This document shows positions 1-64,000 of a DNA stretch of 64,000 nucleotides, in pieces. Source of the DNA: Candidatus Contendibacter sp. (lineage in GTDB: Bacteria; Pseudomonadota; Gammaproteobacteria; Competibacterales; Competibacteraceae). The first letter of the stretch is position 1. Each line of letters starts with the position of its first letter. Location of the stretch: the NCBI GenBank assembly GCA_029624675.1, contig JARSSP010000071.1:124001-188000 (forward strand), given 5' to 3'. Position numbers and translations under genes: made by a program. The notes beneath the pieces are model-generated. The model saw nothing but the letters and a program-made list of their open reading frames with translations. It ran no database searches and was not told the origin of the DNA.

Positions 1-2
1 GC

Positions 3-800
3 GGCATGATCGCCGGCGCGATCGGTTCCGGTTTTCTCGGTGGCATCGCCGCCGGCTTCCTCGCCGGTTATATCGTCAAATTTCTCAGCGACAACCTCCC
101 ATTGCCGCGCACGTTGGCCGGTCTCAAGCCGGTCTTGATCCTGCCGTTGCTCGGCACCACCCTCGTCGGTTTGCTGATGTATTACGTGGTCGGCGAACCG
201 GTTGCCGCCGCGCTCGCGGCGATTACGAGCTGGCTCAAGGGGATGCAAGGCGCCAACGCGGCTTTCCTCGGCCTGTTGCTCGGCGCGATGATGGCGTTCG
301 ACATGGGGGGTCCGGTCAACAAGTCAGCCTACGCCTTCGCCACCGGCCTGATCACCAGCCAGACCGACCCTATTTACGGACCGATGGCGGCGGTGATGGC
401 GGCTGGCATGACGCCACCCTTGGGGTTGGCGCTGGCCGCTCTGCTGTTCAAGAACCGTTTCTCGCTGGACGAACGGGAAGCGGCCGGTGCGACCGCCGCG
501 CTCGGCATTTCCTTCATCACCGAAGGCGCGATTCCCTACGCTGCCAAGGACCCGCTGCGGGTCATTCCGGCGCTGGTGATCGGTTCGGCCCTCACCGGCG
601 CGATTGCGATGGTGGCCGGCTGCGAGTTGCGGGTGCCGCACGGGGGTGTGTTCGTACTGCCGATTCCGAATGCGGTAACGAACCTCGGTCCCTATTTGTT
701 CGCCATCGTAGTCGGCACGCTGGTGACGACCGCCGCGCTGTTCTTCCTGAAAAAGCCGGTCGAGGCCAAGGCGGCGCTCGCTCCCGCCGGCGCGCGCTGA
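3..800 (+). CDS. fruA: PTS fructose transporter, EIIC membrane domain (3' part, truncated by window edge)
   Basis: The C-terminal part of a fructose-type phosphotransferase permease, which imports fructose while phosphorylating it at the inner membrane. The reading frame is already open at the first bases, so the true start and any EIIB domains lie to the left. About 265 residues remain, with repeated Gly/Ala/Leu-rich membrane segments. The loop [16 protein letters not shown] and the segment [17 protein letters not shown] are typical of fructose EIIC proteins. The gene ends in a short Ala-rich cytoplasmic tail. The IIC family is clear; the fruA symbol rests on similarity to fructose rather than mannitol permeases. 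Confidence 0.88.
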
Positions 801-983
801 TGTCTTGAGTGATGTTGAGTGATGGGTGGTCCACCCCACGCCTTTCCACGGGCGGCGCAAACTCCGTCCGTGGTTTTTTACTTGTCATCGGGCGCTTTTT
901 GTGAGGATCATTCCTCATCCAGGGATTACCGGCGATACCGTCAAACCCTCGCTAACCCGAAGAGCAACAGGAGGTCCGGCGTT

Positions 984-1196
984 ATGAGCAACTTCCCTTC
1001 CACCGAACTCCAGCCCGAAGCATCCCGCGCGCCGCCGACCGGCGTCACCCGAATCCCGCGCGCGGCCCGTGCCCGGCTTCTCCTGCACGGCCCGGAAGCC
1101 GATCCCGCGTTCATGGAGATGCTGAATGAGGCGCTGCCCGACGAAGCGGCACGGCTGGCTTATCTGAATCACCTGGCCTGGGAATCTCGGACCTGA
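984..1196 (+). CDS. small hypothetical protein (70 aa)
   Basis: A short ORF chosen from its ATG because a good AGGAGG ribosome binding site lies at 969-974, nine bases upstream. The product is soluble-looking and Pro/Arg/Ala-rich at the N-terminus. It ends in an acidic, helical stretch (FMEMLNEALPDEAARLAYL). I recognise no family. It is convergent with the potassium channel gene, whose end it overlaps by about 28 bases, which weakens the call slightly. The strong Shine-Dalgarno is the main support. Confidence 0.5.
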   Translation: MSNFPSTELQPEASRAPPTGVTRIPRAARARLLLHGPEADPAFMEMLNEALPDEAARLAYLNHLAWESRT

Positions 1197-2935
1197 CGGT
1201 CGGCGCCGGCGCCCGACCAACGCGCATGAAGCTTGGCTAACTGCTCCCAGACCCAGCCGCCGGGTATTTCCCGACCCCACAGGACGTAATCGAGCGCGTT
1301 CTCGTTGTGCAGGGTCAGATCGAGCGCGCCGCGCGCCGCGCCGCGCCCGGCCAGCAGCAGGCGGTCGCCCGCCTGAATCGGAGTGTGGCGATGCGGCAGC
1401 ATCACGGTCGAATCGTCGGCCCGCGCCAGATACAGCACCCGACATTCCAGTTCCTGGGCACGGTCGTGCGGATCGAGCAGCACATCGCCCAACGTCACCG
1501 GAGGACCGGCGGGCACCGACAGCAGGCGCAGGAGCGCCGGCGCCTGATCCGCATCGACGCGCGCGCTCCACACCGTCGGCGCCTCCCAGCCGAAGCGCTC
1601 CGTCAGTTGATCCAGCAGGGTGCTGGCCCACGCTTCGCCCCGTTGCTTGATCTCGCTCAGAAAAGGGGCTAGCAACGGCGTGGTGAGAATCGCCAGGCAC
1701 TCTCGGGCCACGATCTGGCTGGGAACGACCGTGAAATCGGATTCGAAGGCGTCGAACAAGGCTTGATTGGCTTGCAGGTTTTGCCGCAGGACCACGAACA
1801 GGTTCGGGTTCAACTCCCGCGCCGTGACCACGATCGACAGATTGTTGACATCGTCGTTGGTGCAGGCGACCACGCCCACGACTTCCCGGATGCCCGCCGC
1901 CAGCAGCGCCGGCGCACCGGCGCCGTCGCCGCGTACCCAGCGCTCGTCGCCCTCCACCGGCGGCGCGTGGTCGATGATGGTCACCGGAATTCCCATCTCC
2001 TCCAGCGTGGAGACCATGACCTTGCCGAACCGGCCGTGGCCGCACAGCACCCAACGGCCGCGTGGCGGGTCGCGGTGGGGCTCGACCACCGTTCCAGGCA
2101 CGCCGGTCAGCCACTCCAGCAGGTGATAGGCCGCCGGCGCGTGCAGGGACAGCGCCAGGTAGCGACCGAACTTGTCGAAGGGGTTGATGATGTGGCGGGT
2201 GCCGAAGGACGCCATGTTGTTGGCGGTTTCGACCGTTTCGGCGCGGCACAGCGCCGGCAGTCCGGGCGCCAGCAGCCGGGCGGCGATGGCGATGGCCAGA
2301 TTGGCGTTGTCGTCGTTGGTCAGGGCGATGACGCCCCGGCAGCAGCGGTGGGTCAGCCCGGCCAGCTTCAGCACTTCCGGTTGCCGGGCGTCGGCCGCCA
2401 GCGCCGGGACATCGGCGGAAAGACCGTGCAGGTCGAGTTGACTGACCCGGCCCTCGTCGATCTCGATCACCACCGCCCGCAGTCCGAGCGGGTCGAGGGC
2501 GCGGCAGATCAGTTGTCCGGTTTCGCCGTAGCCGCACACCAGGTAGAACGGCTCGCGCAGATGGCGGACCTTCTGGCCGAAGCGTTGCAGCCGCACGGCA
2601 TTGCGGAAGTTCTGGTCCTGCAACAGCGCCAGCAGCGTGCCGATCGAGTAGGCCCAGCCGATCACCGACAGATAGATGCAAACGATCACCCACAGCCGTT
2701 GCCCGTCGGAGAAGGCGTAGGGGATTTCGCCGAAGCCGATGGTGGTCGCGGTGTAGCTGATGAAATAGAAGGCGTGAAACAGGCTCAGGCGGGTGGGCTG
2801 GCCTTCGGCGTCCACGCCGGGAACCAGGGTCAGGCCGACGACCGAGACCGCGTAGATCAGAATGATGGTGATCAGCGGCGCCCGCATTCGCCGCAGCGCC
2901 AGGAAAAACGTGCTTTCGTAGGCGGCCGGGTTCAT
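1169..2935 (-). CDS. potassium channel protein with two RCK/TrkA-N domains
   Basis: A 588-residue K+ channel subunit. Two membrane helices (about residues 20-38 and 82-104) flank a pore loop with selectivity filter TIGFG (65-69). A first RCK domain follows, with nucleotide-binding motif GYGETG (135-140). A second has GHGRFG near residue 310, and a TrkA-C-like tail closes the protein. RCK domains gate such channels by binding ligands such as NAD(H), nucleotides or ions. The start ATG overlaps the stop of the upstream small membrane gene (ATGA, 2932-2935), so the two are probably translated together. A longer frame is open upstream but lies inside that neighbour. Confidence 0.88.
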   Translation of the reverse strand: MNPAAYESTFFLALRRMRAPLITIILIYAVSVVGLTLVPGVDAEGQPTRLSLFHAFYFISYTATTIGFGEIPYAFSDGQRLWVIVCIYLSVIGWAYSIGTLLALLQDQNFRNAVRLQRFGQKVRHLREPFYLVCGYGETGQLICRALDPLGLRAVVIEIDEGRVSQLDLHGLSADVPALAADARQPEVLKLAGLTHRCCRGVIALTNDDNANLAIAIAARLLAPGLPALCRAETVETANNMASFGTRHIINPFDKFGRYLALSLHAPAAYHLLEWLTGVPGTVVEPHRDPPRGRWVLCGHGRFGKVMVSTLEEMGIPVTIIDHAPPVEGDERWVRGDGAGAPALLAAGIREVVGVVACTNDDVNNLSIVVTARELNPNLFVVLRQNLQANQALFDAFESDFTVVPSQIVARECLAILTTPLLAPFLSEIKQRGEAWASTLLDQLTERFGWEAPTVWSARVDADQAPALLRLLSVPAGPPVTLGDVLLDPHDRAQELECRVLYLARADDSTVMLPHRHTPIQAGDRLLLAGRGAARGALDLTLHNENALDYVLWGREIPGGWVWEQLAKLHARWSGAGADRQVRDSQAR

Positions 2936-3315
2936 CGTTTTTGCATGATCGTTTCGGCGATCAGGATGACCACCGACACCACGTTGGCGAACAGGGCGCC
3001 GCCGGAGAGCGACACCACCTTGGCGGTGATTTCGGGCGTCATGCCGGCGCCCGCCACATGGACGCTGTACCCCCACACCAGCGCCGCCGCGATCAGTTGC
3101 AAATCCGCGACCAGACTGGTGGACAGATGGATCGCGCCGATGTGGGTGCGGTCGCCGAACTTGAGCACGGTGGCGATCAGGTTGACCACGATGGCGGCGA
3201 ACAGCTCGTAAACATCGTGGTGGATCGGATTGTCCAGGTCGCCGATGAAAAAGCCGAAATTCAGGGTGGCGGCCAGGACGATGAAGAAACCGAAGATGAC
3301 TTTTTCGAGATTCAT
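2932..3315 (-). CDS. small integral membrane protein (DUF6394-like)
   Basis: A 127-residue protein with about four hydrophobic segments: an N-terminal helix, two in the middle (around VYELFAAIVVNLIATVL and LIAAALVWGYSVHVAG) and one at the C-terminus ending in MQKR. It precedes and overlaps the RCK potassium channel gene by four bases. It is therefore probably an accessory or co-regulated subunit of that channel, which is inference from position. I believe this matches the DUF6394 family, but I recall no function for it. Confidence 0.7.
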   Translation of the reverse strand: MNLEKVIFGFFIVLAATLNFGFFIGDLDNPIHHDVYELFAAIVVNLIATVLKFGDRTHIGAIHLSTSLVADLQLIAAALVWGYSVHVAGAGMTPEITAKVVSLSGGALFANVVSVVILIAETIMQKR

Positions 3316-3499
3316 GACGGCGGGCGTTCCGTGGGTTTTCTAGTTCTGTGACGGAATGAGAAGGGTGTGGTCGACAATCGGACGTTCCAATCCGGTTGGA
3401 TCGCGACAGCCATTATAATACGATCAGGTTTTATCGGGACTTTCGTCCCCAGCCCCATTCATTTCAGCCGATTTTTTGCCGCCACGCTTCTCACCGCCA
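3316..3499. other. divergent intergenic region with a -10-like TATAAT
   Basis: This spacer separates the leftward K+ channel pair from the rightward DUF1538 operon, so it should hold promoters for both. A perfect TATAAT lies at 3414-3419 on the plus strand, but no convincing -35 sits 16-18 bases upstream. I see no other structured signal here. Confidence 0.3.
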
Positions 3500-4234
3500 A
3501 TGCTCGCCCAAGAACTTTATCGCTCGGTGCGCGACAGCGTGCGGGACCTGTTGCCGATCGTGATCGTGATCGGCGTCTTTCAGGGCCTGATCCTGCGCCA
3601 GCCCATCCCCAACCTGGAGCAGATCGCGCTCGGCGGGCTGATGGTCGTTCTGGGCCTGACCCTGTTCATTCGCGGTCTGGAAATGGCGCTGTTTCCCATC
3701 GGCGAAACGCTGGCCCATGGCCTGGCCCGCAAGGGCAGTGTCCCGTGGCTGATCGGGTTCAGCTTCGCGCTGGGCTTCGGCACCACCGTGGCCGAACCGG
3801 CCCTGATCGCCATCGCCGACCAGGCCGCGCAAATCGCGGCGGGGGGCAACGCGATTCCGGCCACCCAGGAAGCCCGCGAATCCTACGCGCTCGGTCTGCG
3901 CCTGACCGTGGCCCTGTCGGTCGGCCTGGCGGTGGTCATCGGCGTGTTCCGCATCCTCAAGGGCTGGCCGATCCAGTGGTTCATCATCGCCGGCTATATC
4001 GGGGTGGTGATCATGACCGCGTTCGCTCCGCCGCAGATCATCGGCATCGCCTACGATTCCGGCGGCGTCACCACCTCCACGGTGACCGTTCCATTGCTGA
4101 CCGCGCTCGGCGTGGGTCTGGCGCAAACCATTCGCGGCCGCAACCCGATGATCGACGGTTTTGGCTTGATCGCCTTCGCCTCGCTGACGCCGATGATCTT
4201 CGTGATGGTCTACGGGATACTGGTCCATGGTTGA
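3500..4234 (+). CDS. DUF1538 membrane protein, first copy
   Basis: A 244-residue polytopic inner-membrane protein of the DUF1538 family (function unknown, presumed transporter or channel). Family signatures are visible: [18 protein letters not shown] in the first half and [15 protein letters not shown] followed by [14 protein letters not shown] in the second. The ATG at 3500 is preferred over a TTG at 3476 because it places the [19 protein letters not shown] amphipathic lead just before the first helix. The 3' end overlaps the next DUF1538 gene by eight bases. Two tandem, related copies suggest a heterodimer. The PII-like and CBS genes downstream suggest control by small-molecule binding. Confidence 0.8.
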
Positions 4235-5009
4235 AATCATCGCGGGACTGGCCCGCACCCTGCTGGAAACCCTGCGCGACGTGCTGCCGGTCGCGCTGGC
4301 TCTGTTCGGCTTCCAATACTGGATCCTGCGGCGACCGATCCCGCACCTCGGCCGCACCGTGCTCGGCTTCGTCTACGTGTTGCTGGGGCTGGCCCTGTTT
4401 CTGGAAGGGCTGGAAGCGGCGCTGTTCCCGCTCGGCCGCTTGATGGCCACCCAGCTCACCGATCCGGCCTTCCTTTACGGGGGCGCCGTCGCGCCGGACG
4501 CGCCGCACTGGGCGGACTATTTGTGGGTCTATGTCTTCGGGGCCGCCATCGGCTTCGCCACCACCATCGCCGAGCCGGCGCTGATCGCGGTGGCGATGAA
4601 GGCGTCGGCGGTGTCCGGCGGCACCATCACGGTCTGGGGCTTGCGGATTGCGGTGGCGATCGGCGTGGCCATCGGCATCGGCGTCGGTACCCTGCGCATC
4701 GTCACCGGCACGCCGCTGCACCTCTACATCATCGCCGGCTACGTGGTGGTAGTGATCCAGACCTGGTTTGCCCCGCGCAGCATCGTGCCGCTGGCCTACG
4801 ATTCCGGCGGGGTGACCACTTCCACAGTGACCGTGCCGCTGGTGGCCGCGCTCGGCCTCGGCCTGGCCGGCACCATTCCGGGGCGCAGCCCGCTGCTGGA
4901 CGGCTTCGGCCTGATCGCCTTCGCCAGTCTGTTCCCGATGATCACGGTGATGGGCTACGCGCAACTGGGCGAGTGGCAGGCGAACCGGCGGCGGGCGCGC
5001 GAGCGGTAA
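4227..5009 (+). CDS. DUF1538 membrane protein, second copy
   Basis: A 260-residue paralogue of the preceding protein, with the same signatures: [34 protein letters not shown] and [14 protein letters not shown]. It has an extra loop near residues 75-95 and a short basic C-terminal tail. The shared motifs suggest that both proteins form one membrane complex. The ATG lies inside the end of the first copy, so translation is probably coupled. Substrate cannot be read from the sequence. The neighbourhood (K+ channel, K+/H+ antiporter) makes an ion plausible, but that is inference only. Confidence 0.8.
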
Positions 5010-5036
5010 TCACTCAGACGATTGAGGGTTGATTCG

Positions 5037-5387
5037 ATGCACTTCAAACTGATCATCGCGATGGTCGATGAAGACAAAACCAACGCGGTGATGGACGCCG
5101 CGCGGGCGGCGGGCGCCACCGGCGCCACGGTGCTCAACCAGGCGCGCGGCGAAGGGCTCAAGCCGCCGACCACGTTTTTCGGCCTCAGCCTGGAGATGCG
5201 CCGGGACGTGCTGCTGCTGCTGGTCGAGGAGCATCTGAGCCGGCGGATTCTGGAATCGATCGCCAAAGCGGGCAAATTCGACGACACGCCGGGCACCGGC
5301 ATCGCGTTGCAGGTCGATGTGGAGGATGCCATCGGCGTCAGCCACCAAATCCCCACGCTGACCAAACTGGTCGAGGACGAATTATGA
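5037..5387 (+). CDS. PII-like signalling protein
   Basis: A 116-residue protein of the PII superfamily (P-II nitrogen regulator fold), which forms trimers that bind nucleotides or other ligands and often bind membrane transporters. Visible are the N-terminal strand HFKLIIAMVD, the helix NAVMDAARAAGATGATVLN, a region corresponding to the T-loop (RGEGLKPPTTFFGLSL) that is short and lacks the GlnB/GlnK uridylylation tyrosine context, and the C-terminal GTGIALQVDVEDAIGV. The ATG at 5037 begins directly with the first strand. It follows the DUF1538 pair by 27 bases and overlaps the CBS gene by four. It is not a typical GlnB/GlnK. Confidence 0.75.
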   Translation: MHFKLIIAMVDEDKTNAVMDAARAAGATGATVLNQARGEGLKPPTTFFGLSLEMRRDVLLLLVEEHLSRRILESIAKAGKFDDTPGTGIALQVDVEDAIGVSHQIPTLTKLVEDEL

Positions 5388-5815
5388 CGCAGGTTCGAGA
5401 GGTCATTCGGGTTCGCAACGTGATGAAAACCGCAGTGGACATGGTGGATGGAGCAACCACCGTGGCCGAGGCGCTGCGGGTGATGAAGCACATCGAAACC
5501 AAGTGTCTGATCGTCAACAAGCGGCACGACGACGACGAGTACGGCATCGTGCTGATTTCCGACATCGCCCGCCAGGTGCTGGCCAAGGATCGCGCGCCCG
5601 AGCGGGTCAACGTCTACGAGATCATGTCCAAGCCGGTGATCGCCGTGGACCCGCTGATGGACATCCGCTATTGCGCCCGGCTGTTCCAGAAATTCGGGCT
5701 GTCGCGGGCGCCGGTGATCGAGCAGGACCGGGTCATCGGCATCGTCAGCTATACCGACATGGTGCTGAAAGGGCTGTGCGCCAGCATTCCCGGCCACGGC
5801 GCCGCGCCCGCCTGA
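5384..5815 (+). CDS. CBS-pair domain protein
   Basis: A 143-residue soluble protein made of two tandem CBS domains and little else. The first is RVRNVMKTAVDMVDGATTV to about residue 65; the second is VNVYEIMSKPVIAVDPLMD to about residue 130. CBS pairs bind adenine nucleotides or other ligands and regulate enzymes and channels. The start overlaps the stop of the PII-like gene (ATGA), closing a four-gene unit. Together with the PII-like protein it supplies a second ligand sensor, presumably for the DUF1538 membrane pair. Confidence 0.82.
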   Translation: MTQVREVIRVRNVMKTAVDMVDGATTVAEALRVMKHIETKCLIVNKRHDDDEYGIVLISDIARQVLAKDRAPERVNVYEIMSKPVIAVDPLMDIRYCARLFQKFGLSRAPVIEQDRVIGIVSYTDMVLKGLCASIPGHGAAPA

Positions 5816-5881
5816 ACAACGCGCCGCGTCGTTTCCCGCAAACCGACCACGCATGCGGACAACGCGCGTCGGCCACGCGGT

Positions 5882-7597
5882 TCAGGGGGCTTTTCCGAAC
5901 CGCGCCAGCGCGTGGCGGCTCATCGCCTTGGCCAACTCGTTGGAGCCGAGGAATACTTTCGCGGCCCCTTCCTGTTCCAGCAGCGCGGCTTCCTGCTCGT
6001 TGTGGCCGCGGATGATGGTTTCGATGCCGGGATTGAGCGTGCGCGCGGTCTCGATCATCCGCCGCACGTCGAAGGTGTCGGGTATGGCAATCACCAACAG
6101 GCTGGCGTTGACGATATGGGCCTGGATCAAGACCGCCGGGTCGGCGGCGTCCCCGGAGACCGCCGCGATCCCGCTTTCCCTCAGCCGCTCGACCAGCTCG
6201 CGGTTTCGCTCGGCCACCACGTAGGGAATCCCGTGTTCGGCGAGCGTGTCGCCGACGCGGCGTCCGACCCGGCCGTAGCCCACCAAAACCACCTGTCCGG
6301 ATAGAAACTTGACGTCGGTCGTCACGGGCAATTCGGCCAGGGGATTGACCGGCCGCTCCAGTCTTCGGGCCAGCCTGGAACGGGACCGGATCCAAACCTG
6401 AAACGGCTCCACGGCGGCAAACACCAGCGGATTGATGGCCATCGAGACCAGCGCGCCCGCCAGGATCAAACTTTGCCCTTCGGTCGGAAGCAAGCCCAGA
6501 CTCTCCCCAAGCCCGGCCAGGATGAACGAGAACTCGCCGATCTGCGCCAAGCTGGCCGATACCGTGAGCGCGGTGTTCAACGGGTAACGCAAGGCGAGGA
6601 CCAGGGCGGCGGCGGCGAGCGACTTGCCGATCACGATGATCCCCACCACGGCTAAAACCTGTAAGGGCTGCTTGATCAGGATGACCGGATCGAACAGCAT
6701 CCCCACCGCGACGAAGAACAGCACGGCGAACGCTTCCCGCAGCGGCAGCGATTCCTGGGCGGCGCGGTGGCTGAACTCCGAATCCCGCAGGACCATGCCG
6801 GCGAAAAAGGCGCCCAAGGCAAACGAGACTCCGAACAGGGTGGCCGCCCCGTAAGCGATGCTGATGGCGGCCACCACGACGCACAGCGTGAACAGCTCGC
6901 GGGAACCGGTGCGGGCAACCTGCCAGAGCAACTTCGGGAACAGCCGGCGGCCGACCACCAGCATCAGCGCGATGAACGCGGCGACCTTGAGCAGCGTGAG
7001 GCCCAGCGCATACCAGGGGCTCCCGCCGTCGCCAGCCGGCGCATGGCCGCCGAGCCACCCCGCCAAGGGCGGCAGCAGCACCAGCACCAGCACCATGGCC
7101 AAATCCTCGACGATCAGCCAACCCACCGCGATTCGCCCATTCATCGAGGCCAGCGCGCCGCGCGCTTCAAGCGCCCTCAGTAGCACGACGGTGCTCGCCA
7201 CGGACAGCGACAAACCGAATACCAGGGCTCCCCCCAGCCCCCAGCCCCAGGCGAGGGCAACGCCGGCGCCGAGCGCCGTGGCGACGGCGATTTGCAGCAC
7301 GGCGCCGGGCACCGCGATCTTGCGCACGCCCAGCAGGTCATCCAGCGAGAAATGCAGGCCCACGCCGAACATCAGCAGCATCACTCCGATTTCGGCCAGC
7401 TCGCTCGCGATATGGGCGTCAGCGACGAAGCCGGGAGTGAACGGGCCGATAAGGACGCCCGCCAGCAGGTAGCCGACCAGGGCCGGAAGCTTGATGCGAA
7501 CGGCGAGGAAGCCCAGCGCGAGGGCCAAGCCGAGCGCCGTGGCAATGGTCGTGATCAGGGGAAGGCTATGGGGTAGCAATCGGTCTCCTGTTTGCAT
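5882..7597 (-). CDS. ybaL: YbaL/RosB-type K+/H+ antiporter (CPA2 family)
   Basis: About 571 residues. An N-terminal CPA2 antiporter domain of about 12 membrane segments ([38 protein letters not shown]) is followed by a cytoplasmic TrkA-N domain with GYGRVGRRVG near residue 430. The sequence around the first helices matches Escherichia coli YbaL closely. The frame is open to an ATG at 7660, but I chose the ATG at 7597 because it begins like YbaL just before the first helix. Neither start has a strong ribosome binding site. The protein would exchange cytoplasmic cations for protons at the inner membrane. It is convergent with the DUF1538 operon. Confidence 0.87.
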   Translation of the reverse strand: MQTGDRLLPHSLPLITTIATALGLALALGFLAVRIKLPALVGYLLAGVLIGPFTPGFVADAHIASELAEIGVMLLMFGVGLHFSLDDLLGVRKIAVPGAVLQIAVATALGAGVALAWGWGLGGALVFGLSLSVASTVVLLRALEARGALASMNGRIAVGWLIVEDLAMVLVLVLLPPLAGWLGGHAPAGDGGSPWYALGLTLLKVAAFIALMLVVGRRLFPKLLWQVARTGSRELFTLCVVVAAISIAYGAATLFGVSFALGAFFAGMVLRDSEFSHRAAQESLPLREAFAVLFFVAVGMLFDPVILIKQPLQVLAVVGIIVIGKSLAAAALVLALRYPLNTALTVSASLAQIGEFSFILAGLGESLGLLPTEGQSLILAGALVSMAINPLVFAAVEPFQVWIRSRSRLARRLERPVNPLAELPVTTDVKFLSGQVVLVGYGRVGRRVGDTLAEHGIPYVVAERNRELVERLRESGIAAVSGDAADPAVLIQAHIVNASLLVIAIPDTFDVRRMIETARTLNPGIETIIRGHNEQEAALLEQEGAAKVFLGSNELAKAMSRHALARFGKAP

Positions 7598-7728
7598 CGA
7601 GTCGGTCGTACCGGAAGCAGCGGCGCTGGCGGGCGGCTTTCCCGGCGTGTGCATCTTCATACGATGCCTGCGACGGCGCGGTGATCGCCGATCTCGCCCA
7701 ACACGGCACGAAGATCATCAACCTCAAT

Positions 7729-10700
7729 TCAGTCCGAATGGAGATCGCCCGTCATCCGCGCCAACACCGCCCGAATGACGCGCTCCTGCAATTCCGGGTC
7801 GCCGGTGCGTTCCTCAACTAACTGGCGGATTCGCTGGGCGCGGTCGTCGAGAAAGGCTTGATAGCGGCGCTGCAGGCGGGCGCAGTCGTCCGCCGCCGTC
7901 GGCGCTCGCACCAGCCCCCGCGCGCCGTGGCTGGCGACGAGGGCGACGAGGGTTGCCTGTTCCAGGCTGCGGGCGGGAACCAGCGCGATTTGCTTGCGCC
8001 CGCGCACGAACCGCACCCCGCCTTGGTCGCTGAACAGGTCGTGGTGAACCTCCGCCACGCCTTGCACGGGCAGGTCGAAGGTGTCGTAAGGCCGGGTTAA
8101 ATCGACGAATTCGGCGTAGGGGCGCAGCAGGTGGCCGAACCGGTCCCGGATGTCGGCCAGCACCTGGGCGGCGATTTCATCGGGCGTGGCCGCCAGCTTG
8201 CGCTTGGCCTTGTTCTTGTTCGCAATTGCCTTTTCTTCCTTTTGCCGGGCGTGCTCGAAAAATTCCCGCAGCCAGGCGTACAGGCGCTGTCGCAGTTCTA
8301 ATCGTTCGCGCGGGTTGGCGACGCCCAGCAACTCCAGCACGGCGTCGTCCAGTTCGCGGCGGTCTTCCATGTCCAACTCGCATTGATCGGACAGGTCCGC
8401 CAAGGCTGTTTCTCGCCCGCCCTTGCGGTACGCCATTTGGCGCATCCGCCGTTCGGGTAGGAATTGCAGGGCTGGGCGTTGCTTCAGGGTTTGGAAAGCG
8501 AGGGCGACGCGCCGCTGATGGTCGGCGCTGCTCGGACGAGGATCTGGAACCGGCATGAGGGTTACATCCACAACCTCCGTTTTCAGATTGCCCTCGTTGC
8601 CTACCGGCCGCCCGTATTGGAACTTCGCCAGCACTGCCCAAGTTGAATTCAAAACGCCGGCCAACACGTCGCCAGCGATATCCGCAAGTGGCCGAATGTC
8701 GTACAGGTTGCAATTGGCTTGCAGATCGTGGTCGTTCGATGGCGCGGCGTGTTTGTACTGTTGCGACTTCGGCCAGAACATCGCGCCGCGAGCGTGCCCC
8801 GTCAGGTCGTACCAGCCCCGTTCGGCATTGGCGCGGGCGGCGCAGGTCGCGCCCTGGTGCCAGCCGTTGGCTTCGCCCCATTCGATGTACTTCAGCGCGT
8901 AAGTCTCTTGCAAGGCTTGGCGCGGTTCGCCGACCAGCAGAATCAGCCGGGCGCAATCCTGTGGGCGGACGGTGTAGCCCTTGACCTCCATCAGGCTGTG
9001 AACTTCCGGTTCCAGATAACGCGCCTCGATGGGGCGGATTTCGCCGCGTCCCTCGCCGCAGCGAACCAGCTTGACCGCGCCGGATTCCACTTGCTGGCGC
9101 GATACGCCGAATTCCTGCTCGAACGTCACCGGGTCGGAAATTTCGCCCAGACCATCGGCGCTGGCGTCGCGGGGAAAGAAAAACTCGTCCTTGCCGGATT
9201 TGACGCCGAACCGGACCTCGGCGATTTCCCCCAGCGGCGCCAGCCGGTCCCGAAACCGGTCGAGCCACTCGAACCAGAGATCGGGGGCGCGCAGGTGGAT
9301 GCCCCACTTGCCGCCGTAATACGGAAAATCCCCCCTCACCCCTGGCCCCTCTCCCGCAAGGGGCGAGGGGATCATCAGTTGCCCCAGCCGAATCCCTTCC
9401 GCCAGCAATTCGCCCTGACGCACCCGCCGGGCGCGGTAGCGTTCGTTCCCGGCGTTGTCGGCCAAGCTCAGGATTTCATCCCGGAACGCATCCGCTGCCC
9501 GCACCGCTCCGGCGGTCGTGCCGTCGTGGGCCAAAATCTCGCCGATGGGGCGGCGCAACTGGACGAAGCGCACGAGATGATCCGCCCGTTCCTGGGCATC
9601 ATCGCAGCGTTGCAGCAAGGTGGCGGTGGTGGCGACCCGCGCCCCGACGAACCACGGCTCGTCCAGACTTTCGAACACCGCCACGATCTTGAACCGCGCC
9701 AGCATCCAGCCTTGCAGCCGGAAGCCGTATTCCACGTCCAGCCATTGGCTGGAGGTCAGCAGGCACAGCCAGCCGTCGGGCTTGAGAAAGGTCGCGGCGT
9801 GCGGCCAGAAATAGCAATGCAAATCGCTGCGCCCGGACAGGTCCGCGCCGCTCTCCTGTTTGACCCGTTGCCGGTAGAACTCCTTGGTTCCGGGCGACGG
9901 CTGCCCGCCGCTCTTGGTCTTGTCGCTCTTGATGTCTTCCTGGCGGACGTAGGGCGGATTGCCGATCACCGCGTCCAGCGGCGGAATTTCGATGTCGCGC
10001 TGCTGGATTTTGCCCAAGCCCTTGCTCTGGACCCGCTGCGGCAGGCGCAAAAACCGCTGTTGCGCCCGCACGTCGAAAAAATCGGCGCGGGCGACGCGCG
10101 GATAGTTCTCGGCCTGAATCAGATCGCGGGTCGCCAGATTGATGGTGGTCAGGTGGGTGGCGAAGTGCGAAACGTCCACGCCGTACAGTTCGGCCAGCAA
10201 GCGGTCGTGGCCGCGCCCCGGCTGCAACTCGCGCTTGCGGGCGTAGGCGCGCACCAGGAAGGTGCCACCGCCGCAAGCCGGGTCCATCACCGTTTCCGCG
10301 CCGTCGCGGATGCAAAAGCTGTTGATCAGATCGACGACTTCGGCGCGGGTGTAGAACTGGCCGTACTTGTGCCGTTCTTCCGGGGCGATCAGCCGCTCGA
10401 AAATGCCGCCAATGATTTCGTAATCGAGCTTCGAGAAATCGAATTCGTGAATCTGCTCGATCAGCGTGCGCCAGTACGGTACGGCGGAGTCGGCGTAAAA
10501 CGGAATCCGATTGCCGACGGCGGTATGATCCGCGCCGAACACCGTTTCGTAATCTTCGGTCACGCGCCGGGCGTCGGCGAAGAAACCTTCCAGGTGCAGC
10601 CGCAAGGCGTCGCCGGTGTCGAGATGCGCCGGCGCGGTCAGCTTGTGCAGTTGCGCCCCGTAGCGTTTCAGCAGCGCCTCGTAAAACACCAGCTTGTTGA

Positions 10701-11451
10701 CCAGCGCGTAACCGGCGAACTGGGCCGCCCGCTCCAGGGTTTCGCGAATGTGGTCCGGGTCCGCGCCGAGCGTCCAGCCCTGCTCGTCGCGCATCCACCG
10801 TTCCAGTTCCGCCCGCTGGCGCGGGTGGGCGTGGCGGGCCGTCAGTTCCTCGAAAGTCAGCCGGATCGGCAGGCTCAGCGCCGATTCCAGCGCGTCGATA
10901 AACCGCTCGTCGGGCGGCTTGAACCCGACCTGGGCATGGCCCCGGACGATCCGCCCCAATGCATGCAGAAACAGGCCGAGCCATTGCTTGATGGCGTCCT
11001 GAGTGGCGGGCAGCGTCAGATGACTGGGTTTGGTGACGGTTGTCACCTGCCAGGATTGGTAACACTGGCCAGCGCCGGGGCCTTCACCGCCCGATTCCGC
11101 GTCCCACAACACGCATTCGTTGACGTTCCAGGTGAAGAAAAACCGCGCGCCCGCGCGTTGGGCCTTGGCGCGCGCATCGCGGACGACCGCGCTGTGATAG
11201 GGTGTGCCGCCGTCTTTCTGATACGGCAGCTTGACCTCGCCCGTCACCCGCACGCCACCGTCCCGGCCGAGCAGGGTCAAATCGCGCCGTTGCGGCGAAC
11301 CCTGGCTGCGCCGCTCGCACCGCGCCTCGGAAAAGGGCAGCGCCGGGTCTTTCTCCAGAATCAGATTCATCCACGACGCCGCCTGGCTGGTGAATTCCAG
11401 CTCGTGGGGCGCGTCGGCGTCGGGGTGGGGTGCTTGGCTACCGGAGTTCAT
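7729..11451 (-). CDS. type IIG restriction-modification enzyme (Eco57I-like, N6-adenine methylase plus nuclease)
   Basis: A 1240-residue single-chain restriction and modification protein. The N-terminal PD-(D/E)XK-like region shows RRDLTLL and GEVK (D57, E72, K74). The methylase core has motif I MDPACGGGTF near residue 388 and motif IV NPPY (498-501), the N6-adenine signature. Target recognition should lie in the C-terminal half. A palindromic repeat (9331-9370) lies in frame and encodes SPLAGEGPGVRG near residues 694-707. Such peptides come from dispersed repeats and are not part of the fold. Upstream on the same strand lies a toxin-antitoxin pair. The frame is intact, so the enzyme may be active. 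Confidence 0.87.
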   Translation of the reverse strand: MNSGSQAPHPDADAPHELEFTSQAASWMNLILEKDPALPFSEARCERRSQGSPQRRDLTLLGRDGGVRVTGEVKLPYQKDGGTPYHSAVVRDARAKAQRAGARFFFTWNVNECVLWDAESGGEGPGAGQCYQSWQVTTVTKPSHLTLPATQDAIKQWLGLFLHALGRIVRGHAQVGFKPPDERFIDALESALSLPIRLTFEELTARHAHPRQRAELERWMRDEQGWTLGADPDHIRETLERAAQFAGYALVNKLVFYEALLKRYGAQLHKLTAPAHLDTGDALRLHLEGFFADARRVTEDYETVFGADHTAVGNRIPFYADSAVPYWRTLIEQIHEFDFSKLDYEIIGGIFERLIAPEERHKYGQFYTRAEVVDLINSFCIRDGAETVMDPACGGGTFLVRAYARKRELQPGRGHDRLLAELYGVDVSHFATHLTTINLATRDLIQAENYPRVARADFFDVRAQQRFLRLPQRVQSKGLGKIQQRDIEIPPLDAVIGNPPYVRQEDIKSDKTKSGGQPSPGTKEFYRQRVKQESGADLSGRSDLHCYFWPHAATFLKPDGWLCLLTSSQWLDVEYGFRLQGWMLARFKIVAVFESLDEPWFVGARVATTATLLQRCDDAQERADHLVRFVQLRRPIGEILAHDGTTAGAVRAADAFRDEILSLADNAGNERYRARRVRQGELLAEGIRLGQLMIPSPLAGEGPGVRGDFPYYGGKWGIHLRAPDLWFEWLDRFRDRLAPLGEIAEVRFGVKSGKDEFFFPRDASADGLGEISDPVTFEQEFGVSRQQVESGAVKLVRCGEGRGEIRPIEARYLEPEVHSLMEVKGYTVRPQDCARLILLVGEPRQALQETYALKYIEWGEANGWHQGATCAARANAERGWYDLTGHARGAMFWPKSQQYKHAAPSNDHDLQANCNLYDIRPLADIAGDVLAGVLNSTWAVLAKFQYGRPVGNEGNLKTEVVDVTLMPVPDPRPSSADHQRRVALAFQTLKQRPALQFLPERRMRQMAYRKGGRETALADLSDQCELDMEDRRELDDAVLELLGVANPRERLELRQRLYAWLREFFEHARQKEEKAIANKNKAKRKLAATPDEIAAQVLADIRDRFGHLLRPYAEFVDLTRPYDTFDLPVQGVAEVHHDLFSDQGGVRFVRGRKQIALVPARSLEQATLVALVASHGARGLVRAPTAADDCARLQRRYQAFLDDRAQRIRQLVEERTGDPELQERVIRAVLARMTGDLHSD
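9331..9370. repeat. palindromic dispersed repeat inside the type IIG gene
   Basis: A G/C-rich imperfect palindrome. One arm is CCCCTCTCCC (9347-9356), the other is GGGGCGAGGGG just after a short loop. It stays in frame with the restriction enzyme and encodes SPLAGEGPGVRG. The same core arms recur at 57868-57892, which identifies it as a dispersed element rather than gene-specific sequence. Confidence 0.65.
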
Positions 11452-11463
11452 GAGGATCGTGGG

Positions 11464-11874
11464 TCATGGGACATCGGCGTTGAACGGGTTCAACAGGCCG
11501 ATGCCGCAGCCCTCGAAATCGCGGGTGTTGCGGGTGACGAGGGTCAGTTGATGCACTTGCGCGGTGGCGGCGATGAGCATGTCGGCCTGATCGCGCACGA
11601 TGCCGCGCACCGAAAACTGTCCCCGCAACGTACCCGCGCAACGAGCGATAACCTCGGTAACGGGAAAAATGAGGCATTGCTCGGCAACGCGCGCTTCGAA
11701 GCCGTCAATCAGGCGGCGGTTGGCTTTGCGAGTCAGCCCGTAAATGGCTTCTTCCACCGTGACGGCGGAAATACCAACGATGGGCTGTCCCGCCGCCCAC
11801 GCCAAAACGCCCCGGTTTGGCGATGGGCGTAATAACTCACTGAGAATATTGGTATCAATCAGGTAGTTCATCAA
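11464..11874 (-). CDS. vapC: PIN-domain ribonuclease toxin (VapC family)
   Basis: A 136-residue PIN-domain protein, the toxin of a type II toxin-antitoxin pair that cleaves RNA. The acidic Mg2+ site is visible: D in YLIDTNILSELLRP at the N-terminus, E in SAVTVEEAIYGL, and D in RDQADMLIAATA, followed by LVTRNTRDFEGCG and the typical LLNPF end. The start overlaps the antitoxin gene by 20 bases. A second ATG three bases later is equally possible. The pair sits 13 bases from the restriction enzyme gene on the same strand. Confidence 0.87.
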   Translation of the reverse strand: MMNYLIDTNILSELLRPSPNRGVLAWAAGQPIVGISAVTVEEAIYGLTRKANRRLIDGFEARVAEQCLIFPVTEVIARCAGTLRGQFSVRGIVRDQADMLIAATAQVHQLTLVTRNTRDFEGCGIGLLNPFNADVP

Positions 11875-12145
11875 GTATTTCTAAAAAGGCATTGGGGCGA
11901 TCCCGGCGTTCGGGCACGGGCAGCGGGTTTTCATCGCCGGCGGCCAGCACGCGCAGTTCGGCGAACGCTTCGCCCAACGTCTTCGCGCCTTGGCGCTCCC
12001 GCCACTGATTGAAGGAATTGAATGCTTCGGCGTCAATAACGGCGACAACCAAGCGATTCCGATTGTAGATCAATTGCGGTTCAGTGGCGGCTTGCTTGAC
12101 CACCTGGGAAAAGCATTGCTTGGCTTGGGCAATATTCCAGGACAT
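11855..12145 (-). CDS. Phd/YefM-type antitoxin
   Basis: A 96-residue antitoxin partner of the adjacent VapC-like toxin. The N-terminus MSWNIAQAKQCFSQVVKQA is the Phd/YefM fold that binds DNA and autoregulates the operon. NRLVVAVIDAEAFNSF continues the same domain, and the acidic C-terminus (FLEILDELPD) would wrap the toxin. An AGGAG-type ribosome binding site precedes the ATG. It overlaps the toxin gene, the usual antitoxin-first order. Confidence 0.82.
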   Translation of the reverse strand: MSWNIAQAKQCFSQVVKQAATEPQLIYNRNRLVVAVIDAEAFNSFNQWRERQGAKTLGEAFAELRVLAAGDENPLPVPERRDRPNAFLEILDELPD

Positions 12146-12202
12146 GGTGAGTTCTCCTATCCATTTTAGATATCAATCATAGACACCAAAATTCATAAAA
12201 AA

Positions 12203-12227
12203 GCCGGCGAGATTCGCCGGCTTTTTT
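12203..12227 (-). terminator. rho-independent terminator after sodB
   Basis: An eight-base stem (GCCGGCGA / TCGCCGGC) with a three-base loop, flanked by A and T runs on both sides. It lies just beyond the stop of the leftward sodB gene and could also work on the other strand. Confidence 0.85.
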
Positions 12228-12260
12228 CCAAACTGACCCGGCTGTTTCAGCCGGCGCGGC

Positions 12261-12839
12261 TCAGGCGTATTGCTGGGCCACGAAATCCCAGTTCACCAGA
12301 TTCCAGAATGCCTCGACGTACTTGGGCCGCAGGTTGCGGTAATCGATGTAATAGGCATGCTCCCACACGTCACAGGTCAGCAGGGCTTTTTTACCCGTGG
12401 TCGCCGGCGTGCCAGCATTGGACGTGCTCATCAACTCGACCGAACCATCCGGATTCTTGACCAGCCAGCCCCAGCCCGAGCCGAAGGTGCCGACCGCGCA
12501 CTTGGTGAACTCCTCCTTGAACGCCGCGAACGAGCCGAACTTCTGGTTGATCGCCGCCGCCAGCGCCCCGCCCGGCTCGCCGCCGCCGTTGGGTTTCAGG
12601 CAGTTCCAATAGAAGGTGTGGTTCCACACCTGGGCGGCGTTGTTGAAAATGCCGCCGGAAGACTTCAACACGATCTCTTCGAGCGACAGATTCTCGAATT
12701 CCGTGCCCTTGATCAGATTGTTCAGGTTGGTGACGTAGGCCTGATGGTGCTTGCCGTAGTGATACTCGAGGGTCTCCGCCGAGATATGCGGTTCCAGGGC
12801 GTTCCTGGCGTAGGGCAGTTCGGGCAGTTGGTGAACCAT
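12261..12839 (-). CDS. sodB: superoxide dismutase [Fe]
   Basis: A 192-residue cytoplasmic iron superoxide dismutase that turns superoxide into peroxide and oxygen. The start region [18 protein letters not shown], the first ligand segment [13 protein letters not shown], the motif [14 protein letters not shown] and the last ligands in [13 protein letters not shown] are all present. The length and [14 protein letters not shown] pattern fit the Fe-type. The ATG at 12839 has GGAGA upstream. A nearby ATG at 12854 would add a non-conserved MERRR. A clear terminator follows, so the gene is monocistronic. Confidence 0.95.
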
Positions 12840-13076
12840 GCGTCGTCTCTCCATGGAAATTTCGGTGGTGGATAAGCGCCTGTTTGGAGTCCCGTGGCGA
12901 CTTCAAGTTTCGTGGCCATCCCGGGGCCGGGCGCGAAAGCCAGGCTAGTCTAGACGCCGGTTCCGACCGATGCAACGCGGGGCTTGGAAGGCGCGGGTGT
13001 GTTATCCTTCTCCCTGATTTTGCGCGGAACGTCCCCAAGACCGCGCGCCCGTTTTCATCCTTGGAGATACAGCTTC

Positions 13077-13427
13077 ATGAACCCGCGCAAGTTTCTGATT
13101 CCCGCACTCCTTGCCGCCTTGGTCGCCACCGGTTGCGTCAGTCTGGGCGGCGGTTCCGGCGGCGACGACAACACCACCAGCGCCGTCAGCGGGCGCGGCG
13201 GTCCCAAGGTCAGCGATTCCGAAATCACCGCCGGCATCAAGGACGCCTTCAAGCAGGATCCCGAACTCGCCGCGGCCAACATCGCGATCACGGTCGACAA
13301 GGGCGTGGTTAGCCTGAGTGGCAACACTCCCAACGTCCAGGCTTACAATCGCGCGGGTTCCCTAGCCCGCAACGTGCCCGGCGTGCGCCCGCCGGTCAAC
13401 GTCTCCAACCTCCAGTATCCACGCTGA
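13077..13427 (+). CDS. BON-domain lipoprotein
   Basis: A 116-residue predicted lipoprotein. The signal MNPRKFLIPALLAALVATGC ends in a lipobox-like site with Cys20. A Gly/Ser-rich linker follows, then one BON domain (VSDSEITAGIKDAF to SGNTPNVQAYNRAGSLARNV). BON domains are found in envelope stress proteins that bind phospholipid or other ligands. A GGAG site precedes the ATG. The gene stands alone on the plus strand ahead of the amidotransferase. Confidence 0.78.
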   Translation: MNPRKFLIPALLAALVATGCVSLGGGSGGDDNTTSAVSGRGGPKVSDSEITAGIKDAFKQDPELAAANIAITVDKGVVSLSGNTPNVQAYNRAGSLARNVPGVRPPVNVSNLQYPR

Positions 13428-13466
13428 CCCGACCTCCTCGATCCTTTTACACGACGATAAAACGCT

Positions 13467-15260
13467 ATGTGTGGCATTGGCGGCGAACTGCGCCTCGACG
13501 GCGGCAAACCCGACTTGGCCCTGATGGGGCGGATGCTACGGCAACTAGCCCGACGTGGCCCCGACCATGAAGGCGTTTGGTCCGACGGTCCCCTGCTCTT
13601 CGGCCATCGCCGGCTATCGGTCATCGACCTGAGCGACCGTTCCAACCAGCCGATGGTGGATCCCAACCTGGGGCTGGCGCTGGTGTTCAACGGCGCGATC
13701 TACAACTACCGGGAACTGCGGCGCGAGCTGTTGGCCAAGGGCTACCGTTTCTTCTCCGACGGCGACACCGAGGTCATCCTCAAGGCCTACGCCGAATGGG
13801 GAGAACGGTGCGTCGAGCATCTGATCGGCATGTTCGCCTTCGCCCTCTGGAACCTGCGCGAGCGCAGCCTGTTCCTGGCCCGCGACCGGCTGGGCATCAA
13901 GCCGCTGTACTACAGCCAGGCGCCGGGCGTCTTCCGCTTCGCGTCCAACAGCCAGGCGCTGCTAGACGCGCCGGACGTGGACACCGCGCTCGATCCGGTC
14001 GCCCTGCACCATCAACTGACGCTGCACGCGGTCGTTCCCGCGCCGCGCACCATCCTGCGCGGCATCCGCAAGCTGGCGCCCGCCACCACATTGACGATCG
14101 ATGCCCACGGCAACGCGCGTAGCCGCGTCTACTGGACCGTGCGGGCCCTACGTCCGGCGACTCCTCGCGACGAAATGGAATGGCTTGAAGCGGTTCACGC
14201 CGCGCTGCGGCTGGCGGTGCGGCGACGGTTGGACGTGGCCGACGTGCCGGTGGGCGTCCTGCTGTCCGGCGGGCTGGATTCCAGCCTGCTGGTGGCGCTG
14301 CTGGCCGAATCCGGCGTCCGCGACTTGCGGACCTTCTCGGTCGGCTTCGAGGATCAGCCCGAGGAAAAGGGCAGCGAATTCGAATATTCCGATCCGGTGG
14401 CCGCCCGTTACCAAACTCGTCACCAAAAATATCTGATTCCCAACGACCAGGTGCTCCAGCGCCTGCCGGAAGCGGTGACCTGCATGGCCGAGCCGATGGT
14501 CGGGCAGGACGCGGTGGCGTTCTTCCTGCTGGCCGAGCGGGTTTCCCAGGCGGTCAAGGTGGTGCAGAGCGGTCAGGGCGCCGACGAAGTGTTCGGCGGC
14601 TATTTCTGGTATCCGCGCATGGCCGCCGCGACGGGCAGCGATCTGGAACGGTTCCGAGCGCATTATTTCGACCGCGATCACGAAGAATTCCTGGAAACGG
14701 TCGCGCCGGCCTGGCACGGCCCCGACCACACCGCGCAATTCATCGCCGAACGACTGGCGGAGCCGGGCGCCGAGGACTATCTCGACCGAGTCTTGCGGCT
14801 GGACGTGACCACCCTGATCGTCGACGACCCGGTCAAGCGGGTGGACAACATGACCATGGCCTGGGGGCTGGAAGCACGGGTGCCGTTCCTCGATCACGAA
14901 CTGGTGGAACTGGCGATGCAGTTGCCGCCGACTTTGAAGATCGGCGGCGACGGCAAGTACGTGTTGAAGAAAATCGCCCGCGGCCTGCTGCCCAACGCGG
15001 TGATCGACCGGCCCAAGGGCTATTTCCCGGTGCCGGCGCTCAAGTTCGTGCGCGGCGAATTCTTGGCGTTCATGCGCGACATCGTCAACTCGCGCGCCTG
15101 CCGGGAACGCGGTCTGTTTCAGCGGGCCTATCTGGATCGGCTTCTGTCGGCGCCGGAGGCGCATCTGACCCGCCTGCTGGGCAGCAAACTGTGGCACGCG
15201 GCGCTGTTGGAATTGTGGCTACAATTGAACGTGGACCCCGGCGCGCGGGTCCATGCCTGA
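13467..15260 (+). CDS. class II glutamine amidotransferase / asparagine synthetase-like, probably N-acetylglutaminylglutamine amidotransferase
   Basis: A 597-residue two-domain enzyme. The N-terminal glutaminase has the nucleophile Cys2 (MCGIGGELRLDGG) and RRGPDHEG, GHRRLSVIDL and FNGAIYNYRE. The C-terminal ATP-pyrophosphatase domain has the PP-loop LLSGGLDSSLL near residue 268. It uses glutamine nitrogen to amidate a carboxylate with ATP. The N-terminal wording and the stretch DTEVILKAYAEWGERCVE resemble the subfamily that makes the osmolyte N-acetylglutaminylglutamine amide more than housekeeping AsnB. The usual partner synthetase and peptidase are not adjacent, so the substrate remains uncertain. 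Confidence 0.8.
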   Translation: MCGIGGELRLDGGKPDLALMGRMLRQLARRGPDHEGVWSDGPLLFGHRRLSVIDLSDRSNQPMVDPNLGLALVFNGAIYNYRELRRELLAKGYRFFSDGDTEVILKAYAEWGERCVEHLIGMFAFALWNLRERSLFLARDRLGIKPLYYSQAPGVFRFASNSQALLDAPDVDTALDPVALHHQLTLHAVVPAPRTILRGIRKLAPATTLTIDAHGNARSRVYWTVRALRPATPRDEMEWLEAVHAALRLAVRRRLDVADVPVGVLLSGGLDSSLLVALLAESGVRDLRTFSVGFEDQPEEKGSEFEYSDPVAARYQTRHQKYLIPNDQVLQRLPEAVTCMAEPMVGQDAVAFFLLAERVSQAVKVVQSGQGADEVFGGYFWYPRMAAATGSDLERFRAHYFDRDHEEFLETVAPAWHGPDHTAQFIAERLAEPGAEDYLDRVLRLDVTTLIVDDPVKRVDNMTMAWGLEARVPFLDHELVELAMQLPPTLKIGGDGKYVLKKIARGLLPNAVIDRPKGYFPVPALKFVRGEFLAFMRDIVNSRACRERGLFQRAYLDRLLSAPEAHLTRLLGSKLWHAALLELWLQLNVDPGARVHA

Positions 15261-15285
15261 ATCTTCATCCATGCGAGGTGAACCA

Positions 15286-15612
15286 ATGGACGTCTTGGAA
15301 CGCATCAAAGAGCAGGTCGAAAACAATCCGGTGGTGATCTACATGAAGGGCACCCCGGAAGCGCCGCGCTGCGGCTTCTCGCACCGCGCCTCCCAGGCGC
15401 TCGCCGCCACCGGCCTGCCGTTCGCCTACGTGAACGTGCTGGAAGACCCGGAAATCTTCGACAACCTGCCTCGTTACGCCGACTGGCCGACGTTCCCGCA
15501 GATTTACATCAACGGCGAGTTGATTGGCGGTTGCGACATCACCCTTGAGCTTTATCAGAGCGGCGAATTGCAAAAGCTGATGGAAGCCGCCATCAAGCCC
15601 GCCAACGCCTGA
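15286..15612 (+). CDS. grxD: monothiol glutaredoxin Grx4
   Basis: A 108-residue CGFS-type monothiol glutaredoxin, which carries [2Fe-2S] clusters with glutathione and BolA partners. The active site is APRCGFSHRA. The KGTP motif (VVIYMKGTPEAP), WPTFPQIYINGELIGGCDI and the C-terminal helix are intact. The ATG at 15286 has a GAGGTGA site immediately upstream. An upstream in-frame ATG at 15253 lies within the end of the amidotransferase gene and is not needed. A bolA gene occurs about 46 kb away in this window. Confidence 0.93.
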   Translation: MDVLERIKEQVENNPVVIYMKGTPEAPRCGFSHRASQALAATGLPFAYVNVLEDPEIFDNLPRYADWPTFPQIYINGELIGGCDITLELYQSGELQKLMEAAIKPANA

Positions 15613-15701
15613 TCGCCCGGAACATGGCCACCACCCAGCGGGTTTTTCGCGTCTTCATCCATCCCGGCACCTACGCCGCAAGAGAAGGGATCCCCCCAAC
15701 T

Positions 15702-16445
15702 TCAATCCTGGGCGTGGAAAATCCGCCCGGTGACACCCTTGCTGTCCGGTCCCAGGAGATACAGATAAGTGGCTAGAATATCCTCGGGATCGGTCCATGC
15801 CGCCGGGTCGCGTCCCGGATAGGCCCGCAGGCTCAGCGCTGTGCGCACCCGGCCTGGATCGAGGCTGTTGACCCGGATGGGGGTGTTGGCTTCAAGTTCG
15901 CTGGCCAGCAATTTCATCAGGGTCTGGGCGCCGCCCTTGGCCACCGCGTAGGCCCCCCAATAGGCCTGGCCGTCATCACCGACTTGGTCGGCGGTGAACA
16001 CGATCGAGGCGTCGACGGAACGGTTCAGCAGGCCCAGCACGGCCTGAGTCAGCAGGAACGGCGCGTTAAGGTTGACTTGCAAGATCCGGTACCAGAACTC
16101 GATGTCGTAATTAGCGATGGGGGTAAGCCCCTCGAACAGGGCGGCGTTGTGCAACAGCCCGTCCAGCCGGCCGAATTCCTTGTCCAGTATGTGCGCCAGA
16201 TCGACGTGATCCTTGGGGGTTGCGCCTTCCAGGTTCATCGGGTAGATGGCGGGTTTGGGACCGCCCGCCCGCTCGATTTCGTCGTAAACCTGTTCCAGCT
16301 TGCGGATAAAGCGGTCCAGCAAGACCACGGTCGCGCCATGAGCGGCCAACCGGCGTGCGACGGCGCGACCGATGCCGTCGCCAGCTCCCGTCACCAGGAT
16401 AACCCGGTCTTTCAACAGATCGGCGGCAGGTTGATAATCCTTCAT
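15702..16445 (-). CDS. yciK: SDR-family oxidoreductase YciK
   Basis: A 247-residue short-chain dehydrogenase. It has the Rossmann motif VTGAGDGIGRAVARRLA at the N-terminus, HNAALFEG (NNAG equivalent), and the catalytic Tyr/Lys in WGAYAVAKGG. The start LLKDRVILVTGAGDGIGR and the end GVTGRIFHAQD match the YciK group, whose substrate is not established. It stands alone on the minus strand and is convergent with grxD. Confidence 0.85.
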   Translation of the reverse strand: MKDYQPAADLLKDRVILVTGAGDGIGRAVARRLAAHGATVVLLDRFIRKLEQVYDEIERAGGPKPAIYPMNLEGATPKDHVDLAHILDKEFGRLDGLLHNAALFEGLTPIANYDIEFWYRILQVNLNAPFLLTQAVLGLLNRSVDASIVFTADQVGDDGQAYWGAYAVAKGGAQTLMKLLASELEANTPIRVNSLDPGRVRTALSLRAYPGRDPAAWTDPEDILATYLYLLGPDSKGVTGRIFHAQD

Positions 16446-16503
16446 GGCGACCCCTTACGTTCGACGGGATGGATTGACCCAATTTTAGTCGACTGGGTAT
16501 CCA

Positions 16504-17361
16504 TTATGGACGGCGATGGCGACGTTTTTCGCGCCGTTGCGTCCGCCAAGCGAGCCACAGCTTGCGCAGCGGCGTCAGACGGGTGCATTGTTCCAGTAGT
16601 CGATAGCCGTCCTCGGCGATTTCCGTCAGCAGGGCCAGCGCTAGTTCCAGGCGGATCAGCAGACTGCGCTGCGCGTAGCGGTCGCCGTCCGGCAGATGCT
16701 CCAACGCTCGGCGGTGATAAGCGCGAATCCGTTCGGCCTGAAAGGCGAACAGTTGGCGGACGCGATCGGTGGTCTGCGCGGCCAACAGCGCGCCCGGATC
16801 GACGCCGAACCGCTGCATTTCGTCCGCTGGCAGATAAAACCGCCCGAGCCGGGCGTGAGGACGCACGTCGCATAGTAACTCAAACAGCAACAACAACGCG
16901 CCGGCCTCGTGGGCGAAGCGGGGTGTGGCCCGCCGATCCTGGTAGCCTAGGATTTCCACCGCCAGCAAGGCGGGGGTGCTGCCGCGCCGGTGGACGTACA
17001 GAGTCAGTTCGGTAAAGCTAGGGTAGGCATCGTAGTCCAGGTCCATCGCCACCCCATCCAGCATTTCCCGGAAGTATTCCTCGGGCAGGTTGAATTGGGA
17101 CAGCCGCGGCTGCAGGGCGCGGGTGACCGGGTGTTGCGGTTCACCCGCAAACAGCCGATCGATTTCGATCCGCCACCAGTCCAACTTGGCTCGGGCCACG
17201 CTCGGGTCGTGGCACTCACTGACAATTTGGGCGGTTTCAAGTTGCAAAGCCCGCAGCGCGGTCAGGGCTTGCCGCTGGCTAAGCGGCAGTCCCAGTAGGC
17301 TATAACGGAAATCCAAGTCCTGCTGGGTGGCTAGGTCGTGACAATAGTCATTGGGACTCAT
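16504..17361 (-). CDS. squalene/phytoene synthase-fold protein lacking catalytic Asp motifs
   Basis: A 285-residue all-helical protein of the squalene/phytoene synthase superfamily. The fold signatures DWWRIEIDRLFAGEPQHPV, FREMLDGVAMDLDYDAYPSF and ARLGRFYLPADEMQRFG are clear. The first Asp-rich motif (DDxxD-type) is replaced by IVSECHDPSVARAKLDWW. In the second, DxxxD becomes DVRPH, ahead of GRFYLP. Loss of both metal-diphosphate sites suggests it is not a prenyl coupling enzyme. Non-catalytic relatives include the complex I assembly factor NDUFAF6. The function here is unknown. The basic C-terminal tail (RREKRRHRRP) is unusual. Confidence 0.72.
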   Translation of the reverse strand: MSPNDYCHDLATQQDLDFRYSLLGLPLSQRQALTALRALQLETAQIVSECHDPSVARAKLDWWRIEIDRLFAGEPQHPVTRALQPRLSQFNLPEEYFREMLDGVAMDLDYDAYPSFTELTLYVHRRGSTPALLAVEILGYQDRRATPRFAHEAGALLLLFELLCDVRPHARLGRFYLPADEMQRFGVDPGALLAAQTTDRVRQLFAFQAERIRAYHRRALEHLPDGDRYAQRSLLIRLELALALLTEIAEDGYRLLEQCTRLTPLRKLWLAWRTQRREKRRHRRP

Positions 17362-17478
17362 GGTAATGGCGATCTGCTGGAGTCGTGGCTCTTCGCGCCA
17401 CGACGGGAATGGTTGGCGCAGTTATTGCTTAACATTAAGACATGGGCCCGATATGAATCGTCGGGTAAGGAGTTTGCC

Positions 17479-17652
17479 ATGATGACTCTGCGCGCGATCG
17501 AGAAGTTACCGCAAGATGAGCGGGCGTTGAACCGCGCTTCCTACCAATACTACCGCGCCCTCCTGCAGGGTGCGCCAGGTACGACGCGCCAGCGATTACG
17601 GCGACTCTGGCTGGACGAACTTCAGCGCCGCTGGCCGGATGCGTGGCGGTGA
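17479..17652 (+). CDS. small hypothetical protein (57 aa)
   Basis: A short ORF on the plus strand, supported by an AAGGAG site at 17467-17472 ahead of ATG 17479. The frame is open further upstream, but the Shine-Dalgarno marks this start. The product is basic and helical (RALNRASYQYYRALLQG, TTRQRLRRLWLDELQRRW), with no family that I recognise. It is divergent from the squalene synthase-like gene and convergent with the DUF4124 gene. Confidence 0.5.
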   Translation: MMTLRAIEKLPQDERALNRASYQYYRALLQGAPGTTRQRLRRLWLDELQRRWPDAWR

Positions 17653-17723
17653 GGTCGACCCGGCCTGATCGTGCCACCGCTCGGTGGAGAATCCATTGGG
17701 AAATGGCATCGTCCCCGCGCGCT

Positions 17724-18146
17724 TTACTTGCCCTGCGCGCCCTGTTCGTGCAATAGCCGCCGTTCGCCCTCACGAATTCGGGCGGAGCGAATGGTGGACA
17801 ACGAGCTGTCTTCTTCCTTGAGTTCCTTGGCGGGAATATCGGGCGGTGGTCGGGCGCCATAGTGGGTCCTGCCTTTGGCGTCGGTCCAGGTGTAGATCTG
17901 CCGGGTCGGTTGCACGGTGACCGGCCGGGCGTTGAGCTGAACCGGTTCGGCGATCTGGCCCTCGGGAGGCCGGTTGCCATAATGAACCCGGCCAGTGGCG
18001 TCCTTCCAGGTGTAGACCTCGTCGTCCCCAGTAGCGTGCGCGAGTCCACCCAATAACGCCAGCAGCGCCACCGCTACCGCCGAGCCCAGCCCTTGGTCGT
18101 GGGTCCAGGGATGGTTTCGCCTAGATGAGCGCTTCGGGCCATTCAT
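17724..18146 (-). CDS. exported protein with two DUF4124 repeats
   Basis: A 140-residue protein with a basic lead, a hydrophobic signal segment (VAVALLALLGGLAHA) and two copies of the DUF4124 motif: VYTWKDATGRVHYGNRPP and IYTWTDAKGRTHYGARPP. DUF4124 units occur in many small periplasmic proteins of gammaproteobacteria and have no assigned function. The C-terminus is charged and helical. The assigned start overlaps the upstream universal stress gene by 26 bases. Confidence 0.72.
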   Translation of the reverse strand: MNGPKRSSRRNHPWTHDQGLGSAVAVALLALLGGLAHATGDDEVYTWKDATGRVHYGNRPPEGQIAEPVQLNARPVTVQPTRQIYTWTDAKGRTHYGARPPPDIPAKELKEEDSSLSTIRSARIREGERRLLHEQGAQGK

Positions 18147-18642
18147 TGTTGGAGCTATCGATAACGGGAACGACCAATACCGGCCGCTTGGACAGCAAGG
18201 TCAGTCGGCGCGTGGTCGAACCCAGGAAATCGACGCGCCGGACACCGCCGGTGTGGGCGCCCATGACGATCAGGTCGGCTTCGCAACGGTCGGCCTCGTG
18301 CAGGATGACTTCATAGGGAACGCCGCTGATCACGCGGATTTCCGAGATGACCTCGGTCTGTTCAAGCGTCGCGCCAAGCTCCTCGGCGCAGAATGCTTCC
18401 AGCCGCTTGTGGAATTTCTCCAGGACGCCGCGGGTTGCCTCGTGATGCAGTTCCTGGGCTTTTTCCGGTGACAGATAGGATTCCATCAGGAATCGAACCG
18501 AGTTGTTCAACGGTTCGACCACGTGCAGCAGAACGATCCGGGCGTTGTGCTGTCGCGCCAGGCCGACCGCGAAACGAAAGACCGGTCGCGTGTGGCTGCC
18601 GAGGGCGGTGGTGTAGAGAATGGTCTTGATCTGGGGAAGCAT
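18121..18642 (-). CDS. universal stress protein (UspA family)
   Basis: A 173-residue single-domain Usp protein. It opens with the strand KTILYTTALG and a helix, followed by NARIVLLHVVEPL. It ends with the ATP-loop-like segment LIVMGAHTGGVRRVDFLGST and KRPVLVVPV. Most relatives bind ATP or AMP and respond to starvation or stress. The Gly-rich loop is present, so nucleotide binding is plausible. It is about 290 bases from the divergent sthA. Confidence 0.85.
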   Translation of the reverse strand: MLPQIKTILYTTALGSHTRPVFRFAVGLARQHNARIVLLHVVEPLNNSVRFLMESYLSPEKAQELHHEATRGVLEKFHKRLEAFCAEELGATLEQTEVISEIRVISGVPYEVILHEADRCEADLIVMGAHTGGVRRVDFLGSTTRRLTLLSKRPVLVVPVIDSSNNEWPEALI

Positions 18643-18861
18643 GGGCGCACTCCGCGTTCGGGGGCTGAAATTGCCGCAAGGCTGGGGGCCTGGGTCATGG
18701 TGATTGTTGACCTACCCCACATAGTTTAGTTGCTGACACTGGTGGCGACAGGCCCATCTTGGGGCGCGTTGGGTCGGATCGAAGCGGGCGCCGGAAAACA
18801 GGGGGCTGATCCGACAATTATCCATCCCCAGGTTTGTCGCCGTCAAAAAGGGGAACTACGC

Positions 18862-18867
18862 TATAAT
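18862..18867 (+). promoter_or_regulatory. possible -10 box upstream of sthA
   Basis: A perfect TATAAT 67 bases before the sthA ATG. No good -35 is visible at 16-18 bases, so this is only a candidate. Confidence 0.3.
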
Positions 18868-18933
18868 TGTCAATCCGAAAAATTCGGCGGGGCATTCCCG
18901 CGTCTTCCGCTGGAATCACTGACGAGCGCCACA

Positions 18934-20337
18934 ATGAGCGAGCAGGACTACGATGTCATCGTAATCGGCACCGGTCCCGGGGGCGAGGGAGCCGCCATGA
19001 AAGCCGCCAAGGATGGGAAGTCGGTGGCGGTGATCGAAAAACACCACTTAGTCGGCGGTGGTTGCACCCACTGGGGTACCATTCCCTCCAAGGCGCTGCG
19101 TCATGCCATCAACCGGATGTTGGAGTTCAACACCAGTCCGGCCTTCCGCAACACGCTCGGCCACGCCCTGAAGCTATCCTATCCTGACTTGTTGCGCTCC
19201 GCCGAATCGGTCATCGCCCGTCAAACCACCATGCGCCAGGATTTTTACGAGCGTAACCGGGTCCAGCTCTATCATGGCCATGCCAAATTCCTTAATGCTC
19301 ACACGCTTGAGGTCCGCGCTAACTCGCAAAATGAGTCGGAGACGCTGACCGCCGACGCCTTCGTCATCGCCTCCGGCTCCCATCCGTTCCGACCCCGCGA
19401 CATCGATTTCAACCATCCGCGCATCTTCGACAGCGATACCATCCTCAGCATGTCCAGCACGCCGCGCTCGATCGTCGTCTACGGCGCGGGGGTAATCGGC
19501 TGCGAGTATGCCAGCATCTTCCGCAACATGGGCTGCAAGGTGGATTTGGTCGATACCCGCTCGCAACTCCTGTCGTTCCTCGACGACGAGATCGCCCACG
19601 CGCTCAGCTACCACTTGCGTGACCAGGGGGTGATGATCCGCCACAACGAGGAGTACGAAGCGGTGGAAGGGTTGCCGGATGGCGTGATGATGAGTTTGAA
19701 GTCCGGCAAGCGGATCAAGGCCGACGTGCTGTTATGGGCCAACGGCCGCACCGGCAACACCGCCCACATGGGGTTGGAAGACCTGGGCATCGAGCCCAAC
19801 AGCCGCGGCCAGATCAAGGTGGACGACAACTACCGCACCGCCCTGTCACACATCTACGCGGTGGGTGATGTGATTGGCTATCCCAGCCTGGCGAGCGCCG
19901 CCTACGATCAGGGCCGGTTCGCCGCTACCCATCTGGTTAGCGGCGCGTGCGATCATCATCTAGTGGATTACATCCCGACCGGCATCTACACCTCACCAGA
20001 GATCAGTTCGGTGGGCCGCACCGAACGTGAGCTGACCGAGGCACGGGTGCCCTACGAGGTGGGCCATGCCTACTTCAAAAGCCTGGCGCGCGCCCAGATC
20101 ACTGGCCGCACCGTGGGCATGCTCAAGCTGCTGTTCCACCGCGACACCCTGGAAATTCTGGGCATCCACTGCTTCGGCGACCAAGCGGCGGAAATCGTCC
20201 ACATCGGCCAGGCGATCATGGCGCAGCGGGGCGAGGCCAATACGATTCAGTATTTCGTCAACACCACCTTCAACTATCCGACCATGGCCGAGGCGTACCG
20301 GGTAGCGGCGCTCAACGGCCTGAATCGGCTGGCCTAA
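18934..20337 (+). CDS. sthA: soluble pyridine nucleotide transhydrogenase
   Basis: A 467-residue flavoprotein that transfers hydride between NADPH and NAD+ in the cytoplasm. It has an FAD motif ([17 protein letters not shown]), the SthA-type segment [17 protein letters not shown] with only one cysteine of the usual redox pair, the NAD(P) motif [14 protein letters not shown], a second FAD motif [17 protein letters not shown] and a dimerisation domain ending [16 protein letters not shown]. The ATG at 18934 begins directly before the FAD fold. The open frame upstream carries no family sequence. pilU follows after 20 bases. Confidence 0.95.
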
Positions 20338-20357
20338 ATTAACGTGGAGGAATCCCG

Positions 20358-21515
20358 ATGGACATCACCCCCTATCTCAAACTGATGGTCGATAAAAGCG
20401 CCTCCGACCTGTTTTTTCACGTTGGCGCGCCGGTCAACATCAAAATCGGTGGCGTGGTGCGCCCGATCGGTAACAAGGTGCTTGCGCCCGGTCAGGTGCG
20501 CGAGATCGCCTATTCGGTCATGAAGGACGACCAGATCAAGGAATTCGAACACGAATGGGAACTTAACTTTGCCATTCCGCTGCAAGGGGTCGGCCGGTTC
20601 CGCTCCAACGTATTCAAGCAGCGCGGCGAGGTGTCCATGGTGATTCGCTATATCAAGGGCGATATCCCACAAGTGGAGGAGTTGGGCCTGCCACCACTGT
20701 TGCGGCAGATCGTGATGGAAAAGCGCGGCCTGGTCATGCTGGTGGGCGCCACCGGGTCCGGCAAATCCACCACCTTGGCGGCAATGATCGACCATCGCAA
20801 CTCCAGCGCGCCGGGCCACATCATCACCATCGAGGATCCGATCGAATTCACTCACCAGCACAAGAAGTCAGTGATCGCCCAGCGCGAGATCGGCATCGAC
20901 ACCCATGACTACGAGAACGCCCTGCGCAGCGCGATGCGCGAGGCGCCGGACGTGATCCTGGTGGGCGAGGTACGCGCCCGCGAGGTGATGAAATACGTGC
21001 TGACCTTCTCCGAAACCGGCCATCTGGTGCTGTCCACCCTGCACGCCAACAACGCCAACGGCGCGCTGGACCGCATCGTCAACTTTTTCCCCGAGGACGT
21101 GCGGCCGCAACTGCTGCTGGATTTGTCGCTGAACCTGCGCGCCATCATCTCGCAGCGGTTGGTCCGCTCGCTGACCGGTGGCTTGGTGCCGGCGGTGGAA
21201 GTGTTGTTGAACACGCCCTACATCGCCGATCTGATTCAAAAGGGTAAGATCGACTACGTCAAGGACGCGATGGAGCAATCCACCGAGTCGGGCACCCAGA
21301 CCTTCGATCAGTCGCTGTTCAAGCTGTACCGAGAGGGCAAGATTTCCAAGGAGGAAGCCATCAAGAACGCGGATTCCAAGAACAATGTCGGTCTGAAGAT
21401 CCGGTTGGCCGAAAGCGCCGAGACCACGAGTGCCGGTCGGCAAGCGGCCAACCTGGCCGATCTGGCCATTCACGACGAGGACGAGGACGACCGGGGACGG
21501 GCGTTTGGCGTCTGA
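20358..21515 (+). CDS. pilU: type IV pilus twitching ATPase PilU
   Basis: A 385-residue hexameric secretion ATPase that assists PilT in pilus retraction. It has an N-terminal PAS-like domain (LMVDKSASDLFFHVGAPV), Walker A GATGSGKST (130-138), an Asp box IEDPIEFTHQH, Walker B VILVGEVRAREV and a His box (ETGHLVLSTLHANNA). The acidic C-terminal tail (HDEDEDDRGRAFGV) is longer than in PilT and fits PilU. No other pilus gene is adjacent here, and PilT is not in the window. Confidence 0.92.
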   Translation: MDITPYLKLMVDKSASDLFFHVGAPVNIKIGGVVRPIGNKVLAPGQVREIAYSVMKDDQIKEFEHEWELNFAIPLQGVGRFRSNVFKQRGEVSMVIRYIKGDIPQVEELGLPPLLRQIVMEKRGLVMLVGATGSGKSTTLAAMIDHRNSSAPGHIITIEDPIEFTHQHKKSVIAQREIGIDTHDYENALRSAMREAPDVILVGEVRAREVMKYVLTFSETGHLVLSTLHANNANGALDRIVNFFPEDVRPQLLLDLSLNLRAIISQRLVRSLTGGLVPAVEVLLNTPYIADLIQKGKIDYVKDAMEQSTESGTQTFDQSLFKLYREGKISKEEAIKNADSKNNVGLKIRLAESAETTSAGRQAANLADLAIHDEDEDDRGRAFGV

Positions 21516-21537
21516 CCGGTTCGCGTCCGCCCGACGG

Positions 21538-22677
21538 ATGGCGGACATCGCGCCGTTTCACGTCATGGCGTTGCTGGCCCGTGCCGGGGAGTTGGCAACG
21601 GCGGGCCGCTCCATCATTCACATGGAAGTCGGCGAGCCGGATTTTCCGACCGCCGCGCCGATCGTGGCCGCCGGTCAGCGGGCGTTGGCGGAAGGCCGCA
21701 CTCGCTACACCGCTGCCGCTGGCCTGCCGGATCTGCGCCAGGCAATCAGCGTTCACTACCAGGAGCGATACGGGGTCGAGATTCCCGCCCAGCGCATTCT
21801 CGTCACTCCCGGCGCTTCGGGTGCGCTGCAACTGGCGACGGCGGCGCTGATCGATCCCGGCGACCGGGTGTTGCTGGCCGACCCCGGCTATCCCTGCAAC
21901 CGCCATTTCGTGCGACTGGTGGAGGGCGAGGCGGTGGGGATTCCGGTCGGGCCGGAAACCGGTTATCAACTTACCGCCGGACTGGTCGAACACCATTGGG
22001 ACGAGCGGACGGTGGCCGTGCTGTTGGCTTCGCCGGCCAATCCCACCGGCACGGTGATCGCGCCCGACGAGGTGGCGGCCATCGTCGCCACGGTCGAGGC
22101 GCGCGGCGGGCGGGTGATCATGGACGAGATTTACCACGGGCTGACTTACGGCGCCTCGGTGCAAACCGCGCTGGCGTATTCCGAGCGGGTCTTCGTCGTC
22201 AACAGCTTCAGCAAGTATTACGGGATGACCGGCTGGCGATTGGGTTGGCTGGTCGCTCCGGACGACTGCGTCGGCGACGCCGAGAAGCTGGCGCAAAACC
22301 TGTTCCTGGCCGCCTCCACCCCGGCGCAGTACGCCGCCCTGGCGGCTTTCGAGCCGGAGGCGCAAACGATCTTCGAGGAGCGGCGGCGGGAATTTCAGGC
22401 GCGGCGGGATTTTCTGCTGCCGGCGCTGCGCGAACTCGGCTTCCATATCCCCATCATCCCGGACGGCGCGTTTTATCTCTACGCCGACTGCGGTCGCTTC
22501 ACCGACGACAGCTACGGTTTCGCCCTGCGTCTGCTGGAGGAAACCGGCGTCGCCATCACGCCGGGCCTGGATTTTGGTCATCACCTGCCGCGCCGGCATG
22601 TTCGTTTCGCCTACACCAACGCCGTTCCGCGACTGGCCGAGGGGGTGGAGCGGCTAAGACGGGCATTGCGAGTTTGA
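21538..22677 (+). CDS. pyridoxal phosphate-dependent aminotransferase (class I/II)
   Basis: About 379 residues of a fold-type I aminotransferase. Visible are HMEVGEPDFPTAAP, RYTAAAGLPDLRQAI, LVTPGASGALQLA, LADPGYPCNRHFVRL, ASPANPTGTVI, MDEIYHGLTYG and the PLP lysine in NSFSKYYGMTGWRLGW. The substrate cannot be deduced. ATG 21538 begins MADIAPFHVM. Family members usually carry about ten more residues, so a TTG at 21505, which would overlap the end of pilU, is a real alternative. Confidence 0.85.
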   Translation: MADIAPFHVMALLARAGELATAGRSIIHMEVGEPDFPTAAPIVAAGQRALAEGRTRYTAAAGLPDLRQAISVHYQERYGVEIPAQRILVTPGASGALQLATAALIDPGDRVLLADPGYPCNRHFVRLVEGEAVGIPVGPETGYQLTAGLVEHHWDERTVAVLLASPANPTGTVIAPDEVAAIVATVEARGGRVIMDEIYHGLTYGASVQTALAYSERVFVVNSFSKYYGMTGWRLGWLVAPDDCVGDAEKLAQNLFLAASTPAQYAALAAFEPEAQTIFEERRREFQARRDFLLPALRELGFHIPIIPDGAFYLYADCGRFTDDSYGFALRLLEETGVAITPGLDFGHHLPRRHVRFAYTNAVPRLAEGVERLRRALRV

Positions 22678-22698
22678 AGGGACTGTCCAGCCAGGGAT

Positions 22699-23100
22699 TT
22701 AAAGGCCATGCCGCTCCAGCTTCAGCGCCGCCGAATTGATGCAATAGCGCAAGCCGGTCGGCTTGGGGCCGTCGTCGAACACATGGCCGAGATGCGCCCC
22801 ACAGTCGGCGCAGAGGACTTCGGTACGACGCATGAACCAACTCTGATCCTCAGCGGTGGCGACCTGCTCCGCCACCATCGGCTGCCAAAAGCTCGGCCAG
22901 CCCGTGCCGGAATCGAACTTGGCGGCGGCATCGAACAGCGGAGCACCGCAACACGCGCAGCGGTAGACGCCCGGCTCGTGGCAATCGTGATACGCGCCGG
23001 TGAACGCCGGCTCGGTCCCCTTCTGGCGGCAAATCCGGTACTGCTCCGGGGTCAGTTGCGCGCGCCATTCGGCGTCGGTCTTGTCGATCTTGTGGCTCAT
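22699..23100 (-). CDS. msrB: peptide-methionine (R)-S-oxide reductase
   Basis: A 133-residue repair enzyme that reduces the R epimer of methionine sulfoxide. Zinc cysteines are C48/C51 (CACC) and C97/C100 (CADC). The catalytic residue is C120 in [23 protein letters not shown] and [12 protein letters not shown] are conserved. The ATG at 23100 has a GAGG site. The upstream open frame is not family sequence. It neighbours a CPA2 antiporter on the same strand. Confidence 0.95.
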
Positions 23101-23158
23101 GGTGGGTCCTCGCAAGTTCGGGATGCGCCGCAATAGACCACGCCAGCGTAAAATGGTG

Positions 23159-24760
23159 TCAGACCGCCGCGCGTTCGGGTTTCGCTCCGGCCCGCTGCTG
23201 TAAGGCTTCCCAGACATGCTCGGCCAGACCGACGCCCACTTCGTTGAAGGCCAGGAAAGTCAGGTCGGCCCCGGCCGCCAGCAGCGTCCGCTTTTCCTCG
23301 GGATAGCTGCCGACCGCGCCGATCAGACCCTGAAAACCGCGCCGCCGCAACTGCCGGCTGGCGATGCGCTTCGCCTCCAGATCCGGCATGGCCAAAATCA
23401 CCGCTTTGATCCCATCGAGGCGCAGGCGATGCCAGAACCCGGGGTCCTCGGCGTCGGCGTATACCACCCGCCGCCCTTCGTGGGCGTGCCGCTCGACCTT
23501 GGTCAGGTCCGAATCGATGCCCGACACCATCAGCATCTTGTGCGGATGTTCGGGCATGTTCTGGCGCTTTTTGAGGAAATCGTAGGCGGCGGCGCCGGCG
23601 TGACCCATGCCGACGATCAGAATCTGGGTGCTGCCCAGCGACACCGGCTGCTCGTCGGGATGGTGCTGGGACCGTTCGAAGGGCGTCAATCGCACCGCCA
23701 GTCGTTCGTACAGACCATGGGCGAAGCGGTTCAGTGGCGCGGCCAGCACGAACGACACCGCCACCGCAATCGCCAGCATCACCAGCCAGCCGGCGTCCAA
23801 CTGGCCGTTGCCGACCATGAATCGCACCACGATCAGGGTGAATTCGCTGTAGCTGGTCAGCGCCAGCGCCGCCAGGAACGCGGTGCGCGCCCGCAGCCGG
23901 AACGCGACGAGGATGAAAAAGAACAACGCGGCCTTCAGCGGCAGCAGCAACGCCAACGCCAGCGCCCCACCCAGAGCGGCCAGACTCGGCCAGCCCATCA
24001 GGCCGATTTGTAGGAAGAAGCCGATCAGCAGCACTTCCTTGAGCGACCATACCGACCGGGACAGCTCCATCGCCTTGGGATGTCCCACCAACAGCACCCC
24101 CAGCAGCAGCGCGCCCAGTTCCGAACTCAGGCCGAGGCGCTCGAAGCCGAGCCCGCCGACCACCAGCGCCAGCGTCAGACCGTACAGCACCAGCAGTTCG
24201 TCATGGCCGCTCCAGTCCAACACTTTCATCACCAGCGGCCGCAACAGCGGCAAGCCCAACGCCAGCAACGCCCAGGGCGAGGGCGCCACCGCGCCGGCGA
24301 ACGCCATCAGGGCCAACGCCGCCAGGTCCTGAATGATCAGGACGCCAATCGCCAACCGGCCGTGAAAGGCGCGCAACTCGGCTTTTTCCTCCAGCGCCTT
24401 GGCCGCCAGCACCGTGCTGGAAAAACCCAGGATGGTGGCCAGAAGCACCGCTTGCCCCGTCGGCAGGGTCAAAACGGCGAGGAGCCCCAGACTCAGCAGA
24501 CCGCCGCTGAGCGCCAGATGCAACAACCCACTGCCCCAGACATCGGGTCGAACCAGGCTTTTGATCCGCAGTTTCAAGCCGACGCTGAACAACAACAGCA
24601 AGATGCCGGTGTGGGCGATCTGGTCAAGCAGTTCGCTGCCACGCTGGCCAAGCGCGTTCAGGACGAACCCCGCCGCCAGGTAACCGACCAGCGCCGGCAA
24701 TCCCAGATGACGAACCGCCAAACCCAGCGAAAAGGCGAGAGCCAGCCAAAGGGCGTCCAT
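23159..24760 (-). CDS. cation:proton antiporter, CPA2 family with TrkA-N-like domain
   Basis: A 533-residue membrane antiporter. About 12 membrane segments ([49 protein letters not shown]) are followed by a cytoplasmic Rossmann-like domain ([19 protein letters not shown]). It resembles Kef/Ybal-type K+/H+ exchangers but is shorter and lacks a clear KTN end. It is the second antiporter of this superfamily in the window. The GlsB-like gene is 12 bases upstream, so the two may be co-transcribed. Confidence 0.83.
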
Positions 24761-24772
24761 CGATGAAAAAAC

Positions 24773-25015
24773 TTACGCTTTCTTCAGTACCCGCACCACG
24801 TACAGCAGCACCACCGCCCCCACCGTGGCGGTGATCAGGTGACCGATCAGACCAACCGCGGCGAAGCCAATCAGGCGGAACAGGAAACCGCCGACAAAGG
24901 CGCCAATCACTCCAATGACCAGATTGCCCGCCAACCCCATGCTGCTTCCGCGCATGAACTGGGTGGCGATCCAGCCCGCGATCAAACCGATCAACAAAAA
25001 TCCAATCAGATCCAT
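24773..25015 (-). CDS. GlsB/YeaQ/YmgE-type small membrane protein
   Basis: An 80-residue protein of three membrane helices with the family pattern LIGLIAGWIATQFMRG, GLAGNLVIGVIGAFVGGFLF and GHLITATVGAVVLLYVVRVLKKA. Such transglycosylase-associated-like proteins are linked to envelope and acid stress, though their mechanism is unknown. It immediately precedes the CPA2 antiporter gene. Confidence 0.87.
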   Translation of the reverse strand: MDLIGFLLIGLIAGWIATQFMRGSSMGLAGNLVIGVIGAFVGGFLFRLIGFAAVGLIGHLITATVGAVVLLYVVRVLKKA

Positions 25016-25078
25016 GGTTAATCTCCCGTGCAGGTGGGTTTATGGAAGGTTTCAATCATAACCCATGCCGAGCCAGAG

Positions 25079-26152
25079 CTAATCGGTTTGCGATTCCGCG
25101 AGCCAGGCCAGCAGCAAGGTATAGGCAATCGCAACCACGGTCGGCCCCAGAAACACTCCGATCAAACCGTAGGCGAGTAGGCCGCCGATCACGCCGAGGA
25201 ACACCAGCGTCAGCGGCATGCTCATGCCGCGGGTGATCAACATCGGCCGGATGATGTTATCCACGCCCCCCACCACGACCAAGCCCCAAACCGCCATGAA
25301 CGCGGCCCAACCGGCCTCGTCCCGCCCCCAGTACAGCCACCCCGCCACGGCCAACAGCGGCAGGGCGGCGCCGAACTGGGCGATGGCCAGCAGGAAACAC
25401 ACGAAGGCGAGCAAAATCGCCAGCGGCACCCCGGCGATCAGCAGGCCGATCAGCGCCAGACCGGCCTGAAGGAGGGCGGTCAGCACCACCCCGAGCGCCA
25501 CGGCGCGGATGGCTTGCCGCGCCTGATCGCGGGCCTGCAGCGCCCGTTCCCCGCCGATACGGTCGGCGAGACGCCGGCCCACTTCATCCAGCGTTTCACC
25601 ATTCAGGTAAAACACCAGCGTGAACACCACCACCAGCAGAAATTGAAGAAACAGTCCGCCGACCGCGCCCACTTGGCTGAACAACCAGCGTCCACCCGCC
25701 TGCACCGCCGGCCCAAGCCGCGCCCGCAAACTGTCGCCACCGGCGGCGGCGTCCCGCCAAACCTCCGCCAGCCGCGAGCCCACCAAGGGGAGTTCTCCCA
25801 CCCAGGCCGGTGGCTCGTCGGGAATTCGCTCGACCGCCGTCTTGGCGTCCTGGAACAGCGTTTCGCCATGCTCGGCAAGCGCGAACATACCAGCCAACAG
25901 GGGTCCGATGACGAAGGCGATCAAAACCGTGGCCAGCAACAGCGCGCACCTTGCCCGGCTCCAGCGGAAGCGGTTCCGCAGCCAGGCCAGGCCCGGCCAC
26001 ACCGCGATGACGATGAACGCGCTCCACAACATGCTGGGTAAAAACGGCCGCAGAATGTAGAACACGGCCAGCAGCAACGAACCCACGATCAGCAACCGCA
26101 GCGCGGTTCGGACGGGTTCGGCAATGGCGGGCAGGGAATCGTCGGTGCTCAT
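25079..26152 (-). CDS. AI-2E family transporter (YdiK-like permease)
   Basis: A 357-residue polytopic protein of the AI-2 exporter superfamily (PF01594 type). Two N-terminal helices (LLIVGSLLLAVFYILRPFLP; SAFIVIAVWPGLAWL) precede a large central loop and five or more C-terminal helices. The conserved VGGVDNIIRPMLITRG and GVIGGLLAYGLIGVFLGPTVVA are present. The substrate is unknown. Members include proven Na+/H+ antiporters as well as a putative AI-2 exporter. Confidence 0.85.
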   Translation of the reverse strand: MSTDDSLPAIAEPVRTALRLLIVGSLLLAVFYILRPFLPSMLWSAFIVIAVWPGLAWLRNRFRWSRARCALLLATVLIAFVIGPLLAGMFALAEHGETLFQDAKTAVERIPDEPPAWVGELPLVGSRLAEVWRDAAAGGDSLRARLGPAVQAGGRWLFSQVGAVGGLFLQFLLVVVFTLVFYLNGETLDEVGRRLADRIGGERALQARDQARQAIRAVALGVVLTALLQAGLALIGLLIAGVPLAILLAFVCFLLAIAQFGAALPLLAVAGWLYWGRDEAGWAAFMAVWGLVVVGGVDNIIRPMLITRGMSMPLTLVFLGVIGGLLAYGLIGVFLGPTVVAIAYTLLLAWLAESQTD

Positions 26153-26224
26153 GAAACGAATTCTCCAAAAGGTAGGCCACGGCCTGATGAGGTAGGGAGT
26201 GGATTTCCACTCAATAGGTTGCCG

Positions 26225-27370
26225 TCAATCCTCCAGCAACTTGCCTGCTTGACGGTGGCTCAGCGGCTCCCGCCCCGCCACTTTGCAGAACTTTTGTCCC
26301 GGCCGGGCCAGCCGCTCGGTCGTCCGGGCGAACAGCAGGCCGCTAGTGGCGCTGCGAATCGGCGTCCGGGCCGCGCCCGGTGGCTCGCCCAGCGGATCCA
26401 CCAGTTCCGCCACCACCTCGCCCACCGCGACCCGTTCCCCCAACCGCTTGCGATAGACCAACACGCCCGCCGCCGGCGCGGTCAATACGTCCACACCGTC
26501 TAGCGGAGTCGGTTCGCAAAGCGGTTCCGGCAACGGTCCCGGTGCGCCGGCGAGCACGCCGCGCCGCCGCAGGAAGCGCAGCAGCGCCGCCGCGTCGGTC
26601 GCCGCGTCCTTGTCGCGCACGTCCGCCTGGCCCCGCAGTTCCACCGTGGTCGCGAAACAGGCCAGCGGCACGGGTCCCTCCTCCGCCAGCGCCGCGCGCA
26701 GCTTCCACCACGGTCCCGCGCAGGCTTCGTCGAAGGGATTACCGCCCGGCTCGTCCTCCAGCAGGACCGCCGCCGCGCCCAGGTCCGCGCCCAGTTCGAC
26801 GGCTGCGTCGCGCTGCCGACGGGAGGCGTACAGATGCAGCAGCGCCTCGCCATCGCAGTGCAGGTCAAAGACCCAATCCGCATCGATGGCCAGGCGTAGC
26901 AGCTCCAACTTGAGCGCGTCCGCTTCCCGCGCCGCCGTCCGCTCCGCCAACAGATTGCGCAACACCGCGCGAATTTGCGTCACGTTCGCCGTCGGATCGT
27001 CGCTCAACCGCCCCTTGACCCGTTCCAGCGCGTCCACCGCCAAATCGGGAAATCCCCGGTTGAAATTGCCGGTACCCTCGAAATCGAACCGGCCCAGCAA
27101 CCGGCCATCGAGGTGCTGGCCCAGACCGATGGGATTGGCGACGGGAACCACCACCACTTCGCCCACGAGCCGACCTTCCCCCTGGGCCTGCTCCAGGCCA
27201 CGCAACAGATGTTGCGTCACCAGCAACCCCGGTATCTCGTCGGCGTGGAGGGCAGCCTGAAAATAGGCCTTGGGCCGGGCGCCAGGCGTGCCGTAACGAT
27301 GGACCCGCAACGTCCGCTCGACGCCGGGCGCGGGCGAGGGTAAAACGAGAGTCGCGGTGGACGTGGGCAT
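26225..27370 (-). CDS. succinylglutamate desuccinylase/aspartoacylase-family zinc hydrolase
   Basis: A 381-residue M14-like amidohydrolase. Zinc ligands H42 and E45 are in AALHADEIPGLLV, and a third His is in DWVFDLHCDGEALLHL. The C-terminal beta domain carries a lipoyl-like barrel (APAAGVLVYRKRLGERVAVG). Members remove acyl groups from amino acids. This branch is not AstE itself and its substrate is unknown. The gene stands alone, divergent from the quinone oxidoreductase. Confidence 0.83.
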   Translation of the reverse strand: MPTSTATLVLPSPAPGVERTLRVHRYGTPGARPKAYFQAALHADEIPGLLVTQHLLRGLEQAQGEGRLVGEVVVVPVANPIGLGQHLDGRLLGRFDFEGTGNFNRGFPDLAVDALERVKGRLSDDPTANVTQIRAVLRNLLAERTAAREADALKLELLRLAIDADWVFDLHCDGEALLHLYASRRQRDAAVELGADLGAAAVLLEDEPGGNPFDEACAGPWWKLRAALAEEGPVPLACFATTVELRGQADVRDKDAATDAAALLRFLRRRGVLAGAPGPLPEPLCEPTPLDGVDVLTAPAAGVLVYRKRLGERVAVGEVVAELVDPLGEPPGAARTPIRSATSGLLFARTTERLARPGQKFCKVAGREPLSHRQAGKLLED

Positions 27371-27510
27371 GGCGGATGCTCCTCGTTCGATCGGGGATTG
27401 GGGGACCGGGCGCGAGGGTCTATCCTAACGCGCCCGGTCCCGAACCGCATCCGCGTTGGACCCTCCAGCGCCCGCCCCCCTCATTCGATCCCAATTTGTG
27501 GAAAACGCTC

Positions 27511-28452
27511 ATGACGACGATGAAAGCCGTGCGTATTCACGCCTATGGCGGCCCTGAACTGCTGCATTACGAAGACGTGTCCCGACCCGAACCCGGACCC
27601 GACGACCTCCTGATCCAGGTGCGAGCGGCGGCGGTCAACCCGGTGGACTGGAAAATCCGCGAAGGTGACCTGCAAGGCGTTCTGAACCATCGGTTGCCAC
27701 TGATCCTGGGTTGGGACATCGCCGGCACGGTGGTCGAGGTCGGTCCCGACACGACCGGCTTTGAGATCGGCGATGAGGTTTACACCCGACCTGACATTGA
27801 GCGCGACGGCGGTTACGCTGAATTCATCGCGGTCAAGGCCAGCGAGGTCGCGCCGAAGCCGGCCACGCTGGACCCGGTCCACGCCGCCGCCGTGCCGCTG
27901 GCCGCCCTGACCGCCTGGCAATCACTGGTGGACGCCGCCCAGTTGCAGGCTGGCCAAACCGTGCTGATCCACGCCGTCGCCGGGGGTGTGGGCAGCTTCG
28001 CGGCGCAACTGGCCAAGGCGCGGGGCGCGCGGGTCGCCGCCACCGCCTCGGCGGTCAATATTGGATTGGCGGCGGACCTGGGCGTCGACCAGTTCGTGGA
28101 TTACACCCGAACCCGGTTCGAACAGGTAGTCAAGGAGGTGGACGTGGTGCTCGACACTATCGGTGGTGATGTTCAAGAACGCTCCTGGCAGGTCTTGAAA
28201 CCGGGCGGCATCCTGGTTTCGGTGGTCAGCCCGCCGCCGGAAGCGACCGCCGCCGCATACGGCGTTCGTGGGGCCTTCGTGTTCATTCAGCCCAGTGGCC
28301 CGCAACTGGTGGAGATCGCCCGGTTGATCGACCAGGGGCCAATGAAACCGATCATCCACACCGTCCTGCCGCTGAGCGAGGCCCGTCAGGCCCAGGTCAT
28401 CAGCCAGGGCGGCCATGCGCGCGGCAAGATCGTGCTGCGGGTCAGGGATTGA
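27511..28452 (+). CDS. zinc-independent NADP-dependent oxidoreductase (quinone oxidoreductase-like MDR)
   Basis: A 313-residue medium-chain reductase. The GroES-like N-domain starts MKAVRIHAYGGPELLHYEDV and has AAVNPVDWKIREG and LGWDIAGTVVEVG. The Rossmann motif HAVAGGVGSFAAQLAKARG binds NADPH, and GHARGKIVLRV closes the protein. The zinc cysteines of alcohol dehydrogenases are absent. Such enzymes reduce quinones or reactive enals and ketones. ATG 27511 is chosen because upstream in-frame sequence is not conserved. Confidence 0.88.
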   Translation: MTTMKAVRIHAYGGPELLHYEDVSRPEPGPDDLLIQVRAAAVNPVDWKIREGDLQGVLNHRLPLILGWDIAGTVVEVGPDTTGFEIGDEVYTRPDIERDGGYAEFIAVKASEVAPKPATLDPVHAAAVPLAALTAWQSLVDAAQLQAGQTVLIHAVAGGVGSFAAQLAKARGARVAATASAVNIGLAADLGVDQFVDYTRTRFEQVVKEVDVVLDTIGGDVQERSWQVLKPGGILVSVVSPPPEATAAAYGVRGAFVFIQPSGPQLVEIARLIDQGPMKPIIHTVLPLSEARQAQVISQGGHARGKIVLRVRD

Positions 28453-28504
28453 AAACCACCTGACTCGACCGGACCGGGCGAGCGTCGGCCAGACCGCGCC
28501 CGCC

Positions 28505-29155
28505 TCACCGCGCCGTGAAGTAAATATCGCCGTACCAGGCCGAGGCGCCCTGGCCGCTGTTGTCCGTATCGGTCATCAGGGCCACGGCGTCGATGGCGTC
28601 GATGTCCTCGCCGAACAACTGCCGAAAATCGGCGCGAATGTCGCGTTTCTCGCTGACCCAGCCGCCGGCGTCCTTCGTCCCCGAGCGCAGCGCCATCACC
28701 CGGGCATTGCTGGTAAACGCGTTGTTCCAGGTCGCGCCGACCGGTTGGTTGCTGGACCAGACATAGACCAGCGAGCGAGTTTTCCAGAACGCCGCGCCGC
28801 CCGCCACCACCACGTAGACCCGCGCCGGATAATCGTCGCCCGCCTGGGTTCGCTCGTCCACGCCGCTCAACACCCGGTCCACCCGCCACGACCAGTTCAG
28901 CCAGGGCGTGCGGTTCAAATCCACCCGGATTTCCCGGTACAGGCCCGAAGCCGCGCCCTGGCTGGCGGCAAACAGCGCCCGTCGCCCGCTCTTGTCGTCG
29001 AAGCCATAACGGGTTTCGCCCTGAAACGCCTTGGTTCGCCACCCATTCAAATCGCCGGCGGAAAACCGGCCGATCATCAGCGCGTCATCCGCCGCGCCCG
29101 CCATGGCCGAAATCGCCAGCAACGCCGCGCCCAGTCCCGCTTCGAATCTCATCAC
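28505..29155 (-). CDS. exported DUF3047 protein
   Basis: A 216-residue protein with a signal peptide (FEAGLGAALLAISAMAGAAD) and the DUF3047 body (LNGWRTKAFQGETRYGF, LNWSWRVDRVL, AGDDYPARVYVVV, VYVWSSNQPVG, VALMTDTDNSGQGASAWYGD). The fold looks like a carbohydrate-binding-type beta sandwich, but its function is not established. Its ATG overlaps the stop of the upstream lipoprotein gene (29152-29155), so the two form an operon. Confidence 0.82.
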   Translation of the reverse strand: MMRFEAGLGAALLAISAMAGAADDALMIGRFSAGDLNGWRTKAFQGETRYGFDDKSGRRALFAASQGAASGLYREIRVDLNRTPWLNWSWRVDRVLSGVDERTQAGDDYPARVYVVVAGGAAFWKTRSLVYVWSSNQPVGATWNNAFTSNARVMALRSGTKDAGGWVSEKRDIRADFRQLFGEDIDAIDAVALMTDTDNSGQGASAWYGDIYFTAR

Positions 29156-30624
29156 CTCGCCTCCGCCGGTTCAAACACTCGGTCCAGCAAATCCGCGTCG
29201 TCGAAATGCCGCCGGCCCACGAACGCAATGGCGTGCCGGCCACGCTCGCGCATGGCACCGGGCGAGGGCACGCCCGTCGGCCACAGTAACCAGCGTTCGG
29301 CCCGTTCGCTGCCAGCCACCAACCCATCCGGTCCAAACAGGCCACGCGACGGGCCGTTTTCCACCGGCACGGCGTACAACGCCGCGTACTCCCGCTCGTC
29401 CAGTTTCGTCACCGCGCCCGCCCGGTCCGCGTACACCCGTTGCAACTCGTGGCTGCCGGACGCCAGCCGGACCACGACACGTTCGCCCTCCCCCACCGTT
29501 GGCGCCGGCTGTGGAACCAGCGGGGGCTCGGCCCAGTCCGCCGTTTCCGCGCGCAGGCGCAAGGCCGGGCCAGGAAACAGCAGGTGATAACAGCCGCAGG
29601 CGTGAATGCTGTCGTACAGGAGTGGCCGACCCGCGCGATCCAGCGTCACCCGCCACAGCACTCCATCCAGCGGCCCACCCAACAGATCGAACGCGCCGGT
29701 CCTCGGGCGGGCCGCGAACCAGATCAGATAGTTGAGTTGCAACAGCGGTTCACCGCGCCAGCGAGCGTGGGAAACATAATGATAGACCGTCGGTTGGGCT
29801 GGATCGACCGTGGGCACGCCATCGGCCCGCCAGTACGGCGCGCCCGGTCGGTCGGCATCGGTGACGACATCCACTTCCCAGACCGGCGCATGAGCCGCGA
29901 ACAAAGCTTGAAGCTGGACCGGATTCGGTTCGGGAATACCGAGCGCATCGCGGGGAATCGTCGCGACCTCGGTAGCGACCGGCGGCGCGGCGGGCAATCC
30001 GTAGCGGCGCGACGCGCCTTGCGCCGACCCATCCGCCAGGGGCCGGGTAAACCGGGCGCGAACCTCTTCCTGATAGCGGTGGACACCGAAATCCACTGGC
30101 ACTATCGTCAGCGGATAGAGTCCCAGCACTTGGTTCAAGGTATCGTACTCGTCCGCCACCCGCGCCCGCGCCCGGATCAGCGCCAGCCGGCCGGGATCGC
30201 GCCCATCGGCGCTTTGCAGCGCGACCGCGCAGGACGCGAGCGTGACGGGAACCGTCTCGGCGGGCGCGTGACGACGGTTCAATTCCACCTTGACCGATTC
30301 CGGCAACGACATCCACTCCACCCCGCGGGCTTCCTGGTCCAGCGCGTTCAGCCGCGTCAGCCAAGCGGCGGTCTTGACGGGATCCAGGGGTTGCGCGCGG
30401 AAATCGGCCAGAAATCGGTCCACCCGCAGGTAGGGAAAACCGGCGACGCGGGTGAACGCGGATGGCGTCGTCCCGTGCTCGGCCACCGCCGCATCCAGCG
30501 CGGCGTACCCCTCCAGACAGTGCGCTTTGACCGGATCATCGAGGGAGTGAGGCGGATCGAGGGCGCAACCGGCCAGTAAACTCGCCAGCACCATCCCGAT
30601 CAGACCCCATCCCATGACGCCCAT
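29152..30624 (-). CDS. predicted lipoprotein of unknown function
   Basis: A 490-residue protein starting MGVMGWGLIGMVLASLLAGC, with lipobox LAGC. The ATG at 30624 has an AGGGA site six bases upstream, which decides the start although the frame is open further up. The body is rich in Arg, Pro and Trp. It contains a region with TVYHYVSHARWRGEPLLQL, ARPRTGAFDLLGGPLDG and the Cys/His segment DSIHACGCYHLLFPG. I do not recognise the family. It is translationally coupled to the DUF3047 gene and probably acts with it in the periplasm. Confidence 0.7.
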   Translation of the reverse strand: MGVMGWGLIGMVLASLLAGCALDPPHSLDDPVKAHCLEGYAALDAAVAEHGTTPSAFTRVAGFPYLRVDRFLADFRAQPLDPVKTAAWLTRLNALDQEARGVEWMSLPESVKVELNRRHAPAETVPVTLASCAVALQSADGRDPGRLALIRARARVADEYDTLNQVLGLYPLTIVPVDFGVHRYQEEVRARFTRPLADGSAQGASRRYGLPAAPPVATEVATIPRDALGIPEPNPVQLQALFAAHAPVWEVDVVTDADRPGAPYWRADGVPTVDPAQPTVYHYVSHARWRGEPLLQLNYLIWFAARPRTGAFDLLGGPLDGVLWRVTLDRAGRPLLYDSIHACGCYHLLFPGPALRLRAETADWAEPPLVPQPAPTVGEGERVVVRLASGSHELQRVYADRAGAVTKLDEREYAALYAVPVENGPSRGLFGPDGLVAGSERAERWLLWPTGVPSPGAMRERGRHAIAFVGRRHFDDADLLDRVFEPAEAR

Positions 30625-30723
30625 TTCGATTCCCTCGCTCGGATTGCCCGCTACTAGCAAAGACTTTCCAACATGCTGGCGTGTTCCCTTCTCGCGATTC
30701 TCAATCCAGGTGCTATCGCCGGT

Positions 30724-30729
30724 TATAAT
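30724..30729 (+). promoter_or_regulatory. possible -10 box upstream of the PTPS-family gene
   Basis: A perfect TATAAT 52 bases before the ATG at 30781. A matching -35 is not evident, so confidence is low. Confidence 0.3.
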
Positions 30730-30780
30730 CGCGATATCGCCATACGACGCGGCCCTGGCGGATTCAACGGGAGTACGCCC

Positions 30781-31320
30781 ATGACTGGACCCGATGGACA
30801 GCACAGTTGGACTCTTCACATCCGCAAGGACAACCTCAAATTCGCGGCCGCGCATATGACCGTATTCCCCGACGGCCGCAAGGAACGCTTGCATGGCCAC
30901 AACTACCAGGTGCAACTCGACCTGGAACTGGCCGCCCCTCCAACCTTGGCGCGGATGCTCAGCTACGAGGTCTTCAAGCAAGCATTGCGCGCGGCTTGCG
31001 CTGAGTGGGATGAGAAGGTGCTGATCGCTGGGAATAACCCCTGGCTGGAATGGCTACCTGGCGCGGAGGACGAGTGCGCGTTCCGGCTGTGCGGCAAGCG
31101 TTACGTGCTGCCCGCCGACGAGGTGGCGGTGCTGGCGACCGACAACATCACCGCCGAAAACCTGGCCCGACTGTTGTTCGAGCGATTTTGGGTGGAACTG
31201 ACCCGCGATTCCCGTTGGCCCTGGCGAGAGTGCGTCAGGAAGGTCTGGCTGCGGGTCGACGAGTCGCGCGGCCAGGGCGCCACCTACGGTGTATCCGCGC
31301 TCATTTCCGATGAAGCTTGA
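30781..31320 (+). CDS. 6-pyruvoyl tetrahydropterin synthase-family protein with PTPS-III motif
   Basis: A 179-residue protein of the QueD/PTPS fold. Zinc ligands are the His of KFAAAHM and both His of LHGHNYQV. The Thr/Glu segment TAENLARLLFERF and the terminal VDESRGQGATYG are present. QueD has CxxxHGH. Here the cysteine position is Lys and the next residue is Glu (KERLHGH), which gives the ExxHGH signature described for PTPS-III. PTPS-III proteins form 6-hydroxymethyl-dihydropterin for folate in place of FolB. The role here is therefore probably in pterin or folate synthesis rather than queuosine. Confidence 0.78.
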   Translation: MTGPDGQHSWTLHIRKDNLKFAAAHMTVFPDGRKERLHGHNYQVQLDLELAAPPTLARMLSYEVFKQALRAACAEWDEKVLIAGNNPWLEWLPGAEDECAFRLCGKRYVLPADEVAVLATDNITAENLARLLFERFWVELTRDSRWPWRECVRKVWLRVDESRGQGATYGVSALISDEA

Positions 31321-31387
31321 ATATCCATAGATGGCAGTCAGGGCGCCTCAAGCAACTTGGGTGCCTTGGAACGCGGGCATAAAAAAA

Positions 31388-31410
31388 CCGCCAGCAAGTC
31401 CGGCTGGCGG
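31388..31410 (-). terminator. rho-independent terminator (minus strand)
   Basis: An eight-base stem CCGCCAGC / GCTGGCGG with a seven-base loop. Read on the minus strand it is followed by a run of T. It lies about 125 bases beyond the stop of the leftward zinc-ribbon gene. Confidence 0.75.
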
Positions 31411-31535
31411 TCAAGTACAGGATATTGAGCTTAAAACACGCTTCGCTGTGGAAACCAGCTCAAGCGCTGTCTATTTAAAGATAATTCGGCCCCACGGTAA
31501 ATCAGGTAGATTGACAGGCGTATCATGGTTTCTAC

Positions 31536-32072
31536 CTATGAATCCCGCGCGCCGACGCGCACGAAAACCGTCCCGCCGCATGCCGGGCACGGCGCGATGG
31601 CGGCGGGCGCATGAAACACCATCGGTTCGCCGCAAGCCTTGCATTGCAAGGTGCCGGGACCGGTGATCTCACCGCCGCGATATTCGACCGACCCCGCCCC
31701 TCCCTCGACGGCCTCGAACGTCGGGAACTCCAGCCGCGACTGGTCAACGCCACGCTGGAAAAAATCCAACAGCCGGTCTTCCAGCAGTTCCACGTCAAAG
31801 CGCAACCAAGCGCCCAAATCACGACCAGTATCGGCCAAATACTGGCCGGCGTCCTCCAGATCACGCTTCAGATAGCCGCCGATCAACCGCGCCTCCTCGC
31901 GGGTCAGTTCCCCCAGTTCCACCGCTTTTTCCGCCGCGTGCTCGATGCTGGCGCGTAACTGGGGTAATGCTTCCCGCTCGGCCTGTTCCAGTTCCTCCAG
32001 ACGAAGCTTCACTCGCTCCATCATCCGGTGATAAGCCCGCGCCAGTGGCTTGCCCTGGGTTGGTTCGGTCAT
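31536..32072 (-). CDS. zinc ribbon-containing protein (DUF1451 type)
   Basis: A 178-residue cytoplasmic protein. A long charged helical part (YHRMMERVKLRLEELEQAER to LLDFFQRGVDQSRL) is followed by a C-terminal zinc ribbon with CKAC and CPACGG. This arrangement matches the DUF1451/YnfL-like group, which has no defined function. ATG 32072 has a GGGGAG site upstream. A minus-strand terminator lies downstream. Confidence 0.8.
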   Translation of the reverse strand: MTEPTQGKPLARAYHRMMERVKLRLEELEQAEREALPQLRASIEHAAEKAVELGELTREEARLIGGYLKRDLEDAGQYLADTGRDLGAWLRFDVELLEDRLLDFFQRGVDQSRLEFPTFEAVEGGAGSVEYRGGEITGPGTLQCKACGEPMVFHAPAAIAPCPACGGTVFVRVGARDS

Positions 32073-32186
32073 TTCGATTACTCCCCTGTCGCCGGTCGGG
32101 GCCATTCCGCACGGCGCGCGGTTCGCCCGATTGCGTCATTCTAGCCCGACTTCGCGCCAAGGCCCATCGCGACCGGTTCGGCGCGG

Positions 32187-32411
32187 CTACGAGTGGTCGG
32201 CGAAACCGCGACCGCCGGACAATTGCAAATCGTCGGCGTCCCATCCACGGGCAAGCGTCGCCCAACCCGCCACCCAAGCATGGTGCAGGTAGCTATTCGG
32301 GACATAAGGATTACGGTCCTCGCCCCGGGTCGCCGCGTCGACGCCTTGTCGGAACGCCTGGCGCAACAGCGGCGCCAGTTTTTTGTGAGCATTCATGTGG
32401 CCGTGCGTCAT
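32187..32411 (-). CDS. ribosome modulation factor-like protein (Rmf/CrpP family)
   Basis: A 74-residue basic protein. The pattern AFRQGVDAATRGEDRNPY then HHAWVAGWATLARGW matches the Rmf/CrpP family: Gly-Ala helix, (C/N)PY, and W-x-x-GW. Rmf dimerises 70S ribosomes in stationary phase. The protein is longer than E. coli Rmf and its CPY is NPY, so it is a divergent member. Starts at 32411 or 32396 are both possible. An AAGG lies very close to the first. Confidence 0.62.
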   Translation of the reverse strand: MTHGHMNAHKKLAPLLRQAFRQGVDAATRGEDRNPYVPNSYLHHAWVAGWATLARGWDADDLQLSGGRGFADHS

Positions 32412-32466
32412 CCACCTTCGTCGATCAGAATTGATTAGAACTGTTGTGCATTTGAAAACAATTTTA

Positions 32467-34221
32467 TTAAAAAAGCAACTTTGTTGCTTGACTACCATCC
32501 ACCTGCATTCGATACAGGCTGGCGTACAGCCCGTTTCGGGCCAGTAGCTCGCCATGCGCACCCATCTCGACCAGGCGCCCCCGGTCCAGCACCACGATCC
32601 GATCCGCGTTCTCGATGGTGGACAGTCGGTGGGCGATCACGAAAGCGGTGCGTCCCTGGCGCAAGGTGTCCAACGCCTGTTGGACCTTGCGTTCCGACTG
32701 GGTATCGAGCGCCGAGGTCGCCTCGTCCAGGATCAGGATCGGAGCATTCTTGAGCAGAGCGCGGGCGATGGCCAGTCGCTGGCGCTGGCCACCCGACAGC
32801 CGCGCGCCGTTCTCGCCGATCAGGGTATTGATGCCCTGGGGCAACTCGCGGATGAACTCCAGGGCGTGGGCGCTCTCGGCGGCCCGAAGCAACTCGGCCT
32901 CGCTGGCCCGGAAGCCCGCGCCATAGGCGATGTTGGCGGCGACGGTGTCGTTGAACAACACAATGTCCTGACTGACGTAGGCGATGTTGGCGCGCAGATC
33001 GGCCAGGCGCAGGTCACGAATCGGAATGCCGTCCAGGCGGATTTCACCGGACTCCAATTCGTAGAAGCGCGGCAGTAGACTCATCAGCGTGGTCTTGCCA
33101 CCGCCCGAAGGCCCCACCAGGGCGATGGTCTCGCCGGGTCGCACCTCAAGGTCGAATTGCTGGATCACCTCGGCGCCGTCGGCCCGATAGCGGTAGCCGA
33201 CCTGTTGGAAACGGACCTCGCCCCGGGCCCGGCCAAGGGCTTGCGTCCCCCGGTCCGGCTCCGGCGGCTCGTCGAGCAGCGCAAAGAGGGTCTCCGCCGC
33301 CGCCAACCCGCGTTGCAATTGCTCGTTGACCTTGGTCAACCGCTTGATCGGCGACAACAACATCGCCATCGCCCCGAACAGCGACACGAATCCACCGACG
33401 GTGATTTGGTCGGCGGCTGACTGCAGCGCGGCCAGGTAGATCATCGCGCCCAGGGCGACAACCGCCAGCAGTTGCACCAGTGGTCCGCTGCCCTCGGACA
33501 GGGCGGCCAGCTTCAGGTTGAACTGGCGGACTCGATTGTTCACCCGGTGGAATCGCGCCCGCTCGTAGTCCTGGCCGCCGAAAATCTTGATGACCTTGTG
33601 GCCTTGCAGGATTTCATCGATCACGTGGGTCAGATCGCCCATCAACTCCTGCAATTCCCGGCTCAGGCGCCGCAGCCGCCGGCTGATCAGCCGCACGATC
33701 ACGGCGATGCCGGGCGCGATCACGAACGCCAGCAGCGACAGCTTCCAGTTCAGATACAGCATCCAGCCCAGCAGGCCGATCACCGACAACCCATCCTTGA
33801 CCAGCGCCACCAGCGCCTGGGTGGTGGCGGTCATCACCTGAGTGACGTCATAGGTCAGGCGGGACAGCAGACTGCCGGCGGAATGGTCGTCGAAATAGCG
33901 GGTCGGCAGGGTCAGCAATCGAGCGAACAAGGCGTTGCGCAAATCCATCACCACCCGGTGCGCGACCCACTCCATCGCCAGGCTGCCGACGAAACCGGCC
34001 ACGCCACGAACGACGAACACCACCACCAGCAGCAGCGGCATCAGCCGGATGGCGCGTGGATCCTTGGCCACGAAGCTGCCGTCCAACAAGGGTTGGATCA
34101 GCGCCGGAATCAGCGGCTCGGTGGCCGCCGCCACCACGGTGCCCAGCAGCGAGAGCGCGAAAATCCGGGTGTACGGTCGAACGTAGCCCAGCAATCGCAG
34201 ATACAAATCCTTGCTGTTCAT
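32467..34221 (-). CDS. msbA: lipid A export ABC transporter MsbA
   Basis: A 584-residue half-transporter that flips lipid A-core across the inner membrane. The N-terminal six-helix domain (YVRPYTRIFALSLLGTVV; RVVMDLRNALFARLLTLP) precedes the nucleotide-binding domain with Walker A GPSGGGKTT, Q-loop YVSQDIVLFND, signature RLSGGQRQRLAIARAL, Walker B ILILDEATSALD and switch His in VIAHRLSTI. ATG 34221 begins MNSKDLYLRLLGYVRPY. It is divergent from hldE, another LPS gene, a common gammaproteobacterial pairing. Confidence 0.93.
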   Translation of the reverse strand: MNSKDLYLRLLGYVRPYTRIFALSLLGTVVAAATEPLIPALIQPLLDGSFVAKDPRAIRLMPLLLVVVFVVRGVAGFVGSLAMEWVAHRVVMDLRNALFARLLTLPTRYFDDHSAGSLLSRLTYDVTQVMTATTQALVALVKDGLSVIGLLGWMLYLNWKLSLLAFVIAPGIAVIVRLISRRLRRLSRELQELMGDLTHVIDEILQGHKVIKIFGGQDYERARFHRVNNRVRQFNLKLAALSEGSGPLVQLLAVVALGAMIYLAALQSAADQITVGGFVSLFGAMAMLLSPIKRLTKVNEQLQRGLAAAETLFALLDEPPEPDRGTQALGRARGEVRFQQVGYRYRADGAEVIQQFDLEVRPGETIALVGPSGGGKTTLMSLLPRFYELESGEIRLDGIPIRDLRLADLRANIAYVSQDIVLFNDTVAANIAYGAGFRASEAELLRAAESAHALEFIRELPQGINTLIGENGARLSGGQRQRLAIARALLKNAPILILDEATSALDTQSERKVQQALDTLRQGRTAFVIAHRLSTIENADRIVVLDRGRLVEMGAHGELLARNGLYASLYRMQVDGSQATKLLF

Positions 34222-34334
34222 GGTGCGGAGAGCGACAAGTGGGGATTGACAACAGGCGTCTTCACGCCTTGCCCTTGGGTTTTCCCATCCCATGCTATCA
34301 TGACGCTCGCACGAAACATTCTCGAAAATAACCC

Positions 34335-35762
34335 ATGAAACCGCAGATTCCCCCGTTCGAGCCGGCCCGGGTATTGATCGCCGGCGACGTAATGCTGGAC
34401 CGCTACTGGTACGGCCCCGCCGCGCGCATCTCGCCAGAGGCGCCCGTGCCGGTGGTCAAGGTTGAGGCGGTCGAGGAGCGACCCGGCGGCGCGGCCAACG
34501 TGGCGGTCAACATCGCGACCCTCGGCGGCCAGGTCCGGGTGATCGGGGTCGCCGGGGCCGACGAGGCAGCGGTCGCGTTGGAAACCAAACTGCGCCGGCT
34601 AGGCGTGGCTTGCGAGCTGATCCGCCAGCCTGGCCAAGCCACGATCACCAAGCTGCGGGTCTTGAGCCGCAACCAACAGTTGCTGCGGCTGGATTTCGAG
34701 GACGGCTTCCCCGACTTCGAACCGGCCGCCCTGCGAGAACGCTTCGCCGTCCACCTGCCCGACAGCGACGTCGTGGTGCTGTCCGATTACCAAAAGGGCG
34801 CGCTGCGCGAGGTCGAGGCATTGATCCGCGTCGCCCGCGCCGCCGGCAAACCGGTGCTGGTGGACCCCAAGGGCCGCGATTTCGGCCGCTACCGGGGCGC
34901 CACCCTGTTGACGCCCAATCTGGCCGAATTCGAAAGCGTGGCCGGCCCCTGCCGCGACGAAGGCGAACTGGCGGAGCGAGGTCAGGCGCTGCGCGAGCGG
35001 CTGGAACTGGAAGCCCTGCTGATCACCCGCGGCGAGCAGGGCATGACCCTGTTGCGCGCCGGCGTCGAACCGCTGCATCTGGCGGCTCGCGCCCGTGAGG
35101 TCTACGACGTGACCGGGGCGGGCGACACCGTGATCGCCACGCTGGCCACCGGGCTGGCCGCCGGGCTGGATTTGTCGGCGGCGACGCCGCTGGCCAATCT
35201 GGCGGCCGGCATCGTGGTCGGCAAGCTGGGCGCCGCCAGCGTCACCGTGTCCGAGCTGCGCCGGGCGCTGTACGAACACGAGGAACCCCCGCGCGGGGTG
35301 TTGGACGAAGCGCAATTGCTGCGGACGGTCGCCGACGCCAAGGCCCATGGCGAAACCATCGTCATGACCAACGGCTGCTTCGACATTCTGCACGCCGGGC
35401 ACGTGACCTATCTGGAACAGGCGAAACGGCTGGGCAATCGCTTGATCGTGGCGGTCAACGCCGACGCCACGGTGCGCCGGCTCAAGGGTCCCGACCGGCC
35501 GGTCAATCCGCTGGCGCAACGGATGCGGGTGCTGGCCGGACTAGCGGCGGTGGACTGGGTCGTTCCCTTTGTCGAGGATACGCCGGAGCGGCTGATCGGC
35601 GCGGTCCAGCCGGATTACCTGGTTAAGGGCGGCGACAACGACCCGGCCCATATTCCCGGCAATCGCGCTGTCTGGGACGCGGGCGGCCAGGTCGTGATCA
35701 TGGATTACCTCGAAGGCTGCTCGACCACCGGCACCATCGCTCGAATCCTACGCCGGCCATGA
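34335..35762 (+). CDS. hldE: bifunctional heptose-7-phosphate kinase / heptose-1-phosphate adenylyltransferase
   Basis: A 475-residue fusion enzyme of ADP-heptose synthesis for LPS core. The N-terminal ribokinase-like kinase has [31 protein letters not shown] and the catalytic [11 protein letters not shown] near residue 260. The C-terminal nucleotidyltransferase has [16 protein letters not shown] near residue 345 and VKGGDND. The domain order and length are those of the E. coli protein. The stop overlaps the ATG of the following FAD enzyme, giving a three-gene unit. Confidence 0.95.
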
Positions 35763-36955
35763 AATCGCTGCATCCGGTCCTGAGCGTGGACATTGCCATC
35801 GTCGGCGGCGGTATCGCTGGCCTATGGCTGCTGGCCTGGCTGCGCCAGCGCGGCTACGGAGCGCTGCTGATCGAAAATCAACGGTTGGGCGCCGGACAGA
35901 CCCTGTGCGCGCAGGGCATCATTCACGGCGGCGCCAAATACAGCCTGGGCGGCCAGATCAGCGATTCCGCCGCCGCCATCGCCGGGATGCCGGAAGCGTG
36001 GCAACGCTGCCTGCGTGGGGAGAGCGACCCGGATCTGCGCGCCGCGCGGCTGGTGGCCGATCATCAATACCTGTGGGCGACCCGCGCCCCCACCTCCCGG
36101 CTGGCGGCGTTCTTCGCCAGCAAGTTGATGCGCGACCGCATGGAGAAGATCGCCGAAGCAGATGCGGCCGACTATCCGCCCGCGCTGCGCCATCCCCGCT
36201 TCCGGGGCGCGGTGTACCGGCTGGACGAGCCGATCGTGGACGTGGCTTCGGTGCTGGCGGCATTGGCCGAGCCCCACCGCGAGGCGATCATCATCCACCA
36301 GGGACCCACGATGCCGACGGCGGACGGCACGTTCACTCTGCGTTACGCGGGTCAGCGGACGTGGGCGATCCGGCCAGTTTACACCGTATTCACCGCTGGC
36401 GCGGGCAACGCGGTATTGCCGTGGGCGACGCTGCAATTGCGACCGCTGCACATGGTCATGGCACGCGGTCCGACCCTGCCCGGCCCACTCCATGCGCACT
36501 GCCTGGGTGCCAGCGACGTACCGCGATTGACCGTGACCAGCCACCACGACCTCGGCGGGCGACTGATCTGGTATCTCGGTGGCGGCCTCGCCGAAGGCGG
36601 AGTCGAACGCGACCGCTACGATCAAATCCAGGCGGCGCGGCGAGAACTGAAAGCGCTGTTGCCATGGGTGGACTGGTCACCCGTGGAGTTTGCCACCTTC
36701 ACCGTCCAGCGGGCCGAAGCACATCAACCTCGGGGCGGTCGGCCAGCCGAACCGGGCATTTTTCGCAATGGGCGGGTGCTCGCCGTCTGGCCCACCAAGC
36801 TGGCGTTCGCGCCGCTGCTAGCCGAACGCGTTGAGACTATACTGCGCACCTTGGGCGCGCGGCCCCGGTCGGTGAATTTGCTACCGCTGGCAAGCTGGCC
36901 CCGGCCGAAGGTAGCGGTTCCACCCTGGGATCGGGAGGATCTGGAATGGAGCTGA
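35759..36955 (+). CDS. FAD-dependent oxidoreductase (DAO-type)
   Basis: A 398-residue flavoprotein. The dinucleotide motif [18 protein letters not shown] is at the N-terminus, then [20 protein letters not shown], a substrate region, and [20 protein letters not shown]. It resembles glycine or glycerol-3-phosphate oxidase-type enzymes, but the exact substrate is unclear. The start overlaps the hldE stop (ATGA) and the end overlaps the next gene by ten bases. It is therefore co-translated with LPS heptose synthesis and an aldo/keto reductase, though a role in LPS is not shown. Confidence 0.8.
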
Positions 36956-37770
36956 GGCCGTTGGGCATGACCGGTCTCAAAGTCAGCCCGCTGGGGCTGG
37001 GAACAGTGAAATTCGGTCGCAACCAGGGGGTCAAGTATCCCCGATCCTTTGCGTTGCCGTCGGACCGGGAGGCGCTGGCGCTGCTGGAACTGGCCTGGGA
37101 ACTGGGGATCAACCTGCTCGATACCGCGCCCGCCTACGGTGAAAGCGAGGAGCGGCTGGGTCGGCTGTTGCGGCAGCGCCAGCGGGATTGGGTGATCGTG
37201 ACCAAGGTCGGCGAGGAATTTCACGCCGGCGAATCCCATTTCGATTTTTCCGCCGCCGCCACTCGCGCCAGCGTGGAACGCAGCCTGCGGCGGCTGGGCG
37301 TCGAGGCGCTGGACGCGGTGCTGATCCATTCCAGCGGCGACGATCTGGCGATTCTGGAACGGGAAGAGGTATTGCCGACCCTGCTCGATCTTAAACAGGC
37401 CGGGTTGGTACGGGCTGTCGGAATGTCCAGTAAGACAGTCGCTGGCGGGCTGCGAGCGGTCGAATGCTGCGATGTGGTGATGGTCACCTACAACCCGCGC
37501 CAGCGGGAGGAACTGTCGGTGATCCGCGCCGCCGCCGGCAAGGGTGTGTTGATCAAGAAGGGCCTGCTCAGCGGTCACCTGGATCGGATATCGGAAGTCG
37601 ACCCGGTGCGGACCTCATTGTGGTTGATCTTCGCCGAGCCGGGGGTCAGCAGTGTGGTGGTCGGCACCCTGAATCCAGATCACTTGCGAGCGAACGTGGC
37701 GGCGGTGAAAAGTGTGTTAGGGCTCAATCCCGCGCGCGCGACAGCGGCGCTTTCAGGCAAGATGATGTGA
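36946..37770 (+). CDS. aldo/keto reductase
   Basis: A 274-residue (beta/alpha)8 NADPH-dependent reductase. [22 protein letters not shown] opens the barrel. Catalytic Asp and Tyr are in GINLLDTAPAYGESEERLG and the Lys in VIVTKVGEEF. The His equivalent is in DAVLIHSSGDD. The end VSSVVVGTLNPDHLRANVAAV is typical of the AKR5/12-like branch. The gene is the last of the hldE unit, overlapping the FAD enzyme. The substrate is unknown. Confidence 0.87.
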   Translation: MELRPLGMTGLKVSPLGLGTVKFGRNQGVKYPRSFALPSDREALALLELAWELGINLLDTAPAYGESEERLGRLLRQRQRDWVIVTKVGEEFHAGESHFDFSAAATRASVERSLRRLGVEALDAVLIHSSGDDLAILEREEVLPTLLDLKQAGLVRAVGMSSKTVAGGLRAVECCDVVMVTYNPRQREELSVIRAAAGKGVLIKKGLLSGHLDRISEVDPVRTSLWLIFAEPGVSSVVVGTLNPDHLRANVAAVKSVLGLNPARATAALSGKMM

Positions 37771-38121
37771 ATGATCCATCGAACGTTCCCCCTACCCATG
37801 AAATCCCCCCAACCCCTTTTTTCAAACGCACCTCCAGTACCGAACAGACCAGCCCCCAGGGACGGCAAATCGTTGTGGTGCGGTTAAACATCAACGACAT
37901 CAAAAACATGGAATAATGGGTGGCTTCCTTCGAACGCGACCACCCTGACCCACGCCAAAATGGACCGAACGGATCATTTTGGCGTGGAAAACTCCCGTTC
38001 CGACCCTGACATCTGTTGAGTCCGTCATGATGATCGACCACGCGCGGATAACGAACCGCCTGTGGCACGCAGCGTGCTTCAACCAGCGTCAGCATGAGCG
38101 TGCATCACCGTGGAGATCGCT
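37771..38121. other. 350-base intergenic region
   Basis: Low-complexity spacer between the hldE unit and the metalloprotease gene. It holds a perfect 12-base inverted repeat (listed separately) and a short A/T-richer stretch at 37870-37920. I find no convincing gene. Small open frames here are not preceded by ribosome binding sites. Confidence 0.5.
37951..37986. repeat. perfect 12-base inverted repeat
   Basis: CACGCCAAAATG at 37951-37962 and its exact complement CATTTTGGCGTG at 37975-37986, separated by 12 bases. No T-run follows on either strand, so an operator or a mobile-element end is as likely as a terminator. Confidence 0.6.
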
Positions 38122-38928
38122 ATGGCCGCCCGATTTGCGGAAGTTCGCCCGAACGATGGTTTCGACAGATTCGCTTCGCCAAACTGGCAAATGGTGCCCG
38201 TCGGCGGCTTCAAAATGGTCTTCCTGTTCGATGCCGCGGGACTTTCCATCGCCAGCAGCAACACCGCCGTCGCCACGGTGCGGACTTCCAGCATCCTGGG
38301 CGTAACAATCCTTACGATCACCGGCGTGCGCGCGGGAACCTGTCAGATTCAGGTGGGTTTAGGGCCGTTGTTCGACGCCGTGCTCGACGTTTCGGTCAAG
38401 AACAAAAGGACGGTGCGGACCACGTTTCATTACGTCGATGACGGCCGCGTCCAAAAGACCGCGCGCCAGATCGCCGACTTGAACGATTTGATCATCGCCG
38501 CCAATCGCATCTTGTCGCCGCAGGCCAACATCGAAATCTCGCGCCACGGCGCCGCGCCGCTGCGGATCGCGCAGAACCTGAGGCGGGTGGTGCGTTTTTC
38601 CGCTCATCTTCCCGGCGTCGCCGCGCGCCAGCACGAATGGGATATCGTGACCAGTCACGCGGACAGAACCGCCGACTTCAACGTGTTTTTCGTCAAGGAG
38701 TACGAACAGGACCGAACGCCCTTGCGCGACGACACCGAAGCCGGCACGCTGGGCGGAAGCTGCATTTTCGAGGACAACACCGTGGATCCGGCGGGGTTGG
38801 TGCTAGCGCACGAACTGTTGCACCATTTGGGCGTCGATCACACCAACAACCGCCGGGACCTGATGTTCGATGGTTCGCCTAGCGGTTCCTTTATCCCCAA
38901 GGACCACGCCAACACGGCCAATCCTTGA
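38122..38928 (+). CDS. metzincin-like zinc metalloprotease with N-terminal Ig-like (BIG2-type) domain
   Basis: A 268-residue protein. The zinc site HELLHHLGVDH fits HExxHxxGxxH, and LMFDG 14 residues later fits a Met-turn, so the fold is a metzincin. The N-terminal part (IASSNTAVATVRTSS, TITGVRAGTCQIQVGLG) resembles a bacterial Ig-like domain. There is no signal peptide. ATG 38122 has a GTGGAG site; a GTG at 38110 is also open. An exported HEAT-repeat protein follows 18 bases later. A toxin or secreted effector is possible but not proven. Confidence 0.68.
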   Translation: MAARFAEVRPNDGFDRFASPNWQMVPVGGFKMVFLFDAAGLSIASSNTAVATVRTSSILGVTILTITGVRAGTCQIQVGLGPLFDAVLDVSVKNKRTVRTTFHYVDDGRVQKTARQIADLNDLIIAANRILSPQANIEISRHGAAPLRIAQNLRRVVRFSAHLPGVAARQHEWDIVTSHADRTADFNVFFVKEYEQDRTPLRDDTEAGTLGGSCIFEDNTVDPAGLVLAHELLHHLGVDHTNNRRDLMFDGSPSGSFIPKDHANTANP

Positions 38929-38946
38929 GCACGCAGGGACAAGAAC

Positions 38947-39879
38947 TTGGCGACCAGGTCGATCAAGTCGTTGCTGGTCTGGGCCGCGCCCGCTCTAGTG
39001 CTGGCGGCCCATCTTTTCGATGGGAATCTCCTCATGGCAAAACAGGCCGTCGATGTCGAACAACAGGTTGAGCAGGCGTTTCGCGCGGCGCGCGAAGGCG
39101 AGTTCGGCCACATCAGCCAATTACCGGCGCTGGGGCCGCGCGTGGCTCCCTTGCTGGCGCCCTATCTCCGCGATGATCGGGCGGATATCCGGCGCGAGGC
39201 GGTCGCGGTACTCGCCGCCGTCGGTGGCACGGCGGCCTTGCCCTTGCTGCTGGAAGCGCTCGGCGATCAAGACGCCGATATCCGCGAACGCGCGGCCCGC
39301 GCGCTCTACACCCGCTACAAGCCGACGACGCTGGCGCGCGACAAAGCGGCTGGTTCGGCGTTGCGCGCCAGCGTCCTGGCGGGCAATCACGCGGCGGCTT
39401 GCCTCCTGTTGCTGGGGTATTTCCCCGCCGCCGAGAACGAACAGTCGCTGCGCGCCGTGGTCGAGGGTTTCGGCGCGGAACGCACCAAACTCTCGGACTG
39501 GGGACCGGTGGTGGCGGTGGCGCTGCCGGCGCAAGTCGCGCTCTCGCAACTCGGAGACGGCGCTGCCCGCGAGGCGTTGTTACGGACCATCGACCGCGCG
39601 AGCGTCGCCGACATGGAATTTTTCTTGTCGGTGTTGCGCGACATCGACTCGCCGACCGTGTTGCACGCCATCAAAAAAGCGCTGGACGACGACCGGGAGA
39701 TTGCTGGCGGCATTCCATCCGGCGCCGGACCGCGCCGACGGTTGCGTGATGCGGCGGTCGACGCTTTCGTGCGGCGCCTGAATCTGAAGGTCGATTTCGA
39801 GTTGACCGACAGCCGCCGCTATAGCGACGAACAAGTCGCCCAAGTGCGGCGGTCGATGGATGCGTCATTGCCGCGATAG
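38947..39879 (+). CDS. exported HEAT-repeat protein
   Basis: A 310-residue protein with a TTG start that gives a signal-like N-terminus (SIKSLLVWAAPALVLAAHLF). Alpha-helical HEAT/PBS-lyase-like repeats follow: GPRVAPLLAPYLRDDRADIR, REAVAVLAAVGGTAALPLLL and ALGDQDADIRERAARALYTR. HEAT repeats bind other proteins. An ATG at 39034 would remove the signal, but the upstream hydrophobic segment looks genuine. It follows the metzincin gene closely and may be its partner or inhibitor. Confidence 0.65.
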   Translation: MATRSIKSLLVWAAPALVLAAHLFDGNLLMAKQAVDVEQQVEQAFRAAREGEFGHISQLPALGPRVAPLLAPYLRDDRADIRREAVAVLAAVGGTAALPLLLEALGDQDADIRERAARALYTRYKPTTLARDKAAGSALRASVLAGNHAAACLLLLGYFPAAENEQSLRAVVEGFGAERTKLSDWGPVVAVALPAQVALSQLGDGAAREALLRTIDRASVADMEFFLSVLRDIDSPTVLHAIKKALDDDREIAGGIPSGAGPRRRLRDAAVDAFVRRLNLKVDFELTDSRRYSDEQVAQVRRSMDASLPR

Positions 39880-39912
39880 GCGCGGGCGGATGGACAACCC
39901 AAGCGCCCCCAA

Positions 39913-39987
39913 TCACCCACCGCGATAGGCCGCTTTCAGCGTCTCCAACCTGTCCTTGAGCACTTCCAGGCGGCCGGTCTTGAGGCT
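39913..39987 (-). pseudogene. 3' remnant of a P1B-type ATPase gene
   Basis: About 24 codons and a stop. The translation reads SLKTGRLEVLKDRLETLKAA then YRGG. It matches the last residues of the intact P1B ATPase that ends at 46166 (SLKSGHIEALKDKLETLKVA then YRGG) with several substitutions. No further ATPase sequence lies upstream, so this is the tail of a lost paralogue. Confidence 0.72.
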
Positions 39988-40022
39988 GGCTGTGCAACCG
40001 CTGACTGCGGGGAGACCACCGC

Positions 40023-40160
40023 ATGGCCCGGTTGTACCTGATCGTGGCCAGCCTGTGTGAAATCGCCTGGCCGGCCGGCTTGAAGCTGGCGCAAACGCCG
40101 GGCCGGCTGGCGCTGGGCGTGGTCGTCGCCGTGGTCGGCATGGCCGCCAGCGGGGCGCGT
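40023..40160 (+). pseudogene. truncated SMR-family (SugE-like) small multidrug transporter
   Basis: The first about 45 residues (MARLYLIVASLCEIAWPAGL, KLAQTPGRLALGVVVAVVGM) match the first one and a half helices of SugE/EmrE-type exporters, which normally have about 105 residues and four helices. After the segment AASGA the frame continues into unrelated sequence and stops at 40229. A GGGGAG site precedes the ATG. The protein would be non-functional as a transporter. Confidence 0.62.
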
Positions 40161-40173
40161 ACAGGGCAGAGGT

Positions 40174-40231
40174 GGATAACGCTCGCGTTCAGCGGCGAGC
40201 GAAGCGAGCCCGCCGCAACGCCAAGTTAGGC
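40174..40231. repeat. integron attC-like site
   Basis: A 58-base imperfect palindrome: AAC at 40178-40180, inner arms GCGTTCAGCGGCG and CGCCGCAACGC with two extra bases in one arm, a GCGAGCGAAGCGAGC hairpin tip, and GTTAGGC at 40225-40231, which fits GTTRRRY. Order, spacing and extrahelical bases are as in attC sites. No integrase is present in the window. Confidence 0.5.
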
Positions 40232-40395
40232 TCTGGCGGCGGGTTGGCAGGTGGTGGAACGATAGCCCAACCTTCTGCTGCATGTTTCTCCTGCCGGGCC
40301 TTCAGGTCAATGTAAATTCGATCCAAGTCATAACCTAGGCTGGCGGCGTGTCGTTCGCGAATATTCCGCGCTTCTTGAATAATTGTGTCACTCAT
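40189..40395 (-). CDS. small hypothetical protein ending inside the attC-like site (68 aa)
   Basis: A 68-residue ORF with a strong GGAGG site five bases before its ATG. The N-terminal about 45 residues (MSDTIIQEARNIRERHAASL, YDLDRIYIDLKARQEKHAAE) look like a real helical domain, of a type often found near toxin-antitoxin genes. The last residues PNLALRRARFARR are encoded by the palindrome itself, as is common for integron cassette ORFs. Function unknown. Confidence 0.6.
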   Translation of the reverse strand: MSDTIIQEARNIRERHAASLGYDLDRIYIDLKARQEKHAAEGWAIVPPPANPPPEPNLALRRARFARR

Positions 40396-40524
40396 CTTCG
40401 CCTCCTATAAGTGGATAAGTGGTTCAATGAGGTCTCCCGTGAAGGCCACAAGATGTAGTGGTGTGGCATTGGCAGCCCAAGGATGGAACGCTGAGCAGGT
40501 TCTGACCCGAGTGGAGTGCTGACC

Positions 40525-40698
40525 ATGTCGATCACGATTAGCTTGCCCCTAGATCTGCCTGATGTCCGGGTGTTGGCCACCCAGGTGTTGCCGGATGCCA
40601 CCCTGTTGATCGAGGTGGAAAGCACCCTCCGCACGGCCCAGTGCCACCGCTGTGGCCGGGAGATTGACCGGTTTCATGGGTTCGACCGCATGTGGTGA
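40525..40698 (+). pseudogene. ISL3-family transposase, N-terminal remnant
   Basis: About 57 residues. LPLDLPDVRVLATQVLPDAT, LLIEVESTLRTAQCHRCGRE and the HGFDR motif match the N-terminal zinc-ribbon region of ISL3 transposases, which are about 400 residues long. The frame stops where the sequence HLPI should follow, and no further transposase sequence is present. I could not find clear terminal inverted repeats. Confidence 0.66.
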
Positions 40699-40894
40699 TC
40701 TCCATGGGCTGGGCCAAGCGGTCAGACGCCGCCGGGAGGCGGGCGGCGCGGGAAGCGGCAGGTGATATTCTTGAGCATAGCGGTGGAAAAATATCGACAA
40801 GGAGCTCCACTTTGTCAACTTAGTGATATGGTGACGGCTATATTCAAATACGTGCCGCTCGGCCCGCTCGACCCCGCCCCACCAGAGAAACTCC

Positions 40895-42484
40895 ATGACC
40901 ATGCGCTTCTTCAACACCGCCGGGCCGGTCAACCTGACCCGGCATTACTGTCTCGACCCCTTGCGGCGGATCGATCTGGATATGCTGCTCCCATTGATCG
41001 AACAGGAAAAATACTTCATCCTCCACGCCCCCCGCCAGACCGGCAAGACCACTTGCCTGTTGGCGCTGCGCGAGTATCTCAACGCCGGGGACCGCTACCG
41101 CTGCGTCTACGTCAACGTCGAAATCGCCCAGAGCGCCCGCGAGGACGTGGCGGCGGCGATGCGGGCGATTCTGGCCGCGTTGGGCGACTGGGCGCGGGAC
41201 GGGGCCGAGGATCGCTATCCAGGCGCGATCTGGCCGGCGATTCTGGAACGGCACGGCCCGCATCAGGCGCTGGAGGCGGTCTTGAGCGACTGGGCCGGCG
41301 CCAGCGACCGACCACTGGTGGTGCTGATCGACGAAATCGACGCCCTGATCGGCGATACCTTGATCGCGGTGTTGCGGCAATTGAGAGCGGGGTATCCCAA
41401 ACGTCCGGTCCGCTTCCCTCAAACGGTGATTCTCTGCGGCGTGCGGGACGTGCGGGACTACCGGATTCATTCCGGCAGCACCAAGGAGATCATCACCGGC
41501 GGGTCGGCTTTCAACATCAAGGCCGAATCGCTGCGGCTGGGCAACTTCACGGCGGACGACATGGCCGCGCTGTACGCCGAACACACCGCCGCCACCGGCC
41601 AGACTTTCACCGCCGCCGCGCTGGAACGCGCCTGGGCGCTCAGTCGGGGCCAGCCGTGGCTGGTCAACGCCCTGGGCTACGAGACCTGCTTTCGGGCGCC
41701 CGCCGGGCGGGACCGGAGCCGGCCGATCGACGCCGAGGCGTTGGACCAGGCCAAGGAGGCGCTGATCCTGCGCCGGGAAACCCATCTCGACCAGTTGGCC
41801 GACAAGTTGCGCGAACCGCGGGTGCGGCGGGTGATCGAACCGGTATTGAGCGGTGACGAGCTTCAACTGGCTGCCAGCGATGAAGACATCCAGTACGTGC
41901 TCGATCTGGGGCTGATCGACCGGATCGACGGCCGCCTGGCCATCGCCAACGCCACCTACCGGGAGATCATTCCCCGGCAACTGACCTACGTCCAGCAACT
42001 GGACCTGGAAGCCAGCCAGCAACCCGCCTGGTACCTGCGCCCGGACGGCCGGCTGGACGAGGACAAGCTGCTGGCCGGATTCCAGGAGTTCTTCCGCGAA
42101 CACTCCGAACACTGGCTGCGACGGTTCGACTACCAGGAAGCCGGCCCGCAACTCTTGATGCAAGCCTTCCTGCAACGGATCGTCAATGGCGGCGGCCGGG
42201 TGGAGCGCGAATACGGCCTGGGCCGGGGCCGGACCGATCTGCTGGTGATCTGGCACGCGCCGGGCGGGGTGCAGCGGATCGTGCTCGAACTGAAGATTTT
42301 ACGCAAAAGCCGGGAGCGCACCCTGACCGAGGGGCTGGAGCAGACTTGGCAATACCTCGACCGGCTGGGCGAAGGGTCCGGCCATCTGGTGATCTTCGAC
42401 CGCGGCGACCGGCCCTGGGACGAGAAGATTTACCGCCGCGAGGAGATCCATCGCGGGCGACCGATCACGGTGTGGGGGTGTTGA
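40895..42484 (+). CDS. AAA ATPase fused to a C-terminal PD-(D/E)XK nuclease-like domain
   Basis: A 529-residue protein. Walker A APRQTGKTT is near residue 46 and Walker B LVVLIDEIDAL near residue 146. The arginine region FPQTVILCGVRDVRDYRIHS and a winged-helix-like middle follow. The C-terminus has GRGRTDLLVIW and VLELKI (near residue 465), a PD-(D/E)XK-like core. The architecture resembles AAA-ATPase_like/PDDEXK_9 proteins, a widespread family of unknown, possibly defence-related function. It stands alone in accessory DNA and is convergent with the hemP operon. Confidence 0.78.
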   Translation: MTMRFFNTAGPVNLTRHYCLDPLRRIDLDMLLPLIEQEKYFILHAPRQTGKTTCLLALREYLNAGDRYRCVYVNVEIAQSAREDVAAAMRAILAALGDWARDGAEDRYPGAIWPAILERHGPHQALEAVLSDWAGASDRPLVVLIDEIDALIGDTLIAVLRQLRAGYPKRPVRFPQTVILCGVRDVRDYRIHSGSTKEIITGGSAFNIKAESLRLGNFTADDMAALYAEHTAATGQTFTAAALERAWALSRGQPWLVNALGYETCFRAPAGRDRSRPIDAEALDQAKEALILRRETHLDQLADKLREPRVRRVIEPVLSGDELQLAASDEDIQYVLDLGLIDRIDGRLAIANATYREIIPRQLTYVQQLDLEASQQPAWYLRPDGRLDEDKLLAGFQEFFREHSEHWLRRFDYQEAGPQLLMQAFLQRIVNGGGRVEREYGLGRGRTDLLVIWHAPGGVQRIVLELKILRKSRERTLTEGLEQTWQYLDRLGEGSGHLVIFDRGDRPWDEKIYRREEIHRGRPITVWGC

Positions 42485-42662
42485 GGTCGTCATCCCCCAG
42501 CCCCCCGTCGGTGAGGGTGAAAACAGCGGTACGCCGGCGAGGGTGGCGGGCAGTACGTACCAGTGGGGAGTGACATTGTCCGGTGTGGGGCCTTACTTCC
42601 AGCATTGCGTCCCCGGCGGCAACGGATTCGGATAGGTCACGACTGGAAACATGGAAGGCACG

Positions 42663-42953
42663 TCAATGCAGCGCGGTCTGCCAGGACAGGACGCCATCAG
42701 GACTGGCTGCCTGTTGTCGCAGGGCGATATTCCGCCAGTGTTCCAGCAACTCGTAATAGACTTTTCTCCGCTCCGGTCTACCAGCCATGTCGGGGTGAGC
42801 CAGCAACATTTGCAGGTGATGCGCGATGGTGAAGTTCAATCCAGAACAGGGACGTAAGGTATAGCGCGTCATCAGATAACAAAGGGCTGTTTGGATCAGC
42901 GCCACGTCGGGCAGTGCCTCATTGTGGGAGGCATCAAGATCAACGGATTTCAT
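42663..42953 (-). CDS. hypothetical protein, downstream paralogue of a tandem pair (96 aa)
   Basis: A small helical protein whose core HHLQMLLAHPDMAGRPERRK followed by YELLEHWRNIAL mirrors the neighbouring gene (pattern H-x4-L-x-AHPD-x4-PE-x-R, then W-R-x-x-A). No known function. It begins 11 bases after the upstream gene's stop, with a GGAGTG site overlapping that stop. It is therefore the last gene of the leftward hemP unit. Confidence 0.65.
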   Translation of the reverse strand: MKSVDLDASHNEALPDVALIQTALCYLMTRYTLRPCSGLNFTIAHHLQMLLAHPDMAGRPERRKVYYELLEHWRNIALRQQAASPDGVLSWQTALH

Positions 42954-42963
42954 GGCGGTTATT

Positions 42964-43449
42964 TCACTCCATCAGACAACGTTGATAGCAGGCCAAGGTG
43001 GAACCTGGAATTGGATTTCCCTCGGATTCTGAATCGACAGCGAGCCAGGCCAGCCGCCGCCAGTACCCGGCCAGGCGCCGAAGGACACAGCGCGCTTCCG
43101 GAGACCGACGGTCATCCGGATGGGCGCAGAGGGCATCGATATGGCGCACGATTTCAAAAGCCATGGCGGTGGAACGCCCGTTCAGGCTGGCATGAATCAG
43201 TTGTCCGATCCGAACCTCAATTTCCCGTGGAGTCAGCTCGACCATCGCCAAGCCTTCAATCACGCCATGCTGGTCGAAAGACCGCGGATACTTCTCAATG
43301 CCCACGTCAGGCAAATCCGCAAGCGCGGCGGCTTGGGCGAGAAATCGGGTCCGCGGGAACGGCGCATCGACCCGGGGCGTGAGAGTGGAAGCGGGAGTGA
43401 ATACGTCCGCTCTTCGCCGGGCCGACGCTGAAAAAGAATGTCTTGACAC
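42964..43449 (-). CDS. hypothetical protein, upstream paralogue of a tandem pair (161 aa)
   Basis: The GTG start at 43449 is chosen for its GGAGG site seven bases upstream. An internal ATG at 43245 would give only the conserved domain (93 aa). The N-terminal 65 residues are Pro/Arg-rich and variable. The C-terminal domain (MVELTPREIEVRIGQLIHAS, IVRHIDALCAHPDDRRSPEA, then YWRRLAWL) is paralogous to the next protein. I recall similar small proteins in other gammaproteobacteria but no function. It lies 110 bases after hemP on the same strand. Confidence 0.62.
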   Translation of the reverse strand: MSRHSFSASARRRADVFTPASTLTPRVDAPFPRTRFLAQAAALADLPDVGIEKYPRSFDQHGVIEGLAMVELTPREIEVRIGQLIHASLNGRSTAMAFEIVRHIDALCAHPDDRRSPEARCVLRRLAGYWRRLAWLAVDSESEGNPIPGSTLACYQRCLME

Positions 43450-43559
43450 AGAAGGGCCTCCTTGGTTGAGGAAGGTTGCTTGCGCAGGCTGGCTGCCGTC
43501 GCCCGGAGGCCGAAGGTGGCTGGCGCGGCGTCCCTTGCAGGGAGGCCGGAATGTGGGGA

Positions 43560-43742
43560 TTATTTGGTCAGGATCAGTTTTCCCTGGCGGGTGATGCGCA
43601 GCCGGTATTCCTGCCCGGCGTGCTCGATCAGGATTTCCTGGTCGCCGTCGAACAGATCGCCGCTGGTCCACCGTTTCCGGGACGCGCCACTGCCGCCAGG
43701 ATCGGGTCGAGCCAAGCGCGGATCGCGGCAGGGCGGGTTCAC
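43560..43742 (-). CDS. hemP: hemin uptake protein HemP
   Basis: A 60-residue protein ending in the hallmark [20 protein letters not shown], then ILTK, of the HemP/HmuP family, small factors tied to haem uptake and Fur-regulated iron genes. The GTG start at 43742 overlaps the stop of the upstream gene (GTGA) and has a GGAG site, so it is preferred over an ATG at 43763. No haem receptor gene is adjacent. Confidence 0.85.
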
Positions 43743-44035
43743 GACGGACGCTCCATTGCACACCAGCGCCGCGCGGTCTCGGCGGCGTCACCCTGGTTCA
43801 GGCGATGCGCGCAAGCGTGCAGGCACAAGGTCCGCACGCGGCATTTGGAAGCGTGATCGAGGCAGCGAAAATCGGTCACGCTCACCGCGCCGCAAACCAG
43901 AAGCTGGTAGAGCTTCCCCGCGTCGATGGCCAACTCGATTCCGCTCTCCTCCGCCTCACGGCCGGCGGCAATTCCAGCGTCGCATAATCCGATGGGGTTT
44001 CGGTTCGGGCCACGAATCGCTTCGCTGTCGAGCAT
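43739..44035 (-). CDS. small Cys-containing protein upstream of hemP (98 aa)
   Basis: The ATG at 44035 has a GAGG site. The middle of the protein ([20 protein letters not shown] then [18 protein letters not shown]) holds six cysteines and looks like a conserved core that could bind metal or a cofactor. I recognise no named family. It is placed 11 bases after the DUF2325 gene and overlaps hemP by four bases, so it is part of the iron-regulated unit. Confidence 0.68.
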
Positions 44036-44046
44036 GACGGCGGACC

Positions 44047-45411
44047 TCACGACGCCACCGCGTTCAAGCCGCGATTGAACGCCGCCAGGCTGGCGCGCGG
44101 CAACAACACCAGCGGTTTGGTGTGGCGCTCGCAGAAGCGCCTGATCCGATGCACCGCATCGTGGCTCACGCAATCCAGCGGACAGAGCACGGCGTCCGCC
44201 TGCCGCACCACGTCCCACAGTTGCGCGCGGGCGTCCTCGCGTCCGCCGTCGTGATGGATGAAACGGCCGTTGCGGCGCTCCACCAGTTCCCGAAAATGGG
44301 CGCATAAACCTTGGCGACCGCCGACGTACAGCACGCAGCGGCCTACCAGGTCGGAGCTGACGACCGCGGCGTCGGCATCGCCGCCGTCCATGCACGGCGG
44401 CGCCAGCAGTCGTTCCAAGGTGGTTTCCAGCATGTCCCGTTCTTGGCGGGACTCGGCCAGTTGTTGCGCAAGCCACTGGTTTTGGTCGATGGAACGGGTC
44501 ACCTGTTGTTTCCAGTGGTCGGCGGCGGCTTCGGCGCGGTCGGCGCGGTCGCGGTCGGCGTCGAGCCGCTCGCGCAATTCCTCGACCTCGGCCCGCAAGC
44601 GCGCGGTCAACGGCTGCCCTTCCAGCACCGCCAAACGAGCTTCGGCGGCCTGGAGCCTGCTTTCCGCCTCCAGGGCTCGCGCCAGCCTTTTGTTCAACGC
44701 GGCGACCGCGTCTTCTTGCTCGGCCAGCCGGCGGCGGGCCGTTACCTTGGCATCGGCCAGTTGCGCTTCCAGTTCCGGGCAACGGTGTCTCAGCCGGTTC
44801 AACTCCTGTAAATCGACCCGGATCGACGCGCCGGACAAATGCGACAGCATGTGAACCTCGCCGTAGACGCGATCGAGCACGGAGTTCGGTACGCTGGGAT
44901 GCGTGATCAAGGCCCAGTAAGCGCCCGCGACGTCGCCCGAGTGCAACGCCGCATCCCAGCAGGCCGCGAACGCCTCCGCCGATTGCGCTTTGCCGATTTG
45001 CTGGATGGCCGGCCTGTACTTGCGATCCAGATGCTTGTGGATCAGGCGACTCGCGGGCGTGGCTTCGCGGGCCGCAACGACAAATGCGCGATGCAAATCG
45101 TAATCGCTGGTCGGGGCTTGAGCGCCGCCGCCCAGCCGCCGCTGGAGTTGGCGCAGTTCGGCCAGGGTCAGGCAAGTACCGATTACGCTACAGTGATAGT
45201 ATTGATCGAGTTCCCAAAGCTTTTTGCGCGGCGCGGCGAGTGATTTCCGAGGCTCCGCTGGGGGACAGGGCAAAAATGTCGGCCCGAGCGGCTTATCGCT
45301 ACCTGGAGCGTTGCCCAAACAAAACTTCTTGCGCGGCATCGCGGAGAGGGCCTCGGGGGCGCCCCGAACGACTTGCGGGGATTTCAGCACGGCGTGATGC
45401 AGCTCGCACAT
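44047..45411 (-). CDS. DUF2325 domain protein with long coiled coil
   Basis: About 454 residues. A conserved N-terminal region (KLWELDQYYHCSVIGTCLTL) is followed by a helical domain and a coiled coil (residues about 220-340, rich in A/E/R/L with RAEVEELRERLDADRDRADR). The C-terminal DUF2325 domain has GRCVLYVGGRQGLCAHFREL, HHDGG, LCPLDCVSHDAV and KPLVLLPRAS. Its function is unknown; the domain resembles a nucleotide or metal sensor. ATG 45411 lies 33 bases from the -10 of a strong promoter. First gene of the hemP operon. Confidence 0.78.
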   Translation of the reverse strand: MCELHHAVLKSPQVVRGAPEALSAMPRKKFCLGNAPGSDKPLGPTFLPCPPAEPRKSLAAPRKKLWELDQYYHCSVIGTCLTLAELRQLQRRLGGGAQAPTSDYDLHRAFVVAAREATPASRLIHKHLDRKYRPAIQQIGKAQSAEAFAACWDAALHSGDVAGAYWALITHPSVPNSVLDRVYGEVHMLSHLSGASIRVDLQELNRLRHRCPELEAQLADAKVTARRRLAEQEDAVAALNKRLARALEAESRLQAAEARLAVLEGQPLTARLRAEVEELRERLDADRDRADRAEAAADHWKQQVTRSIDQNQWLAQQLAESRQERDMLETTLERLLAPPCMDGGDADAAVVSSDLVGRCVLYVGGRQGLCAHFRELVERRNGRFIHHDGGREDARAQLWDVVRQADAVLCPLDCVSHDAVHRIRRFCERHTKPLVLLPRASLAAFNRGLNAVAS

Positions 45412-45439
45412 CGGGTGATTCCGATTAAGGACTTGTGCG

Positions 45440-45458
45440 TTTAATGATAATAATTCTC
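45440..45458. promoter_or_regulatory. Fur box for the DUF2325-hemP operon
   Basis: The 19 bases TTTAATGATAATAATTCTC match the GATAATGATAATCATTATC consensus at 15 positions. The site covers the -10 and spacer of the promoter, so iron-loaded Fur would block transcription. Confidence 0.75.
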
Positions 45459-45471
45459 GTTTAGATGTCAA
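45444..45471 (-). promoter_or_regulatory. sigma70 promoter of the DUF2325-hemP operon
   Basis: On the minus strand a perfect TTGACA (45471-45466) is followed after 16 bases by TATCAT (45449-45444). The transcript would begin about 26 bases before the DUF2325 ATG. Confidence 0.72.
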
Positions 45472-45535
45472 ACAAAACATGCGGAGATCGTGAGGATATG
45501 AGTTCGGACCACGAAGACGATCTGTCGGGGTTCGG

Positions 45536-46054
45536 GAGTGATCGCTGTTTTCGACCCCACCCCGCCGCTCGGCCATGACGCCCAACTCGCGCTTCGACCG
45601 CTGGCTGCTCGGCGACAAGGATGCGCTGACCGCAACCGAACTGGCGGGCTACAATTTGTTCAAGACCAGCGGCTGCGTCGCCTGCCACAACGGCTCGGTC
45701 GTGGGCGGCAACTCCTTCCAGAAGATGGGTGTCGTGACGCCCTACAAGACCACGAGCACGGCCGAGGGGATGGCGGGCGTGACCGGCAAGGATGCCGACC
45801 GCTTCAAGCTCAAGGTGCCGACCCTGCGCAACGTGGAACTGACCTATCCCTACTTCCACGATGGCGCGGCGCAGACCCTGACCGAGGCGGTGGACATCAT
45901 GGGCCGCTTGCAGTTGGGCAAGAAGTTCACCGCCGAGGAGAACACCAAGATCGTGGCCTTCCTCAAGGCCCTGACCGGCGATCAGCCGTCGTTCCTGATG
46001 CCGATCCTGCCGCCGTCGACCGACAAGACCCCGCCGCCGAAGCCGTTCGGTTAA
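45536..46054 (+). pseudogene. di-haem cytochrome c peroxidase, truncated and frameshifted
   Basis: The frame from 45575 encodes the C-terminal haem domain of a MauG/CcpA-type peroxidase (TPNSRFDRWLLGDKDALT, haem site CVACH, LKVPTLRNVELTYPYFHDGA, QTLTEAVDIMG). The preceding residues VIAVFD are in another frame, so a frameshift separates them. No N-terminal haem domain or signal peptide exists upstream, where the hemP operon promoter lies instead. About half of the about 330 residue protein is left. A terminator follows. Confidence 0.78.
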
Positions 46055-46082
46055 GTGCCAGCGGATTTTTTCGCGCCTGTGA

Positions 46083-46106
46083 AGCCCGGCTTCGGCCGGG
46101 CTTTTT
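46083..46106 (+). terminator. rho-independent terminator
   Basis: Stem AGCCCGGC / GCCGGGCT with a TTCG tetraloop and a following T-run, 29 bases after the peroxidase remnant stop. Confidence 0.88.
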
Positions 46107-46165
46107 CTTGAACGGCGGGCAAGCCAGTCAATAGCTTTGAAGCGCGTATCAGCACCGATAGCCGC

Positions 46166-48328
46166 CTAATCCACCCGTCCGCCGCGATAAGCCACCTTCA
46201 GCGTCTCCAACTTGTCCTTGAGCGCTTCGATATGACCGGATTTAAGGCTGACGCCGGCGATCGAGTTGAGCAGCACGCCGAGCGTCATGCCGTTGTGCAG
46301 CAGCGCCGACCACACCGGCGAGAGCAGGCCGAACGCCGCGCCGGCGATGACCGCCGTGTTGACGCCGGTGGAGACGCGGAAATGGTTGCGGATCAGGCGC
46401 AGGGTCCCCGCGCTCAGCGTTCTGGCCGCCAGCAAGGTCTGCAAATGCTCGTCGAGCAGCACGATGTCGGCGGTGGCGCGAGCCAGATCCGCGCCTCGGG
46501 GCATGGCCAACCCCACGTCGGCGGCGATCAGCGCCGGGGCGTCGTTCACCCCGTCGCCGATGAACGCTACTTTCGCGCCTTGCGCCCGCAGTTGTTCGAC
46601 CACGGCGGCTTTGCGTTCCGGCGGGCATTCGGCGTGGACTTCGTCCATATCCAACTCCCGCGCCAGCGCCTCGGCCTTGTCCTGGCGGTCGCCGGTGAGC
46701 AGCACCAGCCGCCGAATTCCGGATTGGCGCAGTTGCGCCAGCACCGTTTTTGCTTCCGGGCGCAGGCTGTCGCGTAGACCGATCAACCCCAGCGGCTGCT
46801 GTTCCAACGCCACGTAGAGCAGCGTTTTGCCGGATTGCTCCAGCGCCGCGATGCGCTCTTCATGGGCGGCGAACGAGATATTTTGATGCGCTTCGAGAAA
46901 ATGTCGGCTTCCGATCACCACGCAGCGCCCTTCGGCGTGGGTGGTGAGACCGTGCGCCACCAGATAATCCACGTCTTCGTGTTCGATGTGCCCCAGATGC
47001 TGCCGGCGGGCCTGCTTGACCACCGCATCGGCGACCGGGTGCGTCGCGTGTTCCTCGATGGAGGCCACCAGCGCCAGCAGATGCGCCGCTTCCCAGTCCG
47101 CATCCAGGCTCAGTACGTCGGTTACTTCCAGCAGGCCGCTGGTCAAGGTGCCGGTCTTGTCGAACACGAAGGTGTCGGCTTGGGCCAGGCTGTCGAGCGC
47201 CGAACTGCCGCGAAACAAAATGCCGTGCTTGGCGCCCTGGTACATGGCGGACTTGATCGCCACCGGCGTGCCGAGTTTCAGGGCGCAGGCGTAATCCACC
47301 AGAAACACCGAGGCCAAGCGGTCGAGATCGCCGGTCGCGGCATACACCAGCGCGCCGGTGCCCAGCGTCAGATAGACCCGCTTGTCGGCCAGTTGCTCGG
47401 CCAGAGACTGGGTTCGCGACTGCTGTTGCAAGGCGTTTTCGATGAAGCGGGCGATGCGCGCGGTGGTGGTTTCCGCGCCGACGCGGGTGGCGCGGATGCG
47501 CAGGCGACCGCCTTCCAGCACGGTGCCGGACAGCACCTTGTCGCCCGGTTCCTTGCGCACGGCCAAGTTCTCGCCGGTGACGGACGCCTGATTGACCGCC
47601 GCGTTGCCGCCGACGACCTTGCCGTCGATGGGGATCATCTCGCCCGGTCCGACTTCGATGCGATCGCCGACGCGCAGTTCGTCGCACGGGATTTGCACCA
47701 GCACGCCGTCGCGCTCGACCCAGGCTTGCGTTGGCATCGGCTTGAGCAGATGGCGCAGCAGATCGTCGGCGTGGCGGGCGGTGCGCTGCTCCAGATACCC
47801 GCCCAACGCCAGCAAGCCTTGGGTGGCGATGGCGGTGAAATACTCGCCCCGCGCCGCCGCCAGGCTCACCGCCAGACTGTCCAGCACCTCGATTTTCAGC
47901 CCTTTCCGGCTCAGGGTCTGCGCGCCTTCCCACACGGTCGGAGCGATCAGGGCGTAGGTTAGCCAGCGGCGCAGCGGTTCAGCCAACATGGGCAGTAGGA
48001 TCAGGCCACCCAACGCGCCGAACACCCGCAGCAAGTCGGGATCGGGCCGGCTGGCGACCGGGCTGGGTTCGGTCAGAAATTCCGGGGGCGGTCGCCGGAA
48101 CCAGTCCAGGATCGCGCGGCGGTGGTGGCTCTGGCCGTCGTACTCGATGGCGATGCTGCCCGCATGGAGATTGGCCCGCGCGCCGCGCACGCCACCGAGG
48201 CTCAGCAGCGCGGCTTCCAGAGATAACCGGTCCAGTCGGCGGTCGGCCAGCCAGGGCGCGCGCAAGCGCAGGCGCTGGGGCAGTTCGTGGGCCAACTCGA
48301 CCGTGGGCAGAGTTTCTGGAATCTGCAT
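46166..48328 (-). CDS. P1B-type metal ATPase without CPC motif (FezB-like)
   Basis: A 720-residue P-type ATPase. An N-terminal HMA-like domain (residues 10-80) lacks CxxC and instead starts HELPQRLRLR (14-23). TGEN (251-254) marks the actuator, D390 in FDKTGTLT is the phosphorylation site, H430-P431 lies in the nucleotide domain, and GDGVNDAPAL is the hinge. The ion-path helix reads DYACALKLGTP instead of CPC/SPC, so copper or zinc transport is unlikely. Clustering with four small HMA/membrane proteins, feoAB and a ferritin suggests iron, as in P1B-6 ATPases of ferrosomes. It is last in the unit, and no strong ribosome binding site is seen. Confidence 0.82.
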   Translation of the reverse strand: MQIPETLPTVELAHELPQRLRLRAPWLADRRLDRLSLEAALLSLGGVRGARANLHAGSIAIEYDGQSHHRRAILDWFRRPPPEFLTEPSPVASRPDPDLLRVFGALGGLILLPMLAEPLRRWLTYALIAPTVWEGAQTLSRKGLKIEVLDSLAVSLAAARGEYFTAIATQGLLALGGYLEQRTARHADDLLRHLLKPMPTQAWVERDGVLVQIPCDELRVGDRIEVGPGEMIPIDGKVVGGNAAVNQASVTGENLAVRKEPGDKVLSGTVLEGGRLRIRATRVGAETTTARIARFIENALQQQSRTQSLAEQLADKRVYLTLGTGALVYAATGDLDRLASVFLVDYACALKLGTPVAIKSAMYQGAKHGILFRGSSALDSLAQADTFVFDKTGTLTSGLLEVTDVLSLDADWEAAHLLALVASIEEHATHPVADAVVKQARRQHLGHIEHEDVDYLVAHGLTTHAEGRCVVIGSRHFLEAHQNISFAAHEERIAALEQSGKTLLYVALEQQPLGLIGLRDSLRPEAKTVLAQLRQSGIRRLVLLTGDRQDKAEALARELDMDEVHAECPPERKAAVVEQLRAQGAKVAFIGDGVNDAPALIAADVGLAMPRGADLARATADIVLLDEHLQTLLAARTLSAGTLRLIRNHFRVSTGVNTAVIAGAAFGLLSPVWSALLHNGMTLGVLLNSIAGVSLKSGHIEALKDKLETLKVAYRGGRVD

Positions 48329-48403
48329 CGCGTAATTTTTGGGATGGGAGTGGAAAAAAGCCGACGTCGGTGGAATCGGTTTCCCGGCGCCGGCATTGCT
48401 TGC

Positions 48404-49045
48404 CTATTTGCCGGGTTGGGCTTCCGTCTTGATCTCCGCTTCCGCGTCCTTGAAGCGTTCCTTGATCTCTTCGACGCCGCCCTGGAACAGGCTCCAAAGC
48501 TTGACCAGCGACTTGATGGCGTTTTTCTGCACCGAGTCGTTGGTCAGCAGGAAGGTCAGGGCCGCGCCGGTGATCGCGCCCTTGACGAAGCGCTCGTCGC
48601 GGAAGTTGAAAAAGCTGCCCAAGCCGCCGTCGTGATGATGATGGGGCGCATAACCCGCCTGGAACTGCGCGTAGGCGGGATGCGTGTGATAGCCGGGGTG
48701 CGCGCTGTAGCCTGGCGGGTAATACCCTGGTCCGTAGTAGCCGGGATGGCCGCCTCGGTGATGATCCTGGTGCGCCCAGGGCGGGTTGTTGCCCGGCGCG
48801 GGCGGATGGCCGTAACCGCCTCGATACTGATCCTGATAGCCGCCGTGGTGATAGACCTGATGCGCCCAAGGGGGCGGGCCATTGCTCGGCGCGGGCGGAT
48901 GGCCGTAGTGACCCTGATACTGCTCCTGGTAACCGCCGTGATACTGCGGTCCTTGTTCTGGCGGGCCTGCTTGCTGCTGGGCGGCTGGACCCTGCTGCGG
49001 ACCGGGCTGCTGTGGAGACGCCTGATTATTTTGGGTTTCGTTCAT
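48404..49045 (-). CDS. His/Tyr/Gly/Pro-rich repeat protein with C-terminal membrane segment
   Basis: A 213-residue protein. The N-terminal two thirds are low complexity: Gln/Pro-rich, then two 30-residue repeats (GGYQEQYQGHYGHPPAPSNG; GGYQDQYRGGYGHPPAPGNN), then a His/Tyr/Pro stretch ending HHHHDGG. The C-terminal third (FVKGAITGAALTFLLTNDSV and an amphipathic helix) looks like a membrane anchor. The many histidines could bind metal. ATG 49045 has a GGGAG site and overlaps the upstream gene stop. Function unknown; position suggests a structural part of the ATPase system. Confidence 0.7.
   Translation of the reverse strand: MNETQNNQASPQQPGPQQGPAAQQQAGPPEQGPQYHGGYQEQYQGHYGHPPAPSNGPPPWAHQVYHHGGYQDQYRGGYGHPPAPGNNPPWAHQDHHRGGHPGYYGPGYYPPGYSAHPGYHTHPAYAQFQAGYAPHHHHDGGLGSFFNFRDERFVKGAITGAALTFLLTNDSVQKNAIKSLVKLWSLFQGGVEEIKERFKDAEAEIKTEAQPGK
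48761..48943. repeat. two-copy tandem repeat, period about 90 bases, within the His/Tyr-rich gene
   Basis: Copies begin near 48771 and 48861 and share the stretches TGCGCCCA, GCGCGGGCGGATGGCCGTA and CCGCCGTG. They encode the 30-residue repeat, so the element is coding. Confidence 0.65.
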
Positions 49046-49383
49046 TGGGATTCTCCCTGTTTTGACGGGTTCAACAAATACATCAAGGTGGCGCTGGTCA
49101 CGAACATCGCGGCGAAACGGGTCAGGGTTTTGCTGCAACCCAGACTCTGGCCGACCAGGGTCGCGGCGGCGGTGGTCAGCCCGGTGACGGCGCCGGCTTG
49201 CAGCACGTCGTTCAACGCCAAACGGTGGTCGGCATCGTGGCGCTTGATCTGCGCGGCAGTCGCGGCGGCGGCGCCCACGGTCGCGCCCAGCGCGGCGTTT
49301 TGCAGCACCGCGACGGTGGACGGTGAAAAGGACTCTGGGCAGTCGTGCGGATAGTAGGGTGAGGGATAATAACGATCACTCAC
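49042..49383 (-). CDS. small Gly/Ala-rich membrane protein of the ATPase cluster (113 aa)
   Basis: A Tyr/Pro-rich start (MSDRYYPSPYYPHDCPESF) is followed by two to three hydrophobic helices (LQNAALGATVGAAAATAAQI, LQAGAVTGLTTAAATLVG and FAAMFVTSATLMYLL) with small-residue packing. No family recognised. It overlaps both neighbours by four bases (ATGA), which indicates tight co-expression with the HMA-like and repeat proteins. Glycine/alanine-rich membrane proteins occur in ferrosome and magnetosome clusters; that parallel is inference. Confidence 0.68.
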   Translation of the reverse strand: MSDRYYPSPYYPHDCPESFSPSTVAVLQNAALGATVGAAAATAAQIKRHDADHRLALNDVLQAGAVTGLTTAAATLVGQSLGCSKTLTRFAAMFVTSATLMYLLNPSKQGESQ

Positions 49384-49766
49384 GCGGGCGCTCCTTCAGG
49401 TGGATGGGAAGAACAGTGGTCGGGATCGGTGAACAGGCCGACTTCCGCCAGCAGCACGGGCAGCGCCTCGCCGCGACTGTGTAGAAGGCGCTCCCACCAC
49501 TGCGGCGGGATGCGCCGGGCGTCGTACTCGATCACCAGCGAAGCGGCAGACTTGTTCAGATGCAGGGCAGTGATGCCCGGCAGTCGCGCCAACCAGCTTT
49601 CCGGCGCGGCGTTCGGCCCTTGCGCCAGCCAGCCTAACACTCCGGCGTGCAGCCGCACCCGCAGTCGCCCGCGAACGTGATGGACGATGCGCAAATGGGG
49701 CAGAAGACCGGCCAACCGTGCCCAGTCGTCGCCGCTCGGCGGGATTGTCGAGTCGGACGGTTTCAA
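49380..49766 (-). CDS. HMA-like domain protein, second of pair (128 aa)
   Basis: The TTG start at 49766 overlaps the upstream stop (TTGA) and has a GAGG site. The domain begins IVHHVRGRLRVRLHAGVLG and continues through LPGITALHLNKSAASLVIEY, a ferredoxin-like HMA pattern without CxxC. It shares the H-x-x-x-G-R-L-R motif with its neighbour and with the ATPase N-terminus. It probably docks on or feeds the ATPase. The C-terminus has an unrelated His/Cys tail (DPDHCSSHPP). Confidence 0.68.
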   Translation of the reverse strand: MKPSDSTIPPSGDDWARLAGLLPHLRIVHHVRGRLRVRLHAGVLGWLAQGPNAAPESWLARLPGITALHLNKSAASLVIEYDARRIPPQWWERLLHSRGEALPVLLAEVGLFTDPDHCSSHPPEGAPA

Positions 49767-50134
49767 CGAAATCCTCGCGCCAGCGACAGCACCGAGGTTT
49801 CGACGCTCTTGCGCAGCAGCGTGCCGAACAGGGCGTTGCCGAACAGGGCGCCGGCCTGCTTGACCAGATCGCCGCCGGCCGAGGCGGCGGGCGCGGCGGA
49901 TATGGGGCTGTCCAGACAACCAGCCTTGTAGAGGTGGTACAGAATGTCGTCGGCGTTCAACCGGGCGGTGTCGTAATGAATCAGCACGCTGCCGATTTTG
50001 TCGTTGTGGCTATGGCTGTCGATGCCCGGTAGTTCTGCCAGCATCTTGCCTAGCTTAGCCCGACACTCGGCCCGATGCAGACGCGCGGTCTTGATCCGCA
50101 GACGACCCGGAACATGATGGATGTAGTAGCTCAT
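49763..50134 (-). CDS. HMA-like domain protein, first of pair (123 aa)
   Basis: Starts directly with the HMA_2-like domain: MSYYIHHVPGRLRIKTARLH, then LAELPGIDSHSHNDKIGSVL, IHYD and the helix of DDILYHLYKAG. The metal-binding CxxC is replaced by the HHVPGRLRIK motif. A C-terminal hydrophobic part (ALFGNALFGTLLRKSVETSV) may touch the membrane. It heads the five-gene group that ends with the ATPase, about 96 bases after the Cys-rich FeoB-associated gene. Confidence 0.72.
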   Translation of the reverse strand: MSYYIHHVPGRLRIKTARLHRAECRAKLGKMLAELPGIDSHSHNDKIGSVLIHYDTARLNADDILYHLYKAGCLDSPISAAPAASAGGDLVKQAGALFGNALFGTLLRKSVETSVLSLARGFR

Positions 50135-50230
50135 CGCAATGACCTCGCAACGGGATTCGAGTGGACGTTTCGATGCAATCGTTCGCCTCCCCTCGCTGGC
50201 GGGCGGGGGGGTTGAGCGAGAAAGCGGCGC

Positions 50231-50485
50231 TCAACAAGGGTCGGACGGTAATCGCTTGCGCCGCCCGACGGCGACGGGATAGACCTTGACCTGCACTTTG
50301 AAACAGGACGCATTCGACGCGCAGCCGCTACAGCCGCCAGCGGGTGGCGCGTTCTTGACCGAACTGTCATCCCCCCAGCGGACGCCGAACCGGAAAAGTC
50401 CAGACGGCAGCCAAGATCGCAACAGGGCGAGCGCGGCGATCACCACGACCAACAACGCCAAGCCGTCCTGCCACATCTCAGCCAC
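50231..50485 (-). CDS. FeoB-associated Cys-rich small membrane protein
   Basis: An 84-residue protein with one N-terminal membrane helix (DGLALLVVVIAALALL) and a cysteine cluster in GGCSGCASNASCFKVQVKVY. Small proteins of this type follow feoB in many bacteria and stand where FeoC or FeoB-associated proteins would be (DUF6587-like in my recollection). The start lies inside the end of feoB. It may assist Fe2+ transport. Confidence 0.72.
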   Translation of the reverse strand: MAEMWQDGLALLVVVIAALALLRSWLPSGLFRFGVRWGDDSSVKNAPPAGGCSGCASNASCFKVQVKVYPVAVGRRKRLPSDPC

Positions 50486-52382
50486 CTCCCAGCGCTAAGG
50501 CTACCCGGTAGGTAACGAAGGCGGCGAGATACGCCAACGCCATCAGGTAGACGAACATGAACGTCGCCCACCGCCAGGAGTTGGTCTCGCGGCGGACGGC
50601 GGCCAGCGTCGCCAGACATTGCGGGGCGAACACGTACCAGGCCAGCAACGACAGAGCCGTCGCCAGCGTCCAGCTCTGGGCCAGCGTCGTGGTCAGCGCT
50701 TCCGTGACGGCGCCTTCGTCGCCGCTCAGGGCGTACACGGTACCGAGCGCCGCCACCGCCACCTCGCGCGCCGCCAGGCCCGGCACCAAGGCGATGGCGA
50801 TCTGCCAGTTGAAGCCGATCGGCGCCAGCAACGGTTCCAGCGTCCGCCCGATCAGGCCGGCGAAGCTGTAATAAATCGCCGGTTCCGTGGCGCCTTCCGG
50901 CGCGGCGGGAAAAGTGGACAGAAACCACAGGATGACCAGCACGCTCAAGATGATCGTGCCGATCCGACGCATGAAGATCTTGGCGCGCTCCCACAAACCC
51001 AACAATACATTGGCGGGATTCGGCCATTTGTAGCTGGGCAGTTCCATCAGCAAAGGCTGCCGGTCGCCGCGCAACAGGGTCAGCCGCAACACGCCCGCCA
51101 CCGCCAGCGCGCCGACGATGCCGGTCGCGTACAGGCCGAACATGACCAGCCCTTGCAAACCGATCCCGCCCCAGACCGTGGTCGCGGGCACGAACGCGGC
51201 GATCAGCAAAACGTACACCGGCAACCGCGCCGAGCAGGTCATCAGCGGCGCGATCAGGATCGTGACCAAACGATCCAGCGGATGGGCGATGGTGCGCGCC
51301 GCCATGATGCCGGGAATGGCGCAGGCGAAGCTGGAGAGCAAGGGGATAAAGGCGCGGCCGTTCAAACCGACCGCGCTCATCAGCCGATCCATCAGGAACG
51401 CGGCGCGGGTCATGTAGCCGGAATCTTCCAGCAGCAGAATGAACAGGAACAAGATCAGGATTTGCGGCAGGAAGATCACCACGCCGCCCACGCCGGCGAC
51501 GATGCCGTCGACCAGCAGGCTCTTGAGCAGGCTCTCCTCCATGTGCGCGGAGAGCCACTGCTGCAAGCCGGCCATGCCGCCGTCGATCCAGTCCATCGGT
51601 GCTTCCGCCCAACTGAACACGGCCTGGAACATCAGGAACAGCAGGGCGAGCAAAATCAGCGGTCCCGCCACCGGATGCAGCAATACCCGGTCGAGTTGCC
51701 GGGTAAGGTGTTCCGGCGCGCCCTCGCGGACCACGGCTTCTTGCAGCAGGCGCTCCACCTCTCGGTGGTGGGCGCGAATGGCGTCCGGCGAGGGCTCCAC
51801 CCAGTCGGAGATCGCGGTGACACCATCCCCGGCCGGAGCCTGGTTCAACAGCGCGTCGATCTGGCCGAGCAGGTCTCGCACCCCGTGCTTGCGCATCGCC
51901 ACGGTGGTCACCACCGGAATGCCCAACTGCCGTGACAGCGCTTCAGTGCTGATCTGACAGCCGCGCTTCTGGGCGATGTCCATCATGTTCAGCACCAGAA
52001 TCAGCGGCCGGCCCAGTTGCCGCAACTCCAGCAACAGCCGCAAATGCTGACCCAGATTGGTGGCGTCGGTCACGCACACCAACGCATCCGGCAAGGTTTC
52101 TCGTGCCTGCCGGCCCAGCACCACGTCACGGGTGATGGCTTCGTCGGGGCTGCGGGCGCGCAGGCTGTAGCTGCCAGGCAGATCGAGCACTTCGACCGGA
52201 TGGCCGCCCGGCGTTTTCAGCAAACCGCTTTTCCGCTCGACGGTCACGCCGGGGTAGTTACCGGTCTTTTGCCGGCCGCCGGTCAGGGTGTTGAACAGGG
52301 TGGTCTTGCCGCTGTTGGGCGGACCGACCAAGGCGATGCGGGCGGGTCTGAAACCCTCCGCGGCTAGAGTTCCAGCCGTCAT
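50478..52382 (-). CDS. feoB: ferrous iron transporter B
   Basis: A 634-residue Fe2+ permease. The N-terminal G domain has G1 GPPNSGKTT (residues 20-28), G3 DLPGSYSL and G4 NMMD. About ten membrane helices follow, with the Gate motifs LSSFACAIPGIMAARTI and MTCSARLPVYVLLIAAFVP. It is shorter than the 773-residue E. coli protein but complete. The start overlaps the feoA stop by four bases. It imports iron that the neighbouring ferritin and ATPase system could store. Confidence 0.95.
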   Translation of the reverse strand: MTAGTLAAEGFRPARIALVGPPNSGKTTLFNTLTGGRQKTGNYPGVTVERKSGLLKTPGGHPVEVLDLPGSYSLRARSPDEAITRDVVLGRQARETLPDALVCVTDATNLGQHLRLLLELRQLGRPLILVLNMMDIAQKRGCQISTEALSRQLGIPVVTTVAMRKHGVRDLLGQIDALLNQAPAGDGVTAISDWVEPSPDAIRAHHREVERLLQEAVVREGAPEHLTRQLDRVLLHPVAGPLILLALLFLMFQAVFSWAEAPMDWIDGGMAGLQQWLSAHMEESLLKSLLVDGIVAGVGGVVIFLPQILILFLFILLLEDSGYMTRAAFLMDRLMSAVGLNGRAFIPLLSSFACAIPGIMAARTIAHPLDRLVTILIAPLMTCSARLPVYVLLIAAFVPATTVWGGIGLQGLVMFGLYATGIVGALAVAGVLRLTLLRGDRQPLLMELPSYKWPNPANVLLGLWERAKIFMRRIGTIILSVLVILWFLSTFPAAPEGATEPAIYYSFAGLIGRTLEPLLAPIGFNWQIAIALVPGLAAREVAVAALGTVYALSGDEGAVTEALTTTLAQSWTLATALSLLAWYVFAPQCLATLAAVRRETNSWRWATFMFVYLMALAYLAAFVTYRVALALGGG

Positions 52383-52735
52383 GATAGCCGCGCCTCCTGC
52401 CCGGTCGACGACCTCGTGTCCGCGCCCTGGTCGAGCAACGGCCCGACCAGCACGGCGTTGGCCTCGCCGCGACGCAGGGCCACGGTCATGGTCTGATTGA
52501 TCCGTACCGCCAGCGGGTCGCGACCCAGAAAACCGTGATGCAACACTTCGACGCAGGCGCCTTCGACGAAACCCATCTCCAAAAGACCGCGTTCGATGTC
52601 GCCTTCCCCGCTCTGCACGGCCAGGATGCGACCGACACCGCCCGGCCGCATCAATCCTAGGGGTTGTGTCAAACCCGCCTTCACCAAACGGCCCAGCTCG
52701 AACAGTTGGCGTTCCTGCCCACCGTGCCCGTCCAT
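52379..52735 (-). CDS. feoA: ferrous iron transport protein A
   Basis: A 118-residue SH3-like FeoA: MRPGGVGRILAVQSGEGDIE, RGLLEMGFVEGACVEVLHHG and DPLAVRINQTMTVALRRGEA are family features. It is longer than usual at both ends. The ATG follows the ferritin stop without spacer and the end overlaps feoB (ATGA). Confidence 0.9.
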   Translation of the reverse strand: MDGHGGQERQLFELGRLVKAGLTQPLGLMRPGGVGRILAVQSGEGDIERGLLEMGFVEGACVEVLHHGFLGRDPLAVRINQTMTVALRRGEANAVLVGPLLDQGADTRSSTGQEARLS

Positions 52736-53203
52736 TTAAATCTCTCCGGCGACGTAGGCGTTGGTCTGACCCGGCGCCCGCAGCATCTTGTTCACTTCGT
52801 CCAGATGCGTTTGTTCGGCGGTGATCTGCGCGCGGGCGTATTCTTCAAGACGTACGTCCTGGTCGCGAGCGCAGTCCAACAATGCGTAATAGGCTTTGAG
52901 CGCCTCGCCCTCGTGAGCCAGCGATTCGCGCAGGATGTCGCCGATATCGTGCTGGTGGGTTTCCAGCAGCGGACCGATGCCGAGGGAGGGATGGCCGCCC
53001 AGACTGGTGATCAACTCGCCGGCCTGGCGGGCGTGCATCAAGCTCTCGTCGGCCTGAGCGTTGAGCCAGCCGACGATGGGGATGCGGTTGTAGCCGTACA
53101 CCATCAGCGCGTAGTGGGTGTAGCGCACCACGCCGGCCAGCTCCAGTTCGAGAATGCGGTTCAACACGCCGATGGCGGCGTTCCGGTCAAATTCCTGGGT
53201 CAT
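52736..53203 (-). CDS. ferritin-like iron storage protein (bacterioferritin family)
   Basis: A 155-residue four-helix ferritin-like protein. Helix A LNRILELELAGVVRYTHYAL, helix B with NAQADESLMHARQAGELITS, then HPSLGIGPLLETHQHDIGDI, helix C SLAHEGEALKAYYALLD and helix D with ARAQITAEQTHLDEVNKML carry the diiron Glu/His residues. It is related to bacterioferritin. The haem methionine cannot be assigned by eye. It is the first gene after a Fur-overlapped promoter and directly precedes feoA. Confidence 0.87.
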   Translation of the reverse strand: MTQEFDRNAAIGVLNRILELELAGVVRYTHYALMVYGYNRIPIVGWLNAQADESLMHARQAGELITSLGGHPSLGIGPLLETHQHDIGDILRESLAHEGEALKAYYALLDCARDQDVRLEEYARAQITAEQTHLDEVNKMLRAPGQTNAYVAGEI

Positions 53204-53313
53204 GTCGATGTGCCTCTTCGTCGTAAGATAATCCGTGATCGCGCCTCATCTGGCGTGAGAGCCAGACTACCGACATAGCTCTCACACTCGCTCCCTAACG
53301 CGCTTCAAATAAT

Positions 53314-53342
53314 ACTATACTACAAATAAGAATGGTTCTCAA
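53314..53342 (-). promoter_or_regulatory. sigma70 promoter of the ferritin-feoAB operon
   Basis: On the minus strand TTGAGA (53342-53337), a 17-base spacer and TATAGT (53319-53314) form a good promoter, about 110 bases before the ferritin ATG. The surrounding region 53204-53458 is AT-rich and holds no gene. Confidence 0.7.
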
Positions 53343-53343
53343 T
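53325..53343. promoter_or_regulatory. Fur-box-like site for the ferritin-feoAB operon
   Basis: The core TAAGAATGGTTCTCA (53327-53341) matches TGATAATNATTATCA at 10 of 14 defined positions and is nearly palindromic. It overlaps the -35, a typical Fur position. Confidence 0.62.
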
Positions 53344-53458
53344 AATAAAAACCGATTGGAGATATTGGAATTTGCTCGCTTAACCGTACACACCTCAACT
53401 GACACCGCGATCCAACTTCACCCTAAACCCTACCACGGCGCATCGTTTTTCAATATAT

Positions 53459-54283
53459 TCAACGCCGAAAGCCACGTCCACCGCGTGGTCGATCAGGCCA
53501 AATTCGACCGGTTGCCGAGGGCTGGCGTGGTTCCGGTCTGGATTCTGGCGACGCAAGGCCCACGGCGCGCAACAACTCCACCACTTGCGCCTCGTCCAGT
53601 TCGTCCCAATGGCCGGGATGCAAACCGCGCCGCAAGGTCACCGGTCCATAACGCACCCGGGTCAGCCGGCTGACCGTGACACCCTGTGATTCCCATAACC
53701 GGCGCACCTCGCGGTGGCGGCCCTCGCGCAGGATTACGTGATACCAGTGATTGGCGCCCTCCCCGCCCGCCTCCCGAATCGCGTCGAACCGCGCCAATCC
53801 ATCCTCCAGCACCACCCCCTCGCGCAGCCGTTTCAGCATCTCCGGCGCGACTTCGCCCAACACCCGCACCGCGTACTCCCGCTCGATCTGGGACGAGGGA
53901 TGCATCAACCGGTTGGCCAACTCACCGTCGTTGGTCAGTAACAACAGACCCTGGGTATTCAAATCGAGCCGACCGACCGCGATCCAGCGACCATCGCGCA
54001 ACGGCGGCAACCGTTCAAAGATCGTGGGTCGGTCTTCGGGATCGTGGCGGCTGGTCATTTCGCCGACCGGCTTGTAATAGGCCAGCACCCGCCGCCGCTG
54101 CCCGAACGGACGCACCTGGAGTGGTCGACCGTCGATTTGGATTTTCTCCGCACCGTTGACTTGGCCGCCCAGTTGCGCCACCACGCCGTTGACCGTGATC
54201 CGGCCCTGGCGAATCCAGTCTTCGATTTGGCGGCGGGAACCCAGCCCCATGCGGGCCAGGAATTTCTGCAAGCGTTCAGCCAT
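53459..54283 (-). CDS. rluB: 23S rRNA pseudouridine 2605 synthase
   Basis: A 274-residue RluB/RsuA-type enzyme. The S4 domain (RLQKFLARMGLGSRRQIEDW) is followed by the catalytic domain with Asp in VGRLDLNTQGLLLLTNDGEL and the family block YHVILREGRHREVRRLWESQ. ATG 54283 overlaps the scpB end by eight bases. Gene order rluB-scpB-scpA is the usual gammaproteobacterial one. Confidence 0.92.
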   Translation of the reverse strand: MAERLQKFLARMGLGSRRQIEDWIRQGRITVNGVVAQLGGQVNGAEKIQIDGRPLQVRPFGQRRRVLAYYKPVGEMTSRHDPEDRPTIFERLPPLRDGRWIAVGRLDLNTQGLLLLTNDGELANRLMHPSSQIEREYAVRVLGEVAPEMLKRLREGVVLEDGLARFDAIREAGGEGANHWYHVILREGRHREVRRLWESQGVTVSRLTRVRYGPVTLRRGLHPGHWDELDEAQVVELLRAVGLASPESRPEPRQPSATGRIWPDRPRGGRGFRR

Positions 54284-54878
54284 CGGGGGATTCCGTCGGG
54301 GTGATGGAGTTTTCGTCCGGGACGGCCACGCGGCGCTCCAGTTCGGCACCGATGGCGTCCAGGTCGCGCGGCGTCGCCAACGGGGGCAACTCGCTCAAGC
54401 TTTTGAGATTGAAGTAGTCCAGAAACGCGCGGGTCGTGGCGTACAACGCGGGACGGCCCGGCACCTCGCGATGGCCGATTACCTTGATCCAGCCGCGCTC
54501 CTGCAAGGTTTTCATGATGCTGGAACTGACGCTGACCCCGCGCACCGCCTCGATCTCGCCCCGGGTCACCGGCTGGCGGTAAGCGATCAGCGCCAGCGTT
54601 TCCAGCAGCGCGCGGGAATAGCTGGCGGTCCGCTCTTCCCACAACCGCGTTACCCAGGGCGCGAACGCCTGGGGGACTTGCAGGCGAAAGCCGCTGGCCA
54701 CCTCGACCAATTCCACGCCGCGTCCGGCGTAGTCGGCGGACAGCTCGGCCAGCGCCGCGCGTGCCGCGTCCCGCTCGGGCCGTTCCGCCTCGGGGAACGC
54801 CGCCAACAGCCGATCCAGCGTCAGCGGCTCGCCAGCGGCCAGCAACAACGCTTCCAAAACGCTCTTCAGTTCCGGCAT
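54276..54878 (-). CDS. scpB: segregation and condensation protein B
   Basis: A 200-residue ScpB with two winged helices: VLEALLLAAGEPLTLDRLLA and ALLETLALIAYRQPVTRGEI followed by RGVSVSSSIMKTLQERGWIK and GRPALYATTRAFLDYFNL. ScpB and ScpA bind SMC/MukB-like proteins in chromosome condensation. The start follows scpA after eight bases and the end overlaps rluB. Confidence 0.92.
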   Translation of the reverse strand: MPELKSVLEALLLAAGEPLTLDRLLAAFPEAERPERDAARAALAELSADYAGRGVELVEVASGFRLQVPQAFAPWVTRLWEERTASYSRALLETLALIAYRQPVTRGEIEAVRGVSVSSSIMKTLQERGWIKVIGHREVPGRPALYATTRAFLDYFNLKSLSELPPLATPRDLDAIGAELERRVAVPDENSITPTESPDG

Positions 54879-54886
54879 GGGGACTT

Positions 54887-55687
54887 TCAGCCCCGCCGTC
54901 GGACGTGAATCGGCGCGAACGGTTCGGTCTGGACCAGTTCCAGCAGCGCTTCGCGCAATAATTCCAGCACCGCCAGAAACGTCACCACCACGCCCATCCG
55001 CCCCTCCTCCGGCCGAAACAGCGTGCTGAAGGGGATAAAGCGCAGCGCGTCCAGCCGTTCCAGCACCTGGCTCATCCGCTCGCGCACCGACAAGGTCTCG
55101 CGCCGGATCTGGTGCCGACCGAACAGTTCGGCGCGGGCCAGCACCTCGCGCAAGGCGGCCAGCAAATCGGTCAAACTCACCGGCGGCGGTGGCCGGCGGG
55201 TTTCCCGCTGGACCAGTTCCGCGCCGGCCGGGAAACAATCGCGTTCCAGTCGCGGCAGCGCATCCAGCGCCCGCGCCGCCTGTTGAAACCGCTCGTACTC
55301 CTGCAACCGCCGCACCAGCTCGGCGCGCGGATCTTCCTCTTCCGCCTCGATGGCCGCCGGGCGCGGCAACAGCAGTCGCGACTTGATCTCCGCCAGCCAG
55401 GCCGCCATCACCAGATATTCCGCCGCCAGTTCCAGCCGCATTTCCCGCATCAGCGCCAGATATTCCATGTACTGCCGGGTAATCTCCGCGACGGGAATAT
55501 CGAGAATGTTCAGGCTCTGGCGCCTGATCAGGTAAAGCAGCAAGTCCAGCGGCCCCTCGAACGCCTCCAAAAAGACTTCCAGCGCATCGGGCGGAATGTA
55601 GAGGTCCCGCGGCAATTGGGTGTAGGGTTCGCCGCCCACCCTGGCGAGTGGCGACGAGTCGGCGGAAGCGTCCATCGTGCTGCTCAT
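54887..55687 (-). CDS. scpA: segregation and condensation protein A (ScpA kleisin)
   Basis: A 266-residue kleisin with N-terminal FEGPLDLLLYLIRRQSLNIL and QYMEYLALMREMRLELAAEY, an acidic linker, and a C-terminal winged helix (VVTFLAVLELLREALLELVQ). The ATG at 55687 overlaps the stop of the restriction endonuclease gene; a second ATG lies at 55675. It works with ScpB and SMC in chromosome segregation. Confidence 0.92.
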   Translation of the reverse strand: MSSTMDASADSSPLARVGGEPYTQLPRDLYIPPDALEVFLEAFEGPLDLLLYLIRRQSLNILDIPVAEITRQYMEYLALMREMRLELAAEYLVMAAWLAEIKSRLLLPRPAAIEAEEEDPRAELVRRLQEYERFQQAARALDALPRLERDCFPAGAELVQRETRRPPPPVSLTDLLAALREVLARAELFGRHQIRRETLSVRERMSQVLERLDALRFIPFSTLFRPEEGRMGVVVTFLAVLELLREALLELVQTEPFAPIHVRRRG

Positions 55688-56499
55688 TCGCTGTATCGCG
55701 GAGATTTGGCTCTATGGCGATGGGCTGCCAACTCCTCATCGGTCAGTTGCTCTGGAGGCACAAGCCGATAATGTTTTTCATCACTGACCGCCATTCCATT
55801 TTCTGTTTTTTCAAAAGAAAATAGGGCGATCAGATTGTCTTCCATAAACTGCGCCGCAATGGGGCGACAAATCAGTTTTGGAAATTTACCGGTGCATAAA
55901 GCAAAGTCCCGTTCAATTTGCACAATTCCAAGCTGATCGGTTCCCCCCTTGGCCTGAACTGGAAAAACATAATGTGCGCCATATTGATCCAAGCCGACAT
56001 AGACTTCGTCAGTCTCGACCTGACCCATATCAGGCACGGTGGTTCGTAAGTGATTTTGCAATGAATAGCAAGTCACACCAGTAAATATATCAATAAGTCT
56101 GTTATAGCGAAGCTTCGCAAGCAATCCTTGCTCATCGCCGGATGCATACCTAGCAATAATCCCAGGTGTTGCATCCGGGATTTTAGTCTCAACCAGCAGA
56201 TTGTTTGGAATAATACGAGGCATGGAGGCCAGTGAAAATCTATACCTGGCCTGCCCTGTCGGGCGAATGACCCATTCCAGCCCCGCAGGCGCGCGTTGAC
56301 GAATTGATGCTGGAAGATTGGCACGGTAACGAAAACTATAAACGACATCCCCAAGATTTTTAGGCAGCTTGATCCCAAGCTTCTTGGCGGTTTCCACCAG
56401 ATCATCTCGTTCAAACGTCACCTCCTCGGCGCCTTCCCGATAATGCTGGTCAAAAATATCCTCAATTAGTCTGGTGTAACGGTTTTTTCGATCAGTCAT
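55684..56499 (-). CDS. type II restriction endonuclease (partner of adjacent methyltransferase)
   Basis: A 271-residue protein. TDEVYVGLDQYGAHYVFPVQ followed by AKGG has the shape of a PD-(D/E)XK core (E/D then QxK), and the position beside a methyltransferase supports a nuclease. The N-terminal part (TFERDDLVETAKKLGIKLPK) looks like a DNA-binding helix region. ATG 56499 is preferred to 56535, which would overlap the methyltransferase. The base composition is AT-richer than its neighbours, a sign of transfer. The stop overlaps scpA. Confidence 0.72.
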   Translation of the reverse strand: MTDRKNRYTRLIEDIFDQHYREGAEEVTFERDDLVETAKKLGIKLPKNLGDVVYSFRYRANLPASIRQRAPAGLEWVIRPTGQARYRFSLASMPRIIPNNLLVETKIPDATPGIIARYASGDEQGLLAKLRYNRLIDIFTGVTCYSLQNHLRTTVPDMGQVETDEVYVGLDQYGAHYVFPVQAKGGTDQLGIVQIERDFALCTGKFPKLICRPIAAQFMEDNLIALFSFEKTENGMAVSDEKHYRLVPPEQLTDEELAAHRHRAKSPRYSE

Positions 56500-56524
56500 G
56501 CCTTGCTTTCCCGCTATTAATCCA

Positions 56525-57820
56525 TCATGGCCCAAGCCACTGAAGAATGACTACCTCTTCACGCATCTGTTTTTTGGTCACCGTGGCAAATCGGGTGCGG
56601 AAAAGATCAATATCCAATACCTTATAACCCAGCGACTGAGCGATATCCGCCAATAACTCTCCAGTCTTGATCATGACTTGCAAATAGGAAGCCTGATCTC
56701 CAACCACATACCCCAGATAGGCGCTAGGCTTCAGGAATGATCGCAATTCCGCCAGGTGCCTCGCCATGCCGCCAAAATATAATCGGGTTACTCGACCATA
56801 AAGTTTCTCAAACCCTGATGTCTTGTTAAGTTCAATCCGGCGTTTCTCAATGGCGGCGGCGGTGGATTGAATTTCATGATGATCGGTCACCCATCGATCA
56901 TCGGCATCCCCCTTGTAAACATTGCGCGTATTTGAACGAATCAGCCCCTGTTTAAAATTTCTCAACTCAGCCTTATTGTTAATGAATCCAAGAAGAACGG
57001 ATTCGAGGCGAGTGGTGCGGGTATAATCTTTTTCATTCGGGTAGGGGGGCGAAGTAAATACAGCATCTATACTGTTTGGTTTTAAAATAGTGGACAGTTG
57101 CCTTGCATCGGCGAGATGAACTTCAGCGGACGCCTGATGCTCAGGGATGGCGGTTAAATCATTAGCCATTGATATTATTTCCTTCATCCAGAGTTCAATG
57201 ACCGGCGCATCCTGCTTTTTTATTCGACAAACCCCAACTTCAGGGCCAAAATGCAGATTACTAATCGAAAAAACCAGAGCCTTTGCAAAAGCGAGCAATT
57301 CATGATGATGATATTCATCATCCTTGGAACATTGTATTGCTTCAAGAAGGATTAGAGATTTATGCAGCGGGAGAGGACTGATGGAATCACTGAGCAGGAG
57401 GGAACAGGCTTCAGTTGACAAAGTCCGAAGGGTTTTTAGCTGCTCTTTTTGAATCATTCTTGCAGCACGGTCAGCTATCCGGTTGGCATGATCGATCAAA
57501 TCATTCCCGGTTATGCGCCAGTCTATCTTGACCTTGCTCGCAAAATGCGCCATTGGATTGGCTTCGATCCCAATACTATCAATTCCCTGAACCTTGGATT
57601 CAACCAAAGTCGTTCCTGTACCACAAAATGGATCTAGAACAGTTTTACCGGAATGCAAGCCAAACTGATCAATATACTGTCTCACCAGATGTGGAGGAAA
57701 AGATAAAACAAACCGGTACCAATCATGGAATCGTTTATCTTGAAAACTCAATTTATTGGCCGCGCTATTTTTTTTATAAGCAGTCTTTTGATCTTTTTCT
57801 GAAAAGAAATCCAATTGCAC
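56525..57820 (-). CDS. DNA methyltransferase (probably N4-cytosine)
   Basis: A 431-residue methylase. Motif I VLDPFCGTGTTLVESKVQG binds S-adenosylmethionine, and motif IV TSPPYPNEKDYTR is of the SPPY type common in N4-cytosine enzymes. Order is I then IV. RFHDWYRFVLSFPPHLVRQY precedes motif I, as in related type II enzymes. The gene is AT-rich, uses codons unlike its neighbours, and pairs with the downstream endonuclease. Confidence 0.85.
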   Translation of the reverse strand: MQLDFFSEKDQKTAYKKNSAANKLSFQDKRFHDWYRFVLSFPPHLVRQYIDQFGLHSGKTVLDPFCGTGTTLVESKVQGIDSIGIEANPMAHFASKVKIDWRITGNDLIDHANRIADRAARMIQKEQLKTLRTLSTEACSLLLSDSISPLPLHKSLILLEAIQCSKDDEYHHHELLAFAKALVFSISNLHFGPEVGVCRIKKQDAPVIELWMKEIISMANDLTAIPEHQASAEVHLADARQLSTILKPNSIDAVFTSPPYPNEKDYTRTTRLESVLLGFINNKAELRNFKQGLIRSNTRNVYKGDADDRWVTDHHEIQSTAAAIEKRRIELNKTSGFEKLYGRVTRLYFGGMARHLAELRSFLKPSAYLGYVVGDQASYLQVMIKTGELLADIAQSLGYKVLDIDLFRTRFATVTKKQMREEVVILQWLGP

Positions 57821-57863
57821 CCGCTATTCCTCAACCTGTCCTGGAGAAACCTTGGCAAACCAC

Positions 57864-57895
57864 AATCCCCCTCTCCCGCTAGTGGGCGAGGGGTG
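57864..57895. repeat. palindromic dispersed repeat, second copy
   Basis: Arms CCCCTCTCCCGC and GTGGGCGAGGGG around TA. The core equals that of the element inside the type IIG gene (9347-9370). It lies between the methyltransferase start and the trpS end. Confidence 0.6.
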
Positions 57896-57921
57896 CAATC
57901 ATTGTGATCAATACCACACTA

Positions 57922-58926
57922 TTATCCCAGCGGCCGAATGCCTACCGCGCGCCGCAGTTCCGCCAGGAACGGGACGCTGTACTCGCGCGCCCGCGCCGCA
58001 CCCTGTTTCAACACCTGCTCAACGTAGGCTGGCTGCGCCAGCAATTCCTGGTAACGCTGGCGTGGCTCGCTCAGCCGGGTGTTCAGATATTCGAACAGGA
58101 TCTGCTTCATCTCGCCCCAGCCGATACCCTGGGCGTAGCGGGCGCGCATCGTCGCCGCTTCCTCGACCGTGGCGAAGGCCTGATAAATCTGGAACAACGT
58201 GCAGGCTTCCGGGTCCTTGGGCGCCTCGGGCGGCAGCGAGTTGGTCTTGATCCGCATGATCAGCTTGCGCAACGCCTTTTCCGGTTCGAACAACGGGATG
58301 GTGTTGCCGTAGCTCTTGCTCATCTTGCGCCCGTCCAAGCCGACCAGGACCGCCGCCCTCTCGTCCACCACCGCCTCGGGCAGCACGAAATGCTCGCCGT
58401 ACAAGTAGTTAAAACGGGCGGCGATGTCGCGGGCCATCTCCAGATGCTGAACCTGGTCCTTGCCGACCGGGATTTTGCTGGCCTTGAACATCAGAATGTC
58501 GGCCGCCATCAAAATTGGGTAGCAGAACAAGCCCATGGTCACGCCCTGGTCGGGGTCCTTGTCGGGATCGGCCACGTTCTCGGCCACCGCCGCCTTGTAG
58601 GCGTGGGCACGGTTCATCAGCCCCTTGGCTGTCACGCAGGTCAAAATCCAGGTCAGTTCCAGAATCTCCGGAACGTCGGTCTGGGCGTAGAAAATGACAT
58701 TCTCGACATCCAGCCCCAGCGCCAGCCAGGTCGCGGCGACTTCCAGCCGCGAGCGATGCACCAGCGCGGGATCCTGGCATTTGACCAGGGCGTGATAGTC
58801 GGCCAGAAAATAGAACGATTGCACGTCATGGCGATGGCTGGCTTCGATGGCGGGCAGGATGGCGCCGACGTAGTTGCCCAAATGCGGGGTGCCGGTGGTG
58901 GTGATGCCGGTGAGGGTGATTTCCAT
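57922..58926 (-). CDS. trpS: tryptophanyl-tRNA synthetase
   Basis: A 334-residue class I synthetase charging tRNA(Trp). The HIGH equivalent is TGTPHLGNYVGA, the Trp pocket region is FCYPILMAADILMFKA and QVQHLEMARDIAARFN, and KMSKS is in GLDGRKMSKSYGN. ATG 58926 is the conserved start (MEITLTGITTTG). In related genomes trpS directly precedes scpA; here the R-M pair lies between them. Confidence 0.95.
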   Translation of the reverse strand: MEITLTGITTTGTPHLGNYVGAILPAIEASHRHDVQSFYFLADYHALVKCQDPALVHRSRLEVAATWLALGLDVENVIFYAQTDVPEILELTWILTCVTAKGLMNRAHAYKAAVAENVADPDKDPDQGVTMGLFCYPILMAADILMFKASKIPVGKDQVQHLEMARDIAARFNYLYGEHFVLPEAVVDERAAVLVGLDGRKMSKSYGNTIPLFEPEKALRKLIMRIKTNSLPPEAPKDPEACTLFQIYQAFATVEEAATMRARYAQGIGWGEMKQILFEYLNTRLSEPRQRYQELLAQPAYVEQVLKQGAARAREYSVPFLAELRRAVGIRPLG

Positions 58927-58936
58927 GACTGAATCT

Positions 58937-59584
58937 TTAGCCCAGGATGAAAGAGAGCAATTTATATAACCCAAGAACAACTGGATACAAAACAATATTC
59001 AGAGCGCCAGTGGCAATGAGAAGCAGCACGATCACCAAGCCATAGGGTTCAATTTTCGCCATCATGGTTCCAAATCTATTCGGCAATACTCCAGTCAACA
59101 CCCGTGAACCATCCAGCGGTGGTATTGGCAAAAGATTTAGCGCCGCAAGGAAAAGATTGACGGAAATACCGGACTTACCCATCTCAAACAGAAAATCACC
59201 TGCCCCGGGCCAACTTCCCAATGCCCCACCAAGCTGAATGATTAGCCCCCAACCCAGCGCCATCAGGATGTTGGCCATCGGTCCGGCCAAGGCCACCAAC
59301 GCCATGTCGCGCTTGGGCTGGCGCAACCGGTGATAATTAACTGGCACCGGCTTGGCCCAGCCGAAGATGAAGCCGCCGAACACCACCAGCAGCGCCGGAA
59401 CCAGGACGGTGCCGACCGGGTCGACGTGCCGTAGTGGATTGAGGCTGAGCCGACCCTGAGCCTGGGCGGTGGTGTCGCCGCAACGCAGCGCCATCCAGCC
59501 GTGCGCGACTTCGTGCAGGGTAATCGCCAGCAGCAGCGGCGGGGCCATCACGACGAGAAGTTGGATCACGTTCAATTCTTGCAT
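58937..59584 (-). CDS. site-2 protease-family (M50) membrane protease
   Basis: A 215-residue polytopic zinc protease. HEVAH in ITLHEVAHGWMALRCGD is the zinc motif. The third ligand is in NLLPIPPLDGSRVL, and GPMANILMALGWG is typical. This short form without PDZ resembles YwhC. Substrate unknown. It ends 10 bases before trpS on the same strand. Confidence 0.88.
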   Translation of the reverse strand: MQELNVIQLLVVMAPPLLLAITLHEVAHGWMALRCGDTTAQAQGRLSLNPLRHVDPVGTVLVPALLVVFGGFIFGWAKPVPVNYHRLRQPKRDMALVALAGPMANILMALGWGLIIQLGGALGSWPGAGDFLFEMGKSGISVNLFLAALNLLPIPPLDGSRVLTGVLPNRFGTMMAKIEPYGLVIVLLLIATGALNIVLYPVVLGLYKLLSFILG

Positions 59585-59617
59585 GGCGCGATTATACGCA
59601 GCCTGTCCAGGCGCGGA

Positions 59618-60238
59618 CTAGAGAAACGGTCTGGCGTCGCCCAAACCCTCGCGGATCAATTGGGGCACATCCCCAGTCAGGTCAAGCACGGTGGTCGGTT
59701 CGTGCTGGCCAGGGCCACCGTCGATGATCCAATCGACCTCGTGGGACACGCGCTCCTCGATATCCTCGGGATCGGACAACGGCCAGTCATCCCCGGGTAG
59801 AACCAGGGTGCAGCTCATGATCGGTTCACCCAACTCGGTCAGCAGGGCGCGGACGATGGCGTTGTCCGGCACTCGGATACCAATGGTCTTGCGACGGGGA
59901 TGTTGCAAGCGGCGCGGCACTTCGTGGGTGGCCTGCAGAATGAAGGTGAACGGCCCCGGCGTAGCCGCCTTGAGCAGCCGAAATCGCCGGTTGTCCACCT
60001 TGGCGTAGGTGGCGATCTCCGACAGATCGCGACAGACCAGGGTGAAATTGTGATGGCGGTCGGTCTGACGGATATGGCGAATCCGTTCCGCCGCTGCCTT
60101 GTCACCCAACTGGCACCCCAGTGCGTAGCTTGAATCGGTGGGATAGACGATCACGGCGCCTGCGCGCAACCGCTCCACCGCCCGCGTGATCAGGCGCGGC
60201 TGCGGATTGGCGGGATGAATTTGTAAAACGCGGCTCAT
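59618..60238 (-). CDS. yciO: L-threonylcarbamoyladenylate synthase-family protein YciO
   Basis: A 206-residue Sua5/YciO/YrdC domain protein: GAVIVYPTDSSYALGCQLGD, KAAERIRHIRQTDRHHNFTL, GPFTFILQATHEVPRRLQHP and RKTIGIRVPDNAIVRALL. The start FQIHPANPQPRLI-like block is of the YciO branch. Relatives make threonylcarbamoyl-AMP for tRNA t6A. Whether YciO does so in vivo is less certain than for TsaC. Confidence 0.88.
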   Translation of the reverse strand: MSRVLQIHPANPQPRLITRAVERLRAGAVIVYPTDSSYALGCQLGDKAAAERIRHIRQTDRHHNFTLVCRDLSEIATYAKVDNRRFRLLKAATPGPFTFILQATHEVPRRLQHPRRKTIGIRVPDNAIVRALLTELGEPIMSCTLVLPGDDWPLSDPEDIEERVSHEVDWIIDGGPGQHEPTTVLDLTGDVPQLIREGLGDARPFL

Positions 60239-60384
60239 GGCCTTATATTCTCAACGTTACGGATACGGTCGGGCCGGCAACTTGCCAGTCCGACGCGGTC
60301 CGGTCAAGACGGCAAGCGTGGGGCCGTCTTTCTTTTTTACCCCCGCCCCGCCCTTCCAACCCGCATGGAACCTTCGCCGCCGGC

Positions 60385-60939
60385 ATGAAACTGTTGTTCG
60401 ACTTTCTGCCCATCCTCCTGTTTTTCATCGCCTACAAGTTGAGCGACATCTATGTGGCCACTGGGGTGTTGATCGTCGCGACCCTGGCCCAAGTCGGCTG
60501 GATTTGGTTGCACCAGCGGCGAGTCGAGAAGATTCCACTGTTCACCGCCGCGCTGGTGCTGATCCTGGGCGGCGCGACCCTGCTCCTGCATGATCCGGTC
60601 TTCGTCAAATGGAAACCGACCGTGGTGAATTGGCTGTTCGCCGCAGTATTCCTGGGCAGCCGCTTCGTCGGCCAAAAGACCCTGCTAGAGCGAATGATGG
60701 GCGAACAACTGGAACTTCCCGCACCGGTCTGGGTCAAGCTGACATTCGCTTGGGCCGGGTTTTTTCTCGTCATGGGCGCGGCCAATCTCTACGTCGCGTT
60801 CACCTTCAGCGAGAACACCTGGGTCAATTTCAAGCTGTTTGGCCTGCTGGGTCTGACTCTGTTGTTCGTGCTGGCCCAAGCTTTGTACATGAGCCGCCAC
60901 CTCAAGACCGACGCCGCCGACCCCTCCAAGGAACCCTGA
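60385..60939 (+). CDS. yciB: inner membrane septation protein YciB
   Basis: A 184-residue protein with five membrane helices: KLLFDFLPILLFFIAYKLSD, DIYVATGVLIVATLAQVGWI and VNFKLFGLLGLTLLFVLAQA are the usual blocks, and WKPTVVNWLFAAVFLGS is the family signature. It is linked to division and envelope integrity. First of a plus-strand unit with yciI, bolA and ppiC. Confidence 0.93.
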   Translation: MKLLFDFLPILLFFIAYKLSDIYVATGVLIVATLAQVGWIWLHQRRVEKIPLFTAALVLILGGATLLLHDPVFVKWKPTVVNWLFAAVFLGSRFVGQKTLLERMMGEQLELPAPVWVKLTFAWAGFFLVMGAANLYVAFTFSENTWVNFKLFGLLGLTLLFVLAQALYMSRHLKTDAADPSKEP

Positions 60940-60941
60940 TC

Positions 60942-61244
60942 ATGCTCTACGCCATCATTGGCCACGACGTGCCCGGTACGCTGGCCCAGCGCCTGGCTAT
61001 CCGCTCCGTTCATCTGGAGCGATTGACCACCCTGTCGAACGAAGGCCGGCTGATGCTGGCGGGGCCGTTGCCAGCCATCGACAGTCCCGATCCCGGTCCC
61101 GCCGGCTTCGTGGGCAGTCTGTTGGTCGCCGAGTTCGCCACGTTGGAAGACGCGAGGACCTGGGCCGAGACCGATCCCTACGTCGCCGCCGGCGTGTGGG
61201 GAGCGGTCGAAGTCCATCCGTTCCGCAAGGTGCTGCCGGCATGA
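60942..61244 (+). CDS. yciI: YciI-family protein
   Basis: A 100-residue ferredoxin-fold protein: MLYAIIGHDVPGTLAQRLAI, HLERLTTLSNEGRLMLAGPL and DPYVAAGVWGAVEVHPFRKV. It carries the conserved His/Asp pair of YciI proteins, whose biochemical function is not settled. It is two bases after yciB and overlaps bolA. Confidence 0.9.
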   Translation: MLYAIIGHDVPGTLAQRLAIRSVHLERLTTLSNEGRLMLAGPLPAIDSPDPGPAGFVGSLLVAEFATLEDARTWAETDPYVAAGVWGAVEVHPFRKVLPA

Positions 61245-61522
61245 ACGACCGGGTGGCCCTGATCGAGCAGCAGTTGCGCGCCGCCCTCGAACCCGAACGC
61301 CTGGCCATCGTGGACGACAGCGCCGCGCACGCCGGGCACGCCGGGGCGCGCGAAGGTGGCCATTTCACCGTCCACATCGTCTCCGCTGCCTTCGCCGGCA
61401 AAACCCCGATTCAGCGCCATCGCCTCGTCCACGCGGCGGTGGCGGACCTGATGCGCCGGGAAATCCACGCCCTCAGCATTCGGGCCTGGGCCCCGGAAGA
61501 AGCACCCCTGCCAATCCCGTAA
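61241..61522 (+). CDS. bolA: BolA-family protein
   Basis: A 93-residue BolA/IbaG-type protein: IEQQLRAALEPERLAIVDDS, HAGHAGAREGGHFTVHIVSA and KTPIQRHRLVHAAVADLMRR followed by HALSIRAWAPEE. The conserved His in QRHRLVH can share a [2Fe-2S] cluster with a monothiol glutaredoxin such as GrxD. The start overlaps the yciI stop (ATGA). Confidence 0.9.
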   Translation: MNDRVALIEQQLRAALEPERLAIVDDSAAHAGHAGAREGGHFTVHIVSAAFAGKTPIQRHRLVHAAVADLMRREIHALSIRAWAPEEAPLPIP

Positions 61523-61550
61523 TCCAACCCACCGTTCTGGAATCCCGATC

Positions 61551-62504
61551 ATGCGTAACATTCGCAAACTGACTTATCCCCTTCTGGCGCTGTCCTCGAC
61601 CCTGCTGCTATCCGGCCTGGCGCTGGCGGCGGAAGAGAAGAAAACCGAACCGGCGCCAGCGCCAGCGCCCGCCGCTGTCAAGGCACCCGCCGCCGCGCCA
61701 CCCGCCGCGTTCACCATTCCGGACCCAGTCGCGGTGGTCAACGGCAAACCGATTTCCAAGGCGGCCTTCGATCAGTACGCCCAGCAACTGCGCGGCAAGG
61801 CCAAGGTGGATTCGGCGGAAGCCAGCAAGGCGCTGGTCGATCAACTGGTCATGGAGGAACTGCTGGTGCAGGAAGCCGGCAAGCAGAAACTGGCCGATGA
61901 TCCACAGTTCAAGCAGCAGATGGAAATGGTCCAGCGCAACTTGTTGGCCAGCACCATGGTACGTCGGATGTTGAGTGCGAACGCGCCCAGCGAGGAGGCG
62001 ATCAAGAAGGAATACGACACCGCCGTCGCGGCGCTGAAGGGCAAGGAGTACAAGGCCAGCCACATCCTGGTGGATTCCGAGGACAAGGCCAAGGAAATCA
62101 TCGCTGAACTGAAGAAGGGCGGCAATTTCGCTGAGCTGGCCAAGACCAAGTCCAGCGACAGTTCGGCGGCCAACGGTGGCGATCTGGGCTGGTTCACATC
62201 GAGCATGATGGTGCCCCCCTTCTCGGAGGCGGTCGCCAAGCTGGAAAAGGGCAAGTACAGCGAGCAACCGGTGCAAACTCCGTTCGGTTGGCACGTCATC
62301 CTGTTGGAGGATGTCCGCGACGCCACCCCGCCGTCCATGGACGAACTGAAGCCGCAAATCGCCCAGATGCTGCAAAGCCGGATGGTGAATGATTATCTGG
62401 AAAAATTGAAATCTGGCGCCAAGATCGAGGTCAAGGAAATCCAGGCGAGCGAGGCCAAACCCGCCGCCGCTCCGGAAGCCGCCAAGAAGGAAGAGAAGAA
62501 GTAA
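61551..62504 (+). CDS. periplasmic PpiC-type peptidyl-prolyl isomerase
   Basis: A 317-residue chaperone-like foldase. A signal segment (LTYPLLALSSTLLLSGLALA) and an Ala/Pro linker are followed by a SurA-like N-domain (VVNGKPISKAAFDQYAQQLR) and one parvulin domain (YKASHILVDSEDKAKEIIAE to QTPFGWHVILLEDVRDATPP). The tail is Ala/Lys-rich. It is last in the yciB unit, and its length and layout resemble gammaproteobacterial PpiC/NifM-type proteins. Confidence 0.87.
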   Translation: MRNIRKLTYPLLALSSTLLLSGLALAAEEKKTEPAPAPAPAAVKAPAAAPPAAFTIPDPVAVVNGKPISKAAFDQYAQQLRGKAKVDSAEASKALVDQLVMEELLVQEAGKQKLADDPQFKQQMEMVQRNLLASTMVRRMLSANAPSEEAIKKEYDTAVAALKGKEYKASHILVDSEDKAKEIIAELKKGGNFAELAKTKSSDSSAANGGDLGWFTSSMMVPPFSEAVAKLEKGKYSEQPVQTPFGWHVILLEDVRDATPPSMDELKPQIAQMLQSRMVNDYLEKLKSGAKIEVKEIQASEAKPAAAPEAAKKEEKK

Positions 62505-62573
62505 ATCGCGAGTTGGGGGGAGGCCGTCAGGCCCAACCCCCTTCATCCGCCCCGGCGCGTGGGCGTCAAGTCC

Positions 62574-64000
<1,427 letters not shown>

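Follow-up and report, generated by a model that had tools for sequence, protein, structure and literature searches.

Organization of the locus

The DNA that was analysed (the window) is a 64,000-nucleotide stretch from Candidatus Contendibacter sp., in which five genes (P0001 to P0005) occupy positions 46166-50134 of the minus strand, downstream of bfr, feoA and feoB. All five open reading frames were confirmed. The cluster is headed by P0001 (49763-50134), which matched HMA_2 (PF19991, 5.6e-9), carries an amphipathic C-terminus and is referred to as HMAa. This gene is followed by P0002 (49380-49766), an HMA_2-like protein of the HMAb family with a TTG start (HMA_2, 4e-5), P0003 (49042-49383), a Gly/Ala-rich hydrophobic protein of 113 aa, P0004 (48404-49045), a candidate scaffold protein of 213 aa, and P0005 (46166-48328), a FezB-like P1B-6 ATPase of 720 aa.

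The first gene of the operon is bfr (52736-53203, minus strand), which encodes a bacterioferritin or ferritin-like protein (PF00210, 2.8e-18), followed on the same strand by feoA (52379-52735), identified from sequence and position and similar to other FeoA, and feoB (50478-52382; TIGR00437, 3.9e-145). Between feoB and P0001 is P0006 (50231-50485, minus strand), a Cys-rich small membrane ORF of 84 aa that had no Pfam match in the profile search and that, from its position and appearance, is putatively of the FeoB-associated type. An earlier note on this DNA, in which five adjacent, overlapping genes were placed directly behind ferritin-feoA-feoB, missed P0006; its observation is confirmed with corrections: the cluster is downstream of these genes but separated from feoB by P0006, and overlaps of 4 bp were noted between P0001 and P0002, between P0002 and P0003 and between P0003 and P0004, whereas P0004 and P0005 are 75 bp apart. 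The cluster is cotranscribable with bfr-feoA-feoB.

The same gene order was found again in related genomes (L073 and L074), the former of which also contained the bfr-feoA-feoB context, and dN/dS values of 0.13-0.40 across the cluster genes indicated purifying selection on each. Thus, the cluster is not a chance arrangement, and its five genes are real, as the earlier note had claimed.

Ahead of bfr, a candidate sigma-70-like promoter (TTGAGA-17-TATAGT) with a Fur-like site was noted at 53314-53342 (minus strand) by consensus match. The Fur-like site itself, TAAGAATGGTTCTCA at 53327-53341, overlaps the predicted promoter and is a consensus match only, about 0.9 sites with ≤3 mismatches being expected by chance in the window. 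A full canonical Fur box was absent from the operon promoter, where only a GAGAAT-type variant fits, and control of this promoter by Fur is putative.

Motifs and phylogenetic position of the ATPase

In the profile search, P0005 matched the P1B ATPase family TIGR01525 (8.9e-152). A weak HMA_2 match at its N-terminus (1.9e-5) brought the number of HMA-like domains at the locus to three, i.e., one more than the two HMA-like proteins correctly recognized in the earlier note. Also as claimed there, the ATPase lacks both CxxC, which was not seen in the N-terminal region, and CPC, which is absent from TM4 (DYACALKLGTP). The HN motif was present in TM6 (LLHNGMTL, with the histidine being H678), and the combination of HN in TM6 with no CPC was noted in every FezB-like row of the alignment. 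These two features are the published criterion for the P1B-6 group (PMC9374683), and motifs and phylogeny together identify P0005, at the level of sequence, as a P1B-6 pump.

In a careful tree, which included no confirmed ZntA-type row and no FezB from D. magneticus, D. indicum or C. difficile (the best 80 of 511 relatives kept in the genome scan were all from other taxa), two clades, A and B, were joined (100/97), and AfCopA, LpCopA and CoaT fell outside. P0005 was placed in clade A (100/97), sister to clade B, rather than inside clade B, which contains the Rhodopseudomonas fez-type cluster and with it the R. palustris type of fez locus that has been demonstrated in proteobacteria. Identity between P0005 and the ATPase of the Rhodopseudomonas cluster was about 43%. 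Besides the window, clade A included clusters from Vibrio, most sampled Shewanella, Ferrimonas-like genomes and Cereibacter, while members of clade B were from Rhodopseudomonas and from the S. putrefaciens/baltica-like genome G1196. Assignment of genome G612 to Shewanella was rejected on the basis of its MtrB-family porins, which shared only about 37% identity with the MtrB chain of known structure; a Ferrimonas-like origin is more likely. Assignment of P0005 to the P1B-1, -2 or -4 exporters of Cu+, Zn2+ or Co2+ was likewise rejected, as TM4 contains neither CPC nor SPC and the protein is outside the CopA and CoaT clades; P0005 instead groups with the P1B-6 pumps encoded in fez-type clusters and is separate from the Cu+ and P1B-4 (Co2+/Zn2+) exporters.

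Partner proteins in clade A and clade B clusters

Small HMA and YtxH/DUF6110-like partners were present beside essentially all relatives of the ATPase. Neither of the two refuting outcomes named in the earlier note, a firm grouping of the ATPase with other metal exporters and a lack of small partners near its orthologues, was observed. The ATPase, the HMAb family to which P0002 belongs and the DUF6110-like scaffold were common to clades A and B. In contrast, haem-type FezC was found in 2 of 24 clade A clusters compared with 74 of 85 clade B clusters, whereas the other HMA protein (HMAa) was found in 23/24 and 0/85, respectively. Clade A clusters also have the His/Tyr-rich scaffold. FezC adjoins the clade A ATPase in genomes G020 and G912. 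Feo genes were near 7 of the 24 clade A clusters, and iron or siderophore genes were near the Cereibacter and Azospirillum clusters.

With FezA to FezC defined from secondary papers, the haem-type cytochrome FezC consists in the alignment of an HMA domain and a His-x3-Gly-x9-His tail. No such protein is encoded at the window locus, and full-length FezC was not found in the genome from which the window comes, where only the HMA half matched, nor in most clade A genomes. In clade A, P0001 corresponds to FezC but has no haem-type tail. No relatives of P0001 were found among viral contigs.

Neither P0003 nor P0004 had a family match at the whole-protein level in the profile search. The earlier statement that both small membrane proteins are without a family stands for P0003 but not for P0004, the C-terminal part of which is a membrane or amphipathic module of a YtxH-annotated family that is related, via its family profile, to DUF6110 (9e-5; hhalign probability 89%), members of which accompany P1B-6 ATPases and have been proposed to form membrane platforms (PMC9374683). 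The N-terminal part of P0004 is of low complexity, rich in Gly, Pro, Gln, His and Tyr, with 18 His and 16 Tyr in the first 150 residues and one spaced internal repeat of 93 nt. P0003 occupies the position taken in other clusters by Hyp2, although its identification as Hyp2 was unsupported (hhalign probability 8-10%, E about 0.003-0.004; hmmsearch E 0.5), and Hyp1 is absent from the window cluster.

Other clade A clusters (Vibrio sp. THAF190c, Shewanella G854, G1146 and others, Ferrimonas-like and Cereibacter) resemble that of the window in their ATPase clade (100/97), HMAa without a haem tail, HMAb (in all but Cereibacter), P/Y/H-rich scaffold proteins and YtxH. In marine clade A clusters, unlike in the window, an additional P/H-rich protein (Ce1 type) is present and Hyp2 is recognizable; Feo genes were not found adjoining these clusters. 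No experiments on any clade A member, including tests for ferrosomes, were found in the literature.

Proposed iron storage, alternatives and known systems

The locus is a fez-type P1B-6 cluster. The reading that fits best, with a probability of roughly 60%, is that of an Fe(II)-pumping P1B-6 platform from a distinct fez-type clade that loads a ferrosome-like store and is expressed together with Feo and ferritin. The designation as a ferrosome locus, and with it the formation of an organelle, is what we infer, and Fe(II) as the substrate is suggested by the neighbouring genes rather than by the pump itself. The fez identity proposed in the earlier note is retained to this extent, with the cluster placed in the sister clade and lacking full-length FezC and Hyp1.

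According to this reading, Fe(II) imported by FeoAB would be handed to the HMA-like proteins, which, given that they have no CxxC, probably serve in protein-protein interaction or as scaffolds and not as chaperones for Cu or Zn. P0004, and probably also P0003, would concentrate the ATPase in a membrane patch or vesicle, where it would move Fe(II) from the cytosol into a membrane-bounded store, while the His/Tyr-rich arm of P0004 may capture iron or cluster the assembly. Ferritin from the same operon would hold iron in soluble form. Through Fur, the operon would be expressed when iron is limiting, and the store would be filled on refeeding.

Efflux and vesicle loading have identical topology, and P1B ATPases export in general, so that the pump might instead expel Fe(II) over the cytoplasmic membrane against iron stress, without a compartment and with small proteins that only stabilize it, as the relation of P0004 to DUF6110 (a PacL-like stabilizer type) would allow. 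This is unlikely, since a detoxifying exporter should be induced by excess iron, which is at odds with a gene that shares its operon with the Feo importer behind a Fur-like promoter, and since ferrosomes were reported from homologous clusters (PMC12016538). Efflux of another metal (Zn2+, Mn2+ or several) by a PacL/CtpC-like platform, in which His/Tyr-rich P0004 binds metal and clusters the pump, is less probable again. The Rhodococcus DUF1490/CtpC-type pump does branch beside the P1B-6 clade and has the HN motif, and the small membrane protein PacL1 has a metal-binding motif that includes His (PMC9374683); but CtpC-type pumps retain the CPC that P0005 is missing, the genomic context is one of iron, DUF1490 had no match at the window locus and the YtxH profile was not detectably similar to the Rhodococcus DUF1490 protein. 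It is scarcely credible that the cluster is a decaying relic that no longer functions in this lineage. Some relatives have lost it or contain pieces of it (a scar in place of 46620-50295 beside intact bfr-feoAB in G022; fragments in G004 and G003), and the window has, at 39917-39966 (minus strand), a 50-bp stretch left over from the 3' end of an ATPase gene (88% identity to 46179-46228). However, all five genes of the cluster are intact in the window, where purifying selection acts on them, and the cluster is retained in G003 and G019.

Ferrosomes are bacterial organelles of recent discovery that are known from work on few species, and Gammaproteobacteria are usually viewed as relying on ferritin; the window combines ferritin and a fez-type cluster within one operon. 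If clade A makes ferrosomes, their range extends to many marine and freshwater proteobacteria, the haem chemistry of FezC is dispensable, and what the unnamed small Fez proteins do can be tested directly by comparing clades A and B, between which FezC and a His/Tyr-rich scaffold are exchanged. Clade A might even represent a second route to an iron-storing organelle, which is possible although doubtful, in which the FezC haem cytochrome is replaced by a His/Tyr/Pro/Gly-rich, probably condensate-forming and iron-binding scaffold that is joined to a membrane module resembling DUF6110, with the genes placed in this case in one operon with those for FeoAB and bacterioferritin. Because the YtxH-like Fez protein is linked to DUF6110 and, via published work, to scaffolds of the PacL type, these systems may share one principle, in which P1B-6 pumps are collected into patches by a small scaffold protein of the membrane, either to expel metal or to wall it off.

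Among known systems, the mycobacterial PacL1-CtpC effluxosome shares with the window a small membrane scaffold with metal-binding residues and a P1B-6-like HN pump, but it serves zinc efflux, has no HMA-like partner proteins, has CPC in CtpC and has DUF1490 in place of the DUF6110-like module; with neither CPC nor a DUF1490 scaffold, the window cluster was rejected as a member of this type. FezA and FezB of C. difficile, the genes for which are Fur-repressed (PMC12574912), likewise comprise a P1B-6 type pump and a small membrane protein, although with fewer genes, and FezC was not named among the genes required there (PMC12574912). For R. palustris, six fez genes (RPA2333-2338) were published (PMC12016538), with which the six-gene Rhodopseudomonas cluster (L121/L194) was equated by gene number and genus. 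This type has in common with the window a P1B-6 ATPase with HN in TM6 and without CPC, HMAb and YtxH/DUF6110-like partners, an HMA protein at the head, a tight operon and, often, Feo nearby. The window differs in its sister clade, in the absence of a haem-type FezC tail and of Hyp1, in P0003 in place of Hyp2 (homology unproven), in the His/Tyr-rich scaffold arm and in placement within a bfr-feoAB operon. The fez-type P1B-6 cluster is known as a kind, and its form in the separate clade A, mostly without haem-type FezC and with a His/Tyr-rich scaffold, is new.

Organization and conservation of the cluster

Five minus-strand genes within 46166-50134 of the window (P0001 to P0005) form a real and conserved operon that encodes a P1B ATPase (P0005) and small partner proteins. 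P0001 and P0002 gave Pfam HMA_2 matches and the N-terminus of P0005 was weakly HMA_2-like, whereas Pfam and family searches of the window proteins gave no match for P0003 or P0004. The five adjacent, overlapping genes of the earlier note were all present, with overlaps of 4 bases between P0001 and P0002, P0002 and P0003 and P0003 and P0004, but P0004 and P0005 were 75 bp apart. Similarly, the cluster followed bfr (52736-53203), feoA (52379-52735) and feoB (50478-52382) as described, although not directly, since an ORF for a Cys-rich protein of 84 amino acids (50231-50485) intervened. This entire order, from bfr through the Cys-rich ORF to P0005, was identical in relative G003 (locus L073), and that of the last five genes was identical in G019 (L074). 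Comparison of the window with these relatives gave dN/dS of 0.13-0.40 for each of the five genes, including low-complexity P0004.

Other relatives indicated loss. In G022 (L084) bfr-feoA-feoB was intact while a scar replaced the equivalent of 46620-50295, and further cluster fragments were noted in G004 and G003. Altogether, remnants or deletion scars of the ATPase cluster lay in the window itself (a 50-bp ATPase remnant at 39917-39966), at 8549-8758 of L084, in L085 and in L086. These scars and remnants point to repeated loss of the ATPase cluster while bfr-feoAB stays. A full-length FezB-like ATPase was found in only four sampled relatives (G003, G008, G019 and G020), a few more contained fragments, and 8 of 398 genomes of the phylum, including that of the window, gave a match at E <= 1e-100. 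It follows that the cluster is patchy in occurrence and can be dispensed with.

The ATPase and its two sister clades

As the earlier note had claimed, P0005 is a P1B ATPase that lacks CPC, TM4 containing DYACALKLGTP in its place. TM6 contains LLHNGMTL, and an HN motif in TM6 is a conserved feature of P1B-6 ATPases (PMC9374683). In a maximum likelihood tree of 54 ATPases, which included neither a confirmed ZntA-type P1B-2 pump nor FezB of D. magneticus or C. difficile, the window ATPase and all FezB-like sequences grouped at 100/97, apart from Cu+ and P1B-4 (Co2+/Zn2+) exporters; AfCopA and LpCopA fell outside, as did the P1B-4 ATPase of PDB 7qbz and the CPC ATPases of the window's own genome. 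The nearest branches beyond this group were two ATPases, one from Deinococcus whose gene accompanies that of a DUF6110 protein, and a CtpC-like one from Rhodococcus whose gene accompanies that of a DUF1490 protein. The proposed fez identity was therefore borne out at the level of the FezB-like group, but the window belonged to clade A, sister (100/97) of the clade that holds the Rhodopseudomonas cluster (clade B). Also in clade A were Vibrio sp. THAF190c, Cereibacter, the majority of the Shewanella clusters sampled, and G527, G477, G404, G463, G020 and G781; support for the clade was lower (SH-aLRT 94) in a later quick tree with added Shewanella rows. Since one P1B-6 match per genome was found wherever searched, the two clades did not co-occur in the listed genomes.

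Six fez genes, RPA2333-2338, have been published for R. palustris (PMC12016538), and they respond to low light jointly with iron genes (PMC6879726). In Rhodopseudomonas sp. BR0M22, the sole FezB-like ATPase sits in exactly six genes, for an HMA protein with a haem-type tail (FezC-like), HMAb, Hyp1, Hyp2, YtxH and the ATPase. The same cluster lies near 2.5 Mb of 5.3 Mb in other members of the genus, which is the position predicted for RPA2333 in a genome with about 4,800 genes. Six-gene content and genome position, rather than direct read-off, thus argue strongly that this cluster is RPA2333-2338. The tail motif H-x3-G-x9-H was invariant in the FezC-like alignment, which agrees with FezC as a haem cytochrome (PMC10979944, PMC11334425).

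Composition differed between the clades, as compared over 24 clusters of A and 85 of B, the latter a sample ranked by likeness to Azospirillum. Haem-type FezC was present in 2/24 as opposed to 74/85, HMAa (the family of P0001) in 23/24 as opposed to 0/85, and the median peak of scaffold His+Tyr in a 50-aa window was 0.28 as opposed to 0.04 (Mann-Whitney p = 1.6e-14). Because these 109 clusters are related by descent they are not independent events, and the contrast amounts to a single ancient divergence that has exceptions. Two clade A clusters, those of G020, from the window's own family, and of G912, carried FezC in the fetched stretch and show that a pump of this clade can work alongside FezC. 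Several Shewanella carried clade A clusters, while the Shewanella genome G1196 carried the six-gene cluster of clade B; its MtrB was 90% identical to the solved MtrB chain 6r2q of Shewanella baltica, and G1196 is therefore a S. baltica/putrefaciens-like species. G781 (L193), from the Rhodopseudomonas genus set, had a clade A-type cluster with FeoAB as opposed to the clade B fez of its relatives. In L141, from a MAG named Stygiobacter (Ignavibacteria), the ATPase of a fez cluster nested beside Rhodopseudomonas, reflecting either recent transfer or bin contamination.

Small partner proteins

Small partners accompanied the ATPase orthologues, HMAb and YtxH in the six-gene cluster of clade B and HMAa in nearly all of clade A. 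P0002 belonged to the HMAb family (38-47% to several remote members). The view that P0003 and P0004 lack a named family held for Pfam, but the C-terminus of P0004 is part of the family annotated as YtxH, whose remote members matched it with E values as low as 1e-22. Searching with the profile of this family recovered the DUF6110 protein of Deinococcus (E 9e-5; hhalign probability 89%) and not the DUF1490 protein of Rhodococcus. Genes for DUF6110 proteins accompany those for P1B-6 ATPases, and a proposed role of these proteins is to gather the pumps into membrane platforms (PMC9374683, PMC13043812). P0004 carries an extra arm of 150 residues rich in Gly, Pro, Gln, His and Tyr. P0003, with hydrophobic Gly/Ala-rich stretches, occupies the Hyp2 position, and homology between the two was established by neither profile-profile nor HMM searches. 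Another HMA_2 system, unlike P1B-6 clusters, was noted in L076, L078, L080, L081 and L083, where P-type ATPases of about 1000-1200 aa with HMA_2 lie near small HMA_2 proteins.

Iron context and proposed function

Feo genes were nearby in 7/24 clade A and 13/85 clade B clusters, and others were flanked by siderophore or iron-ABC genes. DUF2202 genes, presumably ferritin-like, lay inside 15/80 named clade B clusters; such insertions were seen in many betaproteobacterial and Arcobacter fez-type clusters (L128, L158, L070 and others). In the window, a candidate operon promoter (53342-53314) overlaps a Fur-like site that differs from TGAGAATNATTCTCA at 2 positions; chance alone would give the window about 0.9 sites with <=3 mismatches. 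Another Fur-like site (45445-45459) coincides in part with a promoter that precedes a second minus-strand iron gene set (43560-45411) with DUF2325 (PF10087, 1e-22) and hemP (PF10636, 1e-19). In C. difficile, fezA and fezB are Fur-repressed (PMC12574912). The sites in the window are no more than suggestive of Fur control. The Arcobacter cluster L070 is likewise flanked by a DUF2325 gene. Between the two iron gene sets, a plus-strand c-type cytochrome/MauG-like fragment (45575-46054; Cytochrom_C 2e-4, CCP_MauG 6e-5) is possibly a truncated di-haem peroxidase.

The analysis shows the type of pump, its partners, the operon and its conservation. From these we infer that, under control by iron starvation, P0005 would transfer cytosolic Fe(II) to the inside of a vesicle or to a lumen like the periplasm, with P0004 as a putative scaffold whose His/Tyr arm may bind iron. 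Simple Fe(II) efflux and a PacL-like platform for a metal other than iron are the two main rivals. Clade A clusters may already be among the broadly conserved fez clusters of the original authors, in which case novelty would be lower and the assignment unaffected.
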